The translations under genes and the position numbers were made by a program. DNA of 64,000 nucleotides. Origin: Cupriavidus gilardii (GTDB taxonomy: Bacteria; Pseudomonadota; Gammaproteobacteria; Burkholderiales; Burkholderiaceae). The notes below the pieces were generated by a model that was not told the DNA's origin, made no database searches, and worked only from the letters and a program-made list of their open reading frames with translations. Below are positions 1-64,000 of the stretch, piece after piece; within the stretch, counting starts at the first letter, position 1; each line of letters starts with the position of its first letter. Where the stretch lies: the NCBI RefSeq assembly GCF_008801915.1, contig NZ_VZOV01000001.1, positions 434,001-498,000 on the forward strand, written 5' to 3'.

Positions 1-393
1 ACCGTCGCGGCCTTCCTCCTGATAATCGAGCGGCATGCTCACCGCCGCCGAAATCAACTCGCGCAGCAGCGGCGGCACCGCCACCACGCAACACGTCGTC
101 AGCTCGGCGGGGACGGCGTCCTCCCGGACATAGACGGTACGCATTTCCACGTCGCCGCACGCCTTCATCGCATGCCGGACATTGCAGGGCACCCAGACCG
201 CCCGCTGCGGGGGAACCACCCAGGATCCCAATTCCGTGGTCACCAGAATCGCCCCGGAATAGGCATAGATCAGCTGGCCCCGCGGGTGCGAGTGATAGTC
301 GATGTAGAACCGGTCGGGCAGCTCGCGAGCCATGCCACCGAGCGGGCGGTCGATATGCTGGTAGTCGTCGCGATTCTCGCTCTTTCCGAACAT
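1..393 (-). CDS. AraC-family regulator, cupin N-terminal part (partial)
   Basis: The reading frame starts at ATG 393 on the minus strand and runs open off the left edge, giving 131 residues. The visible part is a cupin-type sensing domain: a histidine pair in YHSHPRGQL (about residues 32-40), then a stretch reading GSWVVPPQRAVWVP typical of the AraC_binding fold. The AraC helix-turn-helix expected at the C-terminus lies outside the window. It is divergent from the alpha/beta hydrolase starting at 535, and the 141-base gap between them must hold both promoters, so it may control that gene. The family assignment rests on the N-terminal domain alone. Confidence 0.8.
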   Translation of the reverse strand, partial: MFGKSENRDDYQHIDRPLGGMARELPDRFYIDYHSHPRGQLIYAYSGAILVTTELGSWVVPPQRAVWVPCNVRHAMKACGDVEMRTVYVREDAVPAELTTCCVVAVPPLLRELISAAVSMPLDYQEEGRDG

Positions 394-534
394 GGCGTCT
401 CCGAGATAGCGGATGTCATCTGGCGGGGCGCCGTTGGCGGCGCGGCCATTTATCTTGGGGTTCGACGTGAGCGCGTCGTATTTTTTTCCGGGATCGATGT
501 CCGCATCGAACCAGAATGTTCGGAGCCAAATTTA

Positions 535-1395
535 ATGTCAGTGTATCGAAACTTCAATCAGGAATCGCTTGATCGGCAGTACAACGTTCGCGGTGGCATT
601 CCGCACTATCAGGCGATCTTCGACCGGTGGGCCAAGCAAAGCGCAGAGATTCGGCACGTGCATGCAGTCAGCCAGGATCTCGCCTACGGCGATGACGCCA
701 AACAGACGCTCGATTTCTTTTCCGCCCGCAGTGCCGCCCGGCCATTGCTGATCTTCATTCACGGGGGATATTGGCAATCGCTGGACAAATCCGATTTCAG
801 CTATCTGGCAATCCCGTATCTCAAGCGTGATATCAATGTCGCCGTGGTCAATTATCGGCTCGCACCGACCGTCGCAATGGCCGATATCGTGCGCGACAAC
901 CAGGATGCCGTGGTGTGGCTGTACCGGCAGGCGCAGAAGCTGGGCTTCGATGCGGATCGCATCTTCCTGTCCGGACATTCGGCCGGGGGGCATCTGACTG
1001 CGACGCTGGCCGGCACACACTGGCAGGACTTCGGGGTGCCGGCGGATGTGCTCAAGGGCGGGTGCGCAATCAGCGGCCTTTACGATCTGGAGCCGATCCG
1101 GCTCTGTTATCTCAACAAGGTGGTGGGACTGACCGAGGCGGACGTGGCCGCCTTCAGTCCGATGCGCCATCCGCCTTCGACCCGGCTGCCGATGATCCTC
1201 ACCGTCGGCGGCGACGAGTCCGACGAATATCATCGCCTGCAGGCCGACTATGCGGCGCTGCTGCGCCAGCATGGCGTGCCTGTGGAGATCGTCGACCAAC
1301 CGAGTGGCCATCATTTCGACGCGGTCGACGCCCTCGGCGACGCACGCGGCGCGCTTGCCGCGGCCGTGCTGAGGATGATTGAGGCAGCGGCGTAA
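535..1395 (+). CDS. Alpha/beta hydrolase, arylformamidase-like
   Basis: A 286-residue cytoplasmic hydrolase of the esterase/kynurenine-formamidase type. The oxyanion motif HGGYW is at residues 76-80, the nucleophile elbow GHSAGG at 147-152 (Ser149), the acid region GGDES at 225-229, and the catalytic histidine in SGHHFD near 259-260. I start it at ATG 535, preceded by GGAG at 522-525. The open frame extends upstream to about 172, but that part lies over the divergent AraC gene and does not look like protein. HGGYW is characteristic of arylformamidases of the tryptophan/kynurenine route, but no other kyn gene is nearby, so the substrate is open. Confidence 0.88.
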   Translation: MSVYRNFNQESLDRQYNVRGGIPHYQAIFDRWAKQSAEIRHVHAVSQDLAYGDDAKQTLDFFSARSAARPLLIFIHGGYWQSLDKSDFSYLAIPYLKRDINVAVVNYRLAPTVAMADIVRDNQDAVVWLYRQAQKLGFDADRIFLSGHSAGGHLTATLAGTHWQDFGVPADVLKGGCAISGLYDLEPIRLCYLNKVVGLTEADVAAFSPMRHPPSTRLPMILTVGGDESDEYHRLQADYAALLRQHGVPVEIVDQPSGHHFDAVDALGDARGALAAAVLRMIEAAA

Positions 1396-1408
1396 CGACG
1401 CGGACGCG

Positions 1409-2644
1409 TCAGGAGCGGGCCATCTGCGAATTCCTCGCCTTGGCCGGGAAGCAGAGGTCCGCCAGCAACGCCACCACGAGGAGCGCTGCGGCGGTCAGAA
1501 ACAGCAGCCGGTGCGATCCGCCGCTCGCGTTGAACAGCGCGGAATAGGCGTAACCGGCGACGGCCATCGCCCCTGCCGACACGATGCTGGCGCGGCTCCA
1601 CGCGATGTTTTGCCGTGGCGAATGCTCCGGTACGAGTTCGTGCACGCGGGCCAGTGCCAATGGCACCATGCCTGGCGCGAAGGTGCCGATCACGACGGTC
1701 AGGGCGCCGAGCACCAGCAGGTTGTCGGTGACATACACGGCGGCCAGCACGATTGCCAGCACCAGCGACACCAGCCTGATACCAGGGCCGGCGCCCAGCC
1801 GATCGGCGAGAAAGCCGTACAGCGGCGGTCCAGCGATGGCGCCAAGCCCATAGACCGCCCAGAACACCGCCCCCAGATGCGTGCCCGCGCCCAGGCCGCG
1901 GGCGATGAAGTCCACCAGGAATACCATCGGCACCACCGCGGCGGTCGCCATCAGCGCGTACTGCAGGAACAGCATCCAGACCGCGCGGCCGAAGTGCGGC
2001 GTCGCGGACGGTACCGGTCTTGCCGGCGCCGGGTGAGGCCGGTCCAGCTGCCGTGGCGGCCACGCGAACCAGCTGGCCGCGGTCAGCAGCGCCGACACGA
2101 TTGCCAGGCCGATCCAGGTTTGCGCCAGCCCCCATTGCAGCAACAGCGGAATGATGGTGCCCGATCCCGCAATGCCGAGCCCGAGACCGAGGAAGATGGC
2201 GCCGCCCGCGGCGCCTTTGCGCGCCGGCGGCACGTGCGGCAGGATGGTGCCGGCGACCAGCACCATGACGATCCCGCCCGCCATGCCGGACATGAAGCGC
2301 CACGCGAAGTACCAGCCGAACGACAGCGGCACGGCACAGGCGAGGAAGGCGGCGGTGATCCACACCATCATCAGCCGCAGCGTGCGTTCGTTACCGAGCC
2401 GCGCGCCAACGGTACGGCCGATCAGCGCGCCGCAGACATAGCCGGCCAGATTGGCGGCGCCCAGATAGATCACGCTGGAAGCGGGAAACCAGTGGGCCTG
2501 GATCAGCTCGGGGATCAGCGGCGTGAAGGCGAAGCGCGCCAGTCCGATGCTGTCGAGGCTGGCGCACAGGCCGGCAAAGATGTAGCGCCAGACCAGCGCG
2601 CGGTCGAGTTGTGCTGGCGTGTAGGAAAGAGGACGTTTGTTCAT
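1409..2644 (-). CDS. YbfB/YjiJ-family MFS transporter
   Basis: A 411-residue inner-membrane protein with about twelve hydrophobic segments. The N-terminal region (about residues 15-70, including LARFAFTPLIP and GYVCGALIG) matches the YbfB/YjiJ branch of the major facilitator superfamily, whose substrates are unknown. The start is taken at ATG 2644; an in-frame TTG at 2704 would add 20 residues that look non-coding. The gene diverges from the TetR regulator at 2822, and the gap holds a likely operator, so it is probably repressed by that regulator. The stop lies 13 bases from the convergent hydrolase stop. Confidence 0.88.
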   Translation of the reverse strand: MNKRPLSYTPAQLDRALVWRYIFAGLCASLDSIGLARFAFTPLIPELIQAHWFPASSVIYLGAANLAGYVCGALIGRTVGARLGNERTLRLMMVWITAAFLACAVPLSFGWYFAWRFMSGMAGGIVMVLVAGTILPHVPPARKGAAGGAIFLGLGLGIAGSGTIIPLLLQWGLAQTWIGLAIVSALLTAASWFAWPPRQLDRPHPAPARPVPSATPHFGRAVWMLFLQYALMATAAVVPMVFLVDFIARGLGAGTHLGAVFWAVYGLGAIAGPPLYGFLADRLGAGPGIRLVSLVLAIVLAAVYVTDNLLVLGALTVVIGTFAPGMVPLALARVHELVPEHSPRQNIAWSRASIVSAGAMAVAGYAYSALFNASGGSHRLLFLTAAALLVVALLADLCFPAKARNSQMARS

Positions 2645-2707
2645 GGGTTGATGTAATGGGGGGCAGGGCAGGCATCGTCCGGCGCCGGTCCGATGGATGG
2701 CCAATGT

Positions 2708-2759
2708 TTGACACCATTGTCATGTTGGACAAGTTAGTCAAGATTGACGGAGGTGTCAA
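2708..2759. promoter_or_regulatory. Candidate TetR operator, nested inverted repeats
   Basis: The gap between the divergent MFS and TetR genes carries an outer inverted repeat, TTGACACC at 2708-2715 and GGTGTCAA at 2752-2759. Inside it is a tighter palindrome, TTGTC-N6-GACAA, at 2717-2732. Position and symmetry suit an operator shared by a TetR repressor and its divergent exporter target. Binding is inferred. Confidence 0.5.
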
Positions 2760-2821
2760 TCTTCGGCTTAAATGGCAACATGTTTTCAAGGGCTTTGCAG
2801 CCCGAGCATTCGGAGAAACAG

Positions 2822-3415
2822 ATGGCTGGGGTTCGCCAATTCGATGAAGGCCTTGCGCTGGACAAGGCGCTGGCGCTGTTCTGGCAGAAGGGCTATGCCG
2901 CGACCTCGATGCAGGAGCTGGCTGCGGCCACGGGGGTGCAGCGCGGCTCCCTGTACAACGCCTATGGTGACAAGGAAACGTTGTTCCTGCGCGTGTTCGA
3001 TGTCTATCGCGAGCGCTTCGTCGGGCAGATGCGCGAGGCGCTGGACAAGCCGAGAATGCGCGACGCGCTGCGCAGCTTCTTCGCTTGCGTGATCACCTCG
3101 ATGACCACGTCGATGGCCAGCGGGATGCCGACCCGCGGCTGCCTCAGCACCAAGACCGCGGTGGGCACAGAAGATCTGGAGGGGCCGTTGCGCACGGCCC
3201 TGAAGGCCTTGCTCGACGATATCGAGCAGGTGCTGTTCGAGCGCTTGTCGCGTGAGGGCGATCAGGCGCCGCTGACGCTGCCGCCGCGGCAGGCAGCCCG
3301 GCTGATCGTCACGTTCACGCGGGGGCTGGTCGTGGTGGAACGGGTCTATCAGGACGAGAAGCGGCTGCGCGCCACGGCGGACAATCTGATCGCCATGTTG
3401 CTCGGGCCGCAATAG
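2822..3415 (+). CDS. TetR/AcrR-family transcriptional regulator
   Basis: A 197-residue DNA-binding repressor. The N-terminal helix-turn-helix is clear: QELAAATGVQRGSLYNAYGD at about residues 35-54, followed by KETLF. The rest is the variable ligand-binding domain. ATG 2822 is chosen because GGAG lies seven bases upstream (2812-2815); the 26 residues upstream in frame overlap the operator region. It diverges from the MFS gene and precedes an SDR gene on the same strand by 172 bases, a common efflux or detoxification arrangement. The effector is unknown. Confidence 0.9.
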   Translation: MAGVRQFDEGLALDKALALFWQKGYAATSMQELAAATGVQRGSLYNAYGDKETLFLRVFDVYRERFVGQMREALDKPRMRDALRSFFACVITSMTTSMASGMPTRGCLSTKTAVGTEDLEGPLRTALKALLDDIEQVLFERLSREGDQAPLTLPPRQAARLIVTFTRGLVVVERVYQDEKRLRATADNLIAMLLGPQ

Positions 3416-3587
3416 CGCCTGTTCGCGATGCCCACGATGATGCGATAACGCATTACCGCGGCGCGCCATTGTTCAAGCCGCGCCAACAGTCCTGCCAATG
3501 CCCGGGCGATGATCTTTTGGTCGCCGCCGCGCATAGTTCTCCCATGTCGCAACCCTTCCATCCGCGACCTTCCAACGGAGAACTGAC

Positions 3588-4349
3588 ATGAGTACCGACC
3601 AGCCCGCCGACAAGCGCACCGAAAACCAGGTTGCCATCGTGACCGGCGCCTCCCGCGGCATCGGCGCCGCGATCGCGCAGCGCCTGGCCCGCGACGGCTT
3701 TACCGTCGTCATCAACTATGCCGGCAGTGCCCGCGACGCGGAAGCACTGGCGCGGCAGATCGAGCAGGCCGGCGGGCACGCGATCACCGCCCAGGCCGAC
3801 GTCAGCGACGGTGCGGCCGTGCGGCGCATGTTCGACGCGGCCGAAACCGCGTTCGGCGGCGTCGACGTGCTGGTCAACAACGCCGGCATCATGCGTCTGG
3901 CCACACTGGCCGACAGCGACGACACCTTGTTCGACAGCCAGATCGCCATCAATCTGAAAGGCACCTTCAACACGCTGCGGGAGGCATCGCGACGGCTGCG
4001 CAGCGGCGGGCGGATCATCAATCTGTCCTCGAGCGTGGTCGGCCTGTATCAGCCTACCTACGGCGCCTATGCAGCCACCAAGGCTGGCGTCGAAGCGATG
4101 ACGCACGTCCTGACCAAGGAATTGCGCGGCCGCAATATCACCGTCAACACGGTGGCGCCCGGTCCCACCGCTACAGCGCTGTTTCTCGACGGCAAGCCTG
4201 AGCAGGTCGTCGAGCGCCTGGCCAAGCTCGCACCGCTGGAGCGGCTCGGTCAGCCGGAGGACATCGCCGGTGTGGTGTCCTTCCTCGCCGGCCCGGATGG
4301 TGCCTGGGTCAATGGGCAGACGCTGCGCGCGAACGGCGGCGTGATTTGA
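3588..4349 (+). CDS. SDR-family NAD(P)-dependent oxidoreductase
   Basis: A 253-residue classical short-chain dehydrogenase/reductase. The dinucleotide motif TGASRGIG is near residues 19-26, NNAG near 96-99, and the catalytic Ser/Tyr-x3-Lys set is in LSSS and YGAYAATK (about 146-167). It lies downstream of the TetR regulator and may belong to the same regulated group. GGAG occurs 10-14 bases before ATG 3588. The protein ends convergently with the GlxA-type regulator across a strong hairpin. Substrate cannot be inferred; many relatives are annotated as 3-ketoacyl-ACP reductase-like. Confidence 0.9.
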   Translation: MSTDQPADKRTENQVAIVTGASRGIGAAIAQRLARDGFTVVINYAGSARDAEALARQIEQAGGHAITAQADVSDGAAVRRMFDAAETAFGGVDVLVNNAGIMRLATLADSDDTLFDSQIAINLKGTFNTLREASRRLRSGGRIINLSSSVVGLYQPTYGAYAATKAGVEAMTHVLTKELRGRNITVNTVAPGPTATALFLDGKPEQVVERLAKLAPLERLGQPEDIAGVVSFLAGPDGAWVNGQTLRANGGVI

Positions 4350-4355
4350 TGCCCG

Positions 4356-4393
4356 AGTATCGCGCCGGCGCTAGCGGAAGCTGGCGCGATACT
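4356..4393. terminator. Hairpin between convergent genes
   Basis: AGTATCGCGCC (4356-4366) pairs perfectly with GGCGCGATACT (4383-4393). An inner AGC/GCT stem is closed by a GGAA tetraloop. The hairpin sits just after the SDR stop and overlaps the last codons of the convergent GlxA-type gene. No T-run follows on either side, so it may act as a bidirectional terminator or 3'-end stabiliser rather than a classical intrinsic terminator. Confidence 0.5.
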
Positions 4394-5333
4394 GCGCCGG
4401 GGAAATACCGAGCCGCTGCTGGAACAGCACGCGCATGCGGTCCACCGTCACGAAGCCGCACTTGTAGGCGATCGACTTCAACGGCAGGGCGCTGCCCTCC
4501 AGCAGATTGCGCGCGATATCGATGCGGGCGCGCTCGATGAACGCATGCGGCGTCATGCCAGTATCCGCGACGAACAGGCGCACCAGATTGCGTCCGCTCA
4601 TGCCGACTTCGGCGGCCAGCGCATCGAGCGTCAATCTGGCGCCGATATTCGCCATCACATAGGCCTGCACGCGGGCGACCGGAGAATCGGCCTGCGTGGG
4701 CGCCGCGGCCAGATAAGGGCTGAACTGCGACTGGCCGCCCTGGCGCTGCGCCACCACGACCAGCCGCTTGGCCACGGCCAGCGCCACCGCGGCGCCGTGG
4801 TCTTCCCGCACCAACGCCAACGCCAGGTCGATGCCGGCGGTGACCCCGGCCGAAGTGACCAGCTTGCCGTCGCGCAGATAGATGCGGTCGTACTCGACCG
4901 TGGCCGCGGGAAAGCGCTCGGCCAGGTGAGCGGCGTTCTGCCAGTGGGTCGTCACCGTGCGGCCATCGAGCAGGCCAGCGTGGCCCAGCACGAAGGCGCC
5001 CGTACAGACCGAACCATGCAGCCGCGCGCGCGATGCCGCGGTACGCAGCCACTTCGAGACCGCGGCATCCGCCGGCGCGGCCGGCAGCCCGGGGCCGCCC
5101 GCTACCAGCACGATATCGAGGCGTGGCGCCTCGTCGTTCAGCGACAGGTCCGGCACCAGTTGCATGCCGTTGGACGCGCGCAGCGGCTTGCGAGTCTTGC
5201 TGACCAGCACCGTCTCATAGCGGTTCTTGCCGCGGATGAAGGCATTGGCTTCGGCGAAGACGTCGACGGGCCCGGCGATATCCAGCGCCTGCACGCCATC
5301 GAGCATCAGGATCGCTACGGTGGTCACGCTCAA
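4371..5333 (-). CDS. GlxA-family regulator (DJ-1/PfpI plus AraC HTH)
   Basis: About 320 residues. The N-terminal half is a DJ-1/PfpI amidotransferase-like domain: LDGVQALDIAGPVDVFAEA at about 12-30, a nucleophile-elbow-like CTGAFVLGHAGLLDG near 110-124, and TSAGVTAGIDLAL near 160. The C-terminal 100 residues form an AraC/XylS helix-turn-helix (MSGRNLVRLFVADTG, then IARNLLEGS and KSIAYKCGF). Proteins of this class are transcription factors, not proteases. The start is uncertain: TTG at 5333 or GTG at 5327, neither with a good ribosome-binding site. It diverges from the HD-domain gene at 5585. Confidence 0.88.
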   Translation of the reverse strand: MSVTTVAILMLDGVQALDIAGPVDVFAEANAFIRGKNRYETVLVSKTRKPLRASNGMQLVPDLSLNDEAPRLDIVLVAGGPGLPAAPADAAVSKWLRTAASRARLHGSVCTGAFVLGHAGLLDGRTVTTHWQNAAHLAERFPAATVEYDRIYLRDGKLVTSAGVTAGIDLALALVREDHGAAVALAVAKRLVVVAQRQGGQSQFSPYLAAAPTQADSPVARVQAYVMANIGARLTLDALAAEVGMSGRNLVRLFVADTGMTPHAFIERARIDIARNLLEGSALPLKSIAYKCGFVTVDRMRVLFQQRLGISPAQYRASFR

Positions 5334-5584
5334 GGAGTCGGTTTCCCGGTGTTGTCTTCAAGCGCCGTCACGATGTCCGGATCTGACGGATCCACATCAT
5401 TGTAGCCAAACGCAGCGCAGACCAGAATGAAAGCGCGAGACCGGGACCGCAAGACCGACCAAGGATGGCGGTTCCGGCTGGCGGTTTCCTTTCCACTGCT
5501 GCGATGGCCAAGGCGTCGTCTTCATGCGGATTCTTGCCGATCCGTGCCGATGCCCGCCATGCCGATCATTCAGGAGCAATTACG

Positions 5585-6226
5585 ATGGCTGAAATCATTG
5601 CCGGCATTCGCGTGCCCGACAGCGCGATGGCGCGTGCAGCGACCCAGCTGGTGCGCGACACCGAAGACGATCTGCTGTACCACCATAGCCGCCGCGTATT
5701 TTTCTGGGGCGCGCTGACGGGCGAGCGCAAGGCGCTGGCCTACGATCCCGAGCTGCTCTATATCGGCGCGATGTTCCATGACATGGGGCTGACGCCGCGC
5801 TATGCCAGCGACGACTTGCGCTTCGAAGTGGACGGCGCCAATGCGGCGCGGGACTTCCTGAAGGGGTACGGTATTGCGGAGCGGGATATCGACGATGTCT
5901 GGGCGGCCATCGCACTGCATACGACCCCCGGCATCCCCGAGCATATGCGGCCGACGGTGGCGCTGGTCACGGCGGGCGTCGAAATGGATGTGCTGGGGCT
6001 GTGCTATCACGACTTCACCGGCGAGCAGCGCGACCACGTCTGCCAGCATCACCCACGCGAGCACAACTTCAAGGAAAGCATCATCGACCATTTCGCCGAG
6101 GGCACGCGCCGCAAGCCGCTGACGACCTTCGGCAACGTCAAGGCCGATGTGCTGGCACTGAAGGACCCGGGCTACCAGCGCCTGAACTTCTGCAGCATCA
6201 TTCTCGGGTCGGCCTGGCCCACCTGA
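5585..6226 (+). CDS. HD-domain hydrolase, cyanamide hydratase-like
   Basis: A 213-residue metal-dependent HD-superfamily protein. Visible metal-ligand motifs are the first His in YHHSRRVFFWG (about 32-42), the HD pair in GAMFHDMGLT (about 61-70), and a later His in AIALHTTPG. ATG 5585 is preceded by CAGGAG at 5571-5576, which decides the start against an earlier in-frame ATG at 5465. The overall pattern resembles bacterial proteins annotated as cyanamide hydratase-like HD proteins, but the real substrate is unknown. It stands alone, divergent from the GlxA-type regulator, which is a plausible controller. Confidence 0.85.
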   Translation: MAEIIAGIRVPDSAMARAATQLVRDTEDDLLYHHSRRVFFWGALTGERKALAYDPELLYIGAMFHDMGLTPRYASDDLRFEVDGANAARDFLKGYGIAERDIDDVWAAIALHTTPGIPEHMRPTVALVTAGVEMDVLGLCYHDFTGEQRDHVCQHHPREHNFKESIIDHFAEGTRRKPLTTFGNVKADVLALKDPGYQRLNFCSIILGSAWPT

Positions 6227-6303
6227 TCCGACTTGAGCCGCCTTGCGCCAAGCTGGCTGGGACCGGGCGCACGATCGGCTCGTGCGCCGGTCCGGAATCC
6301 ATG

Positions 6304-6774
6304 CTAGCGGCCCGGCCGCGGACCCCTGGCCCCGAACTCCGCGACGAGCGGACCATACTCTTCCATCTGCGGGAACCTGGCAAAGCTATGCGCCGCCCCG
6401 GTCTTCGCCCAAGGCAGCGCTTCGCTCGTATAGGTTTCGACGTACGGCGCGAACCATGCGGCATCGTCGAGCATGGTGGGGCGCACGTTCACAAACCCCA
6501 TGCTGGGTTCCATCTCGGTGAATACCCAGCTCTTGCACCAATCGCAATGCCGGTGGTGGATCTGTTCGCCATGCATGCCACCGACGACGGGGTTCCCTTC
6601 GGTCACGCGAAAGCCAGCCTGGGGAATCGCCATCGATAGCGAAAAGGCGCTGGCGCTCATTTTCTGGCAGCCGGTACAGTGGCACGCCATCGTCAGCAGC
6701 GGCGGGGCGGTGATTTCAAAGCGCAATCGTCCACATCGGCATCCACCGGTCCAGGGCAAGTTCCAATCGTCCAT
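6304..6774 (-). CDS. GFA-family zinc-binding protein
   Basis: A 156-residue protein of the glutathione-dependent formaldehyde-activating enzyme (Gfa/CENP-V) fold. Zinc-binding cysteines are visible in GGCRCG (about residues 11-16), ACHCTGCQKMSASAF (about 31-45) and HCDWCKSW (about 77-84). ATG 6774 is chosen because the following residues begin the fold directly; the open frame extends to 6855 without recognisable protein. Most members are small thiol-binding proteins of unknown substrate, and only a few have been shown to act on S-hydroxymethylglutathione. It is a single gene with no operon partner. Confidence 0.85.
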   Translation of the reverse strand: MDDWNLPWTGGCRCGRLRFEITAPPLLTMACHCTGCQKMSASAFSLSMAIPQAGFRVTEGNPVVGGMHGEQIHHRHCDWCKSWVFTEMEPSMGFVNVRPTMLDDAAWFAPYVETYTSEALPWAKTGAAHSFARFPQMEEYGPLVAEFGARGPRPGR

Positions 6775-6948
6775 CGCGATCTCGTCGTTCGTTTGGGGAG
6801 ACGAAATTCTATGATGGATCGCCTTTGCCGCGGCCCTGTCCATAGTGCGGCGCATGGCAGCGGTTCATGACGTCGTATATCGGCCGCACGGCAGTTTCTA
6901 CCGGGACGGGGGCGACCGGGGGCTTGTTTTTCAGGCCAATCTCTCTCG

Positions 6949-8184
6949 CTAGGGTCGCCGACGGCTGCGTGGCCGAGGAAGCGTCGTGTCGCGCATCATG
7001 TAAGGAGCGCAGGCCTCGATGTTGCAGGCTGGTACGCCAGCTTCCGAGAACACCTGTTTCCACCTCGATACACCGTCGAGCAGGGCCTCGATCTCCGTGC
7101 GCGCTTCGCTCTCGGTCAGCATGAATCTCGATGCGTATGACAATGCGTTCGCCAAGGTCGGCTCCGAACCGTCGTTGCCGATGATCAACTGATGGTAGTG
7201 GAGGCCCTGCATCTGTGGCTGAAGGTCATAGGCGGGTGCCAGGCGCCATGCCTGTCCTCCCGCGTGGAGGAAGGCGTGATTCTTGGCGTGATCGTCGGTG
7301 TTCTCGATCAGCACGTTGAACACCATCCTTCGGAACATCTGCCGGCTGTCATCGACGGGTGTTGGTGAAAACTGCCGAGCCACCTCCGCTATGTCCGCGT
7401 AGGACATTTCCGGTTCGCCAATTCCCTGGGCAAGAAGCATGGTACGTGCGCTGGCGAAATGCGTACGAGCCCCATCCGGTTCACGATCGAAGCGGGCCAC
7501 CAGCAGAACGCTGCTGCGGTCCAGCTTCACCAGCCGCGATTCCGGTACCTCGATGCCGCAGGTGGCGGCGAGTCGCAAGCAGGCATGCTCAATTGCACAG
7601 AAGTCGACGTCGTCTCCTTGCGCCGGGAATTTCGCTATCCATGCACGTCCGTCATCATCGATGGTTGCTTTGGGCCGAGCTCCGCCCGCCGTCCCCCCGG
7701 GTCGAAGCAATTGCCGGAGCCGTTCGTCGATCGGCAGTTGCAGTTCCACCGCGCGTGCTGCCTCTAGCAGGCTGGCCAGATCGCCTCGATCGAAAATCGG
7801 GGACTGTTCGACGATGTACGCCTGATCGGAAAGGCAAAAGCCGAACGCGCCAATGCGGTCTTCGCCAGCCAGTGCCAGATAGTCGATGGCGGCCCGGCGG
7901 CGCGGATTGAACGCTCGGTCGATGACGCGCTGACCCCAGCGATCCGGTCCCGCGTCTTCAAAGATCGGGGGCAACGGGAGGCCTGGGGGTGGCGCATATT
8001 GACCCGGCCGCAATGGAAGGTCTGGGGAAACCGGAAAGCTGTCCTGGCGTTCGAGATACCCGGTGGCATAGGAAAACAGGCTCTGGCGTCCGCCGATCAG
8101 GTCCAGGCGTCCGCATAGGACTGGCGTCGGCTGATGCGGCGGATATATCCATACAAAGAGATGGTCCGTCACGGCTTTCTCCAT
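6949..8184 (-). CDS. HipA-like serine/threonine kinase toxin
   Basis: A 411-residue HipA-family kinase. The Gly-rich phosphate loop is GGTAGGARPK (163-172), the ATP-contacting lysine is in WIAKFP (Lys185), the catalytic loop NTDDHAKN spans 295-302, and the metal-binding Asp is in APAYDL (Asp320). E. coli HipA phosphorylates glutamyl-tRNA synthetase and causes persistence; related kinases hit other targets. The start overlaps the end of the upstream hipB-like gene by 16 bases, so the two are translationally coupled. The C-terminus is Arg/Pro-rich (PRPRSRRRP). All core kinase motifs are intact, so it should be active. Confidence 0.9.
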   Translation of the reverse strand: MEKAVTDHLFVWIYPPHQPTPVLCGRLDLIGGRQSLFSYATGYLERQDSFPVSPDLPLRPGQYAPPPGLPLPPIFEDAGPDRWGQRVIDRAFNPRRRAAIDYLALAGEDRIGAFGFCLSDQAYIVEQSPIFDRGDLASLLEAARAVELQLPIDERLRQLLRPGGTAGGARPKATIDDDGRAWIAKFPAQGDDVDFCAIEHACLRLAATCGIEVPESRLVKLDRSSVLLVARFDREPDGARTHFASARTMLLAQGIGEPEMSYADIAEVARQFSPTPVDDSRQMFRRMVFNVLIENTDDHAKNHAFLHAGGQAWRLAPAYDLQPQMQGLHYHQLIIGNDGSEPTLANALSYASRFMLTESEARTEIEALLDGVSRWKQVFSEAGVPACNIEACAPYMMRDTTLPRPRSRRRP

Positions 8185-8510
8185 GTCACTTTGGGAGCGG
8201 TGCTTGTGCGTTGAATTCGCGACAGTTCCAGTTCCAGGGCTACCGCATCCACAGCGGGATCCGCAATCTGAGGTAGCCAGTTCAAGCGGCCCACCAGCCA
8301 GAGCGCCATTGCATAAACCGCCATCGAAACGGTCGGGTCGCCGTTCTCCATCTTCCTCAACGTAGGCACGGATACCTGCATTCGCTCGGCGAATGCCGTC
8401 ATGGTTTCCTTGCGTCGCTTGCGGGCGACCCGCAGATTGGCGCCCAAGGTCTTGAGCGATCGCGAGACGGGTCCAGGAAGCGTGGTTACGGCGTTTGCTT
8501 TGCGTGGCAT
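8169..8510 (-). CDS. HipB-like HTH antitoxin
   Basis: A 113-residue Xre/Cro-type DNA-binding protein encoded immediately upstream of, and overlapping, the HipA-like kinase. The helix-turn-helix lies at about residues 22-60 (LGANLRVARKRRKETMTAFA, then MQVSVPTLRKMENGDP). By analogy with HipB it should neutralise the kinase and repress the operon. ATG 8510 has no Shine-Dalgarno; the bases before it (TATTATTTCC on the minus strand) form part of a repeated AT-rich motif, so the transcript may have a very short leader and be autoregulated. Confidence 0.88.
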   Translation of the reverse strand: MPRKANAVTTLPGPVSRSLKTLGANLRVARKRRKETMTAFAERMQVSVPTLRKMENGDPTVSMAVYAMALWLVGRLNWLPQIADPAVDAVALELELSRIQRTSTAPKVTWRKP

Positions 8511-8550
8511 GGAAATAATAATAGTGCTGTGACGGAAAAATGGAAATTAT
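8509..8550. promoter_or_regulatory. AT-rich direct repeats at the hipB-like start
   Basis: ATGGAAATAAT at 8509-8519 recurs as ATGGAAATTAT at 8540-8550, 31 bases apart (about three helical turns). The region is distinctly AT-rich against its surroundings. Its position over the start of the hipBA-like pair suggests an autoregulatory operator. Inferred from position and repetition only. Confidence 0.4.
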
Positions 8551-8753
8551 TACTTGTATTTTGTGTCTGCGATCCAGTGCCGCGTCTCACAGGAAGCGTT
8601 CCGACGGCTTCCGTTGCGTAGCGTCGAGACTTTCCGATTTGGAATCGTCATCTGCACTAATCATCGCTGTAGATCATTTCCGGAATGGCATACATTGCTC
8701 CCACCTGGCCGCGCCAGATCGCCAATCTGCCGGCCCGTATCGTTGTGAGAGCC

Positions 8754-9767
8754 ATGAACGCCAGCCATCTTTCCTCCCTTCCAAGCCGCGCCGTGATCCG
8801 CGAGGTCGGCCTGCGCGACGGGCTGCAGAGCGTGCAGACCATCGTGCCGACCGAGCACAAGCGTGAATGGATCCGCGCCGCCTATGAGGCCGGCCAGCGC
8901 GAAATCGAGATCGGTTCGTTCGTGCCGGCACGGCTGCTGCCCCAATTGGCGGATACGGCCGAACTGCTCGCCTTCGCCAGGACGCTGCCGGGCCTGTTCT
9001 GTTCGGTGCTGGTGCCAAATCTGCGCGGTGCCGAGCTGGCGCTGGCCCACGGCGCCGACCTGATGCTGGTGCCGCTGTCTGCCAGCCATGCGCACAGCCT
9101 GGCGAACCTGCGCAAGACGCCGGACCAGGTGGTGGCCGAGGTGGCCCGCATGCGCGCGGCCCGCGATGCCGCCGGTGCCCGCACGCTGATCGAAGGCGGG
9201 GTTGGCACAGCGTTCGGCTGCACGATCCAGGGCCATGTCGATGCAAACGAGGTATTGCGCCTGATGCAGGCGCTGCTCGATGCCGGCGCGGACCGCGTCA
9301 GCCTCGCCGATACGGTCGGCTATGCCGATCCAGCGCAGGTCGCATCGCTGTTCGAACGCGCTGTCGCGATCGCCGGCGACCGGCTATGGTGCGGCCACTT
9401 CCACGATACCCGCGGACTCGGATTGGCCAATGTCTACGCGGCGATGCAGGCCGGCGTGAGCCGCTTCGACGCCTGCCTTGGCGGCATCGGTGGCTGCCCG
9501 CATGCGCCGGGCGCCAGCGGCAATGTCGCGTCCGAAGACCTGGCCTATATGCTCGGCAGCATGGGCATCGACACCGGCGTCGATATCGGCGCGCTGCTGC
9601 GCCTGCGCGGGCGGGTTGCAGGCTGGCTTGCTGGCGAGACCTTGCACGGCACGTTGTGGCGCGCCGGCTTGCCGAGGACATTCCCCGGCGTCGGCGCCGA
9701 CCAGGATGCCGGCCCTGATGTGCCGAGCCGCTGTGGCGCGGCAACTTCCCCGACTTTCCACGCCTGA
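8754..9767 (+). CDS. Hydroxymethylglutaryl-CoA lyase-like enzyme
   Basis: A 337-residue TIM-barrel acyl-CoA lyase of the HMGL-like (DRE-TIM) family. The N-terminal signature VGLRDGLQ is near residues 18-25, metal ligands are in GHFHDTRGLG, and the family motif GGIGGCPHAPGASGN carries the catalytic-loop Cys. HMG-CoA lyase splits HMG-CoA into acetyl-CoA and acetoacetate; relatives cleave similar 3-hydroxy-3-methyl acyl-CoAs. The start at ATG 8754 has GAGAG just upstream, and an in-frame ATG at 8685 is less likely. It is followed 22 bases later by a CoA-transferase and then by a Bug-type binding protein, implying uptake, CoA activation and cleavage of a branched dicarboxylate. Confidence 0.9.
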   Translation: MNASHLSSLPSRAVIREVGLRDGLQSVQTIVPTEHKREWIRAAYEAGQREIEIGSFVPARLLPQLADTAELLAFARTLPGLFCSVLVPNLRGAELALAHGADLMLVPLSASHAHSLANLRKTPDQVVAEVARMRAARDAAGARTLIEGGVGTAFGCTIQGHVDANEVLRLMQALLDAGADRVSLADTVGYADPAQVASLFERAVAIAGDRLWCGHFHDTRGLGLANVYAAMQAGVSRFDACLGGIGGCPHAPGASGNVASEDLAYMLGSMGIDTGVDIGALLRLRGRVAGWLAGETLHGTLWRAGLPRTFPGVGADQDAGPDVPSRCGAATSPTFHA

Positions 9768-9789
9768 TCGCCGCCAATTGGCTCATATC

Positions 9790-10941
9790 ATGACGCAAAG
9801 GAACGAATCCCTGCCGCTTGCCGGCATCCGCGTGGTCGAGTTCACCCATATGGTCATGGGGCCGACCTGCGGCATGATCCTCGCCGACCTCGGTGCCGAG
9901 GTGATCAAGGTCGAACCGCCGGGCGGCGACAAGACGCGCAATCTGCCGGGCCTGGGCATCGGCTTTTTTCGCGCCTTCAACCGCAACAAGAAGAGCGTGG
10001 TGCTCGACATCACGACCGACGAGGGCCGCGCCGCCGCGGCGGAACTGGCCGGGCAGTGCGACGTGCTGCTGGAGAACTTTCGCCCCGGTCTGATGCGCAA
10101 GCTCGGATTGGACTACGACACGCTGTCGAAGTCCTGTCTGCGGCTGATCTATGTCTCGCACAAGGGCTTCCTGCCGGGGCCGTACGAGAACCGGCTGGCG
10201 CTGGACGAGGTGGTGCAGATGATGGGCGGCCTGTCGTACATGACCGGGCCGAAGGGGCGGCCGTTGCGCGCCGGGACTTCGGTCAACGACATCATGGGGG
10301 GCATGTTCGGCGCGATCGGCGTGCTGGCCGCGCTGCGCGAACGCGATCGCACCGGGCGCGGCCAGGAGATCCAGAGCGCGCTGTTCGAGAACTGCGTGTT
10401 CCTCGCCTCGCAGCATATGCAGCAATTCGCGATGACCGGCGAGGCCCCGCCGCCGATGCCCTCGCGCGTATCGGCCTGGAGCGTCTACGACGTCTTCGCG
10501 CTGGCCGACGACGAGCAGCTGTTCATCGGCGCGGTCAGCGACAAGCAGTTCGTCACGCTATGCACGGTTCTGGAGCGGCCCGACCTGCTCGACGTGCCCG
10601 AGTACGCCACCAATGCCTCGCGCGTAGCCGTGCGTCCCCAGTTGCTGGAGCAGCTCGGCAACATCCTGCGGCATTACCGCGTCGCCGAGCTGGCGCCGAA
10701 GCTCGAGGCGGCTGGCATTCCCTACGCGCCGATCGTCCGCCCGGATCAGTTGCTCGACGACGTGCATCTGAAGGTGAGCGGAGGACTGGTGCCGATGCAG
10801 GTCGAGGACGGCTCGACGGCGCCGACCGTGTTGCTGCCGCTATTGATGGGGGGCCGCCGTCCCGGCGTGCGTAGTCCCTTGCCCAAGCCCGGGGAGCACA
10901 ACGACGAAATCCTGTCGCGCCTGGGCAAAGGCGCGCGCTGA
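9790..10941 (+). CDS. CaiB/BaiF-family (class III) CoA-transferase
   Basis: A 383-residue CoA-transferase family III protein: RVVEFTHMVMGPTCGMILADLGAEVIKVE at the N-terminus (quoted only by family pattern, about residues 14-42), LLENFRPG near 95-102, and the family region SVNDIMGGMFGAIG near 162-175. The enzyme moves CoA between a donor such as succinyl-CoA and a free acid. I start it at ATG 9790, because the open frame reaching further upstream overlaps the lyase gene. It lies between an HMG-CoA-lyase-like gene and a Bug gene. Human SUGCT, a related transferase, accepts glutarate and hydroxymethylglutarate, which makes 3-hydroxy-3-methyl-dicarboxylates attractive candidate substrates here (inference). 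Confidence 0.9.
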   Translation: MTQRNESLPLAGIRVVEFTHMVMGPTCGMILADLGAEVIKVEPPGGDKTRNLPGLGIGFFRAFNRNKKSVVLDITTDEGRAAAAELAGQCDVLLENFRPGLMRKLGLDYDTLSKSCLRLIYVSHKGFLPGPYENRLALDEVVQMMGGLSYMTGPKGRPLRAGTSVNDIMGGMFGAIGVLAALRERDRTGRGQEIQSALFENCVFLASQHMQQFAMTGEAPPPMPSRVSAWSVYDVFALADDEQLFIGAVSDKQFVTLCTVLERPDLLDVPEYATNASRVAVRPQLLEQLGNILRHYRVAELAPKLEAAGIPYAPIVRPDQLLDDVHLKVSGGLVPMQVEDGSTAPTVLLPLLMGGRRPGVRSPLPKPGEHNDEILSRLGKGAR

Positions 10942-11032
10942 CCTCACCGGTGCGCCCGGCGTGCGATGCACGCCGGGCAAACCCGAACAGGCCGCGGCAC
11001 AGCGGCCGAACACGACCATCCGGAGACAACTG

Positions 11033-12067
11033 ATGAATTCCTCTCGCCCGCGTTCTCCCGCGCCCTCGCTTCCGAACCGCCGCAACGTGATGAAGCTGGC
11101 CGCGGCGGCCGTCACGTTCGGCGTGCTGGGGGTGCCCGCGCTGTATCCCCATCGCGCTGTGCAGGCGCAGCCGGTCTCCGGCAAGCCGATCCGGCTGATC
11201 CTGCCGATCAGCGCCGGTTCCGGCGTCGATGCGATCGCCCGGGCCGCTGCGCCGGCGCTTGGCAAGGCGCTCGGCCAGCCGGTCGTCATCGAGAACATGC
11301 CCGGTGCGGGCGGCATCACCGGTACGGCGGCGGTGGCCAAGGCCGCGCCGGACGGCACCACGCTCGGCATGGTGTCGAACAACCACGCGATCAATCCCAG
11401 CGTGTTCAAGTCGATGCCGTTCGATGCGATCAAGGACATCACGCCGATCAGCGTGCTGGGCGCGACCTCGCTGGTGCTGGTGGTCAATCCCAAGGTGCCG
11501 GCGCGCAACGTCAAGGAGCTGGTCGCTCTGCTGAAGGCCAGGCCGGACGAATACAACTACGCGTCCTCGGGCAACGGTACCGTGATTCATCTGGCCGGCC
11601 AGATGTTCCTGGAGGAGGCCGGCGTCAAGGCCCGTCATATTCCGTACAAGGGAACCGGTCCGATGGTCACCGATCTGCTGTCGGGCCAGGTCCAGATGGG
11701 CGTGGTCGCGTTGAACGCCGTGCTGCCGCACCTGAAGGCGGGCACGCTGCGTGCGATCGGCCTGTGCGGCGCCACCCGATCGCAGGCGGCCCCCGATATC
11801 CCGACCATCGCGGAACAAGGCTTGCCCGCTTACGACATCGAGGGCTGGTTCGCGCTCGTCGGTCCGGCCAACATGCCGCCCGCCGAAGTCCAGCGCCTGC
11901 ACGACGCCTTCGCCAAGGCCTTCACCAGCCCAGAGGTGGTCGAGGCGCTGAAGAAGCAGGCGACCGCCACGCGCCCGACCACGCCGGCGCAGGCGGCAAA
12001 GTTCTTCGCCAGCGAGGTCGCGCGTTATGCCACGCTGGTCAAGAAGGCCAACGTGTCGATCGAATAG
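11033..12067 (+). CDS. Bug/TctC-family periplasmic solute-binding protein (module A)
   Basis: A 344-residue exported binding protein of the tripartite-tricarboxylate (Bug) family. A signal peptide with an Arg-rich start and hydrophobic core (RRNVMKLAAAAVTFGVLG, about 17-34) ends near VQAQP. Family motifs follow: GKPIRLILPISAGSGVDAIA, VIENMPGAGG, and HIPYKGTGP near 200. Bug proteins clamp onto carboxylic acids such as citrate, malate, nicotinate or amino acids. GGAG at about 11020 supports ATG 11033. It sits 91 bases after the CoA-transferase, so it probably captures that pathway's substrate. No TctA/TctB membrane components are nearby. Confidence 0.92.
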   Translation: MNSSRPRSPAPSLPNRRNVMKLAAAAVTFGVLGVPALYPHRAVQAQPVSGKPIRLILPISAGSGVDAIARAAAPALGKALGQPVVIENMPGAGGITGTAAVAKAAPDGTTLGMVSNNHAINPSVFKSMPFDAIKDITPISVLGATSLVLVVNPKVPARNVKELVALLKARPDEYNYASSGNGTVIHLAGQMFLEEAGVKARHIPYKGTGPMVTDLLSGQVQMGVVALNAVLPHLKAGTLRAIGLCGATRSQAAPDIPTIAEQGLPAYDIEGWFALVGPANMPPAEVQRLHDAFAKAFTSPEVVEALKKQATATRPTTPAQAAKFFASEVARYATLVKKANVSIE

Positions 12068-12082
12068 CGTGACGCGTCACGC
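12067..12082. repeat. 16-bp perfect palindrome
   Basis: GCGTGACGCGTCACGC is a perfect 16-bp palindrome beginning on the last base of the Bug gene stop codon, 36 bases before the gamma-carbonic-anhydrase start. With no loop it is more likely a protein-binding site than a terminator. Its role is unknown. Confidence 0.35.
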
Positions 12083-12117
12083 GGGCCTTTCTTCTCCCTA
12101 CCAACGCATCCTCGAAC

Positions 12118-12642
12118 ATGGCTCTCTACCAGCTCGGCGACCTGACGCCGTCGATCTCCGACACCGCCTTCGTTGCGGATCAGGCCACCGTCATCGGCAA
12201 CGCGCAGCTTGGCGAGCAGGTCACCGTCTGGCCCGGCGCGGTGATCCGCGCCGACAACGAACCCATCGCGATCGGCGATCGCGCCAACGTGCAGGAAGGC
12301 GCGGTGCTGCATACCGATCCAGGCTGCCCGCTGCGCATCGGTACCGACGTCACCATCGGTCATCAGGCGATGCTGCATGGCTGCACCATCGGCGATGGCG
12401 CACTGATAGGCATCCAGGCGGTGATCCTGAACAACGCGACGATCGGCAGCGAATCGCTGGTCGCGGCGGGCGCGCTGGTCACCGAAGGCAAGTCCTTCCC
12501 GCCGCGCTCGCTGATCCTCGGCTCGCCGGCCAAGGCCGTGCGCGAACTGAGCGAAGAGGAAGTGCGCAACCTGCGCGCCAACGCCGCCGACTACGTCAAG
12601 CGCGGCACCGACTACAAGAGCCAACTGAAGAAGCTGGCCTGA
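12118..12642 (+). CDS. Gamma-carbonic anhydrase family protein
   Basis: A 174-residue left-handed beta-helix protein made of hexapeptide repeats (for example IGNAQLGEQVTVWPGAVIRAD at 26-46, by pattern). The zinc-site histidines expected in this family are visible in AVLHTDPG (about 62-69) and IGHQAMLHGCTIG (about 80-92). Such YrdA/PaaY-like proteins form trimers; some have carbonic anhydrase activity and PaaY acts as a thioesterase on CoA intermediates. Its place behind acyl-CoA genes slightly favours a thioesterase or accessory role. It is the fourth gene of the 8754-13639 run, 50 bases after the Bug gene. Confidence 0.9.
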   Translation: MALYQLGDLTPSISDTAFVADQATVIGNAQLGEQVTVWPGAVIRADNEPIAIGDRANVQEGAVLHTDPGCPLRIGTDVTIGHQAMLHGCTIGDGALIGIQAVILNNATIGSESLVAAGALVTEGKSFPPRSLILGSPAKAVRELSEEEVRNLRANAADYVKRGTDYKSQLKKLA

Positions 12643-12682
12643 CAGGGCATTTCCGCCCGAATAAACACGACAAGGAGGAGAT

Positions 12683-13639
12683 ATGAACTTGCCCGCGAAG
12701 GTGTGGCGGACGGCTGTTGCCTGCATGCTGGCGGCCGCCATGTCGGTCACCGCCGTGCCCGCCACGGCGGACTCAAGGACGGACCGCGACCGCCTCATAC
12801 TGCTTGGCACCAAGGGTGGCCCGAGCGTGCGTGACGTCGACCAGGTGCCGACGTCGAACGCCGTGGTGCTCGGCAAGGACACGTATCTGGTCGACGCAGG
12901 ATATGGCGCGGCGCTCCGGCTCGTCGAAGCCAGGATTCCGCTGACTTCGGTGCGTGCCATCCTGCTGACGCATCACCATTCCGATCACAACCTCGACGTT
13001 GGGCCTCTGATCTACAGCGCGTGGACCGGAGGGCTCGCCAAGCCCGTCGGCGTCTACGGGCCGCGCGGCGTGGAGAACCTCGTCGCCGGATATCTGCAGT
13101 CCAATGCCTTCGACATGACGACGCGCATGCAGGACGAAGGACGTCCCGACCTGCGCCGGCTGATCGACGTCAAGACGTACAGCGAAGGGCCGGTGATGGA
13201 GAACGAGCGGATCAAGGTGACCGCGCTGAAGGTCGCGCATCCGCCGATCGACGACAGCTATGCGCTGAAGATCGAAGTGAAGGGCGGCAAGACGATCGTC
13301 TTCTCCGGCGATACGACCTACTTTCCGCCACTGGCGGCGTTTGCCAGAAATGCCGATTACCTGGTGCACGAGGTGATGTACGTGCCGGCATTGGAGCGCC
13401 TGACGCAGCGGTCGCCAAATGCCAAGACGCTGATGAAACATCTGCTGGCCTCGCATACCACAACCGAGGATGTCGGCAGGATCGCCGCGGCGGCCGGCGT
13501 CAAGAACGTGGTGCTGACGCATTTCGTCCCCGGAGCGGATCCCGCCATGCACGACGAGCAGTGGCTGGAGGGCGTGCGGAAACACTATGGCGGTAACGTA
13601 GTGCTCGGCCGCGATCGCCTGGAAATCCCCTTGGACTGA
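12683..13639 (+). CDS. Exported metallo-beta-lactamase-fold hydrolase
   Basis: A 318-residue MBL-fold protein with a Sec signal peptide (hydrophobic stretch at about 11-27, cleavage likely after VPATA). The metal motif LTHHHSDHNLDVG is at about 94-106, with further ligands in KVAHPPIDD, VFSGDT and a C-terminal LTHFVPG. This layout matches the RNase Z/arylsulfatase-like branch of periplasmic MBL hydrolases. A very strong ribosome-binding site (AAGGAGGAG) precedes ATG 12683. It is the last gene of the module, 40 bases after the gamma-CA gene. The physiological substrate is unknown; ester or lactone hydrolysis before uptake is possible. Confidence 0.88.
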   Translation: MNLPAKVWRTAVACMLAAAMSVTAVPATADSRTDRDRLILLGTKGGPSVRDVDQVPTSNAVVLGKDTYLVDAGYGAALRLVEARIPLTSVRAILLTHHHSDHNLDVGPLIYSAWTGGLAKPVGVYGPRGVENLVAGYLQSNAFDMTTRMQDEGRPDLRRLIDVKTYSEGPVMENERIKVTALKVAHPPIDDSYALKIEVKGGKTIVFSGDTTYFPPLAAFARNADYLVHEVMYVPALERLTQRSPNAKTLMKHLLASHTTTEDVGRIAAAAGVKNVVLTHFVPGADPAMHDEQWLEGVRKHYGGNVVLGRDRLEIPLD

Positions 13640-13702
13640 TGGAGTTGAAATCGTTCCGGATCGGGCAGGAAATCGGCGCCGGAGGATGCCGGCCTCGCGG
13701 CG

Positions 13703-14539
13703 TCAGGTGAGGCCGTCGCCCGCGGCCCCGCCCTGATGCCGCGCCAGATGCAGTTGGTGCAGCGTGATCTTGCGGACCTCGGCCTGGCTGCTGCCGATAT
13801 GCGCGCGCAGCAGCATCGTGGCCTGGTCGGCGCGCTTGGCCAGGATCGCGCGCAGGATCTGCGCGTGCTCTTCGTAGGTGGCCTCGATCCGGAACGACTT
13901 GGTGAAATCCAGGCTGCGCACCATGCGGATGCGCTCGGTGATGTCGCGATGTACCCGCGCCATTTCGGCGTTGCCGGCCGCCTCCACCAGCGCGCAATGG
14001 AATTCTTCGTCCCATTGCCGGACCTGCGCGCCATCGGTACTGCGGCGCGCCGGCTCGACCAGCCAGATCGCGGTCAACCGCTCCAGGCGGGCACGATCGA
14101 CCGCATTCCCGCAGACCGCGGGCTCGGTGCACAGCCGCTGCGCCGCCGTGGTTTCCAGCACCATGCGCAGGTCATAGAGCTGTTCGTAGCGGTCGAAGTC
14201 GAACGGCAGAACACGCCAGCCGCTGCGGAACAACACCTCGACATAGCCCTCCTGCTGCAGGCGCACCAGCGCCTGACGCACCGGCGTGCGCGACACGCCC
14301 AGCCGGGCGCATAGTTCCAGTTCGGTGAAGCGGTCCCCGGGCACCAGCCGGAACTGGCCGATATCGCGCTTCAGTCCATCGTAGACCTGGTCGGCAACCG
14401 AGCGCCGCGGGCCTGCGGCGACGGCGGCGGGCGTTGCCTTTGGGGGCGCCGCCCCGGTGCGCTCGAGGGCGGTCTTCGGGCCCGCCTTCGTGGGCGCCTT
14501 GATGGTGGCCGCGCGTGCCGGCTTGCCGAGGGTCTGCAT
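13703..14539 (-). CDS. GntR-family regulator with FCD domain
   Basis: A 278-residue FadR-subfamily regulator. After an unusual Ala/Pro/Lys-rich leader (about residues 1-47) comes the winged helix (VADQVYDGLKRDIGQ, then LCARLGVSRTPVRQALVRLQ at about 79-98) and an all-helical FCD ligand-binding domain. The FCD metal residues appear in YDLRMVLE, DEEFHCALVEAAGN and YEEHAQIL. ATG 14539 is preceded by GGAGAC. It is the last gene of the minus-strand run from 19111 (allophanate hydrolase and ABC importer), 76 bases after the ATPase gene. It most likely controls that operon through the palindrome at 19119-19148. Confidence 0.9.
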   Translation of the reverse strand: MQTLGKPARAATIKAPTKAGPKTALERTGAAPPKATPAAVAAGPRRSVADQVYDGLKRDIGQFRLVPGDRFTELELCARLGVSRTPVRQALVRLQQEGYVEVLFRSGWRVLPFDFDRYEQLYDLRMVLETTAAQRLCTEPAVCGNAVDRARLERLTAIWLVEPARRSTDGAQVRQWDEEFHCALVEAAGNAEMARVHRDITERIRMVRSLDFTKSFRIEATYEEHAQILRAILAKRADQATMLLRAHIGSSQAEVRKITLHQLHLARHQGGAAGDGLT

Positions 14540-14615
14540 GGAAAGAAGGTGTCTCCGTCTTCTGCTGGTTCGAAGCATACCGCGCGGCGGGCCGGTCCGG
14601 CACGTCGCGCGGCGC

Positions 14616-15437
14616 TCAGCGCCGTACCTCGCGCTGGAAGATTTCCATGCTGAGCCGCTTGGTATCGACGAAGCTGGGCTGCGACAGCGTCTCGACGGTG
14701 CGGGGCCGCGCATCGCCGTAATGCAGGATTTCCGCGACGCGCGTCGGCCGCTTGGTCAGCAGCAGCACTTCGTCGGCCAGATAGACCGCCTCCTCCAGAT
14801 CGTGCGAGACCAGCATCATCGTGGTACCGGTCTGCATGAAGACCTCCTGCAGCTTCTCGCGGATGAACAGGGTCATCTCGAAATCCAGCGCCGAGAAGGG
14901 CTCGTCTAGGAACAGCACTTCGGGCTTCGGCGCCAGCGCGCGCATGATCGACGCGGTCTGCTGCTGGCCCCCGGACAGCTCATACGGATAGCGGTTCAGG
15001 TCGAACTTGACGTCGAAGGAGGCGACCAGCTCGGCCATGCGGCGGTCGACCTCGGCCTTCGATTGCCCGGCCAGCTTCAACGGGTAGGCGATATTGTCGA
15101 TGGTCCGCATCCACGGGAACAGCGCCTCGCGGTAGTTCTGGAACACGTAGCCGATCTTCGTGTCCTTCAGCGACTTGCCGTCGAACAGGATTTCGCCGGC
15201 GTCGGTCGGCACCAGCCCGGCAATCATGTTGATCAGCGTGGACTTGCCGCAGCCATTGGGGCCGAAGATCGAGACAATCTTGCCCTTCGGAATATCGAGA
15301 TCGAAATTCTCGTACAGCGGCCAGCCGGCGAAGTACTTGGTCAACCCACGGATGGTGATATGCGTGCCGGCGGGGCCGGGGCGGAAGGCCGGCTTCGGCG
15401 TGTCCGCGAAAACGGGGGCGTTGATCACTGCGCTCAT
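14616..15437 (-). CDS. ABC transporter ATPase, nitrate/taurine type
   Basis: A 273-residue ATP-binding subunit. Walker A is GPNGCGKST (about 59-67), the Q-loop is in YVFQNYREALFPW, the signature ELSGGQQQ is near 157-164, Walker B with LFLDEPFSALD follows, and the H-loop is SHDLEEAVYLADE. The sequence belongs to the SsuB/TauB/NrtD group that energises uptake of nitrogen or sulfur compounds. Its ATG overlaps the permease stop in an ATGA, so translation is coupled. It completes an importer with the genes at 15434 and 16276, next to an allophanate hydrolase gene. Confidence 0.92.
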   Translation of the reverse strand: MSAVINAPVFADTPKPAFRPGPAGTHITIRGLTKYFAGWPLYENFDLDIPKGKIVSIFGPNGCGKSTLINMIAGLVPTDAGEILFDGKSLKDTKIGYVFQNYREALFPWMRTIDNIAYPLKLAGQSKAEVDRRMAELVASFDVKFDLNRYPYELSGGQQQTASIMRALAPKPEVLFLDEPFSALDFEMTLFIREKLQEVFMQTGTTMMLVSHDLEEAVYLADEVLLLTKRPTRVAEILHYGDARPRTVETLSQPSFVDTKRLSMEIFQREVRR

Positions 15438-16270
15438 CTGCCGCTCCAATGCACGATCCGGCGTTCGATCACCAGAAACAGGATGTTCAATACATAGCCG
15501 AGCGCGCCCGCGGCCAGGATCGCCGCGTACATGCTCTTGACGTTCAGCACCTGCTGCGCGTCGATGATGCGATGGCCAAGACCGTTCTCCGAGCCGATGA
15601 ACATCTCGGCGACAATCACGATCACCAGCGCCATCGACACCGCCGAGCGCAGGCCGACGAAGGAGGGCTGCAGGCTTTCCCAGATCAGCACGTCCTTGAA
15701 GATCTGCCAGCGCGAGGCGCCCATCACCTGTGCCGCCGCCACGCGCTGCTTGCGCGCGTTGATCACGCCGTAGGCGCTGTTGAATACCACGATCAGCAGG
15801 GCGCCGAACGCGGCGATCGCCACCTTGTTGATGTCCGATACGCCGAAGATCAGCAGGAACAGCGGGATCAGCGCCGACGACGGCGTCGAGCGAAAGAAGT
15901 CGATCAGGGATTCGACGCTGCGATAGGCCTTCTCGTTGCTGCCGAGCAGCACGCCCAGCGGCATGCCGACCACCGCGGCCACCAGGAAGGCCTGCAGCGT
16001 GCGCGCGACCGTCACCAGGAAGTCGGTCAGCAGCGGACCGCCGAGCAGGCCCGATACCAGCGTGGCGATGGTGTCGGACGGCGGCGGCAACAGGATGGCC
16101 TTGATGAAACCGCCGCGCACGGCGAGGTCCCAGATGATGAACAGCACCAGCGGGCCGACGAAGGGCAGCAGGCGGCTGCCCAGCGACGGTTTCGGCGGCG
16201 CCGGCGTGGCTGCCGCCGCCGCGGCGGCCCACGGCGGAGAGGCTGGCGAAGTCGTGGTCGTTTCCGGCAT
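15434..16270 (-). CDS. ABC transporter permease, SsuC/TauC type
   Basis: A 278-residue inner-membrane permease with about six membrane spans. After an Ala/Pro/Thr-rich N-terminus come segments such as LLPFVGPLVLFIIWDLAV. The EAA loop reads AAAQVMGASRWQIFKDVLIW (about 187-206), the contact surface for the ATPase. ATG 16270 begins five bases after the binding-protein stop; a TTG at 16279 would overlap it instead. The family (BPD_transp_1, nitrate/sulfonate/taurine group) imports small organic nitrogen or sulfur compounds. Its neighbours suggest a nitrogenous substrate ending in allophanate. Confidence 0.92.
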   Translation of the reverse strand: MPETTTTSPASPPWAAAAAAATPAPPKPSLGSRLLPFVGPLVLFIIWDLAVRGGFIKAILLPPPSDTIATLVSGLLGGPLLTDFLVTVARTLQAFLVAAVVGMPLGVLLGSNEKAYRSVESLIDFFRSTPSSALIPLFLLIFGVSDINKVAIAAFGALLIVVFNSAYGVINARKQRVAAAQVMGASRWQIFKDVLIWESLQPSFVGLRSAVSMALVIVIVAEMFIGSENGLGHRIIDAQQVLNVKSMYAAILAAGALGYVLNILFLVIERRIVHWSGR

Positions 16271-16275
16271 GGCAA

Positions 16276-17325
16276 TCAACCCTTGTAAAGCATCGAATCG
16301 ACCAGCACGCGCTTGCTGAAGATGCCCTTCTCGGCGAACAGGTCGAAATACTTCTGGAAGTAGGCGACGTCGCTGGGCTTGAAATCGGTCGAGAACACGT
16401 AGTCGACCATCGGCACCTCGGCCGTCAGCGCGCCTTCGATCGCGGTATAGCCCTTCAGCGATGCGCGAGCCTCGGGCAGGTTCTTCTGCACCAGTTCGAC
16501 GCCGCGCCGATAGGCCGCGATGTACTTGCGCGCCGCGTCGGGATGCCTGGCGATGAATTCACTGGACAGGCTGGCCGAGCCGCCGAACCAGGGCGCCATT
16601 GGATCGCCCAGCAGGTATTTGGCGATCACGCCTACTTCCAGCGTGCGGGTCGCGCCATTGAGGCGGCCGATCGTGCCGGTCGGCTCCAGCGTGTAGCACG
16701 CTTCGATCTGCCCGGCGGCGATCGCGGCCACATGCTGGCCGATCGGCAACTCGACCACGGTGGCGCCGGTCGCACCGGCGCGCTCGAGCACCGTCCTGGC
16801 CATCAGCACGTTCTGTACGCCAGGTCCGCAGCCGATCTTCTTGCCCTTCAGCTCGGCGATGCGCTGGATCGGACTGTCCTTGGCGACCAGGAATTCGTCG
16901 AGGACGTACCTGGCATTGCTCGGATTGGCGCAGAAGATCTTGACCAGTCCCGGCTGTGCGATTTCGCCGATCGCCAGCGCGGCCGATGCGGTTCCACTGG
17001 CGCTGCCCTCGGCGCGCCCGGCGAGGATGGCTTCGGTGACCTGCTGCGGGCTGGCGAACTTGAGCGCCTGCACGTTCAGGCCCGCCTCCTTGAAGTAGCC
17101 CTTGTCGATGGCGGCGAAGAAGGGCAGGCCAGAGGCCACCGGCCAGAAGCCGATGCGGATCGGCGGCGTGCCTTGCGCACGCACGATGGCGGGGGCGGCG
17201 ATGGCGCCGAGCGCGGTCGCAGCGGCGGCCTTGAGCATGCGGCGGCGGCCGCGTTGCGGCGCCGTGACGGTGGCGGGAGCCGGCAACGCGTCGGCGGCAC
17301 GGAAGGGCATGGATTCACGGGGCAT
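16276..17325 (-). CDS. ABC transporter substrate-binding protein, NMT1/SsuA-like
   Basis: A 349-residue exported binding protein. The signal is Tat-like: RGRRRMLKAAAATALGAIAA (about 25-44), with a likely AxA cleavage before QGTPPIRIGFWPV. The mature part fits the NMT1/THI5-like and SsuA group (KGYFKEAGLNVQ, LKGKKIGCGPG). An AGGAG seven bases before ATG 17325 fixes the start; a second ATG at 17310 follows. Relatives bind nitrate, taurine, pyrimidine precursors or riboflavin. Placed directly after allophanate hydrolase, the ligand is probably a urea-like or ring nitrogen compound. Confidence 0.9.
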   Translation of the reverse strand: MPRESMPFRAADALPAPATVTAPQRGRRRMLKAAAATALGAIAAPAIVRAQGTPPIRIGFWPVASGLPFFAAIDKGYFKEAGLNVQALKFASPQQVTEAILAGRAEGSASGTASAALAIGEIAQPGLVKIFCANPSNARYVLDEFLVAKDSPIQRIAELKGKKIGCGPGVQNVLMARTVLERAGATGATVVELPIGQHVAAIAAGQIEACYTLEPTGTIGRLNGATRTLEVGVIAKYLLGDPMAPWFGGSASLSSEFIARHPDAARKYIAAYRRGVELVQKNLPEARASLKGYTAIEGALTAEVPMVDYVFSTDFKPSDVAYFQKYFDLFAEKGIFSKRVLVDSMLYKG

Positions 17326-17413
17326 CAGATCGCTCCTGGAGGTTGAGATCGCTGGTCGGTAGTAAGGGACGGGATGGATTCGGTGTGCGCAGTGCTGGGC
17401 TGCAAGGAACGCG

Positions 17414-19111
17414 TCAGGCGTTCGCCGCGACATAGGCGCGCCAGCCGCCGAAGTGGCTGATATCGGTGGCGCCGGCCAGTGCGAACGGCTCGCACAGGAA
17501 GCCCTGCACCTCGCCGCCGTCGTCCAGGCGGATGCGTCCGATGCCCAGCGGCGCGGGGATCAACGCGACGAACGAACCGTAGGCCTGCACCGGCATCTGC
17601 CAGATTTCCACCGCGATCCGGTGCCCGGTGCCGGGCGCGACGCGCAACAGGCCGGGCTTTGCCGGCGTGCTGTCCGGCAGCGCATAAAGCCGATAGTCCG
17701 CGGCGGTCATGGCGTGGGATACCAGGCGCCCGTGGCGCTCGGTCAGCTGGTGGTTCAGCGGCATGCCGCTCAGATGCGCGCCCACCACGGCCACCCGCAC
17801 GGTGTCCTGGTCCGCCGGTACGAGCCCCGGGATCGGGCCGGGCGCGGGCAACGGCAGGCCGGTGGCGCCCTGCGTCAGTCCGCTGCGGTGGTGGTAGCGC
17901 TGCCCCAGTTCGGCCAGTTGCAGATCGCTGCCGCACGGGCCGATCAGCGTGACGCCGAAGGGCAGGCCGTCCGCGCGCAGGCTGCTCGGCACCGACAAGG
18001 CCGCGTAGTCCAGCAGGTTGACGAAATTGGTATAGGCGCCGAGATGGCGGTTCAGCGCGATCGGGTCGTCGCGCATCTGCGCGATCGTGTAGTGGGTCGG
18101 TGCGGTCGGCACCAACAGCAGGTCGATACGCTCCCACATCGCTGCCGCGCGCTGTCCGAGGGCACGCAATCGCGTCTGCGCGTCGAACACGTCGGCCGCG
18201 CTGTAGTCGCGGCCACTGGCAATGATGCCGCGCACCGGCTCGAACACGTCGGCTTCGTGCGCATCGAAGAAGCCCCGGATCGCGGCATAGCGCTCGGCCA
18301 CCAGCGCGCTGTCGTAGAGCAGGGCAGCGGCTTCGGCCAGCGGCGCGTAGTCGATCGTCACCGGCTCGCCGCCCAGTTCGCGCAGCCGTTCGATCGCGGC
18401 GCTGAACTCGCGCTCGGCCAGCGCATCGCCGCGGAATTCGAGCGTGTCGGGCACGCCAAAGCGGAAGGCGGCCGGAAAAGGGCGCCGGCAAAGCTGCAGA
18501 GGGCGCGAGTAGGGGTCGAGCGCATCGTAGCCTTGGGCAACGGCCAGTACGCGGCATGCGATGTCGACCGTGCGCGCGAAGATGGACACGCAATCGACGC
18601 TCTGCGCCGCCGGCAGGACGCCGCGGGCGCTGATCAGACCCTTGCTGGGCTTGAGCCCGACGATATTGTTCAACCCCGCCGGCACGCGGCCGGAGCCCGC
18701 GGTATCGGTACCCAGCGCGAAATCGACTTCTCCGGTGGCCACCACATAGGCCGAGCCCGAACTCGATCCTCCGGACACATAGCGGGCATCGAAGGCGTTG
18801 GGCACCGCGCCATAGGGCGAGCGCGTGCCGTTCAACCCGCAGGCGAACTGATCGAGATTGGTCTTGCCGTACAGCGATGCACCAGCTGCAAGCAGCCGCT
18901 GCACCACCGGCGCGCTGTCGCGCGGCATCCGGTCGAAAGCGGGGCAGGCCGCCGTGGTCGGGTAGCCGGCCAGGTCGATGTTGTCCTTGATGGCAAACGA
19001 CAGGCCGACCAGCGGGCCTGTGGCCGCGCCGGCCAGCGCAGCGTCGAAGCGGCGGATCCAGGCCGGGGAGATCTTGTCGTGAACAGTGAGGTCGGTAGCG
19101 GCAGTTAGCAT
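17414..19111 (-). CDS. atzF: Allophanate hydrolase
   Basis: A 565-residue amidase-signature enzyme. The Ser-cisSer-Lys triad is readable: Lys42 in FAIKDN, the serines in SGGSSSGS (113-120), and nucleophile Ser140 in GTDTAGSGRVP. The C-terminal domain, from about residue 435 (VRVAVVGAHLSGMPLNHQL), is the extra domain that separates allophanate hydrolases from other amidases. The enzyme converts allophanate to ammonia and CO2. No urea carboxylase, biuret hydrolase or cyanurate genes accompany it here; an ABC importer does. ATG 19111 starts the recognisable protein; there is no strong ribosome-binding site. It heads the operon running to 13703. Confidence 0.92.
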   Translation of the reverse strand: MLTAATDLTVHDKISPAWIRRFDAALAGAATGPLVGLSFAIKDNIDLAGYPTTAACPAFDRMPRDSAPVVQRLLAAGASLYGKTNLDQFACGLNGTRSPYGAVPNAFDARYVSGGSSSGSAYVVATGEVDFALGTDTAGSGRVPAGLNNIVGLKPSKGLISARGVLPAAQSVDCVSIFARTVDIACRVLAVAQGYDALDPYSRPLQLCRRPFPAAFRFGVPDTLEFRGDALAEREFSAAIERLRELGGEPVTIDYAPLAEAAALLYDSALVAERYAAIRGFFDAHEADVFEPVRGIIASGRDYSAADVFDAQTRLRALGQRAAAMWERIDLLLVPTAPTHYTIAQMRDDPIALNRHLGAYTNFVNLLDYAALSVPSSLRADGLPFGVTLIGPCGSDLQLAELGQRYHHRSGLTQGATGLPLPAPGPIPGLVPADQDTVRVAVVGAHLSGMPLNHQLTERHGRLVSHAMTAADYRLYALPDSTPAKPGLLRVAPGTGHRIAVEIWQMPVQAYGSFVALIPAPLGIGRIRLDDGGEVQGFLCEPFALAGATDISHFGGWRAYVAANA

Positions 19112-19118
19112 TTTTGGT

Positions 19119-19148
19119 GCATCCAATCTTGTATCCAAGATGGAATGC
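19119..19148. promoter_or_regulatory. Near-palindromic operator upstream of allophanate hydrolase
   Basis: The core ATCTTG-TATC-CAAGAT (19126-19141) is a perfect inverted repeat. It is extended outward imperfectly by GCATCC (19119-19124) and GGAATGC (19142-19148). It begins eight bases upstream of the allophanate hydrolase start. The TTG...CAA symmetry resembles sites of FadR-type GntR proteins, and such a regulator ends this operon. Assignment is by position and symmetry. Confidence 0.55.
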
Positions 19149-19240
19149 AACCGCCGTGCCAGCTGCCGTCGTGGCTGTGCTCGCGGCGCGTGGGCGTACG
19201 CGAACACGCGCTGCCTGAACCGGTGCGATTGACTTCTAAT

Positions 19241-19260
19241 GATAATGAAATATCATTATC
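19241..19260. promoter_or_regulatory. Fur box
   Basis: GATAATGA-AATA-TCATTATC has perfect eight-base inverted arms and closely matches the Fur consensus (GATAATGATAATCATTATC). It lies 76-95 bases upstream of the TonB receptor start, so iron-loaded Fur should repress the receptor/ABC operon. This is one of the clearest regulatory sites in the window. Confidence 0.9.
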
Positions 19261-19335
19261 GACTTTATCGGTATGGCTGATCTCGGCCTTCTCGCCGATC
19301 CCACCGACCCGGACCTGCTCACCTTGCGCTCGACC

Positions 19336-21474
19336 ATGCGAAGACGATCCCATACGAACCGATGGCAGCAGCGCGCCACGATGGCGCTGCTTGCCGCGGT
19401 GCCCGGCATCTGCACGGCGCAGGAAGGCGAGGCCCGCGCGATGACCGAGCTCGAAGCGGTGACCGTCACCGGCACGCGCGAGCGGGCCTATCGCGCGGTG
19501 GTCGCGCCCACCGCCAACAAGAGCGATACCGCGCTGAAGGAAACGCCGTTTTCGATCCAGACGGTGACGCGCGAACTGATCGAGGACCGCGGCGTGTTCA
19601 CGCTCGGCGAGGCGATTCGCACCGTTCCCGGTGTGACCGCCCAGGTCGGCTGGGGCGGCAGCAACGACCGCTTCCGGCTGCGCGGCTTCGCCACCTCTGC
19701 CAACCTGAAGAACGGTTTTCGCCGCAGCGTCTTCGCTCCGCTCGACGAGATGGCCAACATCGAGCAGATCGAAGTGCTGAAGGGCCCGGCGTCGGCGCTC
19801 TATGGCCGTTTCGAGCCCGGCGGCGTGGTCAACATCGTGACCCGCAAGCCGCTGGACAAGCCGCAGCACAGCGTGGAATTGACCGGCGGCAGCCACGACT
19901 TCCGGCGGGCGACGGTGGACAGCACCGGTCCGATCAGCGATACGCTGAGCTACCGGATCACCGGCTCGTGGCAGGACAACCGCAGCTTTCGCGATTTCGT
20001 CGATGCACAGACGCTGTTCGTCTCGCCGGTGCTCCAGTGGAAGCTGGCGCCGCAGACGCGGCTGACCGCGGAATTCGAATTCGGCCGGCGGCGCGGCGCC
20101 TTTGATCGCGGTTTCGGCAACAGTCCGCTGTTCCTGAACGTACCGATCCACTACAACTATGGCGAGCGGGATGCGCGGCTGGACAATGACAGCGCGCTGG
20201 GTTCGCTGGTGCTCGATCATCGCTTCGACAATGGCTGGATGCTGCACGCCGGGGCGATGCGATCCTATGCGCGCACCGACGCGGTCTGGTACCCGTACGG
20301 TTTTCCTGCCATCAGCGGCGCCGACGGTCCCGACCCGCAGGTCAATCGCCGCAAGCAGCGCAATATCGACCGGCAGACCGATACCACGCTGATGGCCGAG
20401 GCCTCGCGCCGCTTCGACACCGGCGGCATCGGCCACCGCGTATTGATCGGTGCCGATTACAACTGGGACGAGTGGGACTTCAGCGCGCAGGCGAACCTCG
20501 GACCCGGCGGCTTTCCGGTGAACCTGCCGATCGATCTCCATCAGCCGGTGCATGGCGCCAGCGCCGGAGCGCTGCTGCCGTACGACGGCTCGCGCTACGC
20601 CAGCCGCAATCTCGGCCTGTACGCCCAGGACGAGCTGCAGTTCGGGCCGCATTGGCGCCTGCTGCTCGGACTGCGCTACGACCGCGCGCGGACCAGTGCA
20701 CGCGCCCAGTACCTGCAGGCCGCCGGCACGCTGATCCGGCATGACGATGCGCTGTCGCCGCGGGTGGGGCTGACGTGGACGCCGGCCGAGCCGGTGTCCC
20801 TGTACGCCAGCTGGGCACGATCCTTCCTGACCGAGCCGTCCGGCGGCATGCTGCGCGCCGGCACGCTGCCGGCACCGTCGCGCGGCAAGCAGACCGAGGT
20901 CGGTGCCAAGTTCAGCCTGCTGGACGGGCGGCTGGAGCCGACCGTCGCGCTGTTCGACATCCGCCGCAGCAACGGCGTGGTATCCGATCCGGACGACTTC
21001 AACTATGTGATCCAGGTCGGCGAACAGCGCAGCCGCGGCTGGGAGATCGACGTGCCTTTCAGCATCACGCCACGCTGGCGCGTGCTGGCGAGCTACACGC
21101 AGTACAAGGCGGAGATCGCGGCCGACAGCAATCCCGCGCTGGTCGGCAAGCTGCTGGCCAATGCGCCGCGCCGCACCGCCAGCATCTGGACCACCTACGA
21201 TTTCGCCGGTGCCGCGTCCGGGCTCAGTGTCGGCATCGGGGCGACCTATGTCGGCGAACGGCAGGCCAATACCGAGAACACCTTCGCGCTGCCTTCCTAC
21301 ACGCGCTGGGATGCCAATATCGCGTACCGCTTCGGCAAGGCCCGGCGCTACAAGGTGCAGCTGACGGTGCAGAACCTCGGCGATCGCCGCTACTACGATT
21401 CCGGCGGCGCCTTCGTGCCGACCTATCCGGGAGCGCCGCGCACCGTGTTCGCCAGCTTCGGAGCGACGCTGTGA
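19336..21474 (+). CDS. TonB-dependent siderophore receptor
   Basis: A 712-residue outer-membrane receptor. A signal peptide (MRRRSHTNRWQQRATMALLA, cleavage near CTAQ) is followed by a TonB-box-like ELEAVTVTG. The plug domain shows ETPFSIQTVTRELIEDRG, RLRGF and the EVLKGPASALYGRFEPGG motif. The C-terminal 500 residues form the beta-barrel, ending in Phe-Gly-Ala-Thr-Leu. The plug pattern is that of the TonB-siderophore subfamily (ferrichrome/ferric-hydroxamate type). An upstream in-frame ATG at 19273 is possible. A Fur box precedes it, and the gene overlaps the ATPase gene by GTGA. Confidence 0.93.
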   Translation: MRRRSHTNRWQQRATMALLAAVPGICTAQEGEARAMTELEAVTVTGTRERAYRAVVAPTANKSDTALKETPFSIQTVTRELIEDRGVFTLGEAIRTVPGVTAQVGWGGSNDRFRLRGFATSANLKNGFRRSVFAPLDEMANIEQIEVLKGPASALYGRFEPGGVVNIVTRKPLDKPQHSVELTGGSHDFRRATVDSTGPISDTLSYRITGSWQDNRSFRDFVDAQTLFVSPVLQWKLAPQTRLTAEFEFGRRRGAFDRGFGNSPLFLNVPIHYNYGERDARLDNDSALGSLVLDHRFDNGWMLHAGAMRSYARTDAVWYPYGFPAISGADGPDPQVNRRKQRNIDRQTDTTLMAEASRRFDTGGIGHRVLIGADYNWDEWDFSAQANLGPGGFPVNLPIDLHQPVHGASAGALLPYDGSRYASRNLGLYAQDELQFGPHWRLLLGLRYDRARTSARAQYLQAAGTLIRHDDALSPRVGLTWTPAEPVSLYASWARSFLTEPSGGMLRAGTLPAPSRGKQTEVGAKFSLLDGRLEPTVALFDIRRSNGVVSDPDDFNYVIQVGEQRSRGWEIDVPFSITPRWRVLASYTQYKAEIAADSNPALVGKLLANAPRRTASIWTTYDFAGAASGLSVGIGATYVGERQANTENTFALPSYTRWDANIAYRFGKARRYKVQLTVQNLGDRRYYDSGGAFVPTYPGAPRTVFASFGATL

Positions 21475-22478
21475 CGGTGCTGGCGACCACGGGCCTGTTC
21501 GCCGGCCATGGCGGCCGCCCGCTGTTGGGGCCGCTCGACCTGGCCATCCCGAGCGGGCGGTTCGTCTGCCTGCTGGGCGCCAACGGCGCCGGCAAGTCGA
21601 CGCTGATCCGCACACTGTGCGCGATGCAGGCGCCCGTGGCAGGGCAGGTGCATCTCGATGGCGAGCCGATCCATGCAATGTCCGCCGCGCAACGCGCGCG
21701 GCGTCTTGCGGTAGTGCTGACCGAGCGGGTCGACGGCACGCTGATGCGCGGCTACGAATTGGCCAGCATGGGGCGCTATCCCTATCTCGGGTGGGCGGGC
21801 CGGCTCAGTGCGGACGACCACCGGATCGTGCACCAGGCGCTGAGCAGCGCCGGCGCGCTGTCGCTGGCGGATCGGCTGGTTGCCGAACTGTCCGATGGCG
21901 AGCGGCAGAAGATCATGATTGCGCGCGCGCTGGCGCAGCAGCCGCGCCTGCTGGTGCTCGACGAAGCGACGGCCTTTCTCGACCTGCCGCGCCGCGTCGG
22001 CACGATGCAGCTGCTGCTGGATCTCGCCCACCGGAATGGCCTGGCGGTGCTGCTGTCCACGCACGACCTCGAGCTGGCGCTGCGCTATGCCGACGAGCTG
22101 TGGCTGATCGACGGCCAGCGCAGCATGCATGTCGGCGCGCCGGAGGACCTGGCCATCGACGGCGTGCTGGGAACGAGCTTCGCCGCCGACGGGCTGACCT
22201 TCGATCTCGAGCGCGCGGAGCTGCGCGTGGGACCGGCGGGAAGAAGCGCGATCCGGGTCGAAGGCGGCGGGCTGCGCGCCAGCTGGGCCGCACGCGCGCT
22301 CGAGCGGGCAGGGTTTGTCCACGATCCCGCCGCCGCGCTGACGCTGCGCGCCGATGCGAGCGGATATACCGTCGTCGGCAGCGATGGGGTGGCGACGTGC
22401 CATTCGACGCTCGGCGCGCTGGTCGAGGCGTTGCGGTCGGCGTCGAACGGCACCGCGATCGCGCAGGGGCGGCCGTGA
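21471..22478 (+). CDS. Iron-siderophore ABC transporter ATPase with C-terminal extension
   Basis: A 335-residue FecE/FhuC-type ATPase starting at GTG 21471 inside the receptor stop (GTGA). Walker A is LLGANGAGKST (about 32-42), the signature ELSDGERQK is near 140-148 (LSDGE in place of LSGGQ), Walker B is LLVLDEATAFLD, and the H-loop is STHDLELA. Family members are about 255-270 residues; here some 80 extra residues (from about 250) form a separate-looking tail that contains no motif I know. It powers the permease at 23767. Confidence 0.9.
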   Translation: MTVLATTGLFAGHGGRPLLGPLDLAIPSGRFVCLLGANGAGKSTLIRTLCAMQAPVAGQVHLDGEPIHAMSAAQRARRLAVVLTERVDGTLMRGYELASMGRYPYLGWAGRLSADDHRIVHQALSSAGALSLADRLVAELSDGERQKIMIARALAQQPRLLVLDEATAFLDLPRRVGTMQLLLDLAHRNGLAVLLSTHDLELALRYADELWLIDGQRSMHVGAPEDLAIDGVLGTSFAADGLTFDLERAELRVGPAGRSAIRVEGGGLRASWAARALERAGFVHDPAAALTLRADASGYTVVGSDGVATCHSTLGALVEALRSASNGTAIAQGRP

Positions 22479-23770
22479 GCCGGTGCCGGCCCACGTTCGC
22501 GCCGGCGATTGCAGCGGCAATGGCGCTCGCCGTGCTGCTGTGCGGCTGCACCCGGATCGACGCGCCGCCGCGCGCGACGTGGCCGAAGCAGGTCGTCGGC
22601 GCTGCCGGGCCCATCGCCAATCTCGATGCCGCCTGCGTCGCCGACTATCGTCCCGGGGTCGATTACTTCCCGCACAAGACGACGTTCTCCCACGCGTCGC
22701 AGCTCGAGGTCGAGTACGGCCCGCACTACAAGCGCGTTCGTTTCACGCCGAGCGTGGGCACCGGCGAACGGCTCGAATATCTGCTGGTCCAGTGCGGTAC
22801 GCCGGTCCCCCCGCATCGCGGCGAGGTGCCGGTGATCATGGTGCCGATCCAGCGCCTGGTGACCGGCAACGCGGCCATGCTCGGCGCGCTGGACGAGCTG
22901 GGCCTGGTGGACCGTCTGTACGGCACGGAGAACGTGCGCAGCGTGACGGTGCCATCGGTGCGGGCCCGGATCGCGCAGGGCCAGGTCCACGACATGTGGG
23001 GCTATGGCCATGCGTCGATCGAACAGGCGATGTCGGTGCAGGCCAATGTCTACCTGAGTTTCTATTCGGCCTATCCGCAGGGCAATATGCATCCCCGCCT
23101 GTGGGAGCTGGGTGTGCGTGCGATCGCGCAGGCGGACCATCACGAGCCCCATCCGCTCGGGCGTGCGGAATGGCTCAAGCTGCTGGCGCTGCTGTCCAAC
23201 CGCGAGCAGCGCGCCGACGCGCAGTTCGCGTCGATCGAGACGGCATACCGGCGCCTGGCCGGGTTGGCGGCCGGCGCACCGAATCGCCCCGCGGTGATGT
23301 CCGGCTTTGCCGCGGGACGCCAGAGCTTCGAGACGTTCGGCGCGGACAACCAGCGCGCGCGCTTGATCGCCGATGCCGGGGGACGCTATGTGCTGGACGG
23401 TGGCGGCACGGGAAGCCTGGTTTATCTGCCGTTCGAGCGCGTCTATGCACGCGGCGCCGATGCGCCAGTCTGGCTTGGCACGGTGGGAGGGCGGGCCGAT
23501 ATCGAGGCGTGGATCGCCGCCAGTCCGCTGCATGGACGCTTTGCCGCGGCTGCCGGCCGCAACGTCTACGCATGGGATCGCGGCTATACCGGCGCGTGGG
23601 CGTACCCGTATCAGGACCAAAGCATGACGCGGCCGCATGTCCAGCTCGCCGAGGCCATCGCCGCGCTGCATCCCGAACTGGCGTCGGAAGCGGCAGAGAT
23701 CCTCGCCGTCTCGCGAAAGGACACGCCGGCTTCCGGTCTCACCTCTCCATTCCTGCGGAAACTACCGTGA
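22475..23770 (+). CDS. Iron-siderophore ABC transporter binding lipoprotein
   Basis: A 431-residue probable lipoprotein. The start is GTG 22475, overlapping the ATPase stop as GTGA. The signal ends in AVLLCGC, a usable lipobox with the acylated Cys at about 25. The rest fits a Fe3+-siderophore (periplasmic-binding-protein type 2) protein: a first lobe with VIMVPIQRLVTGNAAMLGAL and LGLVDRLYG, a long connecting helix, then a second lobe. It is larger than typical FecB/FhuD (about 300), with roughly 100 extra residues at the N-terminus before the first lobe, and a second cysteine pair (Cys near 53 and 110). Confidence 0.85.
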   Translation: MSRCRPTFAPAIAAAMALAVLLCGCTRIDAPPRATWPKQVVGAAGPIANLDAACVADYRPGVDYFPHKTTFSHASQLEVEYGPHYKRVRFTPSVGTGERLEYLLVQCGTPVPPHRGEVPVIMVPIQRLVTGNAAMLGALDELGLVDRLYGTENVRSVTVPSVRARIAQGQVHDMWGYGHASIEQAMSVQANVYLSFYSAYPQGNMHPRLWELGVRAIAQADHHEPHPLGRAEWLKLLALLSNREQRADAQFASIETAYRRLAGLAAGAPNRPAVMSGFAAGRQSFETFGADNQRARLIADAGGRYVLDGGGTGSLVYLPFERVYARGADAPVWLGTVGGRADIEAWIAASPLHGRFAAAAGRNVYAWDRGYTGAWAYPYQDQSMTRPHVQLAEAIAALHPELASEAAEILAVSRKDTPASGLTSPFLRKLP

Positions 23771-24843
23771 CGACCCTGACTTCCGCCGCGGCTTCGCTGC
23801 CGCGCGTTTCCACCCGGCGCGGCCCGCTGATCTTCGCCGGCCTGGTGCTCGCCACGCTGGTGTTGCTGGTGACCGAGCTCACGCTGGGCGCCGTGGCCGT
23901 GCCGCTGCCCGCCGTGCTGCAGGCATTGACTGCGCAGCCGGTGGAGGCCGAGGTCTGGCGCGATATCGTGCTGGGCTTTCGGCTGCCCCGGGCCATCAAT
24001 GCGATGGTCAGCGGGGCCGCGCTCGGTGTGTCCGGCCTGCTGTTGCAGACGCTGTTCCGCAATCCGCTCGCCGATCCCTTCGTGCTGGGCATCGTGCACG
24101 GGGCGCGGCTCGGCACGGCGCTGCTGGTCACCATCGCAGGCGTCGCGGGCAATGCGTTCCTGCTGCGCTACGGAGTGGTCGGCGACCTCGGCATGGCGGC
24201 GGCATCGATTGCCGGTTCCACCGCCGTGCTGGCCCTGCTTGCGGTGCTGTCGCGCCGGGTCGGCACGGTGACGCTGCTGATCACGGGCCTGATGCTCGGC
24301 TATCTGGCGGTCGGCCTGATCAGCGCCTCGATGCACTTTATCGACGAAACGCAGGCGCGCGCGTTCAAGGCCTGGGACGACGCCAGCTTCGCCGGTGCCA
24401 CGCGCCGGCAGCTGGAGCTGCTGGTGCCCGGCGTGGCGCTCGGCCTGTTCGGCGGCGTGCTGCTCGTCAAGCCGCTCAACGGCCTGCTGCTCGGCGAGCG
24501 CTATGCCGAGTCGATGGGGATTCCGGTGGCGCGGGTCAAGCGCGCCGCCTTGCTGGCCACGGCATGGCTGACCGGGCTGGTGACGGCATTCTGCGGGCCG
24601 GTGGCCTTCCTTGGACTGGTCTCCGCTCAGGTGGCGCGCGCGCTGTGGCGCTGCGCCGACCATCGCGTGCTGCTGCCGGGCGCGGCGCTGGTCGGCGCGG
24701 TGCTCGGCCTTGCCGCCGACCTGGTGGTGCATCTGCCCTGGAGCCGGCATGTGTTCCACCTGAATGCGGTGATCGGCCTGGTCGGCGCGCCAGTGGCGCT
24801 CGCCATGCTGTACCGGACCAAGGCCTTGCATCGGGCCGAATGA
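23767..24843 (+). CDS. FecCD-family iron-siderophore permease
   Basis: A 358-residue inner-membrane permease. It starts at GTG 23767 overlapping the lipoprotein stop as GTGA, the third such junction in this operon. FecCD features include GFRLPRAINAMVSGAALGVSG (about 75-95, by pattern), LFRNPLADPFVLGI, and GPVAFLGLVSAQVARAL near the C-terminus. Such permeases work as homodimers or as FecC/FecD pairs. Only one is encoded here, so a homodimer is likely. With the receptor, ATPase and lipoprotein it forms a self-contained uptake system. Confidence 0.92.
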   Translation: MTTLTSAAASLPRVSTRRGPLIFAGLVLATLVLLVTELTLGAVAVPLPAVLQALTAQPVEAEVWRDIVLGFRLPRAINAMVSGAALGVSGLLLQTLFRNPLADPFVLGIVHGARLGTALLVTIAGVAGNAFLLRYGVVGDLGMAAASIAGSTAVLALLAVLSRRVGTVTLLITGLMLGYLAVGLISASMHFIDETQARAFKAWDDASFAGATRRQLELLVPGVALGLFGGVLLVKPLNGLLLGERYAESMGIPVARVKRAALLATAWLTGLVTAFCGPVAFLGLVSAQVARALWRCADHRVLLPGAALVGAVLGLAADLVVHLPWSRHVFHLNAVIGLVGAPVALAMLYRTKALHRAE

Positions 24844-24887
24844 GATTCCCCGGTACGCGGTCCACATCGTGGAGTGCAATTAACCGC

Positions 24888-25073
24888 CAGGATTCGAACC
24901 AAACCTTCAAAGCCGGCCTGCACCAGGCAGGGGTTTGTCCGGGGAATCGGCGGCGCCAGGCAGATCGACGATCTGCTGGCATAAAGGGGTATTTCGGCGC
25001 CTATCTGCGCGATTCGGACGGCAACAAGGTCCAGGTGGTTCATCGGGGCGACCTGCCCACGATTTCTGGCTGA
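24888..25073 (+). pseudogene. Degraded glyoxalase/VOC-family C-terminal remnant
   Basis: The frame from 24888 reads QDSNQTFKAGLHQAG, then after a scrambled stretch GYFGAYLRDSDGNKVQVVH and a stop at 25071-25073. The last segment matches the C-terminal metal-site strand of VOC dioxygenase/glyoxalase proteins (pattern GYYGAFLRDPDGNKIE). The first matches the preceding helix. Between them the expected DNGAPG-like residues appear in another frame (GESAAPGR), and no start or N-terminal half is present. It reads as the eroded end of a VOC gene between the permease and the convergent MFS gene. Confidence 0.6.
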
Positions 25074-25116
25074 CAGGCAGGCGCGGCCGATCCGATGCGC
25101 GGGGCAGGCGCCGCGC

Positions 25117-26319
25117 TCACCGCCGCATGCCCGCAACCGACACGAACGCCACCAGCGCGGTGGCGGCCAGGCCGCTGCCCGTCATCACGATGCCTCGCCA
25201 TTCGGCCTGGGCGTAGACCAAGCTAGCCACCGCCGAGCCGGCCGCACCGCCGATGAAGATGGCGGTCATGTACAGCGCATTCAGGCGAGCGCGGCTGGCG
25301 GCATCGAGCGCATAGATCGCGCGTTGGCCCAGCACCATGTTCATCTGCACGGCGAAGTCAAGCACGATGCCGGTGGCGGCGAGGGCGTAGACGCCGTACG
25401 GGCCGGTGGCCAATCCCGGCACGAAGCTCAGCGCGGCGAGCGCCATCGCGGCGAGGGACGCGATACGGGTATGCCCCGCATCGGCAAGGCGTCCGGCAAC
25501 CGGCGCCGCGACGGCGCCCAGCGCACCGACCAGCGCGAAGACGCCGATCTGCGCTTGCGACAGGCCGTGGCGGCCGGCCAGTTCGAGCGGTACGGCGGTC
25601 CAGAACAGGGTGAAGGCGGCGAACAACAGACCCTGATACAACGCACGCTGACGCAGCAGCGGGAAGCGCATCAGCAGGTGCCACAGCGACGCCAGCAGTT
25701 CAAGATAGCGCGCACGGTGTTCCGGCACGCGGCGCGGCAGCGTCAGCGCGATGATGGCCACGGTGGCCAGCGTCATCGCCGCCGCCGCGACAAAGACGGC
25801 GCGCCATCCCAGTGCCTCCGCCAGCAGGCTCGACAGCGGCCGTGCCAGCAGGATGCCCGACAGCAGGCCCCCCATGATGGTGCCGACGGTGCGGCCGCGC
25901 GTGGCCTCCGGCGCCAGATGCGCGGCCAGCGGAATCAGGATCTGCACGCTGACGGAGCTCAGGCCGAGCAGCAGCGATACCAGCAGGAAAGGACCGGGCT
26001 GCGTCGACAGCGCCGCGGCCACGAGGCTCGCCGTGGCCGCCGTGCCGCTGAGCAGCAGCAGCCGGCGGTTTTCGTAGAGGTCGGCCAGCGGCACCAGGAA
26101 GAACAGCCCAACTGCATAGCCGATCTGTGTCAGCGACACGATCAGGCTGGCATGGCTGGGGGACAGGCCGATCTGCGGGCCGATCAGTTCGATCAACGGT
26201 TGCGCGTAATACAGGTTGGCTACGAGCACACCGGCGCAAAGCGAGAACAGTGCGACCAGCGTGGCCGGCATCGCCGGCGCGTGGGAGGCCGATGGGGCGA
26301 GAGCGGGAGAAGAGGGCAT
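25117..26319 (-). CDS. MFS transporter, drug-efflux type
   Basis: A 400-residue, twelve-span major facilitator protein. The N-terminal region LVANLYYAQPLIELIG and the loop between spans 2 and 3 (LVPLADLYENRRLLL) match the group related to inner-membrane transporter YnfM and arabinose/drug exporters. ATG 26319 has a GAGG upstream. It follows a LysR regulator on the same strand after 122 bases, so it may be that regulator's target. Substrate is unknown. Confidence 0.9.
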   Translation of the reverse strand: MPSSPALAPSASHAPAMPATLVALFSLCAGVLVANLYYAQPLIELIGPQIGLSPSHASLIVSLTQIGYAVGLFFLVPLADLYENRRLLLLSGTAATASLVAAALSTQPGPFLLVSLLLGLSSVSVQILIPLAAHLAPEATRGRTVGTIMGGLLSGILLARPLSSLLAEALGWRAVFVAAAAMTLATVAIIALTLPRRVPEHRARYLELLASLWHLLMRFPLLRQRALYQGLLFAAFTLFWTAVPLELAGRHGLSQAQIGVFALVGALGAVAAPVAGRLADAGHTRIASLAAMALAALSFVPGLATGPYGVYALAATGIVLDFAVQMNMVLGQRAIYALDAASRARLNALYMTAIFIGGAAGSAVASLVYAQAEWRGIVMTGSGLAATALVAFVSVAGMRR

Positions 26320-26441
26320 GTTGAGGGCCTCGGACTTGTCGGTTGGAATGCCCGAAGCTTAGGGGGACGGGGCATTGCGGTGAATCCCATGCCGGCGCAA
26401 ATCAGCGTTGCGCCGCGGGCAATGCGCTGCGTGCTGCGCCA

Positions 26442-27362
26442 TCAAGGACGGCCCTGCGCCAGGGCCGGCAGCCCCTGCAGAAACGCGAGAAAGGCGGCGA
26501 TACGGCGGGAGCCTCGCTGGTTCGGCAGATACAGCGCCGAAACGCCGCTGCTCACCTGATCCGGATTGACGGTCCAATCGTCGAACAGGCGTTGCAGTCG
26601 TCCGCAAGCGATATCGCCATCGGTGATCCAGTCCGGCAGCAGACCGATGCCGGCCCCGGCCAACACAAGTTCGTGCAGCACATCGATGTTGTTGCTGCGG
26701 AAATGCCCGTGGACCGGCACGATTTGCCGTTGTCCGTCCCGCTCGAACGTCCAGACCTGGTCGCGCGCACCGTGGCCGAAACGGAAGCGCAGGCACGCAT
26801 GGCCGACCAGATCGTCGGGAAGCGACGGCGCGCCATGCCGCTGCAGGTAGGCGGGGCTCGCGACCACATGCCGGCGGAACATGCCGATCTGTCGTGCGAT
26901 GACATTGTCGTACGACGAGGCATTGCCGATGCGCACCGACAGGTCGAAGCGGTCGCCGAGCAGATCGACGATGTCGTCGGTCAGCGTCACCTCCAGGTCC
27001 AGCTGCGGGTACCGCTCGAGCAGCGTGCCCAGATGTGGGGCGATGCAGCGGCGGCCGAAGGCAACCGGGAGAGACACGCGCAACTGGCCGACCGGTACGT
27101 CGCCGCGGTCGGCGATCAGCGCATCGGCTTCCTCGACCGCCTCGAGAATCCGGCGCGCCTGCTGATAGTACGCGGCGCCCGCTTCGGTGACGGTGATCTG
27201 GCGCGTCGAGCGATTCAGCAGCACCGCGCCGAGCGATTGCTCGAGGCCGTCCAGCGCGCGCGTCACCGACGAGGTGGCAAGATCCAGCCGTCGCGCCGCG
27301 GCCGAAAAGCCTTTGGCGTCGACGGTCTCGACGAACATCTTCAGCGCAAGCAGTTTGTCCAT
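26442..27362 (-). CDS. LysR-family transcriptional regulator
   Basis: A 306-residue LysR regulator. The N-terminal winged helix is typical (LLALKMFVETVDAKGFSAAA at about 4-23, then SSVTRALDGLEQSLGAVLLN). The remainder is the periplasmic-binding-like effector domain. Features of the CrgA-like branch are visible (SVRIGNASSYDNVIARQIG). It lies upstream of the MFS gene on the same strand and divergent from a Bug binding protein; the 224-base gap holds three 11-bp tandem repeats. Either neighbour could be a target. Confidence 0.92.
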   Translation of the reverse strand: MDKLLALKMFVETVDAKGFSAAARRLDLATSSVTRALDGLEQSLGAVLLNRSTRQITVTEAGAAYYQQARRILEAVEEADALIADRGDVPVGQLRVSLPVAFGRRCIAPHLGTLLERYPQLDLEVTLTDDIVDLLGDRFDLSVRIGNASSYDNVIARQIGMFRRHVVASPAYLQRHGAPSLPDDLVGHACLRFRFGHGARDQVWTFERDGQRQIVPVHGHFRSNNIDVLHELVLAGAGIGLLPDWITDGDIACGRLQRLFDDWTVNPDQVSSGVSALYLPNQRGSRRIAAFLAFLQGLPALAQGRP

Positions 27363-27451
27363 TGCGGTTCAGCGTCCGGCGTTGCCGGTGTGGAAAAGGT
27401 CGGGTTCATCGCCGGCATGATACGTGCAACGCGAGGCAGCACGACGGCTTC

Positions 27452-27482
27452 ATCGAGACCTGATCGAGACCTGATCGAGACC
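27452..27482. repeat. Three 11-bp tandem repeats in a divergent promoter region
   Basis: The unit ATCGAGACCTG occurs at 27452-27462 and 27463-27473, with a third partial copy (ATCGAGACC) at 27474-27482. The period is one helical turn, and the array lies between divergent LysR and Bug genes. It could place repeated half-sites on one DNA face, or it may be simple slippage. The rest of the gap (27363-27586) shows no other strong signal. Confidence 0.5.
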
Positions 27483-27586
27483 GCGCGCGGTGCGGATTGG
27501 ATAAGATGGCGCCGGCCGGTTCCCGCCGGCATTGCCTGAGCACCATAACAACGATCGCCAATCACAACACGAAAGGAGACCGCCTC

Positions 27587-28588
27587 ATGACGCCTCGCGT
27601 CCGCCATCTTCCCCGCCGCACCGTTCTCGGTATCGCGCTCGCCGGCCTGGCAAGCGCAATCGTTGGGCTGCCGACGCCAGCCAGCGCCGCCGAATATCCG
27701 ACCAAGCCCATCCGCTTCATCGTGCCCTACGCCGCCGGCGGCACCACCGACCTGGTCGCGCGCACCGTCGGCCAACGCGTCGCCGAGAAGCTCGGCCAGC
27801 CCGTGGTGATCGAGAACCGGCCGGGCGCCGGCGGCAATATCGGCATGGAGGCCGTGGCCAAGGCGGCGCCGGACGGCTATACGATCGGCTTCGGCGCGAT
27901 CTCCACCAATGCGCTGAACCCGCATATCTACAAGGCGATGCCGTTCGATCCGCGCCGCGACTTCACCGCGGTCAGTTTGCTGGGCACGTCGACCATCGTG
28001 CTGGAGGTGGGCAATCAGCTGCCGGTCAAGACCGTGGCCGAACTGGTGGCGTACGCCAGGCGCAATCCCGGCCTGACGTATGCGACAGCGGGCACCGGCA
28101 CGTCGATGCATCTGGCCGCCGCGATGTTTGCGCAGATGACGGGCACCAGCCTGACCCACGTCCCGTACAAGGGCAGCAGCCCGGCGATCAACGACATGCT
28201 GGGCGGGCATATCCCCGTGATGTTCGACAACCTGCCGGCCTCGTTGCCGCATATCCAGGCGGGCAAGCTGCGCGCGCTGGCGGTGGCGGGCAGCACGCGC
28301 TCCCCGGCATTGCCCAATGTGCCGACGCTGGCGGAGGCGGGATTGGCCGGCTATTCGGTCGAGCCATGGTTCGGCGTGTACGGGCCCGCCGCCATGCCGG
28401 CCGATATCGTGCAGAAGCTCAATGCCGCGTTTGTCGAAGCGCTGGGCAGTGCCGCGGTGCGCGACAAGCTGGTGCAGGCCGGCTTCAATCCGAAGTCGTC
28501 GAGCGCCGCGGAATTGCAATCGCTGACGCAGGCGGAGTACGAGAAATTCGGCAAGGTGGCGCGCAGCGCGAATATCACGGTGGATTGA
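27587..28588 (+). CDS. Bug/TctC-family solute-binding protein (single gene)
   Basis: A 333-residue exported binding protein. The signal peptide covers about residues 1-29 (RRTVLGIALAGLASAI core, cleavage after ASA). The mature part shows TKPIRFIVPYAAGGTTDLVA, ENRPGAGGNIG and HVPYKGSSPA. AAAGGAGA at about 27571 supports ATG 27587. It has no enzyme partner and is divergent from a LysR regulator, an arrangement often seen in Burkholderiales. Such lone Bug proteins may serve transport or signalling; the ligand is presumably a carboxylic acid. Confidence 0.92.
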   Translation: MTPRVRHLPRRTVLGIALAGLASAIVGLPTPASAAEYPTKPIRFIVPYAAGGTTDLVARTVGQRVAEKLGQPVVIENRPGAGGNIGMEAVAKAAPDGYTIGFGAISTNALNPHIYKAMPFDPRRDFTAVSLLGTSTIVLEVGNQLPVKTVAELVAYARRNPGLTYATAGTGTSMHLAAAMFAQMTGTSLTHVPYKGSSPAINDMLGGHIPVMFDNLPASLPHIQAGKLRALAVAGSTRSPALPNVPTLAEAGLAGYSVEPWFGVYGPAAMPADIVQKLNAAFVEALGSAAVRDKLVQAGFNPKSSSAAELQSLTQAEYEKFGKVARSANITVD

Positions 28589-28612
28589 ATCGCGTTTTTC
28601 CGTTGTGTCCCC

Positions 28613-28636
28613 TCGTCCCCGCCTTTGCGGGGACGA
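28613..28636. repeat. REP-like GC-rich hairpin
   Basis: TCGTCCCCGC and GCGGGGACGA form a perfect ten-base stem with a CTTT loop, 24 bases after the Bug stop. No T-tract follows. Its right arm (GCGGGGACGACGGG, 28627-28640) recurs at 45329-45342, and a similar hairpin lies at 38319-38340, which points to a dispersed REP-like element that may double as a terminator. Confidence 0.5.
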
Positions 28637-28669
28637 CGGGAATGGGACATCGACACGCTGGTCACGCAC

Positions 28670-28685
28670 CTGTATATTTATACAG
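28670..28685. promoter_or_regulatory. LexA/SOS box
   Basis: CTGTATATTTATACAG is a full CTGT-N8-ACAG match to the proteobacterial LexA operator, with AT-rich spacer bases as in the consensus. It ends 45 bases before the helicase ATG at 28731, a normal position for SOS repression. The site indicates that the helicase is DNA-damage inducible. Confidence 0.9.
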
Positions 28686-28730
28686 TCCACTTCGTCCCCC
28701 ACGAAATGGCGCGATTCCCAGCCGTTATCG

Positions 28731-31133
28731 ATGTCCGCCACTGCCAGCCCGTCCGATTCCGCCGCCACCGTCCAGGACCAGCCATCCGCCTCGCCAGGCG
28801 AGCAAGGCGAGCCTGCGCCGGCTGCCGACAGCGAACCGCGCTACATCGTTGCAGTCCGCACGCTGTGCGATTTCACCGCCCGTGCCGGCGACCTGGACCT
28901 GCGCTTTACGCCTTCGCCGACCGCGCTCGAAGGCATGGCGGGCCATGCCACCGTGACCTCCCGCCGTCCCGCCGGCTATCGGACCGAAATTTCCCTGAGC
29001 GCGGACTTCGGTCCGCTGCGCGTGCGCGGCCGTGCCGACGGTTACGATCCCGCCCTGCGGCGGCTCGAGGAAATCAAGACGGTGCGCGGCGACGCCGCCG
29101 AGGTGCCGGCCCATCATCGGCTTCTGCATTGGGCGCAAGCCAAGGTCTACGGTTGGCTGATGTGCCAGCGGGAGGCGCTGGACGACATCGAAATCGCGGT
29201 GGTCTATTTCGATATCGTCAGCGGCCGCGAGCTTGCCGAGACGCAGCGATTTACGGCACAGACGCTGCGCGAATGCTTCGAGGCGCAATGCCGTGCCTTT
29301 ATCGGCTGGGCCGAGCAGGAGCTGGCGCATCGCGCCGGGCGCGACCTGTCGCTGGACTCGCTGGCCTTTCCGCATGCCGGGTTTCGTGCCGGCCAGCGCG
29401 AACTCGCCGAATCGGTCTATCGCGCCAATCTGTCGGGCCGCTGCCTGCTCGCGCAGGCGCCCACCGGCATCGGCAAGACCGTCGGCACGATCTTTCCCGC
29501 GCTGAAGGCGATGCCGAAGCAGAAGATCGACAAGCTGTTCGTGTTGTCGGCCCGCTCGACCGGCCGGGCGCTGGCGTTGGAGGCCACACGCGGACTGGCC
29601 GCGCAGCGGGATGCGATGCCGCTGCGCGTGCTGGAGATGGTCGCGCGCGACAAGGCCTGCGAATATCCGGGCCGCGCCTGTCACGGCGAAGCCTGTCCGC
29701 TGGCGCGCGGCTTCCATGACCGTCTGCCGGCGGCGCGCGCGCAGGCGGCCGGACGGACGATGCTGGACCGCGCTCAAGTTCGCGAGATCGCGCTGGCACA
29801 CGACATCTGCCCGTACTACCTGAGCCAGGAAATGGCGCGCTGGAGCGATGTGGTGGTGGCCGACTACAACTACTACTTCGACCGCACCGCGTTGCTGCAT
29901 GCCTTCGCGCTGCACGACGGCTGGCGCGTCAGCGTGCTGGTCGACGAGGCCCATCAATTGCCGGAGCGGGCGCGCGACATGTATAGCGCCGCGCTCGACC
30001 AGGCCGAATTCCGCACGCTGCGGCGTCAGGCGCCTGCGGATCTGCGCCGCGTGTTCGATCGCGTCGGCCGTCAATGGAACGCGGTGGTGAAGAACCTGGC
30101 CGGCGACTATCGGGCCGAGGCGAAAGTCCCCGCGCCGTTGCTCGATGCCTTCGAAGGGCTGTGCGCAGCGTTGCTGGAACGGTTCACGGAGCGGCCCACC
30201 GAACAGGACCCGGCGCTGCAGCGCTTCTATTTCGATGTGCTGCAATTCTGCCGGCTGGCCGAACAGATCGGTCCGCATTCCGTGTTCGACATGACGCGCA
30301 TGCCGGCGCGCGGCGCGCACGCCAACGTCCGTCTCGGCGTACGCAACCTCGTGCCAGCGCATTTCCTGCGGCCGCGGCTGGCGGCGGCGCATTCCGTCTC
30401 GCTATTCTCCGCGACGCTGGCGCCGGCCTCGTACTACGCCGATATGCTGGGCCTGCCCGAGCGATGGGTCTGGCACGAGGTGCCGTCGCCATTCCAGCCG
30501 GACCAGTTGCGGGTTCGCGTCGCCTCGCATATCTCGACCCGATTTGCGCATCGGCAGCGCTCGCTGCCGGATATCGTCGAGCTGATCGCCGCGCAGTATC
30601 GGGAGAAGCCAGGCAACTATCTCGCCTTCTTCAGCAGCCACGACTACCTCGGCGACGCGTTGGCGCTGTTCACGCAGCGGCATGCCGATATCCCGAGCTG
30701 GTCGCAGGCGCGCGGCATGGACGAACGGGAGCAGGCTGATTTCCTTGAAGCATTCCAGCCGGGCGGCCAAGGCGTGGGCTTTGCCGTATTGGGCGGCCCC
30801 TTTGCCGAAGGCGTCGACCTTCCCGGCGACCGGCTGATCGGCGCCTTCGTCGCCACGCTCGGACTGCCGCAGTTCAATCCGGTCAACGAGCAGCTGCGCA
30901 GCCGGCTGGAGGACACGTTCGGCGACGGCTATGCGTACGCTTACCTGTATCCGGGCCTGCGCAAGGTCGTGCAGGCGGCGGGCAGGGTCATCCGCACCAG
31001 CGAGGACCGCGGCGTGGTGTATCTGATCGACGACCGCTTCGCGCAGCCGTCGGTGCGGGAGTTGTTGCCGGCCTGGTGGCGGGTAGAAACCTGGCCGTCG
31101 CGTTTTGTTTCAGCGAACATCTACGGTCCTTAG
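28731..31133 (+). CDS. DinG/XPD-like helicase with nuclease-like N-terminal domain
   Basis: An 800-residue superfamily 2 DNA helicase. Walker A APTGIGKT is at 243-250 and the DEAH box at 405-408. Four cysteines between them (310, 317, 322, 360) are placed like the 4Fe-4S cluster of XPD/DinG. The C-terminal half shows SLFSATLAPASYYADMLGL, a GVDLPGDRLIG segment and QAAGRVIRT as helicase motifs. The first 200 residues carry a PD-(D/E)xK-like pattern, Asp103 in GRADG then EEIK at 113-116 and QAKVYGWLM, as in RecB/Cas4-type nucleases. ATG 28731 is the first start after the SOS box. Likely role: damage-induced repair. No VRR-NUC partner is adjacent. Confidence 0.88.
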   Translation: MSATASPSDSAATVQDQPSASPGEQGEPAPAADSEPRYIVAVRTLCDFTARAGDLDLRFTPSPTALEGMAGHATVTSRRPAGYRTEISLSADFGPLRVRGRADGYDPALRRLEEIKTVRGDAAEVPAHHRLLHWAQAKVYGWLMCQREALDDIEIAVVYFDIVSGRELAETQRFTAQTLRECFEAQCRAFIGWAEQELAHRAGRDLSLDSLAFPHAGFRAGQRELAESVYRANLSGRCLLAQAPTGIGKTVGTIFPALKAMPKQKIDKLFVLSARSTGRALALEATRGLAAQRDAMPLRVLEMVARDKACEYPGRACHGEACPLARGFHDRLPAARAQAAGRTMLDRAQVREIALAHDICPYYLSQEMARWSDVVVADYNYYFDRTALLHAFALHDGWRVSVLVDEAHQLPERARDMYSAALDQAEFRTLRRQAPADLRRVFDRVGRQWNAVVKNLAGDYRAEAKVPAPLLDAFEGLCAALLERFTERPTEQDPALQRFYFDVLQFCRLAEQIGPHSVFDMTRMPARGAHANVRLGVRNLVPAHFLRPRLAAAHSVSLFSATLAPASYYADMLGLPERWVWHEVPSPFQPDQLRVRVASHISTRFAHRQRSLPDIVELIAAQYREKPGNYLAFFSSHDYLGDALALFTQRHADIPSWSQARGMDEREQADFLEAFQPGGQGVGFAVLGGPFAEGVDLPGDRLIGAFVATLGLPQFNPVNEQLRSRLEDTFGDGYAYAYLYPGLRKVVQAAGRVIRTSEDRGVVYLIDDRFAQPSVRELLPAWWRVETWPSRFVSANIYGP

Positions 31134-31148
31134 CCACGGAGAACGCCA

Positions 31149-31375
31149 ATGCGCATAGAGAAGGGGGAACCAGTTTGGCCATCCGCCTTCCGAACAGCAT
31201 CGTGGAGCTGCTGGAATTGAGCGAGGGGGACCACGTCGAAATTGTTGTCGACAATTCGGGCAGTTCGCCAAGGCGCAGGAGTCGGGACGCTGATGCGTTG
31301 TTGGAGCGCCTGCGAACATTCCGCGGACGATTACCCGCGGATTTCAAGTTCGGTCGCGGCCAGGACATGAGGTAG
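31149..31375 (+). pseudogene. AbrB/MazE-type antitoxin, frameshifted, toxin missing
   Basis: GGAGAA at 31138-31143 precedes ATG 31149, which reads MRIEK. One base is then missing compared with the family pattern MRIEKWGTSLAIRLP: the remaining fold (TSLAIRLPNSIVELLELSEG and so on) continues in another frame from about 31164 to the stop at 31373-31375. The conserved AbrB swapped-hairpin motif and an Arg-rich tail are otherwise intact. No PIN or MazF-like toxin follows; the next gene is a convergent SDR 23 bases on. This is a toxin-antitoxin remnant, or a single-base assembly error in a live gene. Confidence 0.7.
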
Positions 31376-31398
31376 GCGAACTGACGGACAATGCGAGC

Positions 31399-32217
31399 CT
31401 ATGCGTACTTCCCCGTCAACCCGCCATCCACCACCATCTCCGTCCCCGTGACATAGGCCGCCGCGTCCGAGGCCAGAAACGCGCAGGCGTAGGCCACGTC
31501 CCAGGCCGTTCCCATCCGCTGCACTGGTACCTGCCTTGCCCGCGCCGCGCGCGCTTCGTCGAGGTCGTTGTCGGAGAACATCTTCGCCACGGTATGCGCG
31601 ATCCGCGGCGTATCGATCAGGCCCGGCACCACCGTGTTGGCGCGGATGCCATGCGACGCGTATTGCTGGGCCAGCATGCGGGTGAACTGGATCACCGCCG
31701 CCTTGGTCACGCAGTATGACAGGTGCGGATAGCCGAGATAGCGCAGCCCCGCGACCGAGGAAATGGTGACGATGGCGCCGCGGCCGCGCGCGACCATCTC
31801 GGGCAACACCTGTTGCGACGCGAGCAGCAGGCTGCGAACGTTGACGTTGTGCGCCTGGTCGAAGTCGGCGACCGCGGTGTCGAGCGGGCCGCCGGGCTTG
31901 CCGATGCCGACGTTGTGGTGCAGCACATCGATCGGACCAAGGCGATCGCGTGCCTGGGCAAACAGGCGCTCGACCTCCGGCTCGATGGCGACGTCCCCGA
32001 TGAACGTCTCCGCTGTGCCGCCTTCCGCGCGGATCAGCGCCGTGGTCTCTTCGGCGGACGCGGCATCGCGATCGACCACGCAGACGCGGGCGCCGAGACG
32101 CGCATAGGTCAGGCTGGCGGCGCGGCCGATGCTCCAGCCGGGGCCGGCCGATCCCGCGCCGGCGACGAATACGGTACGGTCCGCAAGGCTCAGCGGGAGC
32201 GCGGGGGTGGGCGTCAC
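31399..32217 (-). CDS. SDR-family oxidoreductase (module B)
   Basis: A 272-residue short-chain dehydrogenase starting at GTG 32217, which overlaps the lyase stop as GTGA; GGGAGAGG lies just upstream. The nucleotide-binding motif is slightly atypical (VAGAGSAGPGWSIGRAA near 16-32), but the catalytic Ser and Tyr-x3-Lys are normal (ISSVAG, YCVTKAAV), as is the C-terminal MVVDGGLTGKYA. It is the last of four genes transcribed from 35571: Bug, CoA ligase, citryl-CoA-lyase-like enzyme, SDR. In that pathway it probably oxidises or reduces a hydroxy/keto product. Confidence 0.9.
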   Translation of the reverse strand: MTPTPALPLSLADRTVFVAGAGSAGPGWSIGRAASLTYARLGARVCVVDRDAASAEETTALIRAEGGTAETFIGDVAIEPEVERLFAQARDRLGPIDVLHHNVGIGKPGGPLDTAVADFDQAHNVNVRSLLLASQQVLPEMVARGRGAIVTISSVAGLRYLGYPHLSYCVTKAAVIQFTRMLAQQYASHGIRANTVVPGLIDTPRIAHTVAKMFSDNDLDEARAARARQVPVQRMGTAWDVAYACAFLASDAAAYVTGTEMVVDGGLTGKYA

Positions 32218-32999
32218 GATGCCTCTCCCGTCGGCGCGTTGCCGACATAGGGAATCGCGTGCTCGACGGTGTCCCAGATATAGCGGCCGGAAGGACTTTG
32301 CTGTTCCTCGACGATATGGGCGACCAGCCCGGCCGCGCGCGAGATCACGGCGAAGCCGCGCATCACCGCGGTCGGTACGCCGATCTCGCCGAGCAGCGCC
32401 GCCACCGCACCGGTGGCGTTGATCGTGATCGGCCGGCCGGCCGCTTCGTCGACCGCCGCGGACAACTGCTTCAGCGCGAGAATCCGCTCGCCGCCCAATT
32501 CCGGCTCTGCCTCGGCCAATTCGAGCAGCTTGTACGCGCGTGGATCGACCGGCTTGTGCAGATGGTGGCCGAAGCCGGGCACCGGGCTCCTCGTTTCCTT
32601 GTAGTGGCGGGCAATGGCGCGCGCTTCCGCTTCGGAGTCGCCTGCGGCGAGCAGCCGATCGAGCAGTTGCGAACAATTCTCCATGGTGCCGACGAAGGAG
32701 CTGCCCACGGCCAGCAGCCCGGCGGAAACGGCCCCCTGCAGGTTCTCCGGCGCGCTCATGTAGATCAGCCGCGTCGCGATGGCGCTCGGGGTCAGGCCGT
32801 GTTCCATCAGCACGATCAGCACGACATCGGTGATCCGCATATCGACGGGCCGCGGCGTGCGGCCGAGAATCTGCATCAGCATGACTTCGGTGAAGGTCTT
32901 CTTGCCCATCAGGTCATTGACCAGATCGGCATCGCGGTAGTGCAGGCTCGTCAGCGTATGCGTGCAAAGGCGGGTTACGGGCTTGGTGGTGGCGGTCAT
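32214..32999 (-). CDS. Citryl-CoA lyase-like protein (citrate synthase fold)
   Basis: A 261-residue protein of the citrate synthase superfamily, much shorter than citrate synthase (about 430). The retained core includes GLTPSAIATRLIYMSAPE, VGSSFVGTMENC, the catalytic-His segment PVPGFGHHLHKPVDPR and a late VAHIVEEQQ region where the second active-site part lies. Such short homologues are annotated as citryl-CoA lyases, which split citryl-CoA-type thioesters by retro-aldol cleavage. Its ATG overlaps the CoA ligase stop (ATGA), and its own stop overlaps the SDR start (GTGA). Tight coupling to a CoA ligase supports cleavage of a CoA-activated hydroxy acid. Confidence 0.85.
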   Translation of the reverse strand: MTATTKPVTRLCTHTLTSLHYRDADLVNDLMGKKTFTEVMLMQILGRTPRPVDMRITDVVLIVLMEHGLTPSAIATRLIYMSAPENLQGAVSAGLLAVGSSFVGTMENCSQLLDRLLAAGDSEAEARAIARHYKETRSPVPGFGHHLHKPVDPRAYKLLELAEAEPELGGERILALKQLSAAVDEAAGRPITINATGAVAALLGEIGVPTAVMRGFAVISRAAGLVAHIVEEQQSPSGRYIWDTVEHAIPYVGNAPTGEAS

Positions 33000-34561
33000 G
33001 GCTGCTCTCCCTGTTGTATGGGCGATATGGACGGGGTAGCCGACGCATCGGCGAGCGCCCGTTCGCGTACGGCGTTCTTCAGTACCTTGCCGACACTGGA
33101 GCGCGGCAGGCTGTCGTGGAAGTGGATGCGCTTGGGCGTGGGCACGGGTCCCAGGCGTTCGCGCACGAAGGCGACCAGCTCCGCTTCGCTCGGTGGCGGG
33201 CATCCTTCGCGCAATTGCACCGCGGCGTGCACCGCCTCGCCCCATTTGTCGTCGGGCACGCCGAACACCGCGCACTCATGGACGGCGGGATGCTGTCCCA
33301 GCGCGTTCTCGACATCGATCGGATAGACGTTGAAGCCGCCGCTGATGACGACCTCGCGCAACCGGTCCTTCAGATACAGATAGCCGCGCTCGTCGAACAG
33401 GCCGCGATCGCCGGTATGCAGCCAGCCGTCGACGATCGTCGCGGCGGTCAGGTCGGGGCGCCGCCAGTACCCGGTCATCACCAGGTCGCCGCGAGCCACG
33501 ACCTCGCCGATCTGTCCCGGCGGCAACAGCGTGCCGTCCGGTGCCATGATGCCGACGTCGCTGAACCAGGTGATCCGTCCGACCGAGGCCAGATTGCGCT
33601 CGTCGTCGAAATCCTCGGGGCGCAGCACCGTCAGCAGCTGCGGCGCTTCCGTCTGTCCGTAAGTCGTGCCGACCACCGGGCCGAAGAACGCGCGCGCCTG
33701 GCGGATCTTCTCGACGGGCATCGGCGCGCCGCCATAGATCAGCCGGCGCAGCGCGGGGTAGTCGTCGCGGGACGTGCCCGGCAGCGCCATCAGCATGTAG
33801 ATCAGCGTCGGCGGCATGAAGGACACCGTGCCGCGCCGGTCGCGAAACGCGGCGCGGACCGCCTCGGCACCGCTGCCGTCCAGGATCACGTGGCAGCCGC
33901 CTTGTGCGAGGATCGGCAGCACATAGGTCGAGGTGCCGTGCGTGATCGGGGCCGCCATCACATAGCGATCGTCGGCATCGAAGCCCCACGCATGGATCTG
34001 GTTGACGATATTGGCCATCCACGCGCGGTAGGGCTGCATCACGCCCTTGGGCGCGCCGGTGGTGCCGCCGGTGAACTTGATGGCCTGGGTGGCATCGCGA
34101 TCGAGGTCGGGATAAAGATCGAGACGGGGCCGTGCCGCGTCGGCATGGCGAGCAATCATCGCGGGCAAAGCGTCGCCGTCGTCGTCCGCCACATCCGTGA
34201 AGATGCGGGTGCCCGGCGCGCCGTCGAGCAGTGCCATGCAACCGCTATCCAGCACCAGAATGCTCGGCTCGGTCGCATCGACAATGCGGCGCAGCTCCGG
34301 TCGCGTGCTCTTCGGGTTCAGCGGCACCCAGACCTTGCCGCTGGCCAGCACCGCGAGCAGCGCGACCAGATGCGCGGTGGAATTGCCGGCGCAGATGCCG
34401 ACGCGGCTCTGCGGCGAGGCATCGAGCGCCAGCAGGCCGGCCGCCGCCGCGGCGACGCGCGCCGCCAATTCGCGATAGGTCAGGCAGCCGTCCGGCGCGT
34501 CGATGGCGATGTTGTCGGGCCAGCGCTCCGCGGCCCGCCAGAACAGATCGATCGGAAACAT
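32996..34561 (-). CDS. AMP-forming acyl-CoA ligase
   Basis: A 521-residue ANL-superfamily enzyme. Visible motifs in order: the phosphate loop FTGGTTGAPKG (about 166-176), TTYGQTEAP (motif A5, about 302-310), LHTGDRGLF (A7), YLKDRLREVVISGG (A8), and the C-terminal catalytic lysine in PRSSVGKVLKN. It activates a carboxylic acid to acyl-AMP and then to acyl-CoA. GAGGAG sits just before ATG 34561. It lies between a Bug gene (8 bases upstream) and the citryl-CoA-lyase-like gene, so the acid it activates is probably what Bug captures and the lyase cleaves. Confidence 0.92.
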   Translation of the reverse strand: MFPIDLFWRAAERWPDNIAIDAPDGCLTYRELAARVAAAAAGLLALDASPQSRVGICAGNSTAHLVALLAVLASGKVWVPLNPKSTRPELRRIVDATEPSILVLDSGCMALLDGAPGTRIFTDVADDDGDALPAMIARHADAARPRLDLYPDLDRDATQAIKFTGGTTGAPKGVMQPYRAWMANIVNQIHAWGFDADDRYVMAAPITHGTSTYVLPILAQGGCHVILDGSGAEAVRAAFRDRRGTVSFMPPTLIYMLMALPGTSRDDYPALRRLIYGGAPMPVEKIRQARAFFGPVVGTTYGQTEAPQLLTVLRPEDFDDERNLASVGRITWFSDVGIMAPDGTLLPPGQIGEVVARGDLVMTGYWRRPDLTAATIVDGWLHTGDRGLFDERGYLYLKDRLREVVISGGFNVYPIDVENALGQHPAVHECAVFGVPDDKWGEAVHAAVQLREGCPPPSEAELVAFVRERLGPVPTPKRIHFHDSLPRSSVGKVLKNAVRERALADASATPSISPIQQGEQP

Positions 34562-34569
34562 GGGACTCC

Positions 34570-35571
34570 TCAGTTCACACGGGCGCCGGACTGCTTGACG
34601 ACATCGTGCCAGCGCTTGATCTCGGACAGCATGAAGCTGCGCATCTGCTCCGGCGTGCCCGGTTGCGGATTGGCGGCGAGATCCTGCATGCGCTGGCGCA
34701 CGTCGGGCGCGGCCAGCGCCTTGTTCAGCGCGGCGTTGAGCCGGTCCACCACGGGTTTCGGCGTACCGGCGGGCGCCGCGATCGCGAACCACGACTGCAC
34801 GTCGAAACCGGGGTAGCCCGACTCGGCCACGGTCGGCACATCGGGCAGCAACGGAAGACGCTGCGGGCTGGTCACCGCGATGGCGCGCAAGCGGCCGGCC
34901 TTGACGTGCGGCATCGCGGACGGCGTGTTGTCGAACATCGATTGCACCTGCCCGCCGAGCAGGTCGGTGACCGCCGGCGCGCTGCCGCGATAGGGGACGT
35001 GCAGCATATTGATGCCGCTGCGCATCCGGAAGATCTCGCCGGACAGATGGATCGACGAGCCGCTGCCCGAGGAGGCGAACGTGATGCCCGACGAAGATTC
35101 CTTCGCAAAGCGCAGGTAGTCGGCCACGTTCTTGACCGGCAGGCTCGGATTGACGACCAGCACGTTCGGAATCTTCGCGATCATGCCGACCGGCTCGAAG
35201 TCCTTGGCCGGGTCGTAGCCGAGCTTGTCGTAGAGCGAGGCATTGATCGTGTTGGCGATCGTATAGACGTACAGCGTGTAGCCATCGGGCTCGGCCTTGG
35301 TGACCACCTCGGCGCCGACATTGCTGTTGGCGCCGGCACGGTTCTCGACGACCACTGGCTTGCCAAGCTCGTCGCCGAGCTTCATGGCGACCAGGCGCGC
35401 CAGCACGTCGGTCGCGCCGCCCGCGGCATAGCCGACGACGAGCCGCAGCGGCTTGCTGGGCCAAGGCTGCTGGGCATGGACAGAAGGGGGAATTCCGCCA
35501 GCCAGCACGGCAAGCGAAAGGGCAAGGGCACAGCCGAACAGGCGCCGACGCGGCGCGTTCCGTACGTTCAT
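34570..35571 (-). CDS. Bug/TctC-family solute-binding protein (module B)
   Basis: A 333-residue exported binding protein heading the four-gene operon. The signal peptide (RRRLFGCALALSLAVLAGGI) ends near VHAQQ. Mature motifs are SKPLRLVVGYAAGGATDVLA, ENRAGANSNVG and HVPYRGSAPAV. ATG 35571 has AGGAG ten bases upstream. The gene is divergent from the IclR regulator at 35670, separated by 98 bases. Ligand is presumably a hydroxylated di- or tricarboxylate, given the citryl-CoA-lyase-like enzyme encoded downstream (inference). Confidence 0.92.
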   Translation of the reverse strand: MNVRNAPRRRLFGCALALSLAVLAGGIPPSVHAQQPWPSKPLRLVVGYAAGGATDVLARLVAMKLGDELGKPVVVENRAGANSNVGAEVVTKAEPDGYTLYVYTIANTINASLYDKLGYDPAKDFEPVGMIAKIPNVLVVNPSLPVKNVADYLRFAKESSSGITFASSGSGSSIHLSGEIFRMRSGINMLHVPYRGSAPAVTDLLGGQVQSMFDNTPSAMPHVKAGRLRAIAVTSPQRLPLLPDVPTVAESGYPGFDVQSWFAIAAPAGTPKPVVDRLNAALNKALAAPDVRQRMQDLAANPQPGTPEQMRSFMLSEIKRWHDVVKQSGARVN

Positions 35572-35669
35572 GATGGGTGTCTCCTGGGTCGATAGCCTTG
35601 CCGGGGCGAGCCCTCTTGTGGTGTTGGGGCATACTGCGGACTGGTATCCCGGCACGGAAATTCTTCCCG

Positions 35670-36476
35670 ATGACCTCTCGCCTTGCGAATCAGAACGTCC
35701 GGCAGGCGGACGTTTCAACGACCGCTCCGGAAGAGGGGGCGCGTGCGCTGCGGCGCGGCCTGACGCTGCTCGACGCGATTCTCGCGGGCGGCAGGGACGG
35801 CTTGCGCGTCGTCGATCTATGCAGGGCGGCGGGGCTCGAGCGCCCGACCGTCTATCGGCTGCTGGCGACGCTGATCGAATGCGGCTACGTCGCTCAGCGC
35901 GGCCGCTTTCGCTATGTCAGCGGGCCGAGGCTCGCGGCGATGCCGCAGCGCGACGGTTCGACCGAACTGGCGGAGAAGCTGCGGCCGGTGCTGGCGCGGG
36001 TCAGCGGAGCGTGCGGAGATGCGGCCTTCGCAATCGTGCGCGATGGTTCGCTGTCGCGCTGCATCGCGCGCCATGTCGGCACGCATCCGGTGCAGGTGCT
36101 GGTGATCCAGGTCGGTACGCGTCAGCCGCTCGGCGTTGGCGCGGCCGGGCTGGCGCTGCTGTCCGCGCTGCCGGATGAAGCGGTGGGGGAAATCATCGAA
36201 GGCAATGCCGACACGCTGGCTCAGTACGGCGGCATGACGCCCGAGCGGATGCGCATCCTGATTCGGGCCACGCGCGAACGCGGGTGGTCAGTGATCGGCA
36301 ATCACGCCACGCGCGGCGCCCTCGCGGTCGGCATGGCCGTGCACAACCGCGACGGCGAACCGGTGGCCGGCATCAGCGTCGCCAGCACGCTGGCGCGGAT
36401 GCCGCGCGATCGCCAGCAATTGATCGCGCGGTTGATGCGAGAGGCGGTGGGGGCGTTGCTGCCGAAGGGGCTATAG
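35670..36476 (+). CDS. IclR-family transcriptional regulator
   Basis: A 268-residue IclR regulator. The N-terminal winged helix is LRRGLTLLDAILAGGRDGLRV (by pattern), then VDLCRAAGLERPTVYRLLATL at about 51-71; the C-terminal GAF-like effector domain includes GVGAAGLALLSALP. The start at ATG 35670 is preferred to an ATG at 35577 that overlaps the promoter region. It is divergent from the module B operon and is its likely regulator. The gap contains ATAC-N9-GTAT (35631-35647), a possible binding site. Confidence 0.9.
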   Translation: MTSRLANQNVRQADVSTTAPEEGARALRRGLTLLDAILAGGRDGLRVVDLCRAAGLERPTVYRLLATLIECGYVAQRGRFRYVSGPRLAAMPQRDGSTELAEKLRPVLARVSGACGDAAFAIVRDGSLSRCIARHVGTHPVQVLVIQVGTRQPLGVGAAGLALLSALPDEAVGEIIEGNADTLAQYGGMTPERMRILIRATRERGWSVIGNHATRGALAVGMAVHNRDGEPVAGISVASTLARMPRDRQQLIARLMREAVGALLPKGL

Positions 36477-36506
36477 AAGGGTCACGGAGGCGCTGTGGCT
36501 CGTCTG

Positions 36507-36725
36507 CTAAGCCAGCGCCGCGATAGCCATCCCGATGCCGACGAGGGCCAGCATACCGACGGCTGCCACCAGTTCGAACTCGTACCATGCCTCGCGCCGC
36601 ATCGGGGAGACCGGATACCGGCCCAGCGTCACGATCTTCAGTACGAGCCAGCCCGGCCAGTAGAGGAAGAACTGGAACAGCGCATACATCGCGAAGCGCG
36701 CCACGACCCCGATGACAGATTCCAT
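36507..36725 (-). CDS. Small two-span membrane protein, unknown function
   Basis: A 72-residue hydrophobic protein with two predicted membrane segments (about residues 5-30 and 50-71) joined by a charged loop containing RYPVSPMRREAWYE. I do not recognise the family. Codon pattern and the clean membrane topology support a real gene. It lies between the IclR gene and the aldehyde dehydrogenase operon, and probably stands alone. Confidence 0.6.
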   Translation of the reverse strand: MESVIGVVARFAMYALFQFFLYWPGWLVLKIVTLGRYPVSPMRREAWYEFELVAAVGMLALVGIGMAIAALA

Positions 36726-36781
36726 TCGCCATGCCCCGCTTGATGGTGGAATGGCAGCATTCTAAGCGGGGCAATCGGTGC

Positions 36782-36812
36782 GTCAAGCCGCGATCAAGCT
36801 GCGATCAAGCCG
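36782..36812. repeat. 11-bp tandem repeat across the aldehyde dehydrogenase stop
   Basis: CGATCAAGCTG (36791-36801) and CGATCAAGCCG (36802-36812) follow a related nine-base copy, GTCAAGCCG (36782-36790). The aldehyde dehydrogenase stop codon falls inside the last unit (36805-36807). It is likely a small slippage duplication at the 3' end of the gene. Confidence 0.5.
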
Positions 36813-38235
36813 CGGTATAGGCCGTCTTCACCGTCGTATAGAACTCCTGCGCATACCGTCCCTGTTCGCGCGGACCGTAGCTCGATCCTTTGCGTCCACC
36901 GAACGGCACGTGGAAATCCACGCCGGCGGTTGGCGCATTGACCATCACCATGCCGGCCTGCGCGTGGCGCTTGAAATGCGTGGCCAGCTTCAGCGACGTG
37001 GTGCAGATGCCGGCGGACAGGCCGAACTCGGTATCGTTGGCGAGCGCCAGCGCTTCCTCGTAGTCGCGTGCCGCGATCACGGCGGCCACCGGCCCGAAGA
37101 TCTCCTCCCGCGCGATCCGCATGTCGTTGCTGCAATCGACGAACAGTGCCGGGCTCAGGTAGAAGCCGTCCTTGTCGAGCGACAGCCGTTCTCCGCCGCA
37201 TGCCAGTCGAGCGCCTTCGGCCTTGCCGATGGCGATATAGCGCTCGTCCTGTTCGAGCTGCCGCGCATCGACCACCGGGCCGATCTGCGTGCGCGCATCG
37301 CGGGCATCGCCGACTACCAGCGCCGCGGTCCGCTCGGCGAGCCGGGCAACGAAGCGGTCGTGGATGCCATGCGTGACGATGATGCGGCTCGACGCGGTGC
37401 AGCGCTGGCCGGTCGAATAGAACGAGCCTTGCAGCGCGACCTCGACCGCGAGTTCGAGGTCGGCATCGTCGGTGACCACCAGCGGATTCTTGCCGCCCAT
37501 CTCCAGCTGGAATTTCGCCAGGCGCTGGCAGGCCTGCGCGGCGATGTTGCGTCCCGTGGCCACCGAGCCGGTGAAGCTGATCGCATCGACCTGCGGATGT
37601 TCGACCATCCGCTGGCCGACATCGCGTCCGCGGCCGAGCACCAGATTGAAGGCGCCGGCCGGCAGGCCCGAACGGCTCAGGATTTCCGCCAGTGCCCAGC
37701 TCGAACCCGGCACCAGTTCCGCCGGCTTGAACACCACGCAATTGCCGTAGGCCAGCGCCGGGGCGATCTTCCACGCGGGAATCGCGATCGGAAAGTTCCA
37801 CGGTGCGATCAACGCGACTACGCCGATCGGCTCGCGCGTGATTTCGACGCCGATGCCGGGGCGCACCGAGGGCAGCAGCTCGCCCGCGGTACGCAGCGCC
37901 TCACCGGCGAAGAACTTGAAGATCTGGGCGGCACGCACCACCTCGCCGATCGCCTCGGGCAGCGTCTTGCCTTCCTCGCGCGCCAGCAGATCGCCCAGCT
38001 CGGCGCGGCGCTGCAGCAGCTCGTTGCCGACGAAATCGAGTACATCGAAGCGCTGCTGCGGCGTCGACAGCGACCACTTGCCGAAGGCCTGCCGCGCGGC
38101 GGCCACCGCCCGGTCGACGAGGGCGGCGTCGCCTTGCGCATAGTGGTCGATGATGTCCGACAGGTCGGACGGATTGACGTTGGCGGTGCTGTCGGGGCCG
38201 GCGACCCATTCGCCGGCGATGTAGTGCGATTTCAC
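36805..38235 (-). CDS. Aldehyde dehydrogenase, alpha-ketoglutarate semialdehyde type
   Basis: A 476-residue NAD(P)-dependent aldehyde dehydrogenase. Key sites are the APWNFP motif near 143-148, the cofactor motif FTGSVATGR near 221-229, the general base in QLEMGGKNP, and the nucleophile in FYSTGQRCTASSR (Cys near 278). GTG 38235 is chosen because AAGGA lies seven bases upstream; a TTG at 38253 is the alternative. The overall pattern resembles 2,5-dioxovalerate (alpha-ketoglutarate semialdehyde) dehydrogenases. With the DHDPS-family gene at 39386 this fits the oxidative end of a sugar-acid pathway giving 2-oxoglutarate (inference). Confidence 0.9.
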   Translation of the reverse strand: MKSHYIAGEWVAGPDSTANVNPSDLSDIIDHYAQGDAALVDRAVAAARQAFGKWSLSTPQQRFDVLDFVGNELLQRRAELGDLLAREEGKTLPEAIGEVVRAAQIFKFFAGEALRTAGELLPSVRPGIGVEITREPIGVVALIAPWNFPIAIPAWKIAPALAYGNCVVFKPAELVPGSSWALAEILSRSGLPAGAFNLVLGRGRDVGQRMVEHPQVDAISFTGSVATGRNIAAQACQRLAKFQLEMGGKNPLVVTDDADLELAVEVALQGSFYSTGQRCTASSRIIVTHGIHDRFVARLAERTAALVVGDARDARTQIGPVVDARQLEQDERYIAIGKAEGARLACGGERLSLDKDGFYLSPALFVDCSNDMRIAREEIFGPVAAVIAARDYEEALALANDTEFGLSAGICTTSLKLATHFKRHAQAGMVMVNAPTAGVDFHVPFGGRKGSSYGPREQGRYAQEFYTTVKTAYTAA

Positions 38236-38318
38236 GGTGGCTTCCTTGTTCAACGGGTCGGCGCTGCGGCGTTGATGTCGGCCCCTTGCAGGGGGGCAAG
38301 CGGCTTGCGAAGACGCCG

Positions 38319-38340
38319 GGTTCCCGCCTGCGCGGGAACC
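38319..38340. repeat. REP-like GC-rich hairpin
   Basis: GGTTCCCGC and GCGGGAACC form a perfect nine-base stem around a CTGC loop, between the Bug gene at 38348 and the aldehyde dehydrogenase. It resembles the hairpin at 28613-28636 in size, loop and composition. It may lower downstream expression or be a mobile REP-type repeat. Confidence 0.45.
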
Positions 38341-38347
38341 GCGGCGA

Positions 38348-39307
38348 TCATTCCTTCTCGATGCCGGCGGTGCGGATGATGCGGCCCCAGCGATCGAGTT
38401 CGGCCAGCTGGAAGCGGCCGAGCTCCTCGGGGCTCGACAGCGAGATTTCCTGGCCGCTCTGCTCGACCACCTGCCGCACGCTGGGCGTGGCCAGCGCGCG
38501 ATGGACCAGCTCGCTCAGGCGCTGCACGACCGGCTGCGGCGTATTGGCGGGTGCGTACAGCGCGTTCCAATAGCCGGCCTCATAGCCCGGCAGCGTGTCC
38601 GCGATGGTCGGCACATTGGGCACCAGGGCCGAGCGCTTCGGACCGCTGAAGCCGAGCACGCGCAGCTTGCCCGAACGCACCTGCGGCAGGCTGGCAGGCA
38701 GGTCGACAATCATCAGGTCGGTCTGGCCGGCCACGAGGTCCACCACCGCCGGCGGATTGGCCTTGTACGGGACGTGGGTCATCTCGGTGCCGCTCATCTG
38801 CTGGAACAGCTCGGCGGCGACGCGTGCCGACGAGCTGCCCGAACCGTAGGTCAGCTTGCCCGGCTCCTTCTTCGCCAGCGCGATCAGTTCGGCGACGCTG
38901 TTGGCCTTGACATTCTGATTGACGACCAGCAGCTGGTAGCCCTTGGTCAGCATCGACACCGGCGTGAAGTCCTTGATCGGGTCGTAAGGCAGCTTCTTCA
39001 GCAGATGCGGGTTGGCCGCCTGCGTGGTATTGGTCGTGATGAACAGCGTGTAGCCGTCCGGCTTGGCACGCGCCACGGTCTGGGCCGCAATACCGCCCAT
39101 CGCGCCGGCGCGATTTTCGATCACCACCGCTTGTCCGGTCAGCCGGGTGACTTCATTGCCGAGCGCGCGGGCCAGGCCGTCGGTGGCGCTGCCGGGACTC
39201 GAGCCGATCACGATGGTAATGGGGCGAGCGGGATAGGTTTCCGCGAGCGCGCCGCCGGTCAGCGAGGCGAAGGCGCAGAAGGCAAGCAGGGTGCGACGAA
39301 ATGACAT
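38348..39307 (-). CDS. Bug/TctC-family solute-binding protein (module D)
   Basis: A 319-residue exported binding protein. The signal peptide MSFRRTLLAFCAFASLTGGA is cleaved near ALA-ETYP. Mature motifs are ARPITIVIGSSPGSATDGLA, ENRAGAMGG and HVPYKANPPAV. It lies between the DHDPS-family gene and the aldehyde dehydrogenase, all on the minus strand, so it probably captures the sugar acid or keto acid used by them. The divergent LysR at 40405 is the likely regulator. Confidence 0.92.
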   Translation of the reverse strand: MSFRRTLLAFCAFASLTGGALAETYPARPITIVIGSSPGSATDGLARALGNEVTRLTGQAVVIENRAGAMGGIAAQTVARAKPDGYTLFITTNTTQAANPHLLKKLPYDPIKDFTPVSMLTKGYQLLVVNQNVKANSVAELIALAKKEPGKLTYGSGSSSARVAAELFQQMSGTEMTHVPYKANPPAVVDLVAGQTDLMIVDLPASLPQVRSGKLRVLGFSGPKRSALVPNVPTIADTLPGYEAGYWNALYAPANTPQPVVQRLSELVHRALATPSVRQVVEQSGQEISLSSPEELGRFQLAELDRWGRIIRTAGIEKE

Positions 39308-39385
39308 CGTTGGTCTCCAATGAACGTTCTTGTAGTGGGACGAGGCGTCCCGTCAGTGCGCAGCGGGCGGCCGCCCGCGATGAAA

Positions 39386-40303
39386 TCAGCGTGCGAGCCC
39401 CCACCCGGACATCAGCTCGTGCAGGCGGCGCTGCTGGGCATCGGTCAGCGGCCATGCCGAGGGTGGCCGTGCGGCGCCGCAGTCGTTGCCCATCAGCTGC
39501 AGCGCCGCCTTGACGACCGTGACGTTGGTGCCGTTGTTTTCCTGGGCGCGCAGGTCCTCGAAGGGCAGCATTTCGCCGATCAGGCGCATCGCCAGCGCAT
39601 GGTCGCCGGCTTCCAGCGCCCGGTGGATCGCCACCGAGCGTTCGGGCATCACGTTGATCAGGCCCGAGGTGAAGCCGCGCGCGCCGACCGCATAGAAGGG
39701 CGGCGCCCAGACTTCGGCCAGCCCGCCGACCCAGGCCAGCCCGCGGTCGGCGGTGCGGCGGATCGCTTCGGCCAACACCATCGGCGTAGGGGAGGCCCAC
39801 TTGACGCCGACGACCTCGGGAATCCGGCACAGCGCTTCGATCGCGGCCAGGCCGATGTTGTCGTTACGCAGATAGAGCACCAGCGGCAGGCCCTGGCCGG
39901 CCTCGGCGATCTTCTGGACATAGGCGACCACGCCGCGCGGCGCGACAAAGGGATCGGGCGGCTGATGGACCATCAGCGCATCGGCGCCGGCTTCGCGGGA
40001 GGCGCGCGCAAGGGCGCAGGCTTCGTGGATGCTGCGGCCGACGCCGGCCAGCAGCGGCACCCGGCCCGCCACGTATTCGGCGGCGACATGGACCATGCGC
40101 ACGGCCTCCTGCTCGCGCAGGCCGTAGAACTCGCTGGTATTGCCATTGGCGACCAGCACGTGCACGCCGGCGTTCACGGCCCGGTCGACCACGGCCGAAA
40201 GCGGACCGGGCGAGACGGTATCATTCGCGTCGAACGGCGTGACCAGGATCCCGGAAATGCCATTGAGCGCCTCGCGCAGCGCGGAACCTTCGAAAGTCGC
40301 CAC
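39386..40303 (-). CDS. DHDPS/NAL-family aldolase or dehydratase
   Basis: About 305 residues of the dihydrodipicolinate synthase/N-acetylneuraminate lyase family. The N-terminus GISGILVTPFDAND, the GNTSEFYGL segment and GVGRSIHEA are typical. The Schiff-base lysine is in VVGVKWASP (about 164). The Tyr expected in YNRP-type motifs appears as LYLRND. GTG 40303 has a strong AGGAG; the ATG at 40327 lies upstream of that site. Beside an alpha-ketoglutarate-semialdehyde-type dehydrogenase, the best guess is a 5-dehydro-4-deoxyglucarate or 2-keto-3-deoxy-pentonate dehydratase. Confidence 0.85.
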   Translation of the reverse strand: MATFEGSALREALNGISGILVTPFDANDTVSPGPLSAVVDRAVNAGVHVLVANGNTSEFYGLREQEAVRMVHVAAEYVAGRVPLLAGVGRSIHEACALARASREAGADALMVHQPPDPFVAPRGVVAYVQKIAEAGQGLPLVLYLRNDNIGLAAIEALCRIPEVVGVKWASPTPMVLAEAIRRTADRGLAWVGGLAEVWAPPFYAVGARGFTSGLINVMPERSVAIHRALEAGDHALAMRLIGEMLPFEDLRAQENNGTNVTVVKAALQLMGNDCGAARPPSAWPLTDAQQRRLHELMSGWGLAR

Positions 40304-40404
40304 TTGAACTCCTGATGGAATGGACATGAGAGGCGCTACTGTAGAAAGCCCCCGGTGCTGCCGTCCAATCCAAACTGGCGATTGCCCAATACAAGATTTG
40401 AATC

Positions 40405-41298
40405 GTGTTCCAGCTATCCCATCTGCGCAGCTTCGTGGCCGTCGCGACCGAATTGCATTTCGGCCGGGCGGCTGCCTTGCTGAACATGACGCAGCCGCCG
40501 CTGACGCGGCATATCCAGCTGCTCGAACATGAGGTGGGCGTGCAGCTGCTGGACCGCTCCGGCGGCGCGGTGCGCCTGACGCCGGCCGGCGCCATCTTCC
40601 TGCGCGAGGCCGAGGACATCCTGCGCCGCAGCCAGGCGGCCAAGCTGGCCGCGCGCCGGGCCATGCGTGCCGATGCCGGCAGCGTGTCGATGGGATTCAT
40701 TCCGGCGGCGAGCTTTGCGCTGCTGCCGCAACTGCTGGGCGCGATCCGTAGCAGCCTGCCCGAGGTCCATGTGTCGCTGCGCGAGATGCAGACCGACGCG
40801 CAACTCGAGGCGATCGCCGCCGACCGCATCGAACTGGGCCTGGTGCGCCCGTTCGCGCCGCGCAGCTTCGTCGAATCGGCGCCGCTGCTGCGCGAGCCTT
40901 TCGTGCTGGCCGCGCCGGCCGGGCATCCGCTGCTGCAGGCCGAACGCCTGCCGCTGTCCGCGCTCGAAGGCCAGCCCTTCATCGAGTTCTGCCGCTCCGA
41001 ATCGCGCTATCTGTACGAGATCGTCGCCGGGCGCCTGCGCGCCGAAGGCGTGGCGCCCGACACCGTGCAGACGCTGAGCCATACCCACTCGATCCTGTCG
41101 CTGGTCGATGCAGGCATGGGCGTCGCGCTGGTGCCGCAGTCGGCCTGGCGCCTCGGCTACGCCGGGGTGCGCTTCCGGCCGATCGACGATCAGGTCCGGC
41201 TGGATGTCGAGCTACATCTGGTCTGGCGGCGTGGCAATCCGCATTGGGTGGCGGCGACGGTGCGGCAAGTCATGGAGCAAGCGTTCGACACGACGTGA
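40405..41298 (+). CDS. LysR-family transcriptional regulator (module D)
   Basis: A 297-residue LysR regulator starting at GTG 40405. The winged helix (LSHLRSFVAVATELHFGRAA at 4-23, TQPPLTRHIQLLEHEVG) and effector domain are complete. It belongs to the CynR/BenM-like group by its SVSMGFIPAASFALLP region. It is divergent from the DHDPS-family gene with a 101-base gap, the standard layout for a LysR activator of the sugar-acid operon. Confidence 0.92.
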   Translation: MFQLSHLRSFVAVATELHFGRAAALLNMTQPPLTRHIQLLEHEVGVQLLDRSGGAVRLTPAGAIFLREAEDILRRSQAAKLAARRAMRADAGSVSMGFIPAASFALLPQLLGAIRSSLPEVHVSLREMQTDAQLEAIAADRIELGLVRPFAPRSFVESAPLLREPFVLAAPAGHPLLQAERLPLSALEGQPFIEFCRSESRYLYEIVAGRLRAEGVAPDTVQTLSHTHSILSLVDAGMGVALVPQSAWRLGYAGVRFRPIDDQVRLDVELHLVWRRGNPHWVAATVRQVMEQAFDTT

Positions 41299-41344
41299 TT
41301 GCACTCGCCAGCCGGCGCGCGGCGCGCCATCCAAGTCGTTATTG

Positions 41345-41413
41345 TTCCGGAGATTGAGGAATTATTGCCTCCGTGGCGGCCAATAGGCCGATAGTTCCGG
41401 AATATTGGGAACT
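41345..41413. promoter_or_regulatory. Twin inverted-repeat operators (TTCC-N9-GGAA)
   Basis: Two sites with the same geometry precede the orphan HTH gene: TTCC-N9-GGAA at 41345-41361, and a longer copy AGTTCC-N9-GGAACT at 41393-41413. The centres are 50 bases apart. The second ends 35 bases before ATG 41449. The form recalls the E. coli HipB operators (TATCC-N8-GGATA), suggesting cooperative autoregulation by the HTH protein. Confidence 0.7.
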
Positions 41414-41448
41414 AATGGGCCGACCAAGGTGGATGACGAGGTCAAAAC

Positions 41449-41745
41449 ATGGTCAGAAAACTACCGTTGCCGGATATCTCCCTGAGCCCGGTCGCTCACG
41501 ATCTGCAGTCGTTAGGGGCTTTGATTCGCAGCCAACGAGGACGTTGTCAATTGCGGATCGACGATGCGGCCGATTTGCTCAATGTCTCCAAGGACTTGCT
41601 TTCTCGTCTGGAGAACGGCAGATCGGTCGGGCTCGACGGCCTGATGAAGGTACTCGATGGTCTGGGGCTGAAGTTGCTTGTTGTCCCTAAAGGGGACGCC
41701 TTGTTTTTGGAGGACCGCCTCACCGAAAGCTGGAAAGAAGCGTAA
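41449..41745 (+). CDS. Orphan HipB-like HTH regulator
   Basis: A 98-residue Xre-type protein. The helix-turn-helix is LGALIRSQRGRCQLRIDDAA, then LLNVSKDLLSRLENGRSVGL (about 22-62), followed by a short strand GLKLLVVP like the HipB dimer strand. GAGG precedes ATG 41449 by nine bases. No HipA-like kinase follows; the next gene is a flavodoxin-like protein on the opposite strand. Two matched operators lie upstream. It may be the surviving half of a toxin-antitoxin pair or a free regulator, possibly cross-acting with the hipBA pair at 6949-8510. Confidence 0.85.
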   Translation: MVRKLPLPDISLSPVAHDLQSLGALIRSQRGRCQLRIDDAADLLNVSKDLLSRLENGRSVGLDGLMKVLDGLGLKLLVVPKGDALFLEDRLTESWKEA

Positions 41746-41748
41746 GTC

Positions 41749-42240
41749 CTAGAACACCCCCAGCGCCAGCCCGCTTGCCAATCCTTCCCCAAGTTCCGCG
41801 CAGCGCGCGAGGTCCTCGGCACCGATCTGCTTCGGTGCCAGGATGCGCTCCGGCGTCTGCGCATGCGTGCAGACGATCAGACCGGGCGCCACGCAGCGCA
41901 GGCGCCAGCCGGTGGCGATCCGGTCGATCTGGCGCAGCGCGTTCTGGCCGTCGCTACCGGCGCAGATCATCGCGGCGTAGGGGCGGCCATTGACGCGGTC
42001 GAGCACCGGGTAATAGCAGCGGTCGAAGAAGTCCTTCATCAGCCCGGACATTGCGGCGAGGTTTTCCGGCGTGGCGAACAGATAGCCGTCGGCGTTCAGC
42101 ACGTCGCCGGCTTGGGCCTCGGTGGCGCGCAGCAGGCGGACCTCGACGTCTGGCCGCGATCTCGCCGCATTGGCGGCGGCTTCGGCCATCTGCTGCGTGC
42201 CTCCGGTCATCGTGTGGTAGACGATCAGCAGCGTTTTCAT
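41749..42240 (-). CDS. Flavodoxin-like NAD(P)H reductase
   Basis: A 163-residue flavodoxin-fold protein. The FMN phosphate loop is VYHTMTGGTQQMAEA (about 8-22), and isoalloxazine-contacting segments lie in FATPENLAAMSGLMKDFFDRCYY (by pattern, about 55-77) and ICAGSDGQNALRQ. It resembles the NADPH-dependent FMN reductase/WrbA-like group. ATG 42240 has no clear ribosome-binding site. It ends three bases from the convergent HTH gene, and no functional partner is evident. Confidence 0.85.
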   Translation of the reverse strand: MKTLLIVYHTMTGGTQQMAEAAANAARSRPDVEVRLLRATEAQAGDVLNADGYLFATPENLAAMSGLMKDFFDRCYYPVLDRVNGRPYAAMICAGSDGQNALRQIDRIATGWRLRCVAPGLIVCTHAQTPERILAPKQIGAEDLARCAELGEGLASGLALGVF

Positions 42241-42349
42241 CGGTGCGGGCGTGTGGATATGTGTGCGGACATCCGAGCGGCAAGTGTTCCGGTCCGCAAT
42301 ACGAGGGCAATGTAGCACGCAGTCTCCGGCGTGCCGCGCCGCGCGGACA

Positions 42350-43273
42350 TCAGCGCAACGACGGCGTGCCGGCCGATCCCTCGACGGGAAAGGCCGATTG
42401 CGCGACCTGGCGGAAGTGCCGTCCCGTCGGCGTCTCGGTGTCGTCGCAATAGGCCAGCGCCAGTCCGATCGACGCGGCATCCGGCATGTCGTCGACCGGG
42501 ATGCACGCAAGGCGCTCGTTGGCGAAGCGATGCATGATCGATGGCACCAGCGCAATGCCGAGGCCGCTTTCCACCAGCGCCATCACGGTCTGGATCTGCG
42601 TCGCGATCTGCGTGATGCGGGGCTGGAAGCCGCCCAGCTGGCAGGCTGTCATCGCGGCCGCGTGCAGGCCGGAGGCCTCCTCGCGGGCGTACATCACGAA
42701 GCGTTCGCCGGCCAGCTCGGACAGGTTCAGCGATCGGTGCCCGGCCAGCGGATGATGGCGCGGCAGCGCGGCGACAAAGCGGTCGTGCTCAAGCGGAGCG
42801 AGCGTGATCCTGCCGGCCTGCAGCAGCGGAATGCGCACCAGGCCGACATCCAGCGCCCCGTCTTCAAGCTGTTTGACGATCGACGCCGAGGTGGCCTCCT
42901 TCAGTGTCAGCTCCACCGCCGGATACTCGGCCCGAAAGCGCGACACCAGTTGCGGCAGCAGGTGATAGGTCGTGGAGCCGACGAAACCGATACGCAGCGT
43001 TCCACCCATGCCGCTCGCCGCGGCGTGCGCGGCCTCGCGGAAATGGCCGGCATGGAACAGGATGCGCCGCGCCTCGGCGAGCGCCGCGAGGCCGCTCGGC
43101 GTCAGCGTGACACCGCGCGTCTCGCGCACGAACAACGGCGTCTCCAGTTCCTGTTCCAGTTTCTGGATCGAAACGGTCAGCGCAGGCTGTGCGATATGCA
43201 GCCGTTCGGCGGCGCGGCGAAAGTTCAGCGTTTCCGCGAGAACGACAAAATGCCGGATACGTCGGAAATCCAT
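42350..43273 (-). CDS. LysR-family transcriptional regulator (module C)
   Basis: A 307-residue LysR regulator (FRRIRHFVVLAETLNFRRAA at 3-22, then QPALTVSIQKLEQELETPLF). The effector domain starts around LRIGFVGSTTYHLLPQ. It follows the enoyl-CoA hydratase gene on the same strand after 67 bases and may be cotranscribed with it. It probably controls the divergent module C promoters, where two LysR-like palindromes occur (45268-45288 and 45352-45370). Confidence 0.92.
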   Translation of the reverse strand: MDFRRIRHFVVLAETLNFRRAAERLHIAQPALTVSIQKLEQELETPLFVRETRGVTLTPSGLAALAEARRILFHAGHFREAAHAAASGMGGTLRIGFVGSTTYHLLPQLVSRFRAEYPAVELTLKEATSASIVKQLEDGALDVGLVRIPLLQAGRITLAPLEHDRFVAALPRHHPLAGHRSLNLSELAGERFVMYAREEASGLHAAAMTACQLGGFQPRITQIATQIQTVMALVESGLGIALVPSIMHRFANERLACIPVDDMPDAASIGLALAYCDDTETPTGRHFRQVAQSAFPVEGSAGTPSLR

Positions 43274-43340
43274 GGGGCAGGGCGGCGCGCGGCAGTGGCG
43301 AAGCCCACATCTTACCGATGGCCGACGCCGCGCCCGCCGG

Positions 43341-44135
43341 TCAGCCTTGGGACGCCGGTTTCCGTTTCTCGAGGAAGGCCGTCACCGCGCGCCGATGGTC
43401 CTCGGTCTGGTGGCACATTGCCTGGAAGGTCGCCGACATCTCGAGCAGCGTGTCGAGCCGCGTGTGCATGCCTTCGCGCAACAGCCGTTTGGCGAGCCGC
43501 ACGGCTTGCGGCGGATTGGCGGCGATCGCCTCGGCCAGGCGCATCGCCGTCGGCAGCAGCCGATCGGCGGGCACCACCTGGGACACCAGGTTCCATTCCA
43601 GCGCCCGCGCGGCATCGATCGGCAGGCCGGTGAAGATCATTTCCGCGGCGCGCGACAGGCCGATGACGCGCGGCAGCAGCCAGGCGCCACCGTCGCCCGG
43701 AATGATGCCCAGCCGCACGAAGCTCTCGGCGAACTGCGCGCTCTCGGACGCAATGCGCAGATCGCACATGCAGGCGAGGTCCAGTCCCGCGCCCATCGCC
43801 GGCCCGTTGACCGCGGCGATTACCGGCACCTCCAGATTGAACAGCGCCAGCGGCAGCCGCTGGATGCCGCGGCGGTAGTCGCGCCGGATTTCCATGCCGG
43901 GCACCGTGCCCGAGGCCTGCCGCTCCATGTCGCGGATGTCTCCGCCGGTCGAGAAGACGGTGCCGGCGCCGGTCAGGATCACCGCACGTACCGAGTCGTC
44001 GCCGTCGATGCGGTCCACCGCTTCCACCAGCTCCGCCACCGCGGTGTTGCCGGTCAGCGGATTGCGGCGTGCGGGCTCGTTCAAGCTCAGGGTCACGATA
44101 TGACCTTGTTGCGCGTAGTCCAGGAACTGGCTCAT
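43341..44135 (-). CDS. Enoyl-CoA hydratase/isomerase family protein
   Basis: A 264-residue crotonase-fold enzyme. The CoA-binding and oxyanion region reads TGAGTVFSTGGDIRDM (about 55-70) and NGPAMGAGLDLACMCDLRIA (about 109-128); a catalytic acid is expected in FVRLGIIPGDGG. GAGGA sits eight bases before ATG 44135. It hydrates or isomerises an unsaturated acyl-CoA. The divergent operon encodes a CoA-transferase and two acyl-CoA dehydrogenases, so together they could run a beta-oxidation-like sequence on an acid captured by the Bug protein at 44195. Confidence 0.92.
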   Translation of the reverse strand: MSQFLDYAQQGHIVTLSLNEPARRNPLTGNTAVAELVEAVDRIDGDDSVRAVILTGAGTVFSTGGDIRDMERQASGTVPGMEIRRDYRRGIQRLPLALFNLEVPVIAAVNGPAMGAGLDLACMCDLRIASESAQFAESFVRLGIIPGDGGAWLLPRVIGLSRAAEMIFTGLPIDAARALEWNLVSQVVPADRLLPTAMRLAEAIAANPPQAVRLAKRLLREGMHTRLDTLLEMSATFQAMCHQTEDHRRAVTAFLEKRKPASQG

Positions 44136-44194
44136 GGTGGTCCTCGTTGGGTGGGTTGGCGACGGCGGCCCGTCGTCGTCGTTGCCGGTGAGTT

Positions 44195-45175
44195 CTATTG
44201 CTTCGGAATGCCGGCGCGCGTCGCCGCATCCGACCATTTGCGGATCTCCGCCAACTGGAAGCGCCGCAGTTCGGCAGCGTTGCCGGTAAAGACATCCCAG
44301 TTGGTGCGGGCGAAGAACTCGGCGGTCTCCGGGGCGGCATTGATTTCCAGCAGCAGCTTTTCCAGCTTCTCGACCACCGGGCGCGGCGTCTTCGCCGGCG
44401 CGAAGGCGGCGGTCCAGTTGACCATGAAGTAGCCGGGAAACCCGCTTTCCTGCAGCGTAGGCGTATTCGGCTGCGTCGCCAGCCGTTTTTCGCTGGTCAC
44501 CGCCAGCAGCCGCAGCTTGCCGCCCTGCAGCAGCGGCAGCACCGCGCCGTAGTCGGCGAAGGCGAAATCGACCTGACCTGCGGCAACGTCGGTCAGCGCT
44601 GGCGCGGCGCCCTTGTACGGCACGTGGTTGGCCTTGATCTGCGCCTGTGTCAGGAACAGTTCGGTCGCGATCTGATATGAGGCGCTGCCGGCGCCGTAAT
44701 TGAGCTTGCCCGGATGCTGACGGGCGTGCGCGACCAGTTCCGCGACCGTATGGAATGGCGAGGCCGGATTGACGACCACCGCCATCGCTCCCACGCCGAG
44801 CCGAGCGATCGGCGCCAGTTCGCCGACCGGATCGTAGGGTAGCTGGCGGAACATCGCGACATTGGTCGCCACCGGGGAATTGCTTGCGAGCAGCAGCGTG
44901 TAACCGTCGGGCTCGGCGCGGGTGACAGTCTGCACCGCGATAAAGCTGTTGCCGCCTGGCCGGTTCTCGACCACCACCGACTGACCGGTCTTTTCCTCGA
45001 GCTTGCGCGCCACGTAGCGGGCAGTGGAATCGGTGCCGCTGCCGGGCGGAAACGACACGACGAGGCGGATCGGCTTGTTCGGATAGTCGGCTCGCGCCGG
45101 CGCGGCAAGGCTCAGGGAAAGCGCGGCGACGCAGAAGATGGCGGCCAGCAGCCGGCCCGGGCGGGTCATCAGCAT
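44195..45175 (-). CDS. Bug/TctC-family solute-binding protein (module C)
   Basis: A 326-residue exported binding protein. The signal peptide has a core AAIFCVAALSLSLAAP and cleavage near ARA-DYP. Mature motifs are NKPIRLVVSFPPGSGTDSTA, ENRPGGNSFIA and HVPYKGAAPAL. GGAGAG close before ATG 45175 fixes the start against upstream in-frame codons. It is first in a minus-strand run with the enoyl-CoA hydratase and LysR genes. It probably delivers the acid used by the divergent CoA-transferase and dehydrogenase operon. Confidence 0.92.
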   Translation of the reverse strand: MLMTRPGRLLAAIFCVAALSLSLAAPARADYPNKPIRLVVSFPPGSGTDSTARYVARKLEEKTGQSVVVENRPGGNSFIAVQTVTRAEPDGYTLLLASNSPVATNVAMFRQLPYDPVGELAPIARLGVGAMAVVVNPASPFHTVAELVAHARQHPGKLNYGAGSASYQIATELFLTQAQIKANHVPYKGAAPALTDVAAGQVDFAFADYGAVLPLLQGGKLRLLAVTSEKRLATQPNTPTLQESGFPGYFMVNWTAAFAPAKTPRPVVEKLEKLLLEINAAPETAEFFARTNWDVFTGNAAELRRFQLAEIRKWSDAATRAGIPKQ

Positions 45176-45267
45176 GTCTCTCTCCAGTCGGCGCCCCGTC
45201 ATCGCGAGGCTTGTGCGCAAGGCTAAGAGCGGCGTCGGCAGCCTGTCCAATATGAATTCGGCGCGCG

Positions 45268-45288
45268 GCGATATACAAAACTTATCGC
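45268..45288. promoter_or_regulatory. LysR-like inverted repeat 1 (GCGATA-N9-TATCGC)
   Basis: Perfect six-base arms, GCGATA and TATCGC, are separated by nine bases, giving an ATA-N9-TAT core of LysR type. The site lies in the 277-base gap between the divergent Bug and CoA-transferase genes. It shares the TATCGC/GCGATA element with the second palindrome at 45352-45370. Confidence 0.6.
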
Positions 45289-45351
45289 TGCCCCCCGGGG
45301 AGTTGGACTCCCTGTCGTCAGCGGGAACGCGGGGACGACGGGGGTGGTTGC

Positions 45352-45370
45352 TAGCGATAAACGATCGCTA
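45352..45370. promoter_or_regulatory. LysR-like inverted repeat 2 (TAGCGAT-N5-ATCGCTA)
   Basis: Perfect seven-base arms, TAGCGAT and ATCGCTA, flank five bases, about 83 bases upstream of the CoA-transferase start. With the site at 45268 it could form the paired recognition and activation sites used by LysR tetramers. Assigned from symmetry and position only. Confidence 0.55.
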
Positions 45371-45452
45371 TCGATCGATGGCGATTCGATATTGGACGCA
45401 TTGCGTTTGCCCTCACTACGCTTGCCCCAATCGCAGCCACAGGAGACCACTG

Positions 45453-46676
45453 GTGAAAGGCGCATTGGCACATATCAAGGTTCTCGACCTGACCCGCATC
45501 CTGGCCGGCCCGTGGGCGACGCAGAACCTCGCCGACATGGGCGCCGAAGTCATCAAGGTCGAACGTCCGCGCGTCGGCGACGATACCCGTGCCTGGGGCC
45601 CGCCGTTCCTGAAGGATGCGCAGGGCCGCGAAACCGCCGATTCCTCATACTTCCTCAGCGCCAATCGCGGCAAGAAGTCCATCACCGTCGATCTGGCGGT
45701 GCCGGAGGGGCAGCAGATCATCCGCGAGCTGGCGCGAGAGGCGGATGTCGTCGTCGAGAACTACAAGGTCGGCACGCTGGCGCGCTACGGCCTCGGCTAC
45801 GACGATCTGCGCGCGCTCAATCCGCGGCTGGTCTACTGCTCGATCACCGGCTTCGGCCAGTCCGGTCCCTATGCCGCGCTGCCGGGCTACGACTTCGTGT
45901 TCCAGGGCATGGGCGGGCTGATGAGCATCACCGGCCTGCCGGACGGCGAGCCCGGCGGCGGGCCGATCAAGTCGGGCATCGCGATCACCGACCTGCTGAC
46001 GGGCATGTACGCGAGCACCGCGATCCTGGCAGCGCTCGAGCATCGCAATGTCAGCGGCGAAGGGCAATACATCGACATGGCGCTGCTGGACTGCGTGGTG
46101 ACCATCAATTCCTACCAGGCGATCAACTACTTCCTGTCCGGCAAGGTCCCGCAACGGATGGGCAATGCGCACTCGAACATGGTGCCCTACCAGGTGTTCC
46201 GCTGCCGCGAAGGGGACGTCATCGTCGCGGTGGGCAACGACGCGCAATACACCGCGCTGTGCGAGGTGATCGGCCGTCCCGAACTGGCCACCGACCCCCG
46301 CTTCACCTCCGCCGGCCAACGCAACCGCAACCGCCAGGCGCTGATCCCGCAGATCGCCGAAGCGATGCTGGCGCGCACGATGACCGAGTGGGTCGAGCGC
46401 ATGGAAGCGGCCAACGTGCCGTGCGGGCCCATCTACGACATGCAGCAGGTGTTCGAAGACGACCAGGTGCGCCATCGCGGCATGCAGCTGTCGTTGCCCC
46501 ATGGCGCGGGCGTGCAGGCGCCGGGACTTGCCAATCCGATCCGGCTGTCGGCCACGCCGATCCGGTACGAGCGCGCCGCGCCGACGCTGGGAGAACACAC
46601 CGAGACGGTGCTGCGCGACAGGCTCGGCTTCGACGAGGCCCGGATCGATGCGTTGCGTGCCAAGGGCGTGATTTGA
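45453..46676 (+). CDS. CaiB/BaiF-family CoA-transferase (module C)
   Basis: A 407-residue class III CoA-transferase starting at GTG 45453 with AGGAG about ten bases upstream. Family landmarks are IKVLDLTRILAGPWATQNLA (about 8-27), GAEVIKVERP, ENYKVGTLARYGL, and the segment SGIAITDLLTGMYAS, where the catalytic aspartate of this family falls. It exchanges CoA between a donor and an acid. It is followed by two acyl-CoA dehydrogenases, so the product is probably a saturated acyl-CoA that is then dehydrogenated. Confidence 0.93.
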   Translation: MKGALAHIKVLDLTRILAGPWATQNLADMGAEVIKVERPRVGDDTRAWGPPFLKDAQGRETADSSYFLSANRGKKSITVDLAVPEGQQIIRELAREADVVVENYKVGTLARYGLGYDDLRALNPRLVYCSITGFGQSGPYAALPGYDFVFQGMGGLMSITGLPDGEPGGGPIKSGIAITDLLTGMYASTAILAALEHRNVSGEGQYIDMALLDCVVTINSYQAINYFLSGKVPQRMGNAHSNMVPYQVFRCREGDVIVAVGNDAQYTALCEVIGRPELATDPRFTSAGQRNRNRQALIPQIAEAMLARTMTEWVERMEAANVPCGPIYDMQQVFEDDQVRHRGMQLSLPHGAGVQAPGLANPIRLSATPIRYERAAPTLGEHTETVLRDRLGFDEARIDALRAKGVI

Positions 46677-46720
46677 CGCCGGTAGCTGGCCGGCGCACCC
46701 AACATGGAATGGAGTCGCCC

Positions 46721-46873
46721 ATGCACACCATCGCCTCGCTGGAGCAGTTACGTGCGGCGGTTGGCGCGCCTGCTGCCGTCAGCGGGAATTTTCCGCTGGA
46801 TCAGCGCAGCATCGATGCGCTCGCCGACCTGCCGGCGATGGTGGCGACCGGGCTGATCCAGATGCGGTACTGA
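46721..46873 (+). CDS. Short ORF, 50 residues, unknown
   Basis: A 50-codon frame with a good ribosome-binding site (GGAG at 46711-46714, ATG 46721), between the CoA-transferase and the acyl-CoA dehydrogenase. The predicted peptide begins MHTIASLEQLRAAVGAP and ends in GLIQMRY. It has no signal or membrane segment. The opening resembles the first residues of some pyridoxamine-phosphate-oxidase-like proteins, so it could be a truncated remnant, but I cannot establish that. Confidence 0.35.
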   Translation: MHTIASLEQLRAAVGAPAAVSGNFPLDQRSIDALADLPAMVATGLIQMRY

Positions 46874-46945
46874 CGCCGTTCCACGTGCGAGCCGCGGAAA
46901 CGACCATGAACAGACCGAACATCGACCGCATCGGAGCCGATCGCA

Positions 46946-48103
46946 GTGTCCAGTCTTCTCGATAACTTCGTCCGTGCGGAACTGCCGCCCGAGGCAGAGT
47001 CCTTCCGTGCCGAAGTCAAGCGCTTTCTTGCCGCGCAACTGCCCGACGCGCCGGCCGATCGCCGTGCGCGCTCATGGATGGGCTTCGATGCGGACTTCAG
47101 CCGCCGGCTGGCGGCGCGTGGATGGGTCGGCATCACGCTGCCGCCGGAATACGGTGGCGCCGGGCTCGATCCGTTTCGACGTTTCGTGCTGGTCGAAGAA
47201 CTGCTGGCCGCCGGCGCACCGGTCGCCGCGCACTGGATCGCCGATCGCCAGAGCGGGCCGTTGATCCTGCGCTACGGTTCCGAGACGCAGAAGCGCCGCC
47301 ATCTGCCGGCCATCTGCCGCGGCGAGAGCTTCTTCTGCATCGGCATGAGCGAACCCAACTCCGGCTCCGACCTGGCCAGCGTGCGCAGCCGGGCAAGCCG
47401 CGTTGGCGATGGATGGGTGCTGAATGGCCGGAAGATCTGGACCACCAATGCTCCGCACTGCCGGTACATGATCGCGCTGGTGCGGACCTCTGGCGTGCCC
47501 GAGGACAAGCAGAAGGGGTTGTCGCAGTTCATCGTCGACCTGTCGTTGCCGGGCGTCACCGTGCGCCCGATCGAGGATCTGACCGGCGACGCGCATTTTG
47601 CCGAGGTCGTATTCGACGATGTTCAGCTGGACGACGACGCGCTGATCGGCAACGAAGGCAGCGGCTGGGAGCAGGTCAATGCCGAACTGGCGTTCGAGCG
47701 CAGCGGCCCCGAGCGGATCTACTCGAGCGTGGTGCTGCTGGATCTGTGGGTTGCGCGCCTGCGCCGCGATGGCGCCACGCCGGAACAGCAGGCGCTGCTG
47801 GGCCGATTCTGCGCGCAACTGGCCACGCTGCGGCAGATGTCGATCGCGGTGACCGCCAGGCTGGCGGCCGGACAGAGCCCGGTAGCCGAGGCGGCGTTGG
47901 TCAAGGACCTGGGCACGACGCTGGAGCAGCAGATTCCCGCCGCGCTCGAGGCCGTCATTGCCGGCGATCCGCGCACCGTTGCCGATGCGGACCTGTATCG
48001 CACCGTCAGCTATCTGAGCCAGATCTCGCCGACTTTCTCGTTGCGGGGCGGCACCCGTGAAATCCTGCGCGGCATGATCGCCCGCAGCCTGGGACTGCGC
48101 TAG
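46946..48103 (+). CDS. Acyl-CoA dehydrogenase, first of a pair
   Basis: A 385-residue acyl-CoA dehydrogenase. Landmarks are WVGITLPPEYGGAGL (about 52-66), the flavin/substrate segment FCIGMSEPNSGSDLASVRSR (about 131-150), WVLNGRKIWTT, and the C-terminal RGGTREILRGMIARSLGLR. The start is GTG 46946 with GGAG about ten bases upstream. It introduces an alpha-beta double bond using FAD. It is followed 32 bases later by a shorter paralogue; such pairs often form heteromeric dehydrogenases for steroid side chains or branched acids. Confidence 0.92.
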   Translation: MSSLLDNFVRAELPPEAESFRAEVKRFLAAQLPDAPADRRARSWMGFDADFSRRLAARGWVGITLPPEYGGAGLDPFRRFVLVEELLAAGAPVAAHWIADRQSGPLILRYGSETQKRRHLPAICRGESFFCIGMSEPNSGSDLASVRSRASRVGDGWVLNGRKIWTTNAPHCRYMIALVRTSGVPEDKQKGLSQFIVDLSLPGVTVRPIEDLTGDAHFAEVVFDDVQLDDDALIGNEGSGWEQVNAELAFERSGPERIYSSVVLLDLWVARLRRDGATPEQQALLGRFCAQLATLRQMSIAVTARLAAGQSPVAEAALVKDLGTTLEQQIPAALEAVIAGDPRTVADADLYRTVSYLSQISPTFSLRGGTREILRGMIARSLGLR

Positions 48104-48135
48104 GCACGCGGCGGCAAGCGCAAGGGGAGAGCACC

Positions 48136-49134
48136 ATGTTCGTCGAAGCGATCGAATCGATCCTGCAGGATGCCTGCACGCCAACGGTGGTGCGAGCCAT
48201 CGAGGGCGGCGCCGACCCGAGGGGGCTGTGGGCCACCATCGAGGATGCCGGCTTTCTGGAACTGCTCGTGCCCGAGCAGAGCGGCGGTGCGGGCTTGACG
48301 CTGTCCGAACTCGCACCGGTGCTGATCGCCATGGGACGCCAGCCGCTACCGGTGCCGCTGGCGCAGTCGGTGGCCGCACGGGCGCTGCTGCGCCGGGCCA
48401 GGCTGGGGGTCCCGAACGGAATGATCACGCTGGCGCAGGCCGGCATGCGCGAAGCCGATGGCGGCGTGGTGTGCCCCGTGACGCCATACGGGGCGATCGC
48501 GGACCACGTGGTGCTGGGCCTCGACGGCAAGGTGCTGTTGCTCGATGCGGGCGCCGCCAGCCGCGTTGCCACCGGCGTGCACCGCGACCAGGCCGCGACG
48601 CTGCGCTGGCCGGCGCAGGCGGTGCCCGAGCCCGTGGCGGCGCCCGGCGCCGACGTCGGCGCATGGGGCGCGGCGCTGCATGCCGCGCTGATCGCTGGCG
48701 CCGCGCGTCGTGTGTTCGATCTGACGCTGCAGTATTGCAATGACCGGACCCAGTTCGGCCGGGCGATCGGGAAATTCCAGGCCGTGCAGCACCAGCTCAG
48801 CGTGATGGCCGAACTGGTCGCCGCCTGCCATATCGCCGCGCAGATCGGGCTCTCTGGCGATGGCGACCAGCCGGACCGCCTCCCCGCCGCGATTGCGAAG
48901 TCTCGTACCAGCGAGGCAGCGGCCGCCATCGCCGCCACCGCTCACGCGTTGCACGGCGCGATCGGCATTACCGAGGAATACGATCTGCAGTTGCTGACGC
49001 GACGCCTGCATCAATGGCGCATGGCCCACGGTTCCGAGGCGTTCTGGCAGCCGGTGGTTGGCGCGGCCTGCCTGGCGTCCGCGCATGCCACGGTCGACTT
49101 CATTCGCGCGGTGACGGACAGCCGCGCACCTTGA
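48136..49134 (+). CDS. Acyl-CoA dehydrogenase, shorter second subunit
   Basis: A 332-residue acyl-CoA dehydrogenase family protein, about 50 residues shorter than its partner. The N-terminal helical domain (DAGFLELLVPEQSGGAGLTL) and C-terminal helical domain (DRTQFGRAIGKFQAVQHQLS, by pattern) are recognisable. The middle beta domain is reduced, and the usual flavin-binding SEPNSGSD-type segment is missing. GGGGAGAG precedes ATG 48136. It is probably a non-catalytic or half-site subunit of a heteromer with the 46946 protein. It ends the module C plus-strand operon. Confidence 0.9.
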   Translation: MFVEAIESILQDACTPTVVRAIEGGADPRGLWATIEDAGFLELLVPEQSGGAGLTLSELAPVLIAMGRQPLPVPLAQSVAARALLRRARLGVPNGMITLAQAGMREADGGVVCPVTPYGAIADHVVLGLDGKVLLLDAGAASRVATGVHRDQAATLRWPAQAVPEPVAAPGADVGAWGAALHAALIAGAARRVFDLTLQYCNDRTQFGRAIGKFQAVQHQLSVMAELVAACHIAAQIGLSGDGDQPDRLPAAIAKSRTSEAAAAIAATAHALHGAIGITEEYDLQLLTRRLHQWRMAHGSEAFWQPVVGAACLASAHATVDFIRAVTDSRAP

Positions 49135-49170
49135 CGCGCCGGCCGCCGGCTGTCCGCACACTGCCGCAAC

Positions 49171-50385
49171 TCACGCCGTCTCGAACAGCTTCTCGTGCGT
49201 GCGCGGCCGGGCCGCATGGTCGGGCAGGGCCCGGTACCCCGCCGCGAACACCAGCCGGCCGGCCGACCACGTATGCGTGACCATCGGTTGCCCGGCCACA
49301 GGCGCGACCGCGATCACGTCCGCGCGCAATCCCGGTGCCAGTCGGCCGCGATCGTGCAACAGGCAGGCGTCCGCCGGATTGGCGGTGACCAGCGCGGCCG
49401 CCTCGTTCAGCGGCAAGTCGGCCAGGCGCGCCGCGGCAAACGCGGCGGCGATCAGCGTCGAGGGCTGGTAGTCCGAACAGAGGATATGGCCGACCCCCGC
49501 CTGGATCGCGTCGATCGCGCGCATCGATCCGCTCTGGCTGCGGCCGCGCAGCACGTTCGGCGCGCCGAAGATCGTCGGTAGCGCGTGGGCGGCGGCCGCC
49601 TGCGCGGTGTCGAGGTTGATCGGAAACTCGCTCATGCGCACGCCGAGGGCCTGCATCGCGGCAATGCGCTGCGGGGAATCGTCGTCATGGCTGGCGGTCG
49701 GCACGCCGACTTCGTGCGCGCGGGACAGCAGCCGGCGGACCCGCTCGTGCGCACCGTCGCGCTGCTCGGCCTTCTTCGCGGCGGCGTCCGCCGCTTCCTC
49801 GCGGCTCATGCCATGGTTGCCGACCATGTAGGCAAGGTACGCGTCGAGCGTCTTGAACTGGCCCTGTCCCGGCGAATGGTCCATCACCGACAGCAGGTCG
49901 ACCACGCCCTCGAGCATCAGCATCTCGAGCACCGGCACCGCGGCAGCGTCGGTCACTTCGTAGCGGCAATGGATTCGGTTGTCGACCAGGCTGTGGTCGC
50001 GGTACGCCGCCACGGTGCGCACCAGTTCGGCCGCCGTGTCGTTGTTGCGTACGCCGAACTGGTTATTGGCGAAGGACAGCGCATGGTAGGGCGTGGTGAT
50101 GCCGGCCGCCGCGTTGCGCCGATCGACCTGTGCCACGGCGAAATCCATCGGGAACAGCACGTTGGCACGCGGTTCGACCTCTTTCTCGATCGCGTCGCAA
50201 TGGACGTCGATCAGGCCGGGCATCACCGTGTGTCCGCGCAGCGCCACGACGCTGGCCAGCGCGGGCAGCGTGGATGGGTCGGGCTCGATGGCGGCGATGC
50301 GTCCATCCTCGATCAGCAGCGCGCTGTCTTGCAGCACGCGGTCGGGCAGTACCAGGGTGACGTGCGTCAGGTAAGTGGCGGACAT
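49171..50385 (-). CDS. phnM: Alpha-D-ribose 1-methylphosphonate 5-triphosphate diphosphatase
   Basis: A 404-residue amidohydrolase-fold protein, slightly longer than E. coli PhnM (378). Metal-site motifs include GLIDVHCDAIEKEVEPR (about 57-73), SVMDHSPGQGQ, ASHDDDSPQR and CSDYQPSTL. PhnM removes pyrophosphate from the ribose triphosphate phosphonate made by the PhnGHIL complex, giving the PhnJ substrate. It is the last gene of the phnG-M run, 77 bases after phnL, and convergent with module C. Confidence 0.95.
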   Translation of the reverse strand: MSATYLTHVTLVLPDRVLQDSALLIEDGRIAAIEPDPSTLPALASVVALRGHTVMPGLIDVHCDAIEKEVEPRANVLFPMDFAVAQVDRRNAAAGITTPYHALSFANNQFGVRNNDTAAELVRTVAAYRDHSLVDNRIHCRYEVTDAAAVPVLEMLMLEGVVDLLSVMDHSPGQGQFKTLDAYLAYMVGNHGMSREEAADAAAKKAEQRDGAHERVRRLLSRAHEVGVPTASHDDDSPQRIAAMQALGVRMSEFPINLDTAQAAAAHALPTIFGAPNVLRGRSQSGSMRAIDAIQAGVGHILCSDYQPSTLIAAAFAAARLADLPLNEAAALVTANPADACLLHDRGRLAPGLRADVIAVAPVAGQPMVTHTWSAGRLVFAAGYRALPDHAARPRTHEKLFETA

Positions 50386-50462
50386 GTCCGGCTCCGTGTC
50401 GGTTCAGGCTGGTGCGGGGTAAGGTGCACGTAGGGTGCGGATAGGGGCGGCCGCGACGCGCA

Positions 50463-51200
50463 TCACGCGGCCGCGGTCGCCGGCTGCAACGGCAGCAGGC
50501 GCGTGGCGACCGCATCGCGGACCGCCTCGTCGTGAAAGATGCCGATCAGGCAGCGGCCCTCGGCCAGCGCCTCGCGGATCAGTTCGACCACCACGGTACG
50601 GTTATCGGCGTCGAGCGAGGCGGTGGGCTCGTCCAGCAGCAGGATCGGGTGGCCGCCGATCAGCCCGCGCGCGATATTGACGCGCTGCTGCTCGCCGCCC
50701 GAGAACGTTGCCGGCGGCAGCTCCCACAGCCGGCGCGGCAGGTTCAGCCGTTGCAGCAGCGCCGCGGCGCGCGCGCGGGCCTCGTTGCGGTCGATGCCGC
50801 GCTGCTGCAGCGGCTCCGCCACGACGTCGAGCGCGCCCACGCGCGGAATCGCGCGCAGGAACTGGCTGACATAGCCGATCACGTCGCGGCGCAGCTTCAG
50901 CACGCGTTGCTCGGGTGCATCGGTCAAAAGGACCCAGGGCTCGCCTTCGGCACTGGTATCGCGAAGCCGGATGCTGCCTTCGGTGGCCAGATAGTTGCCG
51001 TACAGGCATCGCAGCAACGTGCTCTTGCCGGTGCCGGACCTGCCCGACAGCACCAGGCATTCGCCGCGCGCCGCGTCGAAATCGATCGCCTGCAGCACCG
51101 GCAGCCGGATGCCGCCCTGGTTGTGCAAGGTAAACATCTTGCCGAGGCCGCGGACCTCGATCAGCGTCCGTGCGTGCTCGGCCTGCCGTGCTTGATTCAT
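50463..51200 (-). CDS. phnL: C-P lyase accessory ABC-type ATPase PhnL
   Basis: A 245-residue ABC ATPase. Walker A is LSGRSGTGKST (about 52-62), the signature FSGGEQQRVNIARGL is near 156-170, and Walker B is ILLLDEPTASLD. PhnL is part of the C-P lyase machinery, acting with PhnG, H and I to form the ribose-triphosphate phosphonate rather than driving transport. It follows phnK by three bases. Confidence 0.95.
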   Translation of the reverse strand: MNQARQAEHARTLIEVRGLGKMFTLHNQGGIRLPVLQAIDFDAARGECLVLSGRSGTGKSTLLRCLYGNYLATEGSIRLRDTSAEGEPWVLLTDAPEQRVLKLRRDVIGYVSQFLRAIPRVGALDVVAEPLQQRGIDRNEARARAAALLQRLNLPRRLWELPPATFSGGEQQRVNIARGLIGGHPILLLDEPTASLDADNRTVVVELIREALAEGRCLIGIFHDEAVRDAVATRLLPLQPATAAA

Positions 51201-51203
51201 GGT

Positions 51204-51980
51204 TCAACCCTGCAGAATGGAAGAGACCAGCAGCTGCGTATAGGGATGCTGCGGGTCGTCGAGAATCTGATCGGTCAGGCCTTGCTCGACCACGCGCCCG
51301 CCCTGCATCACCAGCGTGCGGTGTGCGAGCAGCCGGGCGACGGCGAGGTCGTGCGTGACGAGGATGGCGGCCAGGTCGAGGTCCGACACCAGCCGGCGCA
51401 GCAGGTCGAGCAGGCGCGCCTGAACCGAGACGTCGAGCGACGCGGTGGGCTCGTCCATGAAGACCAGGCGTGGATGCGTGACCAGGTTGCGGGCGATCTG
51501 CAGCCGCTGCTGCATGCCGCCGGAGAAGGCGTGCGGGGTGTCGTCCAGCCGCGCGAGGTCGATCTCCATTTTCTCCAGCCAGGCGCCGGCGATCTCGCGC
51601 AGCTCGCCGTAGTGGCGCTGTCCGACTGCCATCAGGCGCTCGGCGATATTGGCGCCGGCGCTGACCTGCATGCGCAGGCCGTCGCGCGCGTGCTGATGCA
51701 CGAAGCCCCAGTCGGTGCGGGCGAGCAGACGCAGGCGCGCGCTCGACAGGGTCGCCAGATCGGTCAGCCCGGACTCCCGCATGTCGTAGCTGACGCTGCC
51801 GCGCTGGGCCGGCGCCTGCATCGACAGCGCCTGCAGCAAGGTGCTCTTGCCCGAGCCGGATTCGCCGACGATGCACAGCACTTCGCCGGGATACAAGTCG
51901 AAGCTGACGTCATGGCAGCCATGGACGCCGTCCCACGTGCGCGTCAGCCCGCGCACCGACAGCAAGGGCGTCGCGCTCAT
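51204..51980 (-). CDS. phnK: C-P lyase accessory ABC-type ATPase PhnK
   Basis: A 258-residue ABC ATPase. Walker A is VGESGSGKST (about 38-47), the signature FSGGMQQRLQIARNL is near 150-165, and Walker B is LVFMDEPTASLD. PhnK docks onto the C-P lyase core through PhnJ. Its ATG overlaps the phnJ stop as ATGA, as expected for a subunit made in fixed proportion. The C-terminal part resembles dipeptide-transporter ATPases, which is normal for PhnK. Confidence 0.95.
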   Translation of the reverse strand: MSATPLLSVRGLTRTWDGVHGCHDVSFDLYPGEVLCIVGESGSGKSTLLQALSMQAPAQRGSVSYDMRESGLTDLATLSSARLRLLARTDWGFVHQHARDGLRMQVSAGANIAERLMAVGQRHYGELREIAGAWLEKMEIDLARLDDTPHAFSGGMQQRLQIARNLVTHPRLVFMDEPTASLDVSVQARLLDLLRRLVSDLDLAAILVTHDLAVARLLAHRTLVMQGGRVVEQGLTDQILDDPQHPYTQLLVSSILQG

Positions 51981-52891
51981 CGCACACCTCCGGCGGCCGA
52001 ATCCGTGGGCTCGGCGGCCTGTCGGGCCTGCCGATCGGCGCAGTACTCGGTGTCCGAGCAGACGAACATGCGCGTACCGGCATCGTCGGTGATGATCTCG
52101 TCCAGATAGCTGTCGGTGGCGCCGCACTGGGCGCAACAGCTGGACCACTTCTCGACCGTGAACGGATGATCGGCGAAGTCGAGGCTCTTGACCGAGGTGT
52201 ACGGCGGCACCGCGTAGACGCGCTTCTCGCGGCCCGCGCCGAACAGCATCAGCGCCGGATTGCGGTCCAGCTTCGGGTTGTCGAACTTCGGGATCGGCGA
52301 AGGCCGCATCATGTAGCGCTGGTTGACGATGACCGGGTAGTCGTAGGTCGTGGCGATATGGCCGTGGCGCGCGATGTCTTCGTACAGCTTGACGTGCATG
52401 GCGCCGTATTCCGCCAGCGCATGCATCGTGCGTGTCTCCGTTTCGCTGGGCTCGAGCCAGCGCAGCGGCTCGGGGATCGGCACCTGGAACACGATGGTCT
52501 GGCCTTCGCGCAGCGGTGTTTCAGGGATGCGATGGCGGGTCTGGATGATGCTTGCCTCGGCGGTGCGTTCCGTGGTGCGTACGCCGGTCACCCTGCCGAA
52601 GAAGCGGCGGATGTTGATGGCGTTGGTGGTGTCGTCCGAACCCTGGTCGATGACCTTGAGTACGTCGCGCCGGCCGATGATGGCCGCGGTGACCTGGATG
52701 CCGCCGGTGCCCCAGCCATAGGGCAGCGGCATCTCGCGGCTGCCGAACGGGACCTGGTAGCCGGGAATCGCCACCGCCTTCAGCAGGGCCCGGCGCAGCA
52801 TGCGCTTGGTCGATTCGTCGAGATAGCCGAAGTTGTAGTGGGCGTCCGGCGTGGGGCTTTCCACGACGACAGGGGCAATGGCGGCGGTCAT
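51977..52891 (-). CDS. phnJ: Carbon-phosphorus lyase PhnJ (radical SAM)
   Basis: A 304-residue catalytic subunit. Its four cysteines follow the exact PhnJ spacing C-x2-C-x21-C-x5-C: CAQC near 247-250, then the cysteines in FVCSDTEYC. Three bind the 4Fe-4S cluster and one carries the thiyl radical in the E. coli enzyme. It cleaves the C-P bond of ribose methylphosphonate 5-phosphate, releasing the alkane and the cyclic ribose phosphate. It overlaps phnI and phnK by four bases each. Confidence 0.97.
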   Translation of the reverse strand: MTAAIAPVVVESPTPDAHYNFGYLDESTKRMLRRALLKAVAIPGYQVPFGSREMPLPYGWGTGGIQVTAAIIGRRDVLKVIDQGSDDTTNAINIRRFFGRVTGVRTTERTAEASIIQTRHRIPETPLREGQTIVFQVPIPEPLRWLEPSETETRTMHALAEYGAMHVKLYEDIARHGHIATTYDYPVIVNQRYMMRPSPIPKFDNPKLDRNPALMLFGAGREKRVYAVPPYTSVKSLDFADHPFTVEKWSSCCAQCGATDSYLDEIITDDAGTRMFVCSDTEYCADRQARQAAEPTDSAAGGVR

Positions 52892-54069
52892 GCGACGCTC
52901 TCCTCGTGGGGCTGGCCTTGTTGCGCAGTTTCGCTGTGTTGGGGAGCGCGGGCAGACGCGGCGACCGCTGGGGCTTCGGAGCCCGGCGCCGCCGTCTGGC
53001 GCTGCGCGCGCAGCCGGCGCAGCAGTTCGAGATTGGTCTGGAAGTCCACGTAGTGCGGCAGCTTCAGATGCTGGACGAAGCCCGAGGCCTCGACGTTGTC
53101 GCTGTGATACAGCATGAATTCGATGTCGTTGGCCGGATTGTCGGCGGCCTCGCCGAGTTCCTCGGCGCGCATCGCCCGATCGACCAGCGCCATCGACATC
53201 GCCTTGCGCTCGTTGTAGCCGAACACCAGGCCATAGCCGCGGGTGAAGCAGGGCGCTTCCTCGGCATTGCCGGCGAAGTCGTTGATCATCTGGCACTCGG
53301 TCAGCTCGATCTCGCCGATCGTCACGGCAAAGCCCAGCTCTTCGACGAACAGTTCAACCTCTGCGAGGCCGTAGCGGATCTCCGCGGCGAACGGGTGCGA
53401 ATTGCCGTATCCGCGTTGCGTCGAATAGCCCATCGACAGCAGGAAGCCTTCGTCGGCCCGGGCCAGATTCTGCAGCCTCGCCGCACGGGCGGCCGGGAAG
53501 GTCAACGGCTCGCGGGTCAGGTCGGTCGGCGCGGGATCGCCAGGCGGAATGGGCTCGGCCTCGACCAGCGCTTCGGCTTGCAGCAGATCGGTCACGCGCG
53601 GCATCGCCTCGGCCTCGCCGCCCGTTTCCTTGTACGTCGCCGCGACCGCATGGGCAACGCCCTCTGCCTCGAGCGAGAAGTCGAGCAGCCGCTGCGTATA
53701 GTCGTACGTCGGCCCCAGCACCTGCCCGCCCGGCACATCCTTGAAGGTCGACGAAATCCGCCGGCGCAGCCGCATGGCCCCGGTATCGAGCGGTACCGTA
53801 TAGCCGAAGCGCGCCAGCGTGGTGCGATAGGCCCGCAGCAGGAATACCGCCTCGATCTGATCGCCGGCGGCCTGCTTCAATGCCAGCGCGGCGAGATGCG
53901 GGTCGTACAGCGAACCCTCGGCCATCACGCGGGAAACGGCGAGCGGCATCTGTTCGCGGATCTGGGCCAGCGTCAGTTCCGGCACCGAAGGATCGCCGCG
54001 TCGATACGCGTCCACCATGCGGTACGAATTGAGGATGGCGCGTTCTCCGCCCTTGACTGCGACGTACAT
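52888..54069 (-). CDS. phnI: C-P lyase core subunit PhnI
   Basis: A 393-residue core subunit. Family stretches include YVAVKGGERAI at the start, GYSTQRGYGNSHPFAAEIR near 221-239, and NDIEFMLYHSDNVEASGFVQ (by pattern) near 322-341. PhnI with G, H and L replaces adenine of ATP by the phosphonate. The last 40 residues are Ala/Gln/Ser-rich and are probably a flexible tail specific to this lineage. It starts one base after the phnH stop and overlaps phnJ by four. Confidence 0.96.
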   Translation of the reverse strand: MYVAVKGGERAILNSYRMVDAYRRGDPSVPELTLAQIREQMPLAVSRVMAEGSLYDPHLAALALKQAAGDQIEAVFLLRAYRTTLARFGYTVPLDTGAMRLRRRISSTFKDVPGGQVLGPTYDYTQRLLDFSLEAEGVAHAVAATYKETGGEAEAMPRVTDLLQAEALVEAEPIPPGDPAPTDLTREPLTFPAARAARLQNLARADEGFLLSMGYSTQRGYGNSHPFAAEIRYGLAEVELFVEELGFAVTIGEIELTECQMINDFAGNAEEAPCFTRGYGLVFGYNERKAMSMALVDRAMRAEELGEAADNPANDIEFMLYHSDNVEASGFVQHLKLPHYVDFQTNLELLRRLRAQRQTAAPGSEAPAVAASARAPQHSETAQQGQPHEESVA

Positions 54070-54070
54070 G

Positions 54071-54688
54071 TCAGTCCTCCACCAGTGTGGTGCGCGGCAG
54101 CGCGCAAATCCGATCGCCGGCGGTCAGCAACAGGTCCACGCCCAGCGGAAAGCCGGCATGGTTGGCTTGCCATTGCCGGCGGAAGTCGTCCGGCAGGCCG
54201 CCGACGCGCAGCGTGCGGGTGGTCTCGATGCCCGGACCGCGCAGCGTCAGCGTGCCACCTTCGTCGAGCGAAGCCACCTCGACGATCAGCGTGGCCGAGC
54301 GGTCCGGAAAGGCGGGATCGCCCTGCGCGCAGCGGCGCAGCGCCGGCATGTCATGACCGGCCGGCACGCAGACGAATTGCGCGGACGCCAGCTCTTCAAC
54401 CAGCGGGCACCCGCAGTGAAACCGCAGGAAGCCGCCGATCGATGCGGCGACGTCGGCCGGCAGCCAGACCGGCGTGTCCGGATCGGCCAGCGTCAGCAGC
54501 AGCGCCGTCATCGCCGGCGACAGGCCGTCGGGCACGCCGCAATCGGCGTTCAGCGTCTCGATGCGGCCCGGATGCGAGATCGCTTGCAACGTCGCGCGAA
54601 AGACCTGTTGAGCGTCGTCGACAGGATTGTCGAAACCGGGCAGCAGCGACGCGGTGGTCTGGCCGGACATCGTATGCAGGGTCGGCAT
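54071..54688 (-). CDS. phnH: C-P lyase core subunit PhnH
   Basis: A 205-residue core subunit (E. coli 194). It begins LLPGFDNPVDDAQQVFRATL (about 15-34) and continues with AISHPGRIE and ALLLTLADPDTPVWL, all typical PhnH. It sits one base after phnG and one base before phnI in the operon. It is structurally required in the GHIJ complex. Confidence 0.95.
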   Translation of the reverse strand: MPTLHTMSGQTTASLLPGFDNPVDDAQQVFRATLQAISHPGRIETLNADCGVPDGLSPAMTALLLTLADPDTPVWLPADVAASIGGFLRFHCGCPLVEELASAQFVCVPAGHDMPALRRCAQGDPAFPDRSATLIVEVASLDEGGTLTLRGPGIETTRTLRVGGLPDDFRRQWQANHAGFPLGVDLLLTAGDRICALPRTTLVED

Positions 54689-54689
54689 C

Positions 54690-55211
54690 TCAGTCCTCTC
54701 CGCGGGCCATCGTGAAGAACTCGACGCGGGTCTGCGCGGCAGTGGCGGCTTCCGTCGCGGCGCGCTCTGCCAGCGCGCTGGCCAGAGGCTCGACCACGAT
54801 CTGCTGTACACGGGCATGCCATTCTGGCCGCTGCAGCAGTGCGTCGAGCACGGCCGCCTGTTCGACATGGCGCGGGCAGCGGCCCATTGCATAGGCCACG
54901 CCGGCGACCGCTGGCTCTTCGGTGGACGCCGGGCTGGCCTCGAGTACCACCGCGCAACGCGTCACGGTGATTTCGCCGAGGTTGAACTGCGCGCCAGTGC
55001 CCCCGGTACGCCCGCGCACCATCGCCATGCCGGATTCCGGCTTGCGCAGCAGCCGGTATGCCGGCAAGGGGCCGTGCTGTGCCAACTGCCGGTAGGCGCC
55101 GTCCAGCGCGTCGGTGTCCGCCAGCGCCAGAATCCGCAGCCATGCGGCCCGGGAAGCGTCGGCGGTATCGCTGATCTGGCCGCTTTCGCCGATCTTGCCT
55201 GTCATCGTCAT
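54690..55211 (-). CDS. phnG: C-P lyase core subunit PhnG
   Basis: A 173-residue core subunit and first gene of the phnGHIJKLM operon. Family motifs are RAAWLRILALADTDAL (about 21-36), PAYRLLRKPESGMAMVRGR (about 50-68), FNLGEITVTRCAV, and a C-terminal RVEFFTMARGE. ATG 55211 and a second ATG two codons on (55205) are both possible; AGGG lies before the first. A Pho-box-like repeat (55275-55292) and a PhnF-like site (55220-55227) lie upstream. Confidence 0.95.
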   Translation of the reverse strand: MTMTGKIGESGQISDTADASRAAWLRILALADTDALDGAYRQLAQHGPLPAYRLLRKPESGMAMVRGRTGGTGAQFNLGEITVTRCAVVLEASPASTEEPAVAGVAYAMGRCPRHVEQAAVLDALLQRPEWHARVQQIVVEPLASALAERAATEAATAAQTRVEFFTMARGED

Positions 55212-55219
55212 CCCTATAC

Positions 55220-55227
55220 GTCTATAC
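55220..55227. promoter_or_regulatory. Candidate PhnF site upstream of phnG
   Basis: GTCTATAC lies nine bases before the phnG start within a repeated TATACGTCTATACG stretch. It differs by one base from the perfect palindrome GTCTAGAC at 56172-56179, upstream of the DUF1045/phnN genes. A shared octamer at both divergent targets of phnF suggests the repressor's binding site. Confidence 0.5.
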
Positions 55228-55274
55228 GTTTAGATGTGAGCTGCAACAACACGGCGCTACTAGACCACGGCGGG

Positions 55275-55292
55275 ATGACCGTTTGATGACGA
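55275..55292 (-). promoter_or_regulatory. Pho box upstream of phnG
   Basis: Read on the minus strand, TCGTCAT-CAAA-CGGTCAT has two seven-base PhoB half-sites (consensus CTGTCAT) on the required 11-base period, with 11 of 14 half-site positions matching. It lies 64 bases upstream of phnG in the correct orientation. Confidence 0.7.
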
Positions 55293-55400
55293 GCCCGGAT
55301 CGTGATCGGACACCGCGCACGCAGGCATGCGGCTCGGGCACAATCGCACGATGCGATGGCCGCCGAATGACAGCGGTCCATGACCAGGAGAACAACAACG

Positions 55401-56135
55401 ATGTCGGAACGAGAAGTCGAACGGGGCTCGGGCGTCGCGGTGTGGCGCCAGATCGGGGAGGCGCTGGCCGATGACATCCGCAAGAAGCTGTACGGGCCGG
55501 GCGAGCAGCTGCCGCCCGAGTCGGAGCTGGCCATGCGGTTTGCGGTCAATCGCCATACGGTGAGACGTGCCATGAGCGAGCTCGAGCAGAGCGGGCTGGT
55601 ACGGATCGAGCAGGGGCGCGGCACCTTCGTGCAGGAGCATGCGATCGACTATGCGATCGCGCGGCGTACCCGCTTCTCGCAAAACCTCGCCGCGCAAGGC
55701 ATGCGCGGCCATACCGAAGTGGTCGGCAGCCAGGTAAGCCGTCTGCCCGAGGTCGCCCGGCATCTTGGCCTGGCGCGCACGGCGCCGGTGCTGCATGTGC
55801 AGATGGTGGGCAAGGCCGAGGGCCGTCCGATCGATGTGGCGGAGCACTATTTCGATTACGAGCGCTTCCCGCAGCTGGCGGACCTGCTGCGCGACCAGCG
55901 CTCGATTTCGCGGGCGCTCGCGCAATGCGGCATCGCCGACTACACTCGCAAGTGGTCGCGCATCACGGCGGCGCTGCCCAGCGCACCGGTGGCGCGGCTG
56001 CTGAACCAGCCGAAGACCAGGCCCGTACTGCAGGTCGAGGCGTTGAACGTCGACATCGACGGCGCGCCGGTGCAGTACAGCGTCACGCGGTTTGCTGGCG
56101 ACTGGGTTCAGCTGACCGTATCGGATAACGACTGA
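55401..56135 (+). CDS. phnF: GntR/HutC-family phosphonate regulator PhnF
   Basis: A 244-residue regulator. The winged helix reads VWRQIGEALADDIRKKLYGP, then MRFAVNRHTVRRAMSELEQS (about 11-63), followed by a UTRA ligand domain (RTRFSQNLAAQGMRGHTEV and on). HutC-type PhnF proteins repress phosphonate genes. ATG 55401 is preferred over an ATG at 55380 because AGGAG lies at 55387. It is divergent from phnG and precedes the DUF1045-phnN pair on the same strand by about 96 bases, so it sits between its probable targets. Confidence 0.93.
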   Translation: MSEREVERGSGVAVWRQIGEALADDIRKKLYGPGEQLPPESELAMRFAVNRHTVRRAMSELEQSGLVRIEQGRGTFVQEHAIDYAIARRTRFSQNLAAQGMRGHTEVVGSQVSRLPEVARHLGLARTAPVLHVQMVGKAEGRPIDVAEHYFDYERFPQLADLLRDQRSISRALAQCGIADYTRKWSRITAALPSAPVARLLNQPKTRPVLQVEALNVDIDGAPVQYSVTRFAGDWVQLTVSDND

Positions 56136-56171
56136 ACCGCGGCGCGAGCGGATGGCATGGCTGTTCCATTG

Positions 56172-56179
56172 GTCTAGAC
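56172..56179. promoter_or_regulatory. Candidate PhnF palindrome upstream of DUF1045/phnN
   Basis: GTCTAGAC is a perfect octamer palindrome in the gap after phnF, matching GTCTATAC upstream of phnG with one change. It overlaps the Pho-box-like repeat at 56175-56192, so PhoB activation and PhnF repression would compete here. Confidence 0.5.
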
Positions 56180-56192
56180 ATCCGTCTGTCAC
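56175..56192 (+). promoter_or_regulatory. Pho box upstream of DUF1045/phnN
   Basis: TAGACAT-CCGT-CTGTCAC keeps the 7-4-7 PhoB pattern. The second half-site is essentially consensus and the first is weak (4 of 7). It lies 39 bases upstream of ATG 56232 in the correct orientation. Weaker than the phnC and phnG boxes. Confidence 0.5.
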
Positions 56193-56231
56193 CTTGCCGC
56201 GTTAGCCTGCCGATTGGACACACGCACGCAC

Positions 56232-56963
56232 ATGACCATGCCGGCGCATCGATACGCCATTTACCTTGCTCCCAACGAGCCGTTCCGTACCTTCGGCCAA
56301 CACTGGCTCGGCCGCGACGCGGACACAGGGGCAGCGGTACCCCTGCTTCCCGAGATGGCGGCGCGGCCGGCCGAGTGGGTCGAGGCGCCGGCCCATTACG
56401 GCCTGCACGCGACGCTGAAGCCGCCGTTCCGGTTGGCCGAAGGCATGGTCCCGGCAATGCTGGATGATGCGGTGCGCAATTTCGCCCGCGGTCGGCATCC
56501 GTTCCAGGTTCCGTTGACGCTGCGCGCGCTGCGGGGCTTTGTTGCGTGGAGCCTGGCGGATCGGCACGAGGCGGCAGAGCGGGTGCACCTGCTTGCCGAC
56601 GCGAGCGTGCGCGAGCTGGACCGCTTCCGCGCGCCGCCAACGCCGGACGAAATCGCGCGGCGCAACCCCGAACGGCTGTCCGAGCTGGAGCAGCAGATGC
56701 TGCGCGACTGGGGCTATCCCTATCTGTTCGAGACCTTTACCTTCCATATCACGCTGACCGGCATGCTGGACGCGGAGCGGCAGGCCGCGGCGCTGGCCCA
56801 GCTGTCGATGGCGGCCGGCGCGCTGCTGGACACGCCGCTTCGCGTGGACAGCGTCAGCGTGTTCGTCCAGCCCGAGCCCGGGGCCGCTTTCGTGGCGGCA
56901 CGGCACTACGGTTTCGATGGCGGAACCAGAGATGGCGCCGGCGGGGCGTACCTGTCGGCATGA
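56232..56963 (+). CDS. DUF1045 2H-phosphoesterase-like phosphonate protein
   Basis: A 243-residue DUF1045 protein. Two H-x-T motifs define the 2H phosphoesterase superfamily: HATLKPPF (His near 60) and HITLTG (His near 175), spaced as in cyclic phosphodiesterases. ATG 56232 or 56238 starts it. Its stop overlaps the phnN start as ATGA. This family is found mainly beside phn genes. No phnP, which opens phosphoribosyl 1,2-cyclic phosphate just before the PhnN step, is present in this window. The simplest reading is that DUF1045 performs the PhnP reaction here (inference). Confidence 0.88.
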   Translation: MTMPAHRYAIYLAPNEPFRTFGQHWLGRDADTGAAVPLLPEMAARPAEWVEAPAHYGLHATLKPPFRLAEGMVPAMLDDAVRNFARGRHPFQVPLTLRALRGFVAWSLADRHEAAERVHLLADASVRELDRFRAPPTPDEIARRNPERLSELEQQMLRDWGYPYLFETFTFHITLTGMLDAERQAAALAQLSMAAGALLDTPLRVDSVSVFVQPEPGAAFVAARHYGFDGGTRDGAGGAYLSA

Positions 56964-57562
56964 GCGCGGCAAATCACGGCGTGGATGGCGCCGGTCTGTT
57001 CTACCTGATGGGGCCATCGGGCAGCGGCAAGGACTCGCTGCTGCGGGCGCTGCGCGCGAGAGCGGGCAGCGACGACCGCCTGATCGTCGCGCATCGCTAT
57101 ATCACGCGACAGGCGGATGCCAACGAGGCGTCGGTGGCGCTGACCACCGAGGAATTCCATCGCCGCGTGGCGCGGGGCTGCATGGCGATGCACTGGCACA
57201 GCCACGGCCTGCACTATGGCATCGGTATCGAGATCGAGCAGTGGCTGGCACGGGGTATGAAGGTCGTCGTCAATGGCTCGCGCGAGTACCTGCCGCAAGC
57301 GGTGGCGCGCTATCCAAAGCTGAGTGCGCTCCATGTGCGGGTGTCGCCGGAAGTGCTGGCCGCACGCTTGCGCCAGCGTGGCCGGGAGTCGGAAGAGGCA
57401 ATCGCACGGCGCCTGGCACGTGCCACCGCGCCGTTCGATGTGCCCGCCGATTGCCGGATTGTCGAGATCGACAACAGCGGGGCGCTGCACTCGGCTGCCG
57501 AGGCGATGGCAAAGGCAATCGGCATCGCGCCGGCCATCAGGCCGGCGGACGAAGGGCGCTGA
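56960..57562 (+). CDS. phnN: Ribose 1,5-bisphosphate phosphokinase PhnN
   Basis: A 200-residue P-loop kinase of the guanylate-kinase fold. Walker A is LMGPSGSGKDSLL (about 16-28), then VAHRYITRQADANEASVAL and GIGIEIEQWLARGMKVVVNG (by pattern). PhnN phosphorylates ribose 1,5-bisphosphate to PRPP, the last step of the C-P lyase route. It is translationally coupled to the DUF1045 gene by ATGA, and ends 46 bases from the convergent phnE stop. Confidence 0.95.
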   Translation: MSAANHGVDGAGLFYLMGPSGSGKDSLLRALRARAGSDDRLIVAHRYITRQADANEASVALTTEEFHRRVARGCMAMHWHSHGLHYGIGIEIEQWLARGMKVVVNGSREYLPQAVARYPKLSALHVRVSPEVLAARLRQRGRESEEAIARRLARATAPFDVPADCRIVEIDNSGALHSAAEAMAKAIGIAPAIRPADEGR

Positions 57563-57608
57563 TCGCCGAAACCCGGTACGGAAGGTACGGAAGCGGTGCC
57601 GGCCGTCC

Positions 57609-58418
57609 TCAGACCAGCACCTTGCGGATCTGCGCCGAAAGCACGTCGATCACGGTCACGAAGGCGATGATCAGCAGCATCACGGCACAGGTCTGCGCGT
57701 ACTGGAAGCTGCGGATGATCTCCCACAGCACGGTGCCGATGCCGCCCGCGCCGACGATGCCGACCACCGACGCCGAACGGACATTCGACTCGAAGCGATA
57801 GAGCGCAAACGACAGCCACAGCGGCAGCACCTGCGGAATCACGCCGTAGACGATTTCTTCCAGCCGGCCCGCGCCGGTGGCGCGCACGCCCTCGACCGGA
57901 CGCGGATCGATGGCCTCGACCGCCTCGGCGAACAGCTTGGCGAGCACGCCGGTGGTGTGAATCCAGATCGCCAGCACGCCGGCGAATGGTCCCAGCCCGA
58001 CGGCGACGATGAACAGCATCGCGAACACCATCTCGTTGATGGCGCGCGAGGCGTCCATCAGGCGCCTCGCCGGCTGGTAGATCCACGCCGGCACGATATT
58101 GGCCGAACACAGCAGGCCCAGCGGCACTGCCACGGCGACCGCCAGCGCGGTGCCCCAGACGGCGATCTGCACCGTCACCAGCATCTCGTCGAGATAGTGC
58201 CGCCAGTCGCGGAAGTCGGGCGGGAAGAAGTCGGCGGCGAACTGCGCCATATTGCCGGAGTCGCGCAGCAGGTCAAGCGGGCGCATGTCGGCGCCCTGCC
58301 AGGACAGGGTCAGCATCGCGAGCACGATGGCCCAGACGAGCATGGCGGACAGGGAGGCGCGCGGCGGCCGGCCGTTCGCGTTCGGCGAAGGCAGGCCGGG
58401 CTTGGCGGTGGCGGTCAT
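57609..58418 (-). CDS. phnE: Phosphonate ABC transporter permease PhnE
   Basis: A 269-residue inner-membrane permease with about six spans. The EAA-type ATPase contact loop is [20 protein letters not shown] (about 183-202), followed by [23 protein letters not shown] 58418 starts the recognisable protein; the longer open frame upstream is poor coding. It lies 112 bases after phnD and completes the phnCDE importer. Confidence 0.94.
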
Positions 58419-58530
58419 CAGGGAATCCGTAGAAAGAAAGTAGGCGGCAGGGACGCGGCACGGCCCCGGCCCTGCGGTCAGTCGAAACGATGCGCAACGA
58501 CTGCGCAATCACAGCGCAATTACAGCGCGA

Positions 58531-59511
58531 TCACTGCGCGCTGACGGCCTTGTCGAGTTCGGCAAGCCGGCGCGACACGTCCGCCAGCCGCTTTTCCTTG
58601 TCGGCGGCGCCAAGCGTGCCGTCCGATTCGATGCGGGCCTTCTCCTTGGCCAGCTCGATCTGCCGGATCGGCACCAGTTGCGCATCGCTGGACGGGCGGA
58701 AGCCCTGGTAGGTCAGCGTGGCCAGCACCTGCTTCTCGCGCGCGGCATCGGCGCCCTTGCCGTAGTTGACGAAGAAGGTCTGGATCTTCTTCTTCAGGTC
58801 GGCCGGCAGGTCCTTGCGGTACACCATCGGATCGGCCGGGATCAGCGGCGATTTCCACAGCACGCGCACCTGTTCGTACGGGTCCTTGCCGGTGTTGACC
58901 CGATAGCGCCCGAGGTTCTCGGTATTGTTGACCGCGACGTCGACCTGCTTGTTCAGCACGGACAACAGGTTGGCTTCATGGTTGCCGATGCGCACCGCCT
59001 TGAACAGCGTCTTCGGGTCGACCTTGTTGGCCGCCCACAGATAGTGGCCGGGGACCAGCGTGCCCGAGGTCGAGTTCGGATCGCCGGCGCCGTAGGACAG
59101 CTCCTTGCCGCGCTTGATCACGTCGTCGACCGACTTCAGGTCGCTGTCCTTGCTGACGATCAGCAGCGACCAGTAGCCCGGGTTGCCGTCCTTGTCGATC
59201 ACCGAGGCGAATACCTCGCCGTTGGCGCGATCGACCGCCTCCATCGCCGACTTGTTGCCGAACCAGGCGATCTGCACCTTGTTGAAGCGCATGCCTTCGA
59301 TGATGCCGGCATAGTCGGACGCGAAGAACGGCTTGACCGGCACGCCGAGCGTCTTGCTCAGGTCATCGATCAGCGGTTGCCAGGCGGTCTTCAGGTTCGA
59401 CGACGACTCGGTCGAGATGAAGCCGATGCTCAGCGGCTTGGCATCCTGCGCCAGGGCCGGGGTGGCGACGATGGCCGATGCGATCAGCGCGAAGAAGGTT
59501 CTGCGAAGCAT
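58531..59511 (-). CDS. phnD: Phosphonate-binding protein PhnD
   Basis: A 326-residue periplasmic binding protein. The signal peptide MLRRTFFALIASAIVATPAL is cleaved near ALA-QDAK. Mature features include LSIGFISTESSSNLKTAWQP (about 26-45), PFFASDYAGIIEGMRFNKVQ and SYGAGDPNSTSGTLVPGHYL, typical of PhnD (Phosphonate-bd). It captures phosphonates for PhnCE. It follows phnC by 73 bases. Confidence 0.94.
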   Translation of the reverse strand: MLRRTFFALIASAIVATPALAQDAKPLSIGFISTESSSNLKTAWQPLIDDLSKTLGVPVKPFFASDYAGIIEGMRFNKVQIAWFGNKSAMEAVDRANGEVFASVIDKDGNPGYWSLLIVSKDSDLKSVDDVIKRGKELSYGAGDPNSTSGTLVPGHYLWAANKVDPKTLFKAVRIGNHEANLLSVLNKQVDVAVNNTENLGRYRVNTGKDPYEQVRVLWKSPLIPADPMVYRKDLPADLKKKIQTFFVNYGKGADAAREKQVLATLTYQGFRPSSDAQLVPIRQIELAKEKARIESDGTLGAADKEKRLADVSRRLAELDKAVSAQ

Positions 59512-59584
59512 GGTGGTCTCCGATGCGGAATTGGGGTGAGGAATGCGGTGCGGCAGCGAGAAGCAGCTGGATCAGCAAGGGTGC

Positions 59585-60436
59585 TCACGCGGCCGCGAGA
59601 TCCATCCTGACGGTGGCCGGTACCAGCATGCCGTCGGCCGGCATCGCGATCCGGTCGGGCACCAGGTCATGCAGCAGCTCGTCGGCCTCGGTGCCATAGA
59701 GATCGCGCAGCATGCTCTGCGTCAGCGCCTGGGACGGGCCGTCGTAGACGACCTTGCCGTGGCGCAGCGCCACCACGCGCGGGCAGTAGCGCATCGCGAT
59801 GTCGACCTGATGCAGCGACACCACCACGGCGACCTTGTGCGTGCGATTGATCTGTGTCAGCAGCGCCATCACGCGGCGCGACGATTCGGGATCGAGCGAG
59901 GCGATCGGCTCGTCGGCCAGGATCACGCGGGCGTTCTGCACCAGCGTCCGCGCAATCGCGGCGCGCTGCTGCTGGCCGCCCGACAACGTCGAAGCACGTT
60001 GAAACGCATAGTCGTCTATACCAACTTGCGCAAGCGCATCGAGCCCGGCGCGCAGTTCATCGGCCTTGAAATAGCGAAGCAGGCCACGCCATTTCGGGAT
60101 GCGGCTCAACATGCCGATCATCACGTTGGTGATCACCGGCAGGCGACCGACCAGATTGAACTGCTGGAACACGAAGCCGATTTCGGCGCGGGCCTTGCGA
60201 ACGTCCGCGGCGAGCCGGCCATCGCGCTGCACGGTGCGGCCATGTACCAGGATCTCGCCGCTGTCGGCGGCGACGAAACCGGCCACATGACGCAGCAGCG
60301 TGGACTTGCCGGAGCCCGAGGCCCCCAGCAGCGCCACCATTTCGCCGGGCGCCACCTGCAGCGTCACGTCGTCGAGGGCCTTTCGGTCGGCCCGGAACGA
60401 CTTGCTGACGCCGCGCACTTCGATTGCATGGGTCAT
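59585..60436 (-). CDS. phnC: Phosphonate ABC transporter ATPase PhnC
   Basis: A 283-residue ATPase and first gene of phnCDE. Walker A is [11 protein letters not shown] (about 37-47), the Q-loop is in [10 protein letters not shown], the signature [15 protein letters not shown] is near 150-164, and Walker B is [20 protein letters not shown] precedes ATG 60436. A strong Pho box lies 45 bases upstream. The C-terminal tail is about 20 residues longer than in most PhnC. Confidence 0.95.
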
Positions 60437-60480
60437 GTCGACTCCCTTGCTGAATGACGGGGGCATTCTGGGGGGAGGTG

Positions 60481-60498
60481 ATGACAGAGCGATGACGG
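60481..60498 (-). promoter_or_regulatory. Pho box upstream of phnC
   Basis: Read on the minus strand, CCGTCAT-CGCT-CTGTCAT matches 13 of 14 PhoB half-site positions with exact 11-base spacing. It starts 45 bases upstream of the phnC ATG in the right orientation. This is the best Pho box in the window. Confidence 0.85.
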
Positions 60499-60558
60499 TG
60501 CTGGGCCTTCCGCTGACGAATGCCGCTATGCCGCATCGACGGCACCTGGCGTCGCGAA

Positions 60559-60759
60559 TCAGCGGCGGAACAGCCAGATCAGAACGGAAACGATCAGTGA
60601 GATCACGATGCAGGTCGTGATCGGGAAATGGAATTGAAAGCCCTCCCGGACGATATGGATGTCCCCTGGCAGGCGACCGAAGGGAAGACGGGAGAGCCAG
60701 GGCCAGGCGAGTCCGGCCGCGAGCAAGGCCAGGCCGGCGATGACGAGAAAGCGCTGCAT
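60559..60759 (-). CDS. DUF2905 small membrane protein
   Basis: A 66-residue protein with two membrane segments (about 4-22 and 46-63). The intervening motif [20 protein letters not shown] is diagnostic of the DUF2905 family. Function is unknown; members are widespread and usually stand alone. It ends 60 bases from the phnC Pho box and is divergent from the lipoprotein and phospholipase genes. Confidence 0.85.
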
Positions 60760-60898
60760 GGTGAAGAGGGCGTGCGTGCGCGAACGATCGACCAGGCAAG
60801 CCTAGAGGAAGGGAAGGGCCGCTGCAAGCGGTGCTCCACCGCGACGGCACAGCGCAGAGGCAATGCAATCAGTAACGAAGATTCGTAGTTGTCGCAAT

Positions 60899-60916
60899 GT
60901 GTCAAGGAACTGACAT
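60899..60916 (+). promoter_or_regulatory. Candidate Pho box upstream of the phospholipase C pair
   Basis: GTGTCAA-GGAA-CTGACAT keeps the 7-4-7 layout and matches 11 of 14 half-site positions (5/7 and 6/7). It lies 64 bases upstream of the lipoprotein ATG. It is also readable as the inverted repeat TGTCA-N6-TGACA. Phosphate control of a phospholipase C would be expected, but the match is moderate. Confidence 0.5.
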
Positions 60917-60980
60917 TTGAGCTGCCAACAATGCATGCCAACGATAACGCTGTCCCTTTCCCCACCACGGAACTCCAGCC

Positions 60981-61187
60981 ATGCTTCTTCCCTTCGCTTC
61001 CCTGTTGCGGCGCCGCACTTCGGCGCCGCTCGCGGTCGGCGCCATGCTGGCCGCGCTGCTGCTGGCCGGCTGCGGCGGCGGCGACGATGGCGCGACGCTG
61101 TCGCCCTCGGCCGCCCCCGACACCACCAATCCGAGCGGCAAGCTGCCCGGCAAGCCCGGCAACTGCTCGAGCCGCTGCGCGCCCTGA
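60981..61187 (+). CDS. Small Gly/Pro-rich lipoprotein
   Basis: A 68-residue predicted lipoprotein. An Arg-rich start and hydrophobic core (APLAVGAMLAALLLAGC, about 15-31) end in a perfect LAGC lipobox with Cys31. The short mature part is Gly, Asp, Ser and Pro-rich and ends with a CSSRC pair. It precedes the phospholipase C gene by 33 bases, so it is probably cotranscribed and may help its export or anchoring. I do not recognise a family. Confidence 0.7.
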   Translation: MLLPFASLLRRRTSAPLAVGAMLAALLLAGCGGGDDGATLSPSAAPDTTNPSGKLPGKPGNCSSRCAP

Positions 61188-61220
61188 CTGGGCTCCGTCC
61201 CCAACGAACAAGAATCCGCC

Positions 61221-63425
61221 ATGACATTCAATCCGTCGAAGCGACAATTCCTGAAGGCTTCGCTTGGCACCGGCGCCGCTGCTGCCGTGCTGGCGAGCTT
61301 CCCGCCCGCCATCCGCCGCGCGCTGGCGATCGAAGCCCACAATGCGACAGGCACCATCAAGGACGTCAAGCACGTCGTGATGGTGATGCTCGAGAACCGT
61401 TCGTTCGACAGCTATTTCGGCACGTTCAAGGGCGTGCGCGGCTACGGCGACCGCTTCCCGATTCCGCTGCGCAACGGCCGCACCGCGCTGTACCAGACCG
61501 ATGCGAACGGCAACATCATCACGCCGTATCACCTCGACGAGACGGCCGGCAACGCGCAGCGCGCCGGCGGCACGCCGCACAACTGGGCCGACTCGCAGGC
61601 GGCTTGGGACCACGGACGCATGGATCGCTGGCCGGTCGCCAAGCAGCCGCTGTCGATGGGCTACTACGATGACGAGGAGGTGACGTTCCAGCGCGCGCTG
61701 GCCGATGCCTTCACGCTGTGCGATGCCTACCATTGCGGCATCCATACCGGCACCATCGCCAACCGCCTGTTCTACTGGACAGGCTCCAACGGCCCGACCG
61801 GCGACAACGTCGCGGTCACCGTCAACGAATTCAATGGCGGCGCCGACGTTGGCCCGTCGACCGAGGGCTGGACCTGGGAAACCTATGCGGACCGGCTGCA
61901 GGCCGCCGGCGTCAGCTGGAAGGTCTACCAGAACATCCCCGACAACTTCGGTTGCAACCAGATGATGAGCTTCCGTCATTGGCGCGCCGAGATGGAGAAG
62001 ATGCCGGCGGGCCGGCAGGTGTCGAACACCAACGCCCCCGGCTTCAATCCGCCGTACGATCCCGCGATCGACGACCGCTACAGCCCGTTCGCCAAGGGCT
62101 TCTGCAACACCATGGCCGATGGCGGCTTCCTGCAGTCGCTGCGCGACGACGTGCAGAACGGCCGCCTGCCGGAAGTCTCCTGGATCATCCCGCCGGCCGA
62201 GTTCAGCGAACACCCGGGGCCGTCTAGCCCGGCCAAGGGCGGCTGGTATGTACAGGCGATTCTCGATGCGCTGACGTCGGACCCCGAGGTCTGGAGCAAG
62301 ACCGCGCTGATCATCAACTACGACGAGAACGACGGCTTCTTCGACCACCTGCCGCCGCCGACCGCGCCGTCGCGCAATCCCGATGGCACCGTTGCCGGCA
62401 AATCGACGCTGTCCGATGCGCAGATGGCCTTCGAGTACCACGACTACCAGCCGGCCACGCCGAAGCAGCCGGCCCGCGATGGCCGGCCCTATGGCCCGGG
62501 TCCGCGCGTGCCGATGTGGATCGTCTCGCCGTGGAGCCGCGGCGGCTGGGTCAATTCGGAAGTGTTCGACCATACCTCGGTGATCCGCTTCCTCGAGGCA
62601 CGCTTCGGCGTGATGGAGCCGCAGATCAGCCCGTACCGCCGCGCGGTCTGCGGCGATCTGACCAGCGCCTTCAATTTCGCCACGCCGAACGCCGATCCGC
62701 TGCCCGCGCTGGCCGGCCGCACCACGCGCGCCGAGGCCACCAGCCTGACGGCCGCGCAGCAAGCCATGCCGAAGATCCCGGTGCCCGCCACGCCGGAGTT
62801 GCCGGTACAGGACGCCGGCACGCGTCCGTCCCGTGCGCTGCCGTACGAGCTTCACACCAGCGCACGCGTCGATGCCCGCAACAACCGGCTGCAGCTGCTG
62901 TTCGCCAATGCCAGCGCGCGCAGTGCCGGTGCGGTGTTCCACGTCTACGATCGCCTGCATCTGGACCGCATTCCGCGGCGCATCGTCGTCGAGGCCGGCA
63001 AGATGATCGACGACGTCTGGGATCTGAGCGGCGACGGTGGCAAGTACGATCTGTGGGTACTGGGTCCGAACGGCTATCACCGCAGCTTCGTCGGCGATGT
63101 GGCGGAGCAGGGCGAGGCGATGCCGGAGATCCAGGTCTGCTACAACCCGTGCGAGCGCCCCACCGTGCAAGTCAAGCTGCATAACAACGGCAGCCGGCCG
63201 ATCCGTTTTACGGCCGAGGCGCTGGCCTATCGCAACGACGGCCCGTGGACGAAGATGGTCGCCCCCGGCAAGGTCGTCGAGTTCGAATGGGCGATCGCCG
63301 ACTCGGGCTGCTGGTACGACTTCGTCGTGACCTGCGACGCAAGCCCGGCGTTCCGCCGCCGCTTTGCCGGACGGATGGAAACCGGCAAGGACCTGGTCAG
63401 CGATCCGGCGATGGGGCAGGTTTGA
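61221..63425 (+). CDS. Phosphocholine-specific (acid-phosphatase-like) phospholipase C
   Basis: A 734-residue exported enzyme. The signal is Tat-type with KR instead of RR (SKRQFLKASLGTGAAAAVLA, about 6-25). The phosphoesterase domain begins HVVMVMLENRSFDSYFGTFK (by pattern, about 51-70), with catalytic residues expected in ENRS and later in IINYDENDGFFDHLPPP. The C-terminal 200 residues hold two DUF756 domains, as in PlcH/PlcN of Pseudomonas and Burkholderia. It hydrolyses phosphatidylcholine, releasing phosphocholine as a phosphate source. A candidate Pho box precedes the lipoprotein gene upstream. Confidence 0.93.
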   Translation: MTFNPSKRQFLKASLGTGAAAAVLASFPPAIRRALAIEAHNATGTIKDVKHVVMVMLENRSFDSYFGTFKGVRGYGDRFPIPLRNGRTALYQTDANGNIITPYHLDETAGNAQRAGGTPHNWADSQAAWDHGRMDRWPVAKQPLSMGYYDDEEVTFQRALADAFTLCDAYHCGIHTGTIANRLFYWTGSNGPTGDNVAVTVNEFNGGADVGPSTEGWTWETYADRLQAAGVSWKVYQNIPDNFGCNQMMSFRHWRAEMEKMPAGRQVSNTNAPGFNPPYDPAIDDRYSPFAKGFCNTMADGGFLQSLRDDVQNGRLPEVSWIIPPAEFSEHPGPSSPAKGGWYVQAILDALTSDPEVWSKTALIINYDENDGFFDHLPPPTAPSRNPDGTVAGKSTLSDAQMAFEYHDYQPATPKQPARDGRPYGPGPRVPMWIVSPWSRGGWVNSEVFDHTSVIRFLEARFGVMEPQISPYRRAVCGDLTSAFNFATPNADPLPALAGRTTRAEATSLTAAQQAMPKIPVPATPELPVQDAGTRPSRALPYELHTSARVDARNNRLQLLFANASARSAGAVFHVYDRLHLDRIPRRIVVEAGKMIDDVWDLSGDGGKYDLWVLGPNGYHRSFVGDVAEQGEAMPEIQVCYNPCERPTVQVKLHNNGSRPIRFTAEALAYRNDGPWTKMVAPGKVVEFEWAIADSGCWYDFVVTCDASPAFRRRFAGRMETGKDLVSDPAMGQV

Positions 63426-63464
63426 CGGCGGCCTGACGCTGTCGGCTGAAGTCGTCTGCTGAAC

Positions 63465-63494
63465 GAAGCGCGGTCCCGCACGGGACCGCGCTTC
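63465..63494. terminator. Strong hairpin between convergent genes
   Basis: GAAGCGCGGTCCC (63465-63477) pairs perfectly over 13 bases with GGGACCGCGCTTC (63482-63494) around a GCAC loop. It lies 39 bases after the phospholipase stop and touches the stop codon of the convergent serine hydrolase gene. There is no T-run, so it likely works as a bidirectional transcript end or stabiliser. Confidence 0.65.
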
Positions 63495-64000
63495 AGCTCG
63501 TCCGCGGGAAGGTGCCCAGGCCCTCCTGGTCGTAGTACTCCAGCGTCAGCCGATCGCTGCCGAACCAGACGCGCGAGATCGTGCCGGGCGTCGCGTTCTC
63601 GTTGCGCAGCTGGAACGTGTAGACGTCGCCATCCCAATGCGATAACGGCAGCACCAGCGGCGCCGGGCCGATCGTCAGCACCAGCGCACCCGCGGACTCG
63701 CGCACCGTGATGGGCCCGTAGTAGTCGTTAGCGTAGTCGCCGGCATAGACGGACAGCGCGCGCGGCGGCAGCGGCGAGGCCGGCGGCGTGGCGCCGACCA
63801 GCGCGCCCTCCGGCGCCAGCACGGGGGCGAGCGCCTCCTCGATGATCGTGGCCCAGTCCTGCTGGATCGCCCCGTGATCGACCAGATCGAAGAACTGGTT
63901 GTTGATCGTCTCGGGCACGCCGATCGGATAGCCGTTGGTCAGCGTGACGATCGCCAGGCCGAGCGATGGCACCGCGAGAAAGGCCGTGGCGGCGCCGAGC
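63493..64000 (-). CDS. Serine hydrolase, beta-lactamase-related, C-terminal part (partial)
   Basis: The last 169 residues of a larger protein whose frame runs off the right edge (LGAATAFLAVPSLGLAIVTLTNGYP is still in frame at 64000, given by position only). The stretch LGLAIVTLTNGYP is the end of a beta-lactamase/D-aminopeptidase-type catalytic domain. The C-terminal beta-rich region YAGDYANDYYGPITVRESAG matches the DUF3471-type domain attached to many such hydrolases. Catalytic Ser-x-x-Lys motifs are outside the window. Confidence 0.75.
   Translation of the reverse strand, partial: LGAATAFLAVPSLGLAIVTLTNGYPIGVPETINNQFFDLVDHGAIQQDWATIIEEALAPVLAPEGALVGATPPASPLPPRALSVYAGDYANDYYGPITVRESAGALVLTIGPAPLVLPLSHWDGDVYTFQLRNENATPGTISRVWFGSDRLTLEYYDQEGLGTFPRTS

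Follow-up and report, generated by a model that had tools for sequence, protein, structure and literature searches.

The DUF1045 protein encoded next to phnN in the phn locus of Cupriavidus gilardii is most likely, with a probability that we put at about 0.85, a phosphoribosyl cyclic phosphodiesterase that takes the place of PhnP. We base this prediction on the gene itself, its motifs and predicted fold, the absence of PhnP, the mutual exclusion of the two proteins, and the linkage of DUF1045 to phn genes. A sequence-only reading of this DNA had suggested that DUF1045 may replace PhnP. The suggestion is strengthened by the absence of PhnP over the cut-off genome-wide, by the lack of any genome with both proteins among 109, and by the 2H-type fold, whereas the local nature of the coupling to phnN and the small number of evolutionary switches are its weaker points. 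The window protein is a typical representative of a known family, and its function is well founded, but predicted.

PhnP uses a metal centre and has a metallo-beta-lactamase fold, which differs from that of DUF1045. DUF1045 would perform the same reaction as E. coli PhnP through unrelated chemistry, with the two histidines of the 2H fold serving as the acid and the base and with no metal centre. PhnJ produces 5-phospho-alpha-D-ribosyl 1,2-cyclic phosphate; DUF1045 would open the cyclic phosphate of this compound and release ribose 1,5-bisphosphate, which PhnN would then convert to PRPP; a 2H enzyme with the same regiochemistry as PhnP would feed PhnN directly. If true, this would be a clean example of one metabolic step served by two unrelated folds. 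PhnP, similar to DUF1045, adjoins PhnN in the mapped PhnP loci. One paper describes the conversion of the PhnJ product to ribose 1,5-bisphosphate by PhnP, its phosphorylation to PRPP by PhnN, and the spilling of ribose 1,2-cyclic phosphate by an E. coli phnP mutant (PMC3463581).

The substitution idea is sound; it is not new and is already in print. The replacement of phnP by DUF1045/rcsF was proposed for marine clusters (PMC3840354) and repeated in PMC5649143, and a replacement naming DUF1045 was proposed for Aminobacter (PMC8235418). A review of 54 operons gives PhnP in 27 and rcsF in 16 without phnP (PMC10574752, after the 2009 PhnP structure paper), and credits C-P lyase with the release of methane from methylphosphonate in phosphate-poor waters. 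For a marine bacterium, a proteome table on P stress includes a DUF1045 protein along with PhnI, J, L, and M (PMC10132767), and the term DUF1045 is absent from the main text of PMC11203657. A partial survey of the literature, with subscription papers outside its scope, found no published enzyme assay of DUF1045/RcsF, and such an assay may exist. The present study contributes a larger count of the exclusion, a clade that serves as a control, and predictions about residues.

The window, namely, the whole stretch of 64,000 nucleotides analyzed, had been described as holding the core phn genes and no phnP. This was borne out: phnC to phnN were found, and phnP was not (Table 1). The genes are ordered phnM-L-K-J-I-H-G on the minus strand, phnF, DUF1045, and phnN on the plus strand, and phnE-D-C on the minus strand. 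DUF1045 starts with ATG at 56232 and stops with TGA at 56961-56963; TTG at 56214 is a possible alternative in-frame start upstream. The interval between phnF and DUF1045 (56136-56231, 96 bases) is without a second phnM-like frame, as is that of the same-genus locus L042. Such a frame is present between these genes in some relatives (L068:10279-11556, NF011987 533 bits; L103, L104, and L105).

Table 1. Genes of the phn locus in the window, with profile scores.
Feature	Position	Strand	Support
phnM	49171..50385	-	NF011989 666.7 bits, cut-off 565
phnL	50463..51200	-	TIGR02324 314.2 bits
phnK	51204..52037	-	TIGR02323 378.2 bits
phnJ reading frame, start untrimmed	51977..53296	-	PF06007 495.5-496.1 bits; PhnJ domain 52025-52840
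phnI	52888..54069	-	PF05861 531.7 bits
phnH	54071..54682	-	TIGR03292 201.2 bits
phnG	54690..55211	-	TIGR03293 161.6 bits
phnF regulator	55380..56135	+	TIGR02325 257.1 bits
DUF1045 / 2H-fold protein (RcsF in phn papers), candidate phosphoribosyl 1,2-cyclic phosphate phosphodiesterase	56232..56963	+	243 aa
phnN, ribose 1,5-bisphosphokinase	56960..57562	+	TIGR02322 214.1 bits, cut-off 156
phnE permease	57609..58508	-	TIGR01097 303.8 bits, cut-off 216.7
phnD phosphonate-binding protein	58531..59511	-	TIGR03431 362.3 bits, cut-off 261.1
phnC ATPase	59585..60439	-	TIGR02315 293.6 bits, cut-off 266.1

DUF1045 and PhnP were never found together in genomes with PhnJ. An even draw across the phylum comprised 398 genomes, 83 of which had PhnJ; DUF1045 was present in 62 and PhnP over the cut-off in 19, while none had both and two had neither. 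If the predicted activity is true, the E. coli version is the less common one in this draw. Another draw, confined to the order of the window, comprised 300 genomes; PhnJ was present in 30, including 26 new ones (DUF1045 in 18, PhnP in five, both in none, and neither in three). The co-occurrence check proposed in the sequence-only reading thus returned, in recounted profile searches of the combined 109 PhnJ genomes, DUF1045 in 80, PhnP in 24, both in none, and neither in five; DUF1045 was present in 80/85 PhnJ genomes without PhnP. Accepted PhnP matches (296-433 bits) were well separated from the next best (111 bits), and weak matches in G210 (33 bits) and G288 (29 bits) were left out of the DUF1045 count. 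The main searches for both proteins covered 80 of the 83 PhnJ genomes of the phylum draw, with G313, G361, and G390 covered separately, and the count excludes plasmid searches with DUF1045 and PhnP. Computed naively, the hypergeometric probability of no overlap is 1.4e-19; this figure takes no account of relatedness, and we do not use it as evidence. PhnJ and DUF1045 occurred without PhnN over the cut-off in 3/83 genomes (G016, G032, and G246); in G246, a sub-cut-off PhnN match (135 bits) adjoins DUF1045. The reverse, PhnN over the cut-off with PhnJ and a DUF1045 match absent, was noted in G023, G058, G062, G130, G146, G237, G286, G298, and G310. The PhnN search and the search for DUF1045 in PhnJ-less genomes scored the first seven or eight candidates per genome.

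The pattern of exclusion is strong, yet few switches underlie it. In a PhnJ tree of 101 of the 109 genomes (eight were left out), the PhnP operons formed three groups: six that were deep and divergent (support 100), 12 together with two rows that had neither protein (support 96), and six (G344, G190, G261, G583, G308, and G385; support 95) that fell within the DUF1045 operons at moderate support (83-88). The minimum number of changes between DUF1045 and PhnP on this tree was three. Independent pairs numbered one on supported branches and three on all branches, and a sign test was uninformative. Since there are only one to three independent pairs and as few as three changes, the exclusion may be an inherited operon type. 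The switch between DUF1045 and PhnP tracks operon lineages, with few independent events. G583 carries PhnP, whereas its fellow members of family f90, G481 and G518, carry DUF1045; therefore, the choice follows the operon, not the host.

DUF1045 was also detected in 7/315 PhnJ-less genomes (G322, G083, G095, G103, G175, G183, and G208), and PhnP over the cut-off was found in none of these seven. PhnN over the cut-off was present in G322 alone, which belongs to the same family as the window and carries phnM-DUF1045-phnN together at L023:7759-10501 with no PhnJ. G095 retained DUF1045-phnM, and our own profiles found no phn neighbour of DUF1045 in the remaining five. A DUF1045 tree was built from 74 of 77 copies (L008, L021, and L022, which are fragments or have odd starts, were omitted); loci were retrieved for 10 of the 18 DUF1045 genomes of the order draw, none of which is in this tree. 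The G322 copy was sister to a phn-linked copy (100) and four other PhnJ-less copies nested among the phn-linked ones of family f55, while G103 had a long branch and an unsure placement. Of the 16 marked residues, the seven copies retain between 14 and all 16, with both H-x-T motifs intact, and the simple reading is that C-P lyase was lost around a retained DUF1045.

Four paralogues in family f51 (L011, L013, L014, and L030) are located near urate/ureide-pathway genes, namely, OHCU decarboxylase (L011 and L013), HIU hydrolase (L013, L014, and L030), and a deacetylase-type gene (L013, L014, and L030), and their genomes also have a phn-linked copy. These paralogues form one clade (99), in which R144 and Y162 are changed in all four and both motif threonines in three. 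The PhnJ-less genomes and this side clade count against an exclusive C-P lyase role. PRPP decays chemically to the same cyclic phosphate, and DUF1045 may serve more generally to repair ribose 1,2-cyclic phosphate, beyond its part in the C-P lyase route, with the urate paralogue then re-tasked. We consider this unlikely; it would explain why PhnJ-less genomes hold copies with intact motifs and why G322 has a phnM-DUF1045-phnN module.

The PhnJ-less copies, six of the seven without PhnN over the cut-off, may also suit a 2H phosphodiesterase of the phn pathway that has another substrate or role, leaving the PhnP step to a general hydrolase, and the five PhnJ genomes with neither protein point in the same direction. 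However, we regard this as quite improbable in view of the zero overlap among 109 genomes and the state of several of these five. The phn contig of G584 stops just short of the site at which its sister G555 carries DUF1045, and its lack of both proteins is probably an assembly gap at the contig edge. The contig of G520 starts inside phnI, and the same is possibly true there. The phnN match of G374 is without its N-terminal part. The other two are G377 and G619. A tblastn search of the 20-kb loci of G374 and G377 with two PhnP queries gave no convincing PhnP remnant (best E 0.13). A search for a third enzyme in these two genomes likewise found no candidate gene directly adjoining phnN. The phnN-phnC gap of G377 (L004:6431-6904) holds short repeats where the same-genus G178 (L086) has phnP.

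The claim that phnP is missing now extends from the window to the whole genome: the search suggested in the sequence-only reading, performed with the TIGR03307 profile on 5.79 Mb in 115 contigs (completeness given as 100), found no PhnP over the curated cut-off. The sole match at E <= 0.001 (window 12839-13114) scored 27.7 bits (cut-off 272.25) and lies in a protein (12683-13639) with a metallo-beta-lactamase fold (Lactamase_B_2 59.4 bits in Pfam). Although it is the only such match in the genome, this protein is very unlikely to be the true PhnP: its score is approximately one tenth of the cut-off, the match spans profile positions 34-116 only, the gene is more than 40 kb away from DUF1045 and phnN, and its N-terminus resembles an export signal on inspection. 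Moreover, TIGR03307 also matches in 10 control genomes besides E. coli, and just one control genome is over the cut-off.

The window protein is assigned to PF06299 (DUF1045) by Pfam with 171.9 bits against a gathering threshold of 24.3. It scores 243.4 bits against TIGR03223, 5.5 short of the curated cut-off of 248.95, and is therefore not classed as an equivalog under this model. Among 59 PhnJ genomes with a match, 37 pass this cut-off, and 22 are below it, as is the window protein. We see no essential difference between this protein and the PF06299/TIGR03223 "putative phosphonate metabolism protein" or RcsF, with which it shares the Pfam family and the phn neighbourhood. Pfam also gave matches above the cut-off to LigT_PEase (30.8 bits vs 23.3) and to 2'-5' RNA ligase, both weaker than PF06299, and no match to metallo-beta-lactamase.

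The 2H fold is that of a predicted, not a solved, structure. The AlphaFold2 model, made from 60 aligned sequences, had a pLDDT of 96.6 and a pTM of 0.92, and its top PDB matches were 2d4g (E 5.9e-6) and 1jh6, the Appr>p phosphodiesterase of Arabidopsis (E 1.9e-5). Eleven matches reached E <= 0.001, with TM-scores by query of 0.38-0.51 and identities of 8-15%, and we take all of them, by title or family, to be 2H proteins; Usb1 was further down the list. The Arabidopsis cyclic phosphodiesterase (1jh6, 1jh7, and 1fsi) shares 8-11% identity with DUF1045 over the fold match, and its substrate, Appr>p, has ADP at C5, whereas the proposed substrate of DUF1045 would have a phosphate there. E. coli LigT, of the LigT/ThpR RNA 2',3'-cyclic phosphodiesterases, was among the weaker fold matches. 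The host genome encodes LigT separately (119.7 bits), and DUF1045 aligns weakly to this protein (hhalign, second motif only, probability 1.1%). Arg6 of LigT binds the 5-phosphate in crystals (PMC5283653). R7 of DUF1045 was considered as a 5-phosphate binder by analogy and rejected: the match of two N-terminal strands was made by eye, and hhalign left that part unaligned.

Two H-x-T motifs of the 2H superfamily, pointed out from the letters alone, were confirmed as H59-A-T61 and H172-I-T174. R7, G27, H59, P65, R133, G161, H172, and L175 are invariant in all 52 rows of an alignment of 52 of the 77 DUF1045 copies. In the 50 rows outside the urate clade, Y162 is retained in 50, the motif threonines in 50 (one as T174S), R144 in 48, and K63 in 46. 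R144 is lost in the phn-linked L007 and the PhnJ-less L026. As judged from these sequences, Y162 marks phn association most cleanly, and R144 has exceptions.

Loci were mapped with our own profiles, seeded with the window proteins and one PhnP, and the labels were confirmed by Pfam/NCBIfam for the window genes and a few others only. A phn core gene, phnM, or phnN is located within 7 kb of DUF1045 in 71/87 copies in the sampled-genome loci (window included) and in 79/80 loci of a second set, which is biased because it consists of the closest matches to the query; a second alignment combined the window protein with 59 of these 80. phnM or phnN is within 500 bp in 69/87 and 77/80, respectively, a proximity that may also suit a non-catalytic structural or coupling partner of PhnN or PhnM, but such a role is barely credible with both catalytic histidines invariant and the motif threonines retained, one as serine, in all non-urate rows.

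The ATG of phnN at 56960 overlaps the stop codon of DUF1045 by 4 nt (ATGA). The overlap that had been described as a fusion is real; however, it is a stop/start overlap of two separate proteins. The coupling had also been offered as support for the substitution, and the confirmed ATGA is one layout among several. It ends DUF1045 in 9 of the 18 plus-strand DUF1045->phnN pairs up to 60 bases apart (excluding the window and minus-strand pairs); among same-genus relatives, L042 has ATGA and L068 has GTGA. In family f55, DUF1045 and phnN are convergent in 14/14 mapped loci where they adjoin (L055, L057, L058, L059, L061, L065, L070, L072, L073, L074, L078, L079, L082, and L083), with tail-to-tail overlaps of 19 bases in 11 loci and 25 bases in three. 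In family f51, the usual order is DUF1045-phnM-phnN, and some genomes have phnJ on a different contig. Because the layouts vary in this manner, the coupling is a local feature within a conserved DUF1045 neighbourhood. Divergent second C-P lyase clusters were also observed (L008, L009, L093, and L094 in G194, G071, G339, and G067; PhnJ 379-397 bits); L009 ends with phnM-DUF1045-phnN, and the DUF1045 of L008 is in pieces.
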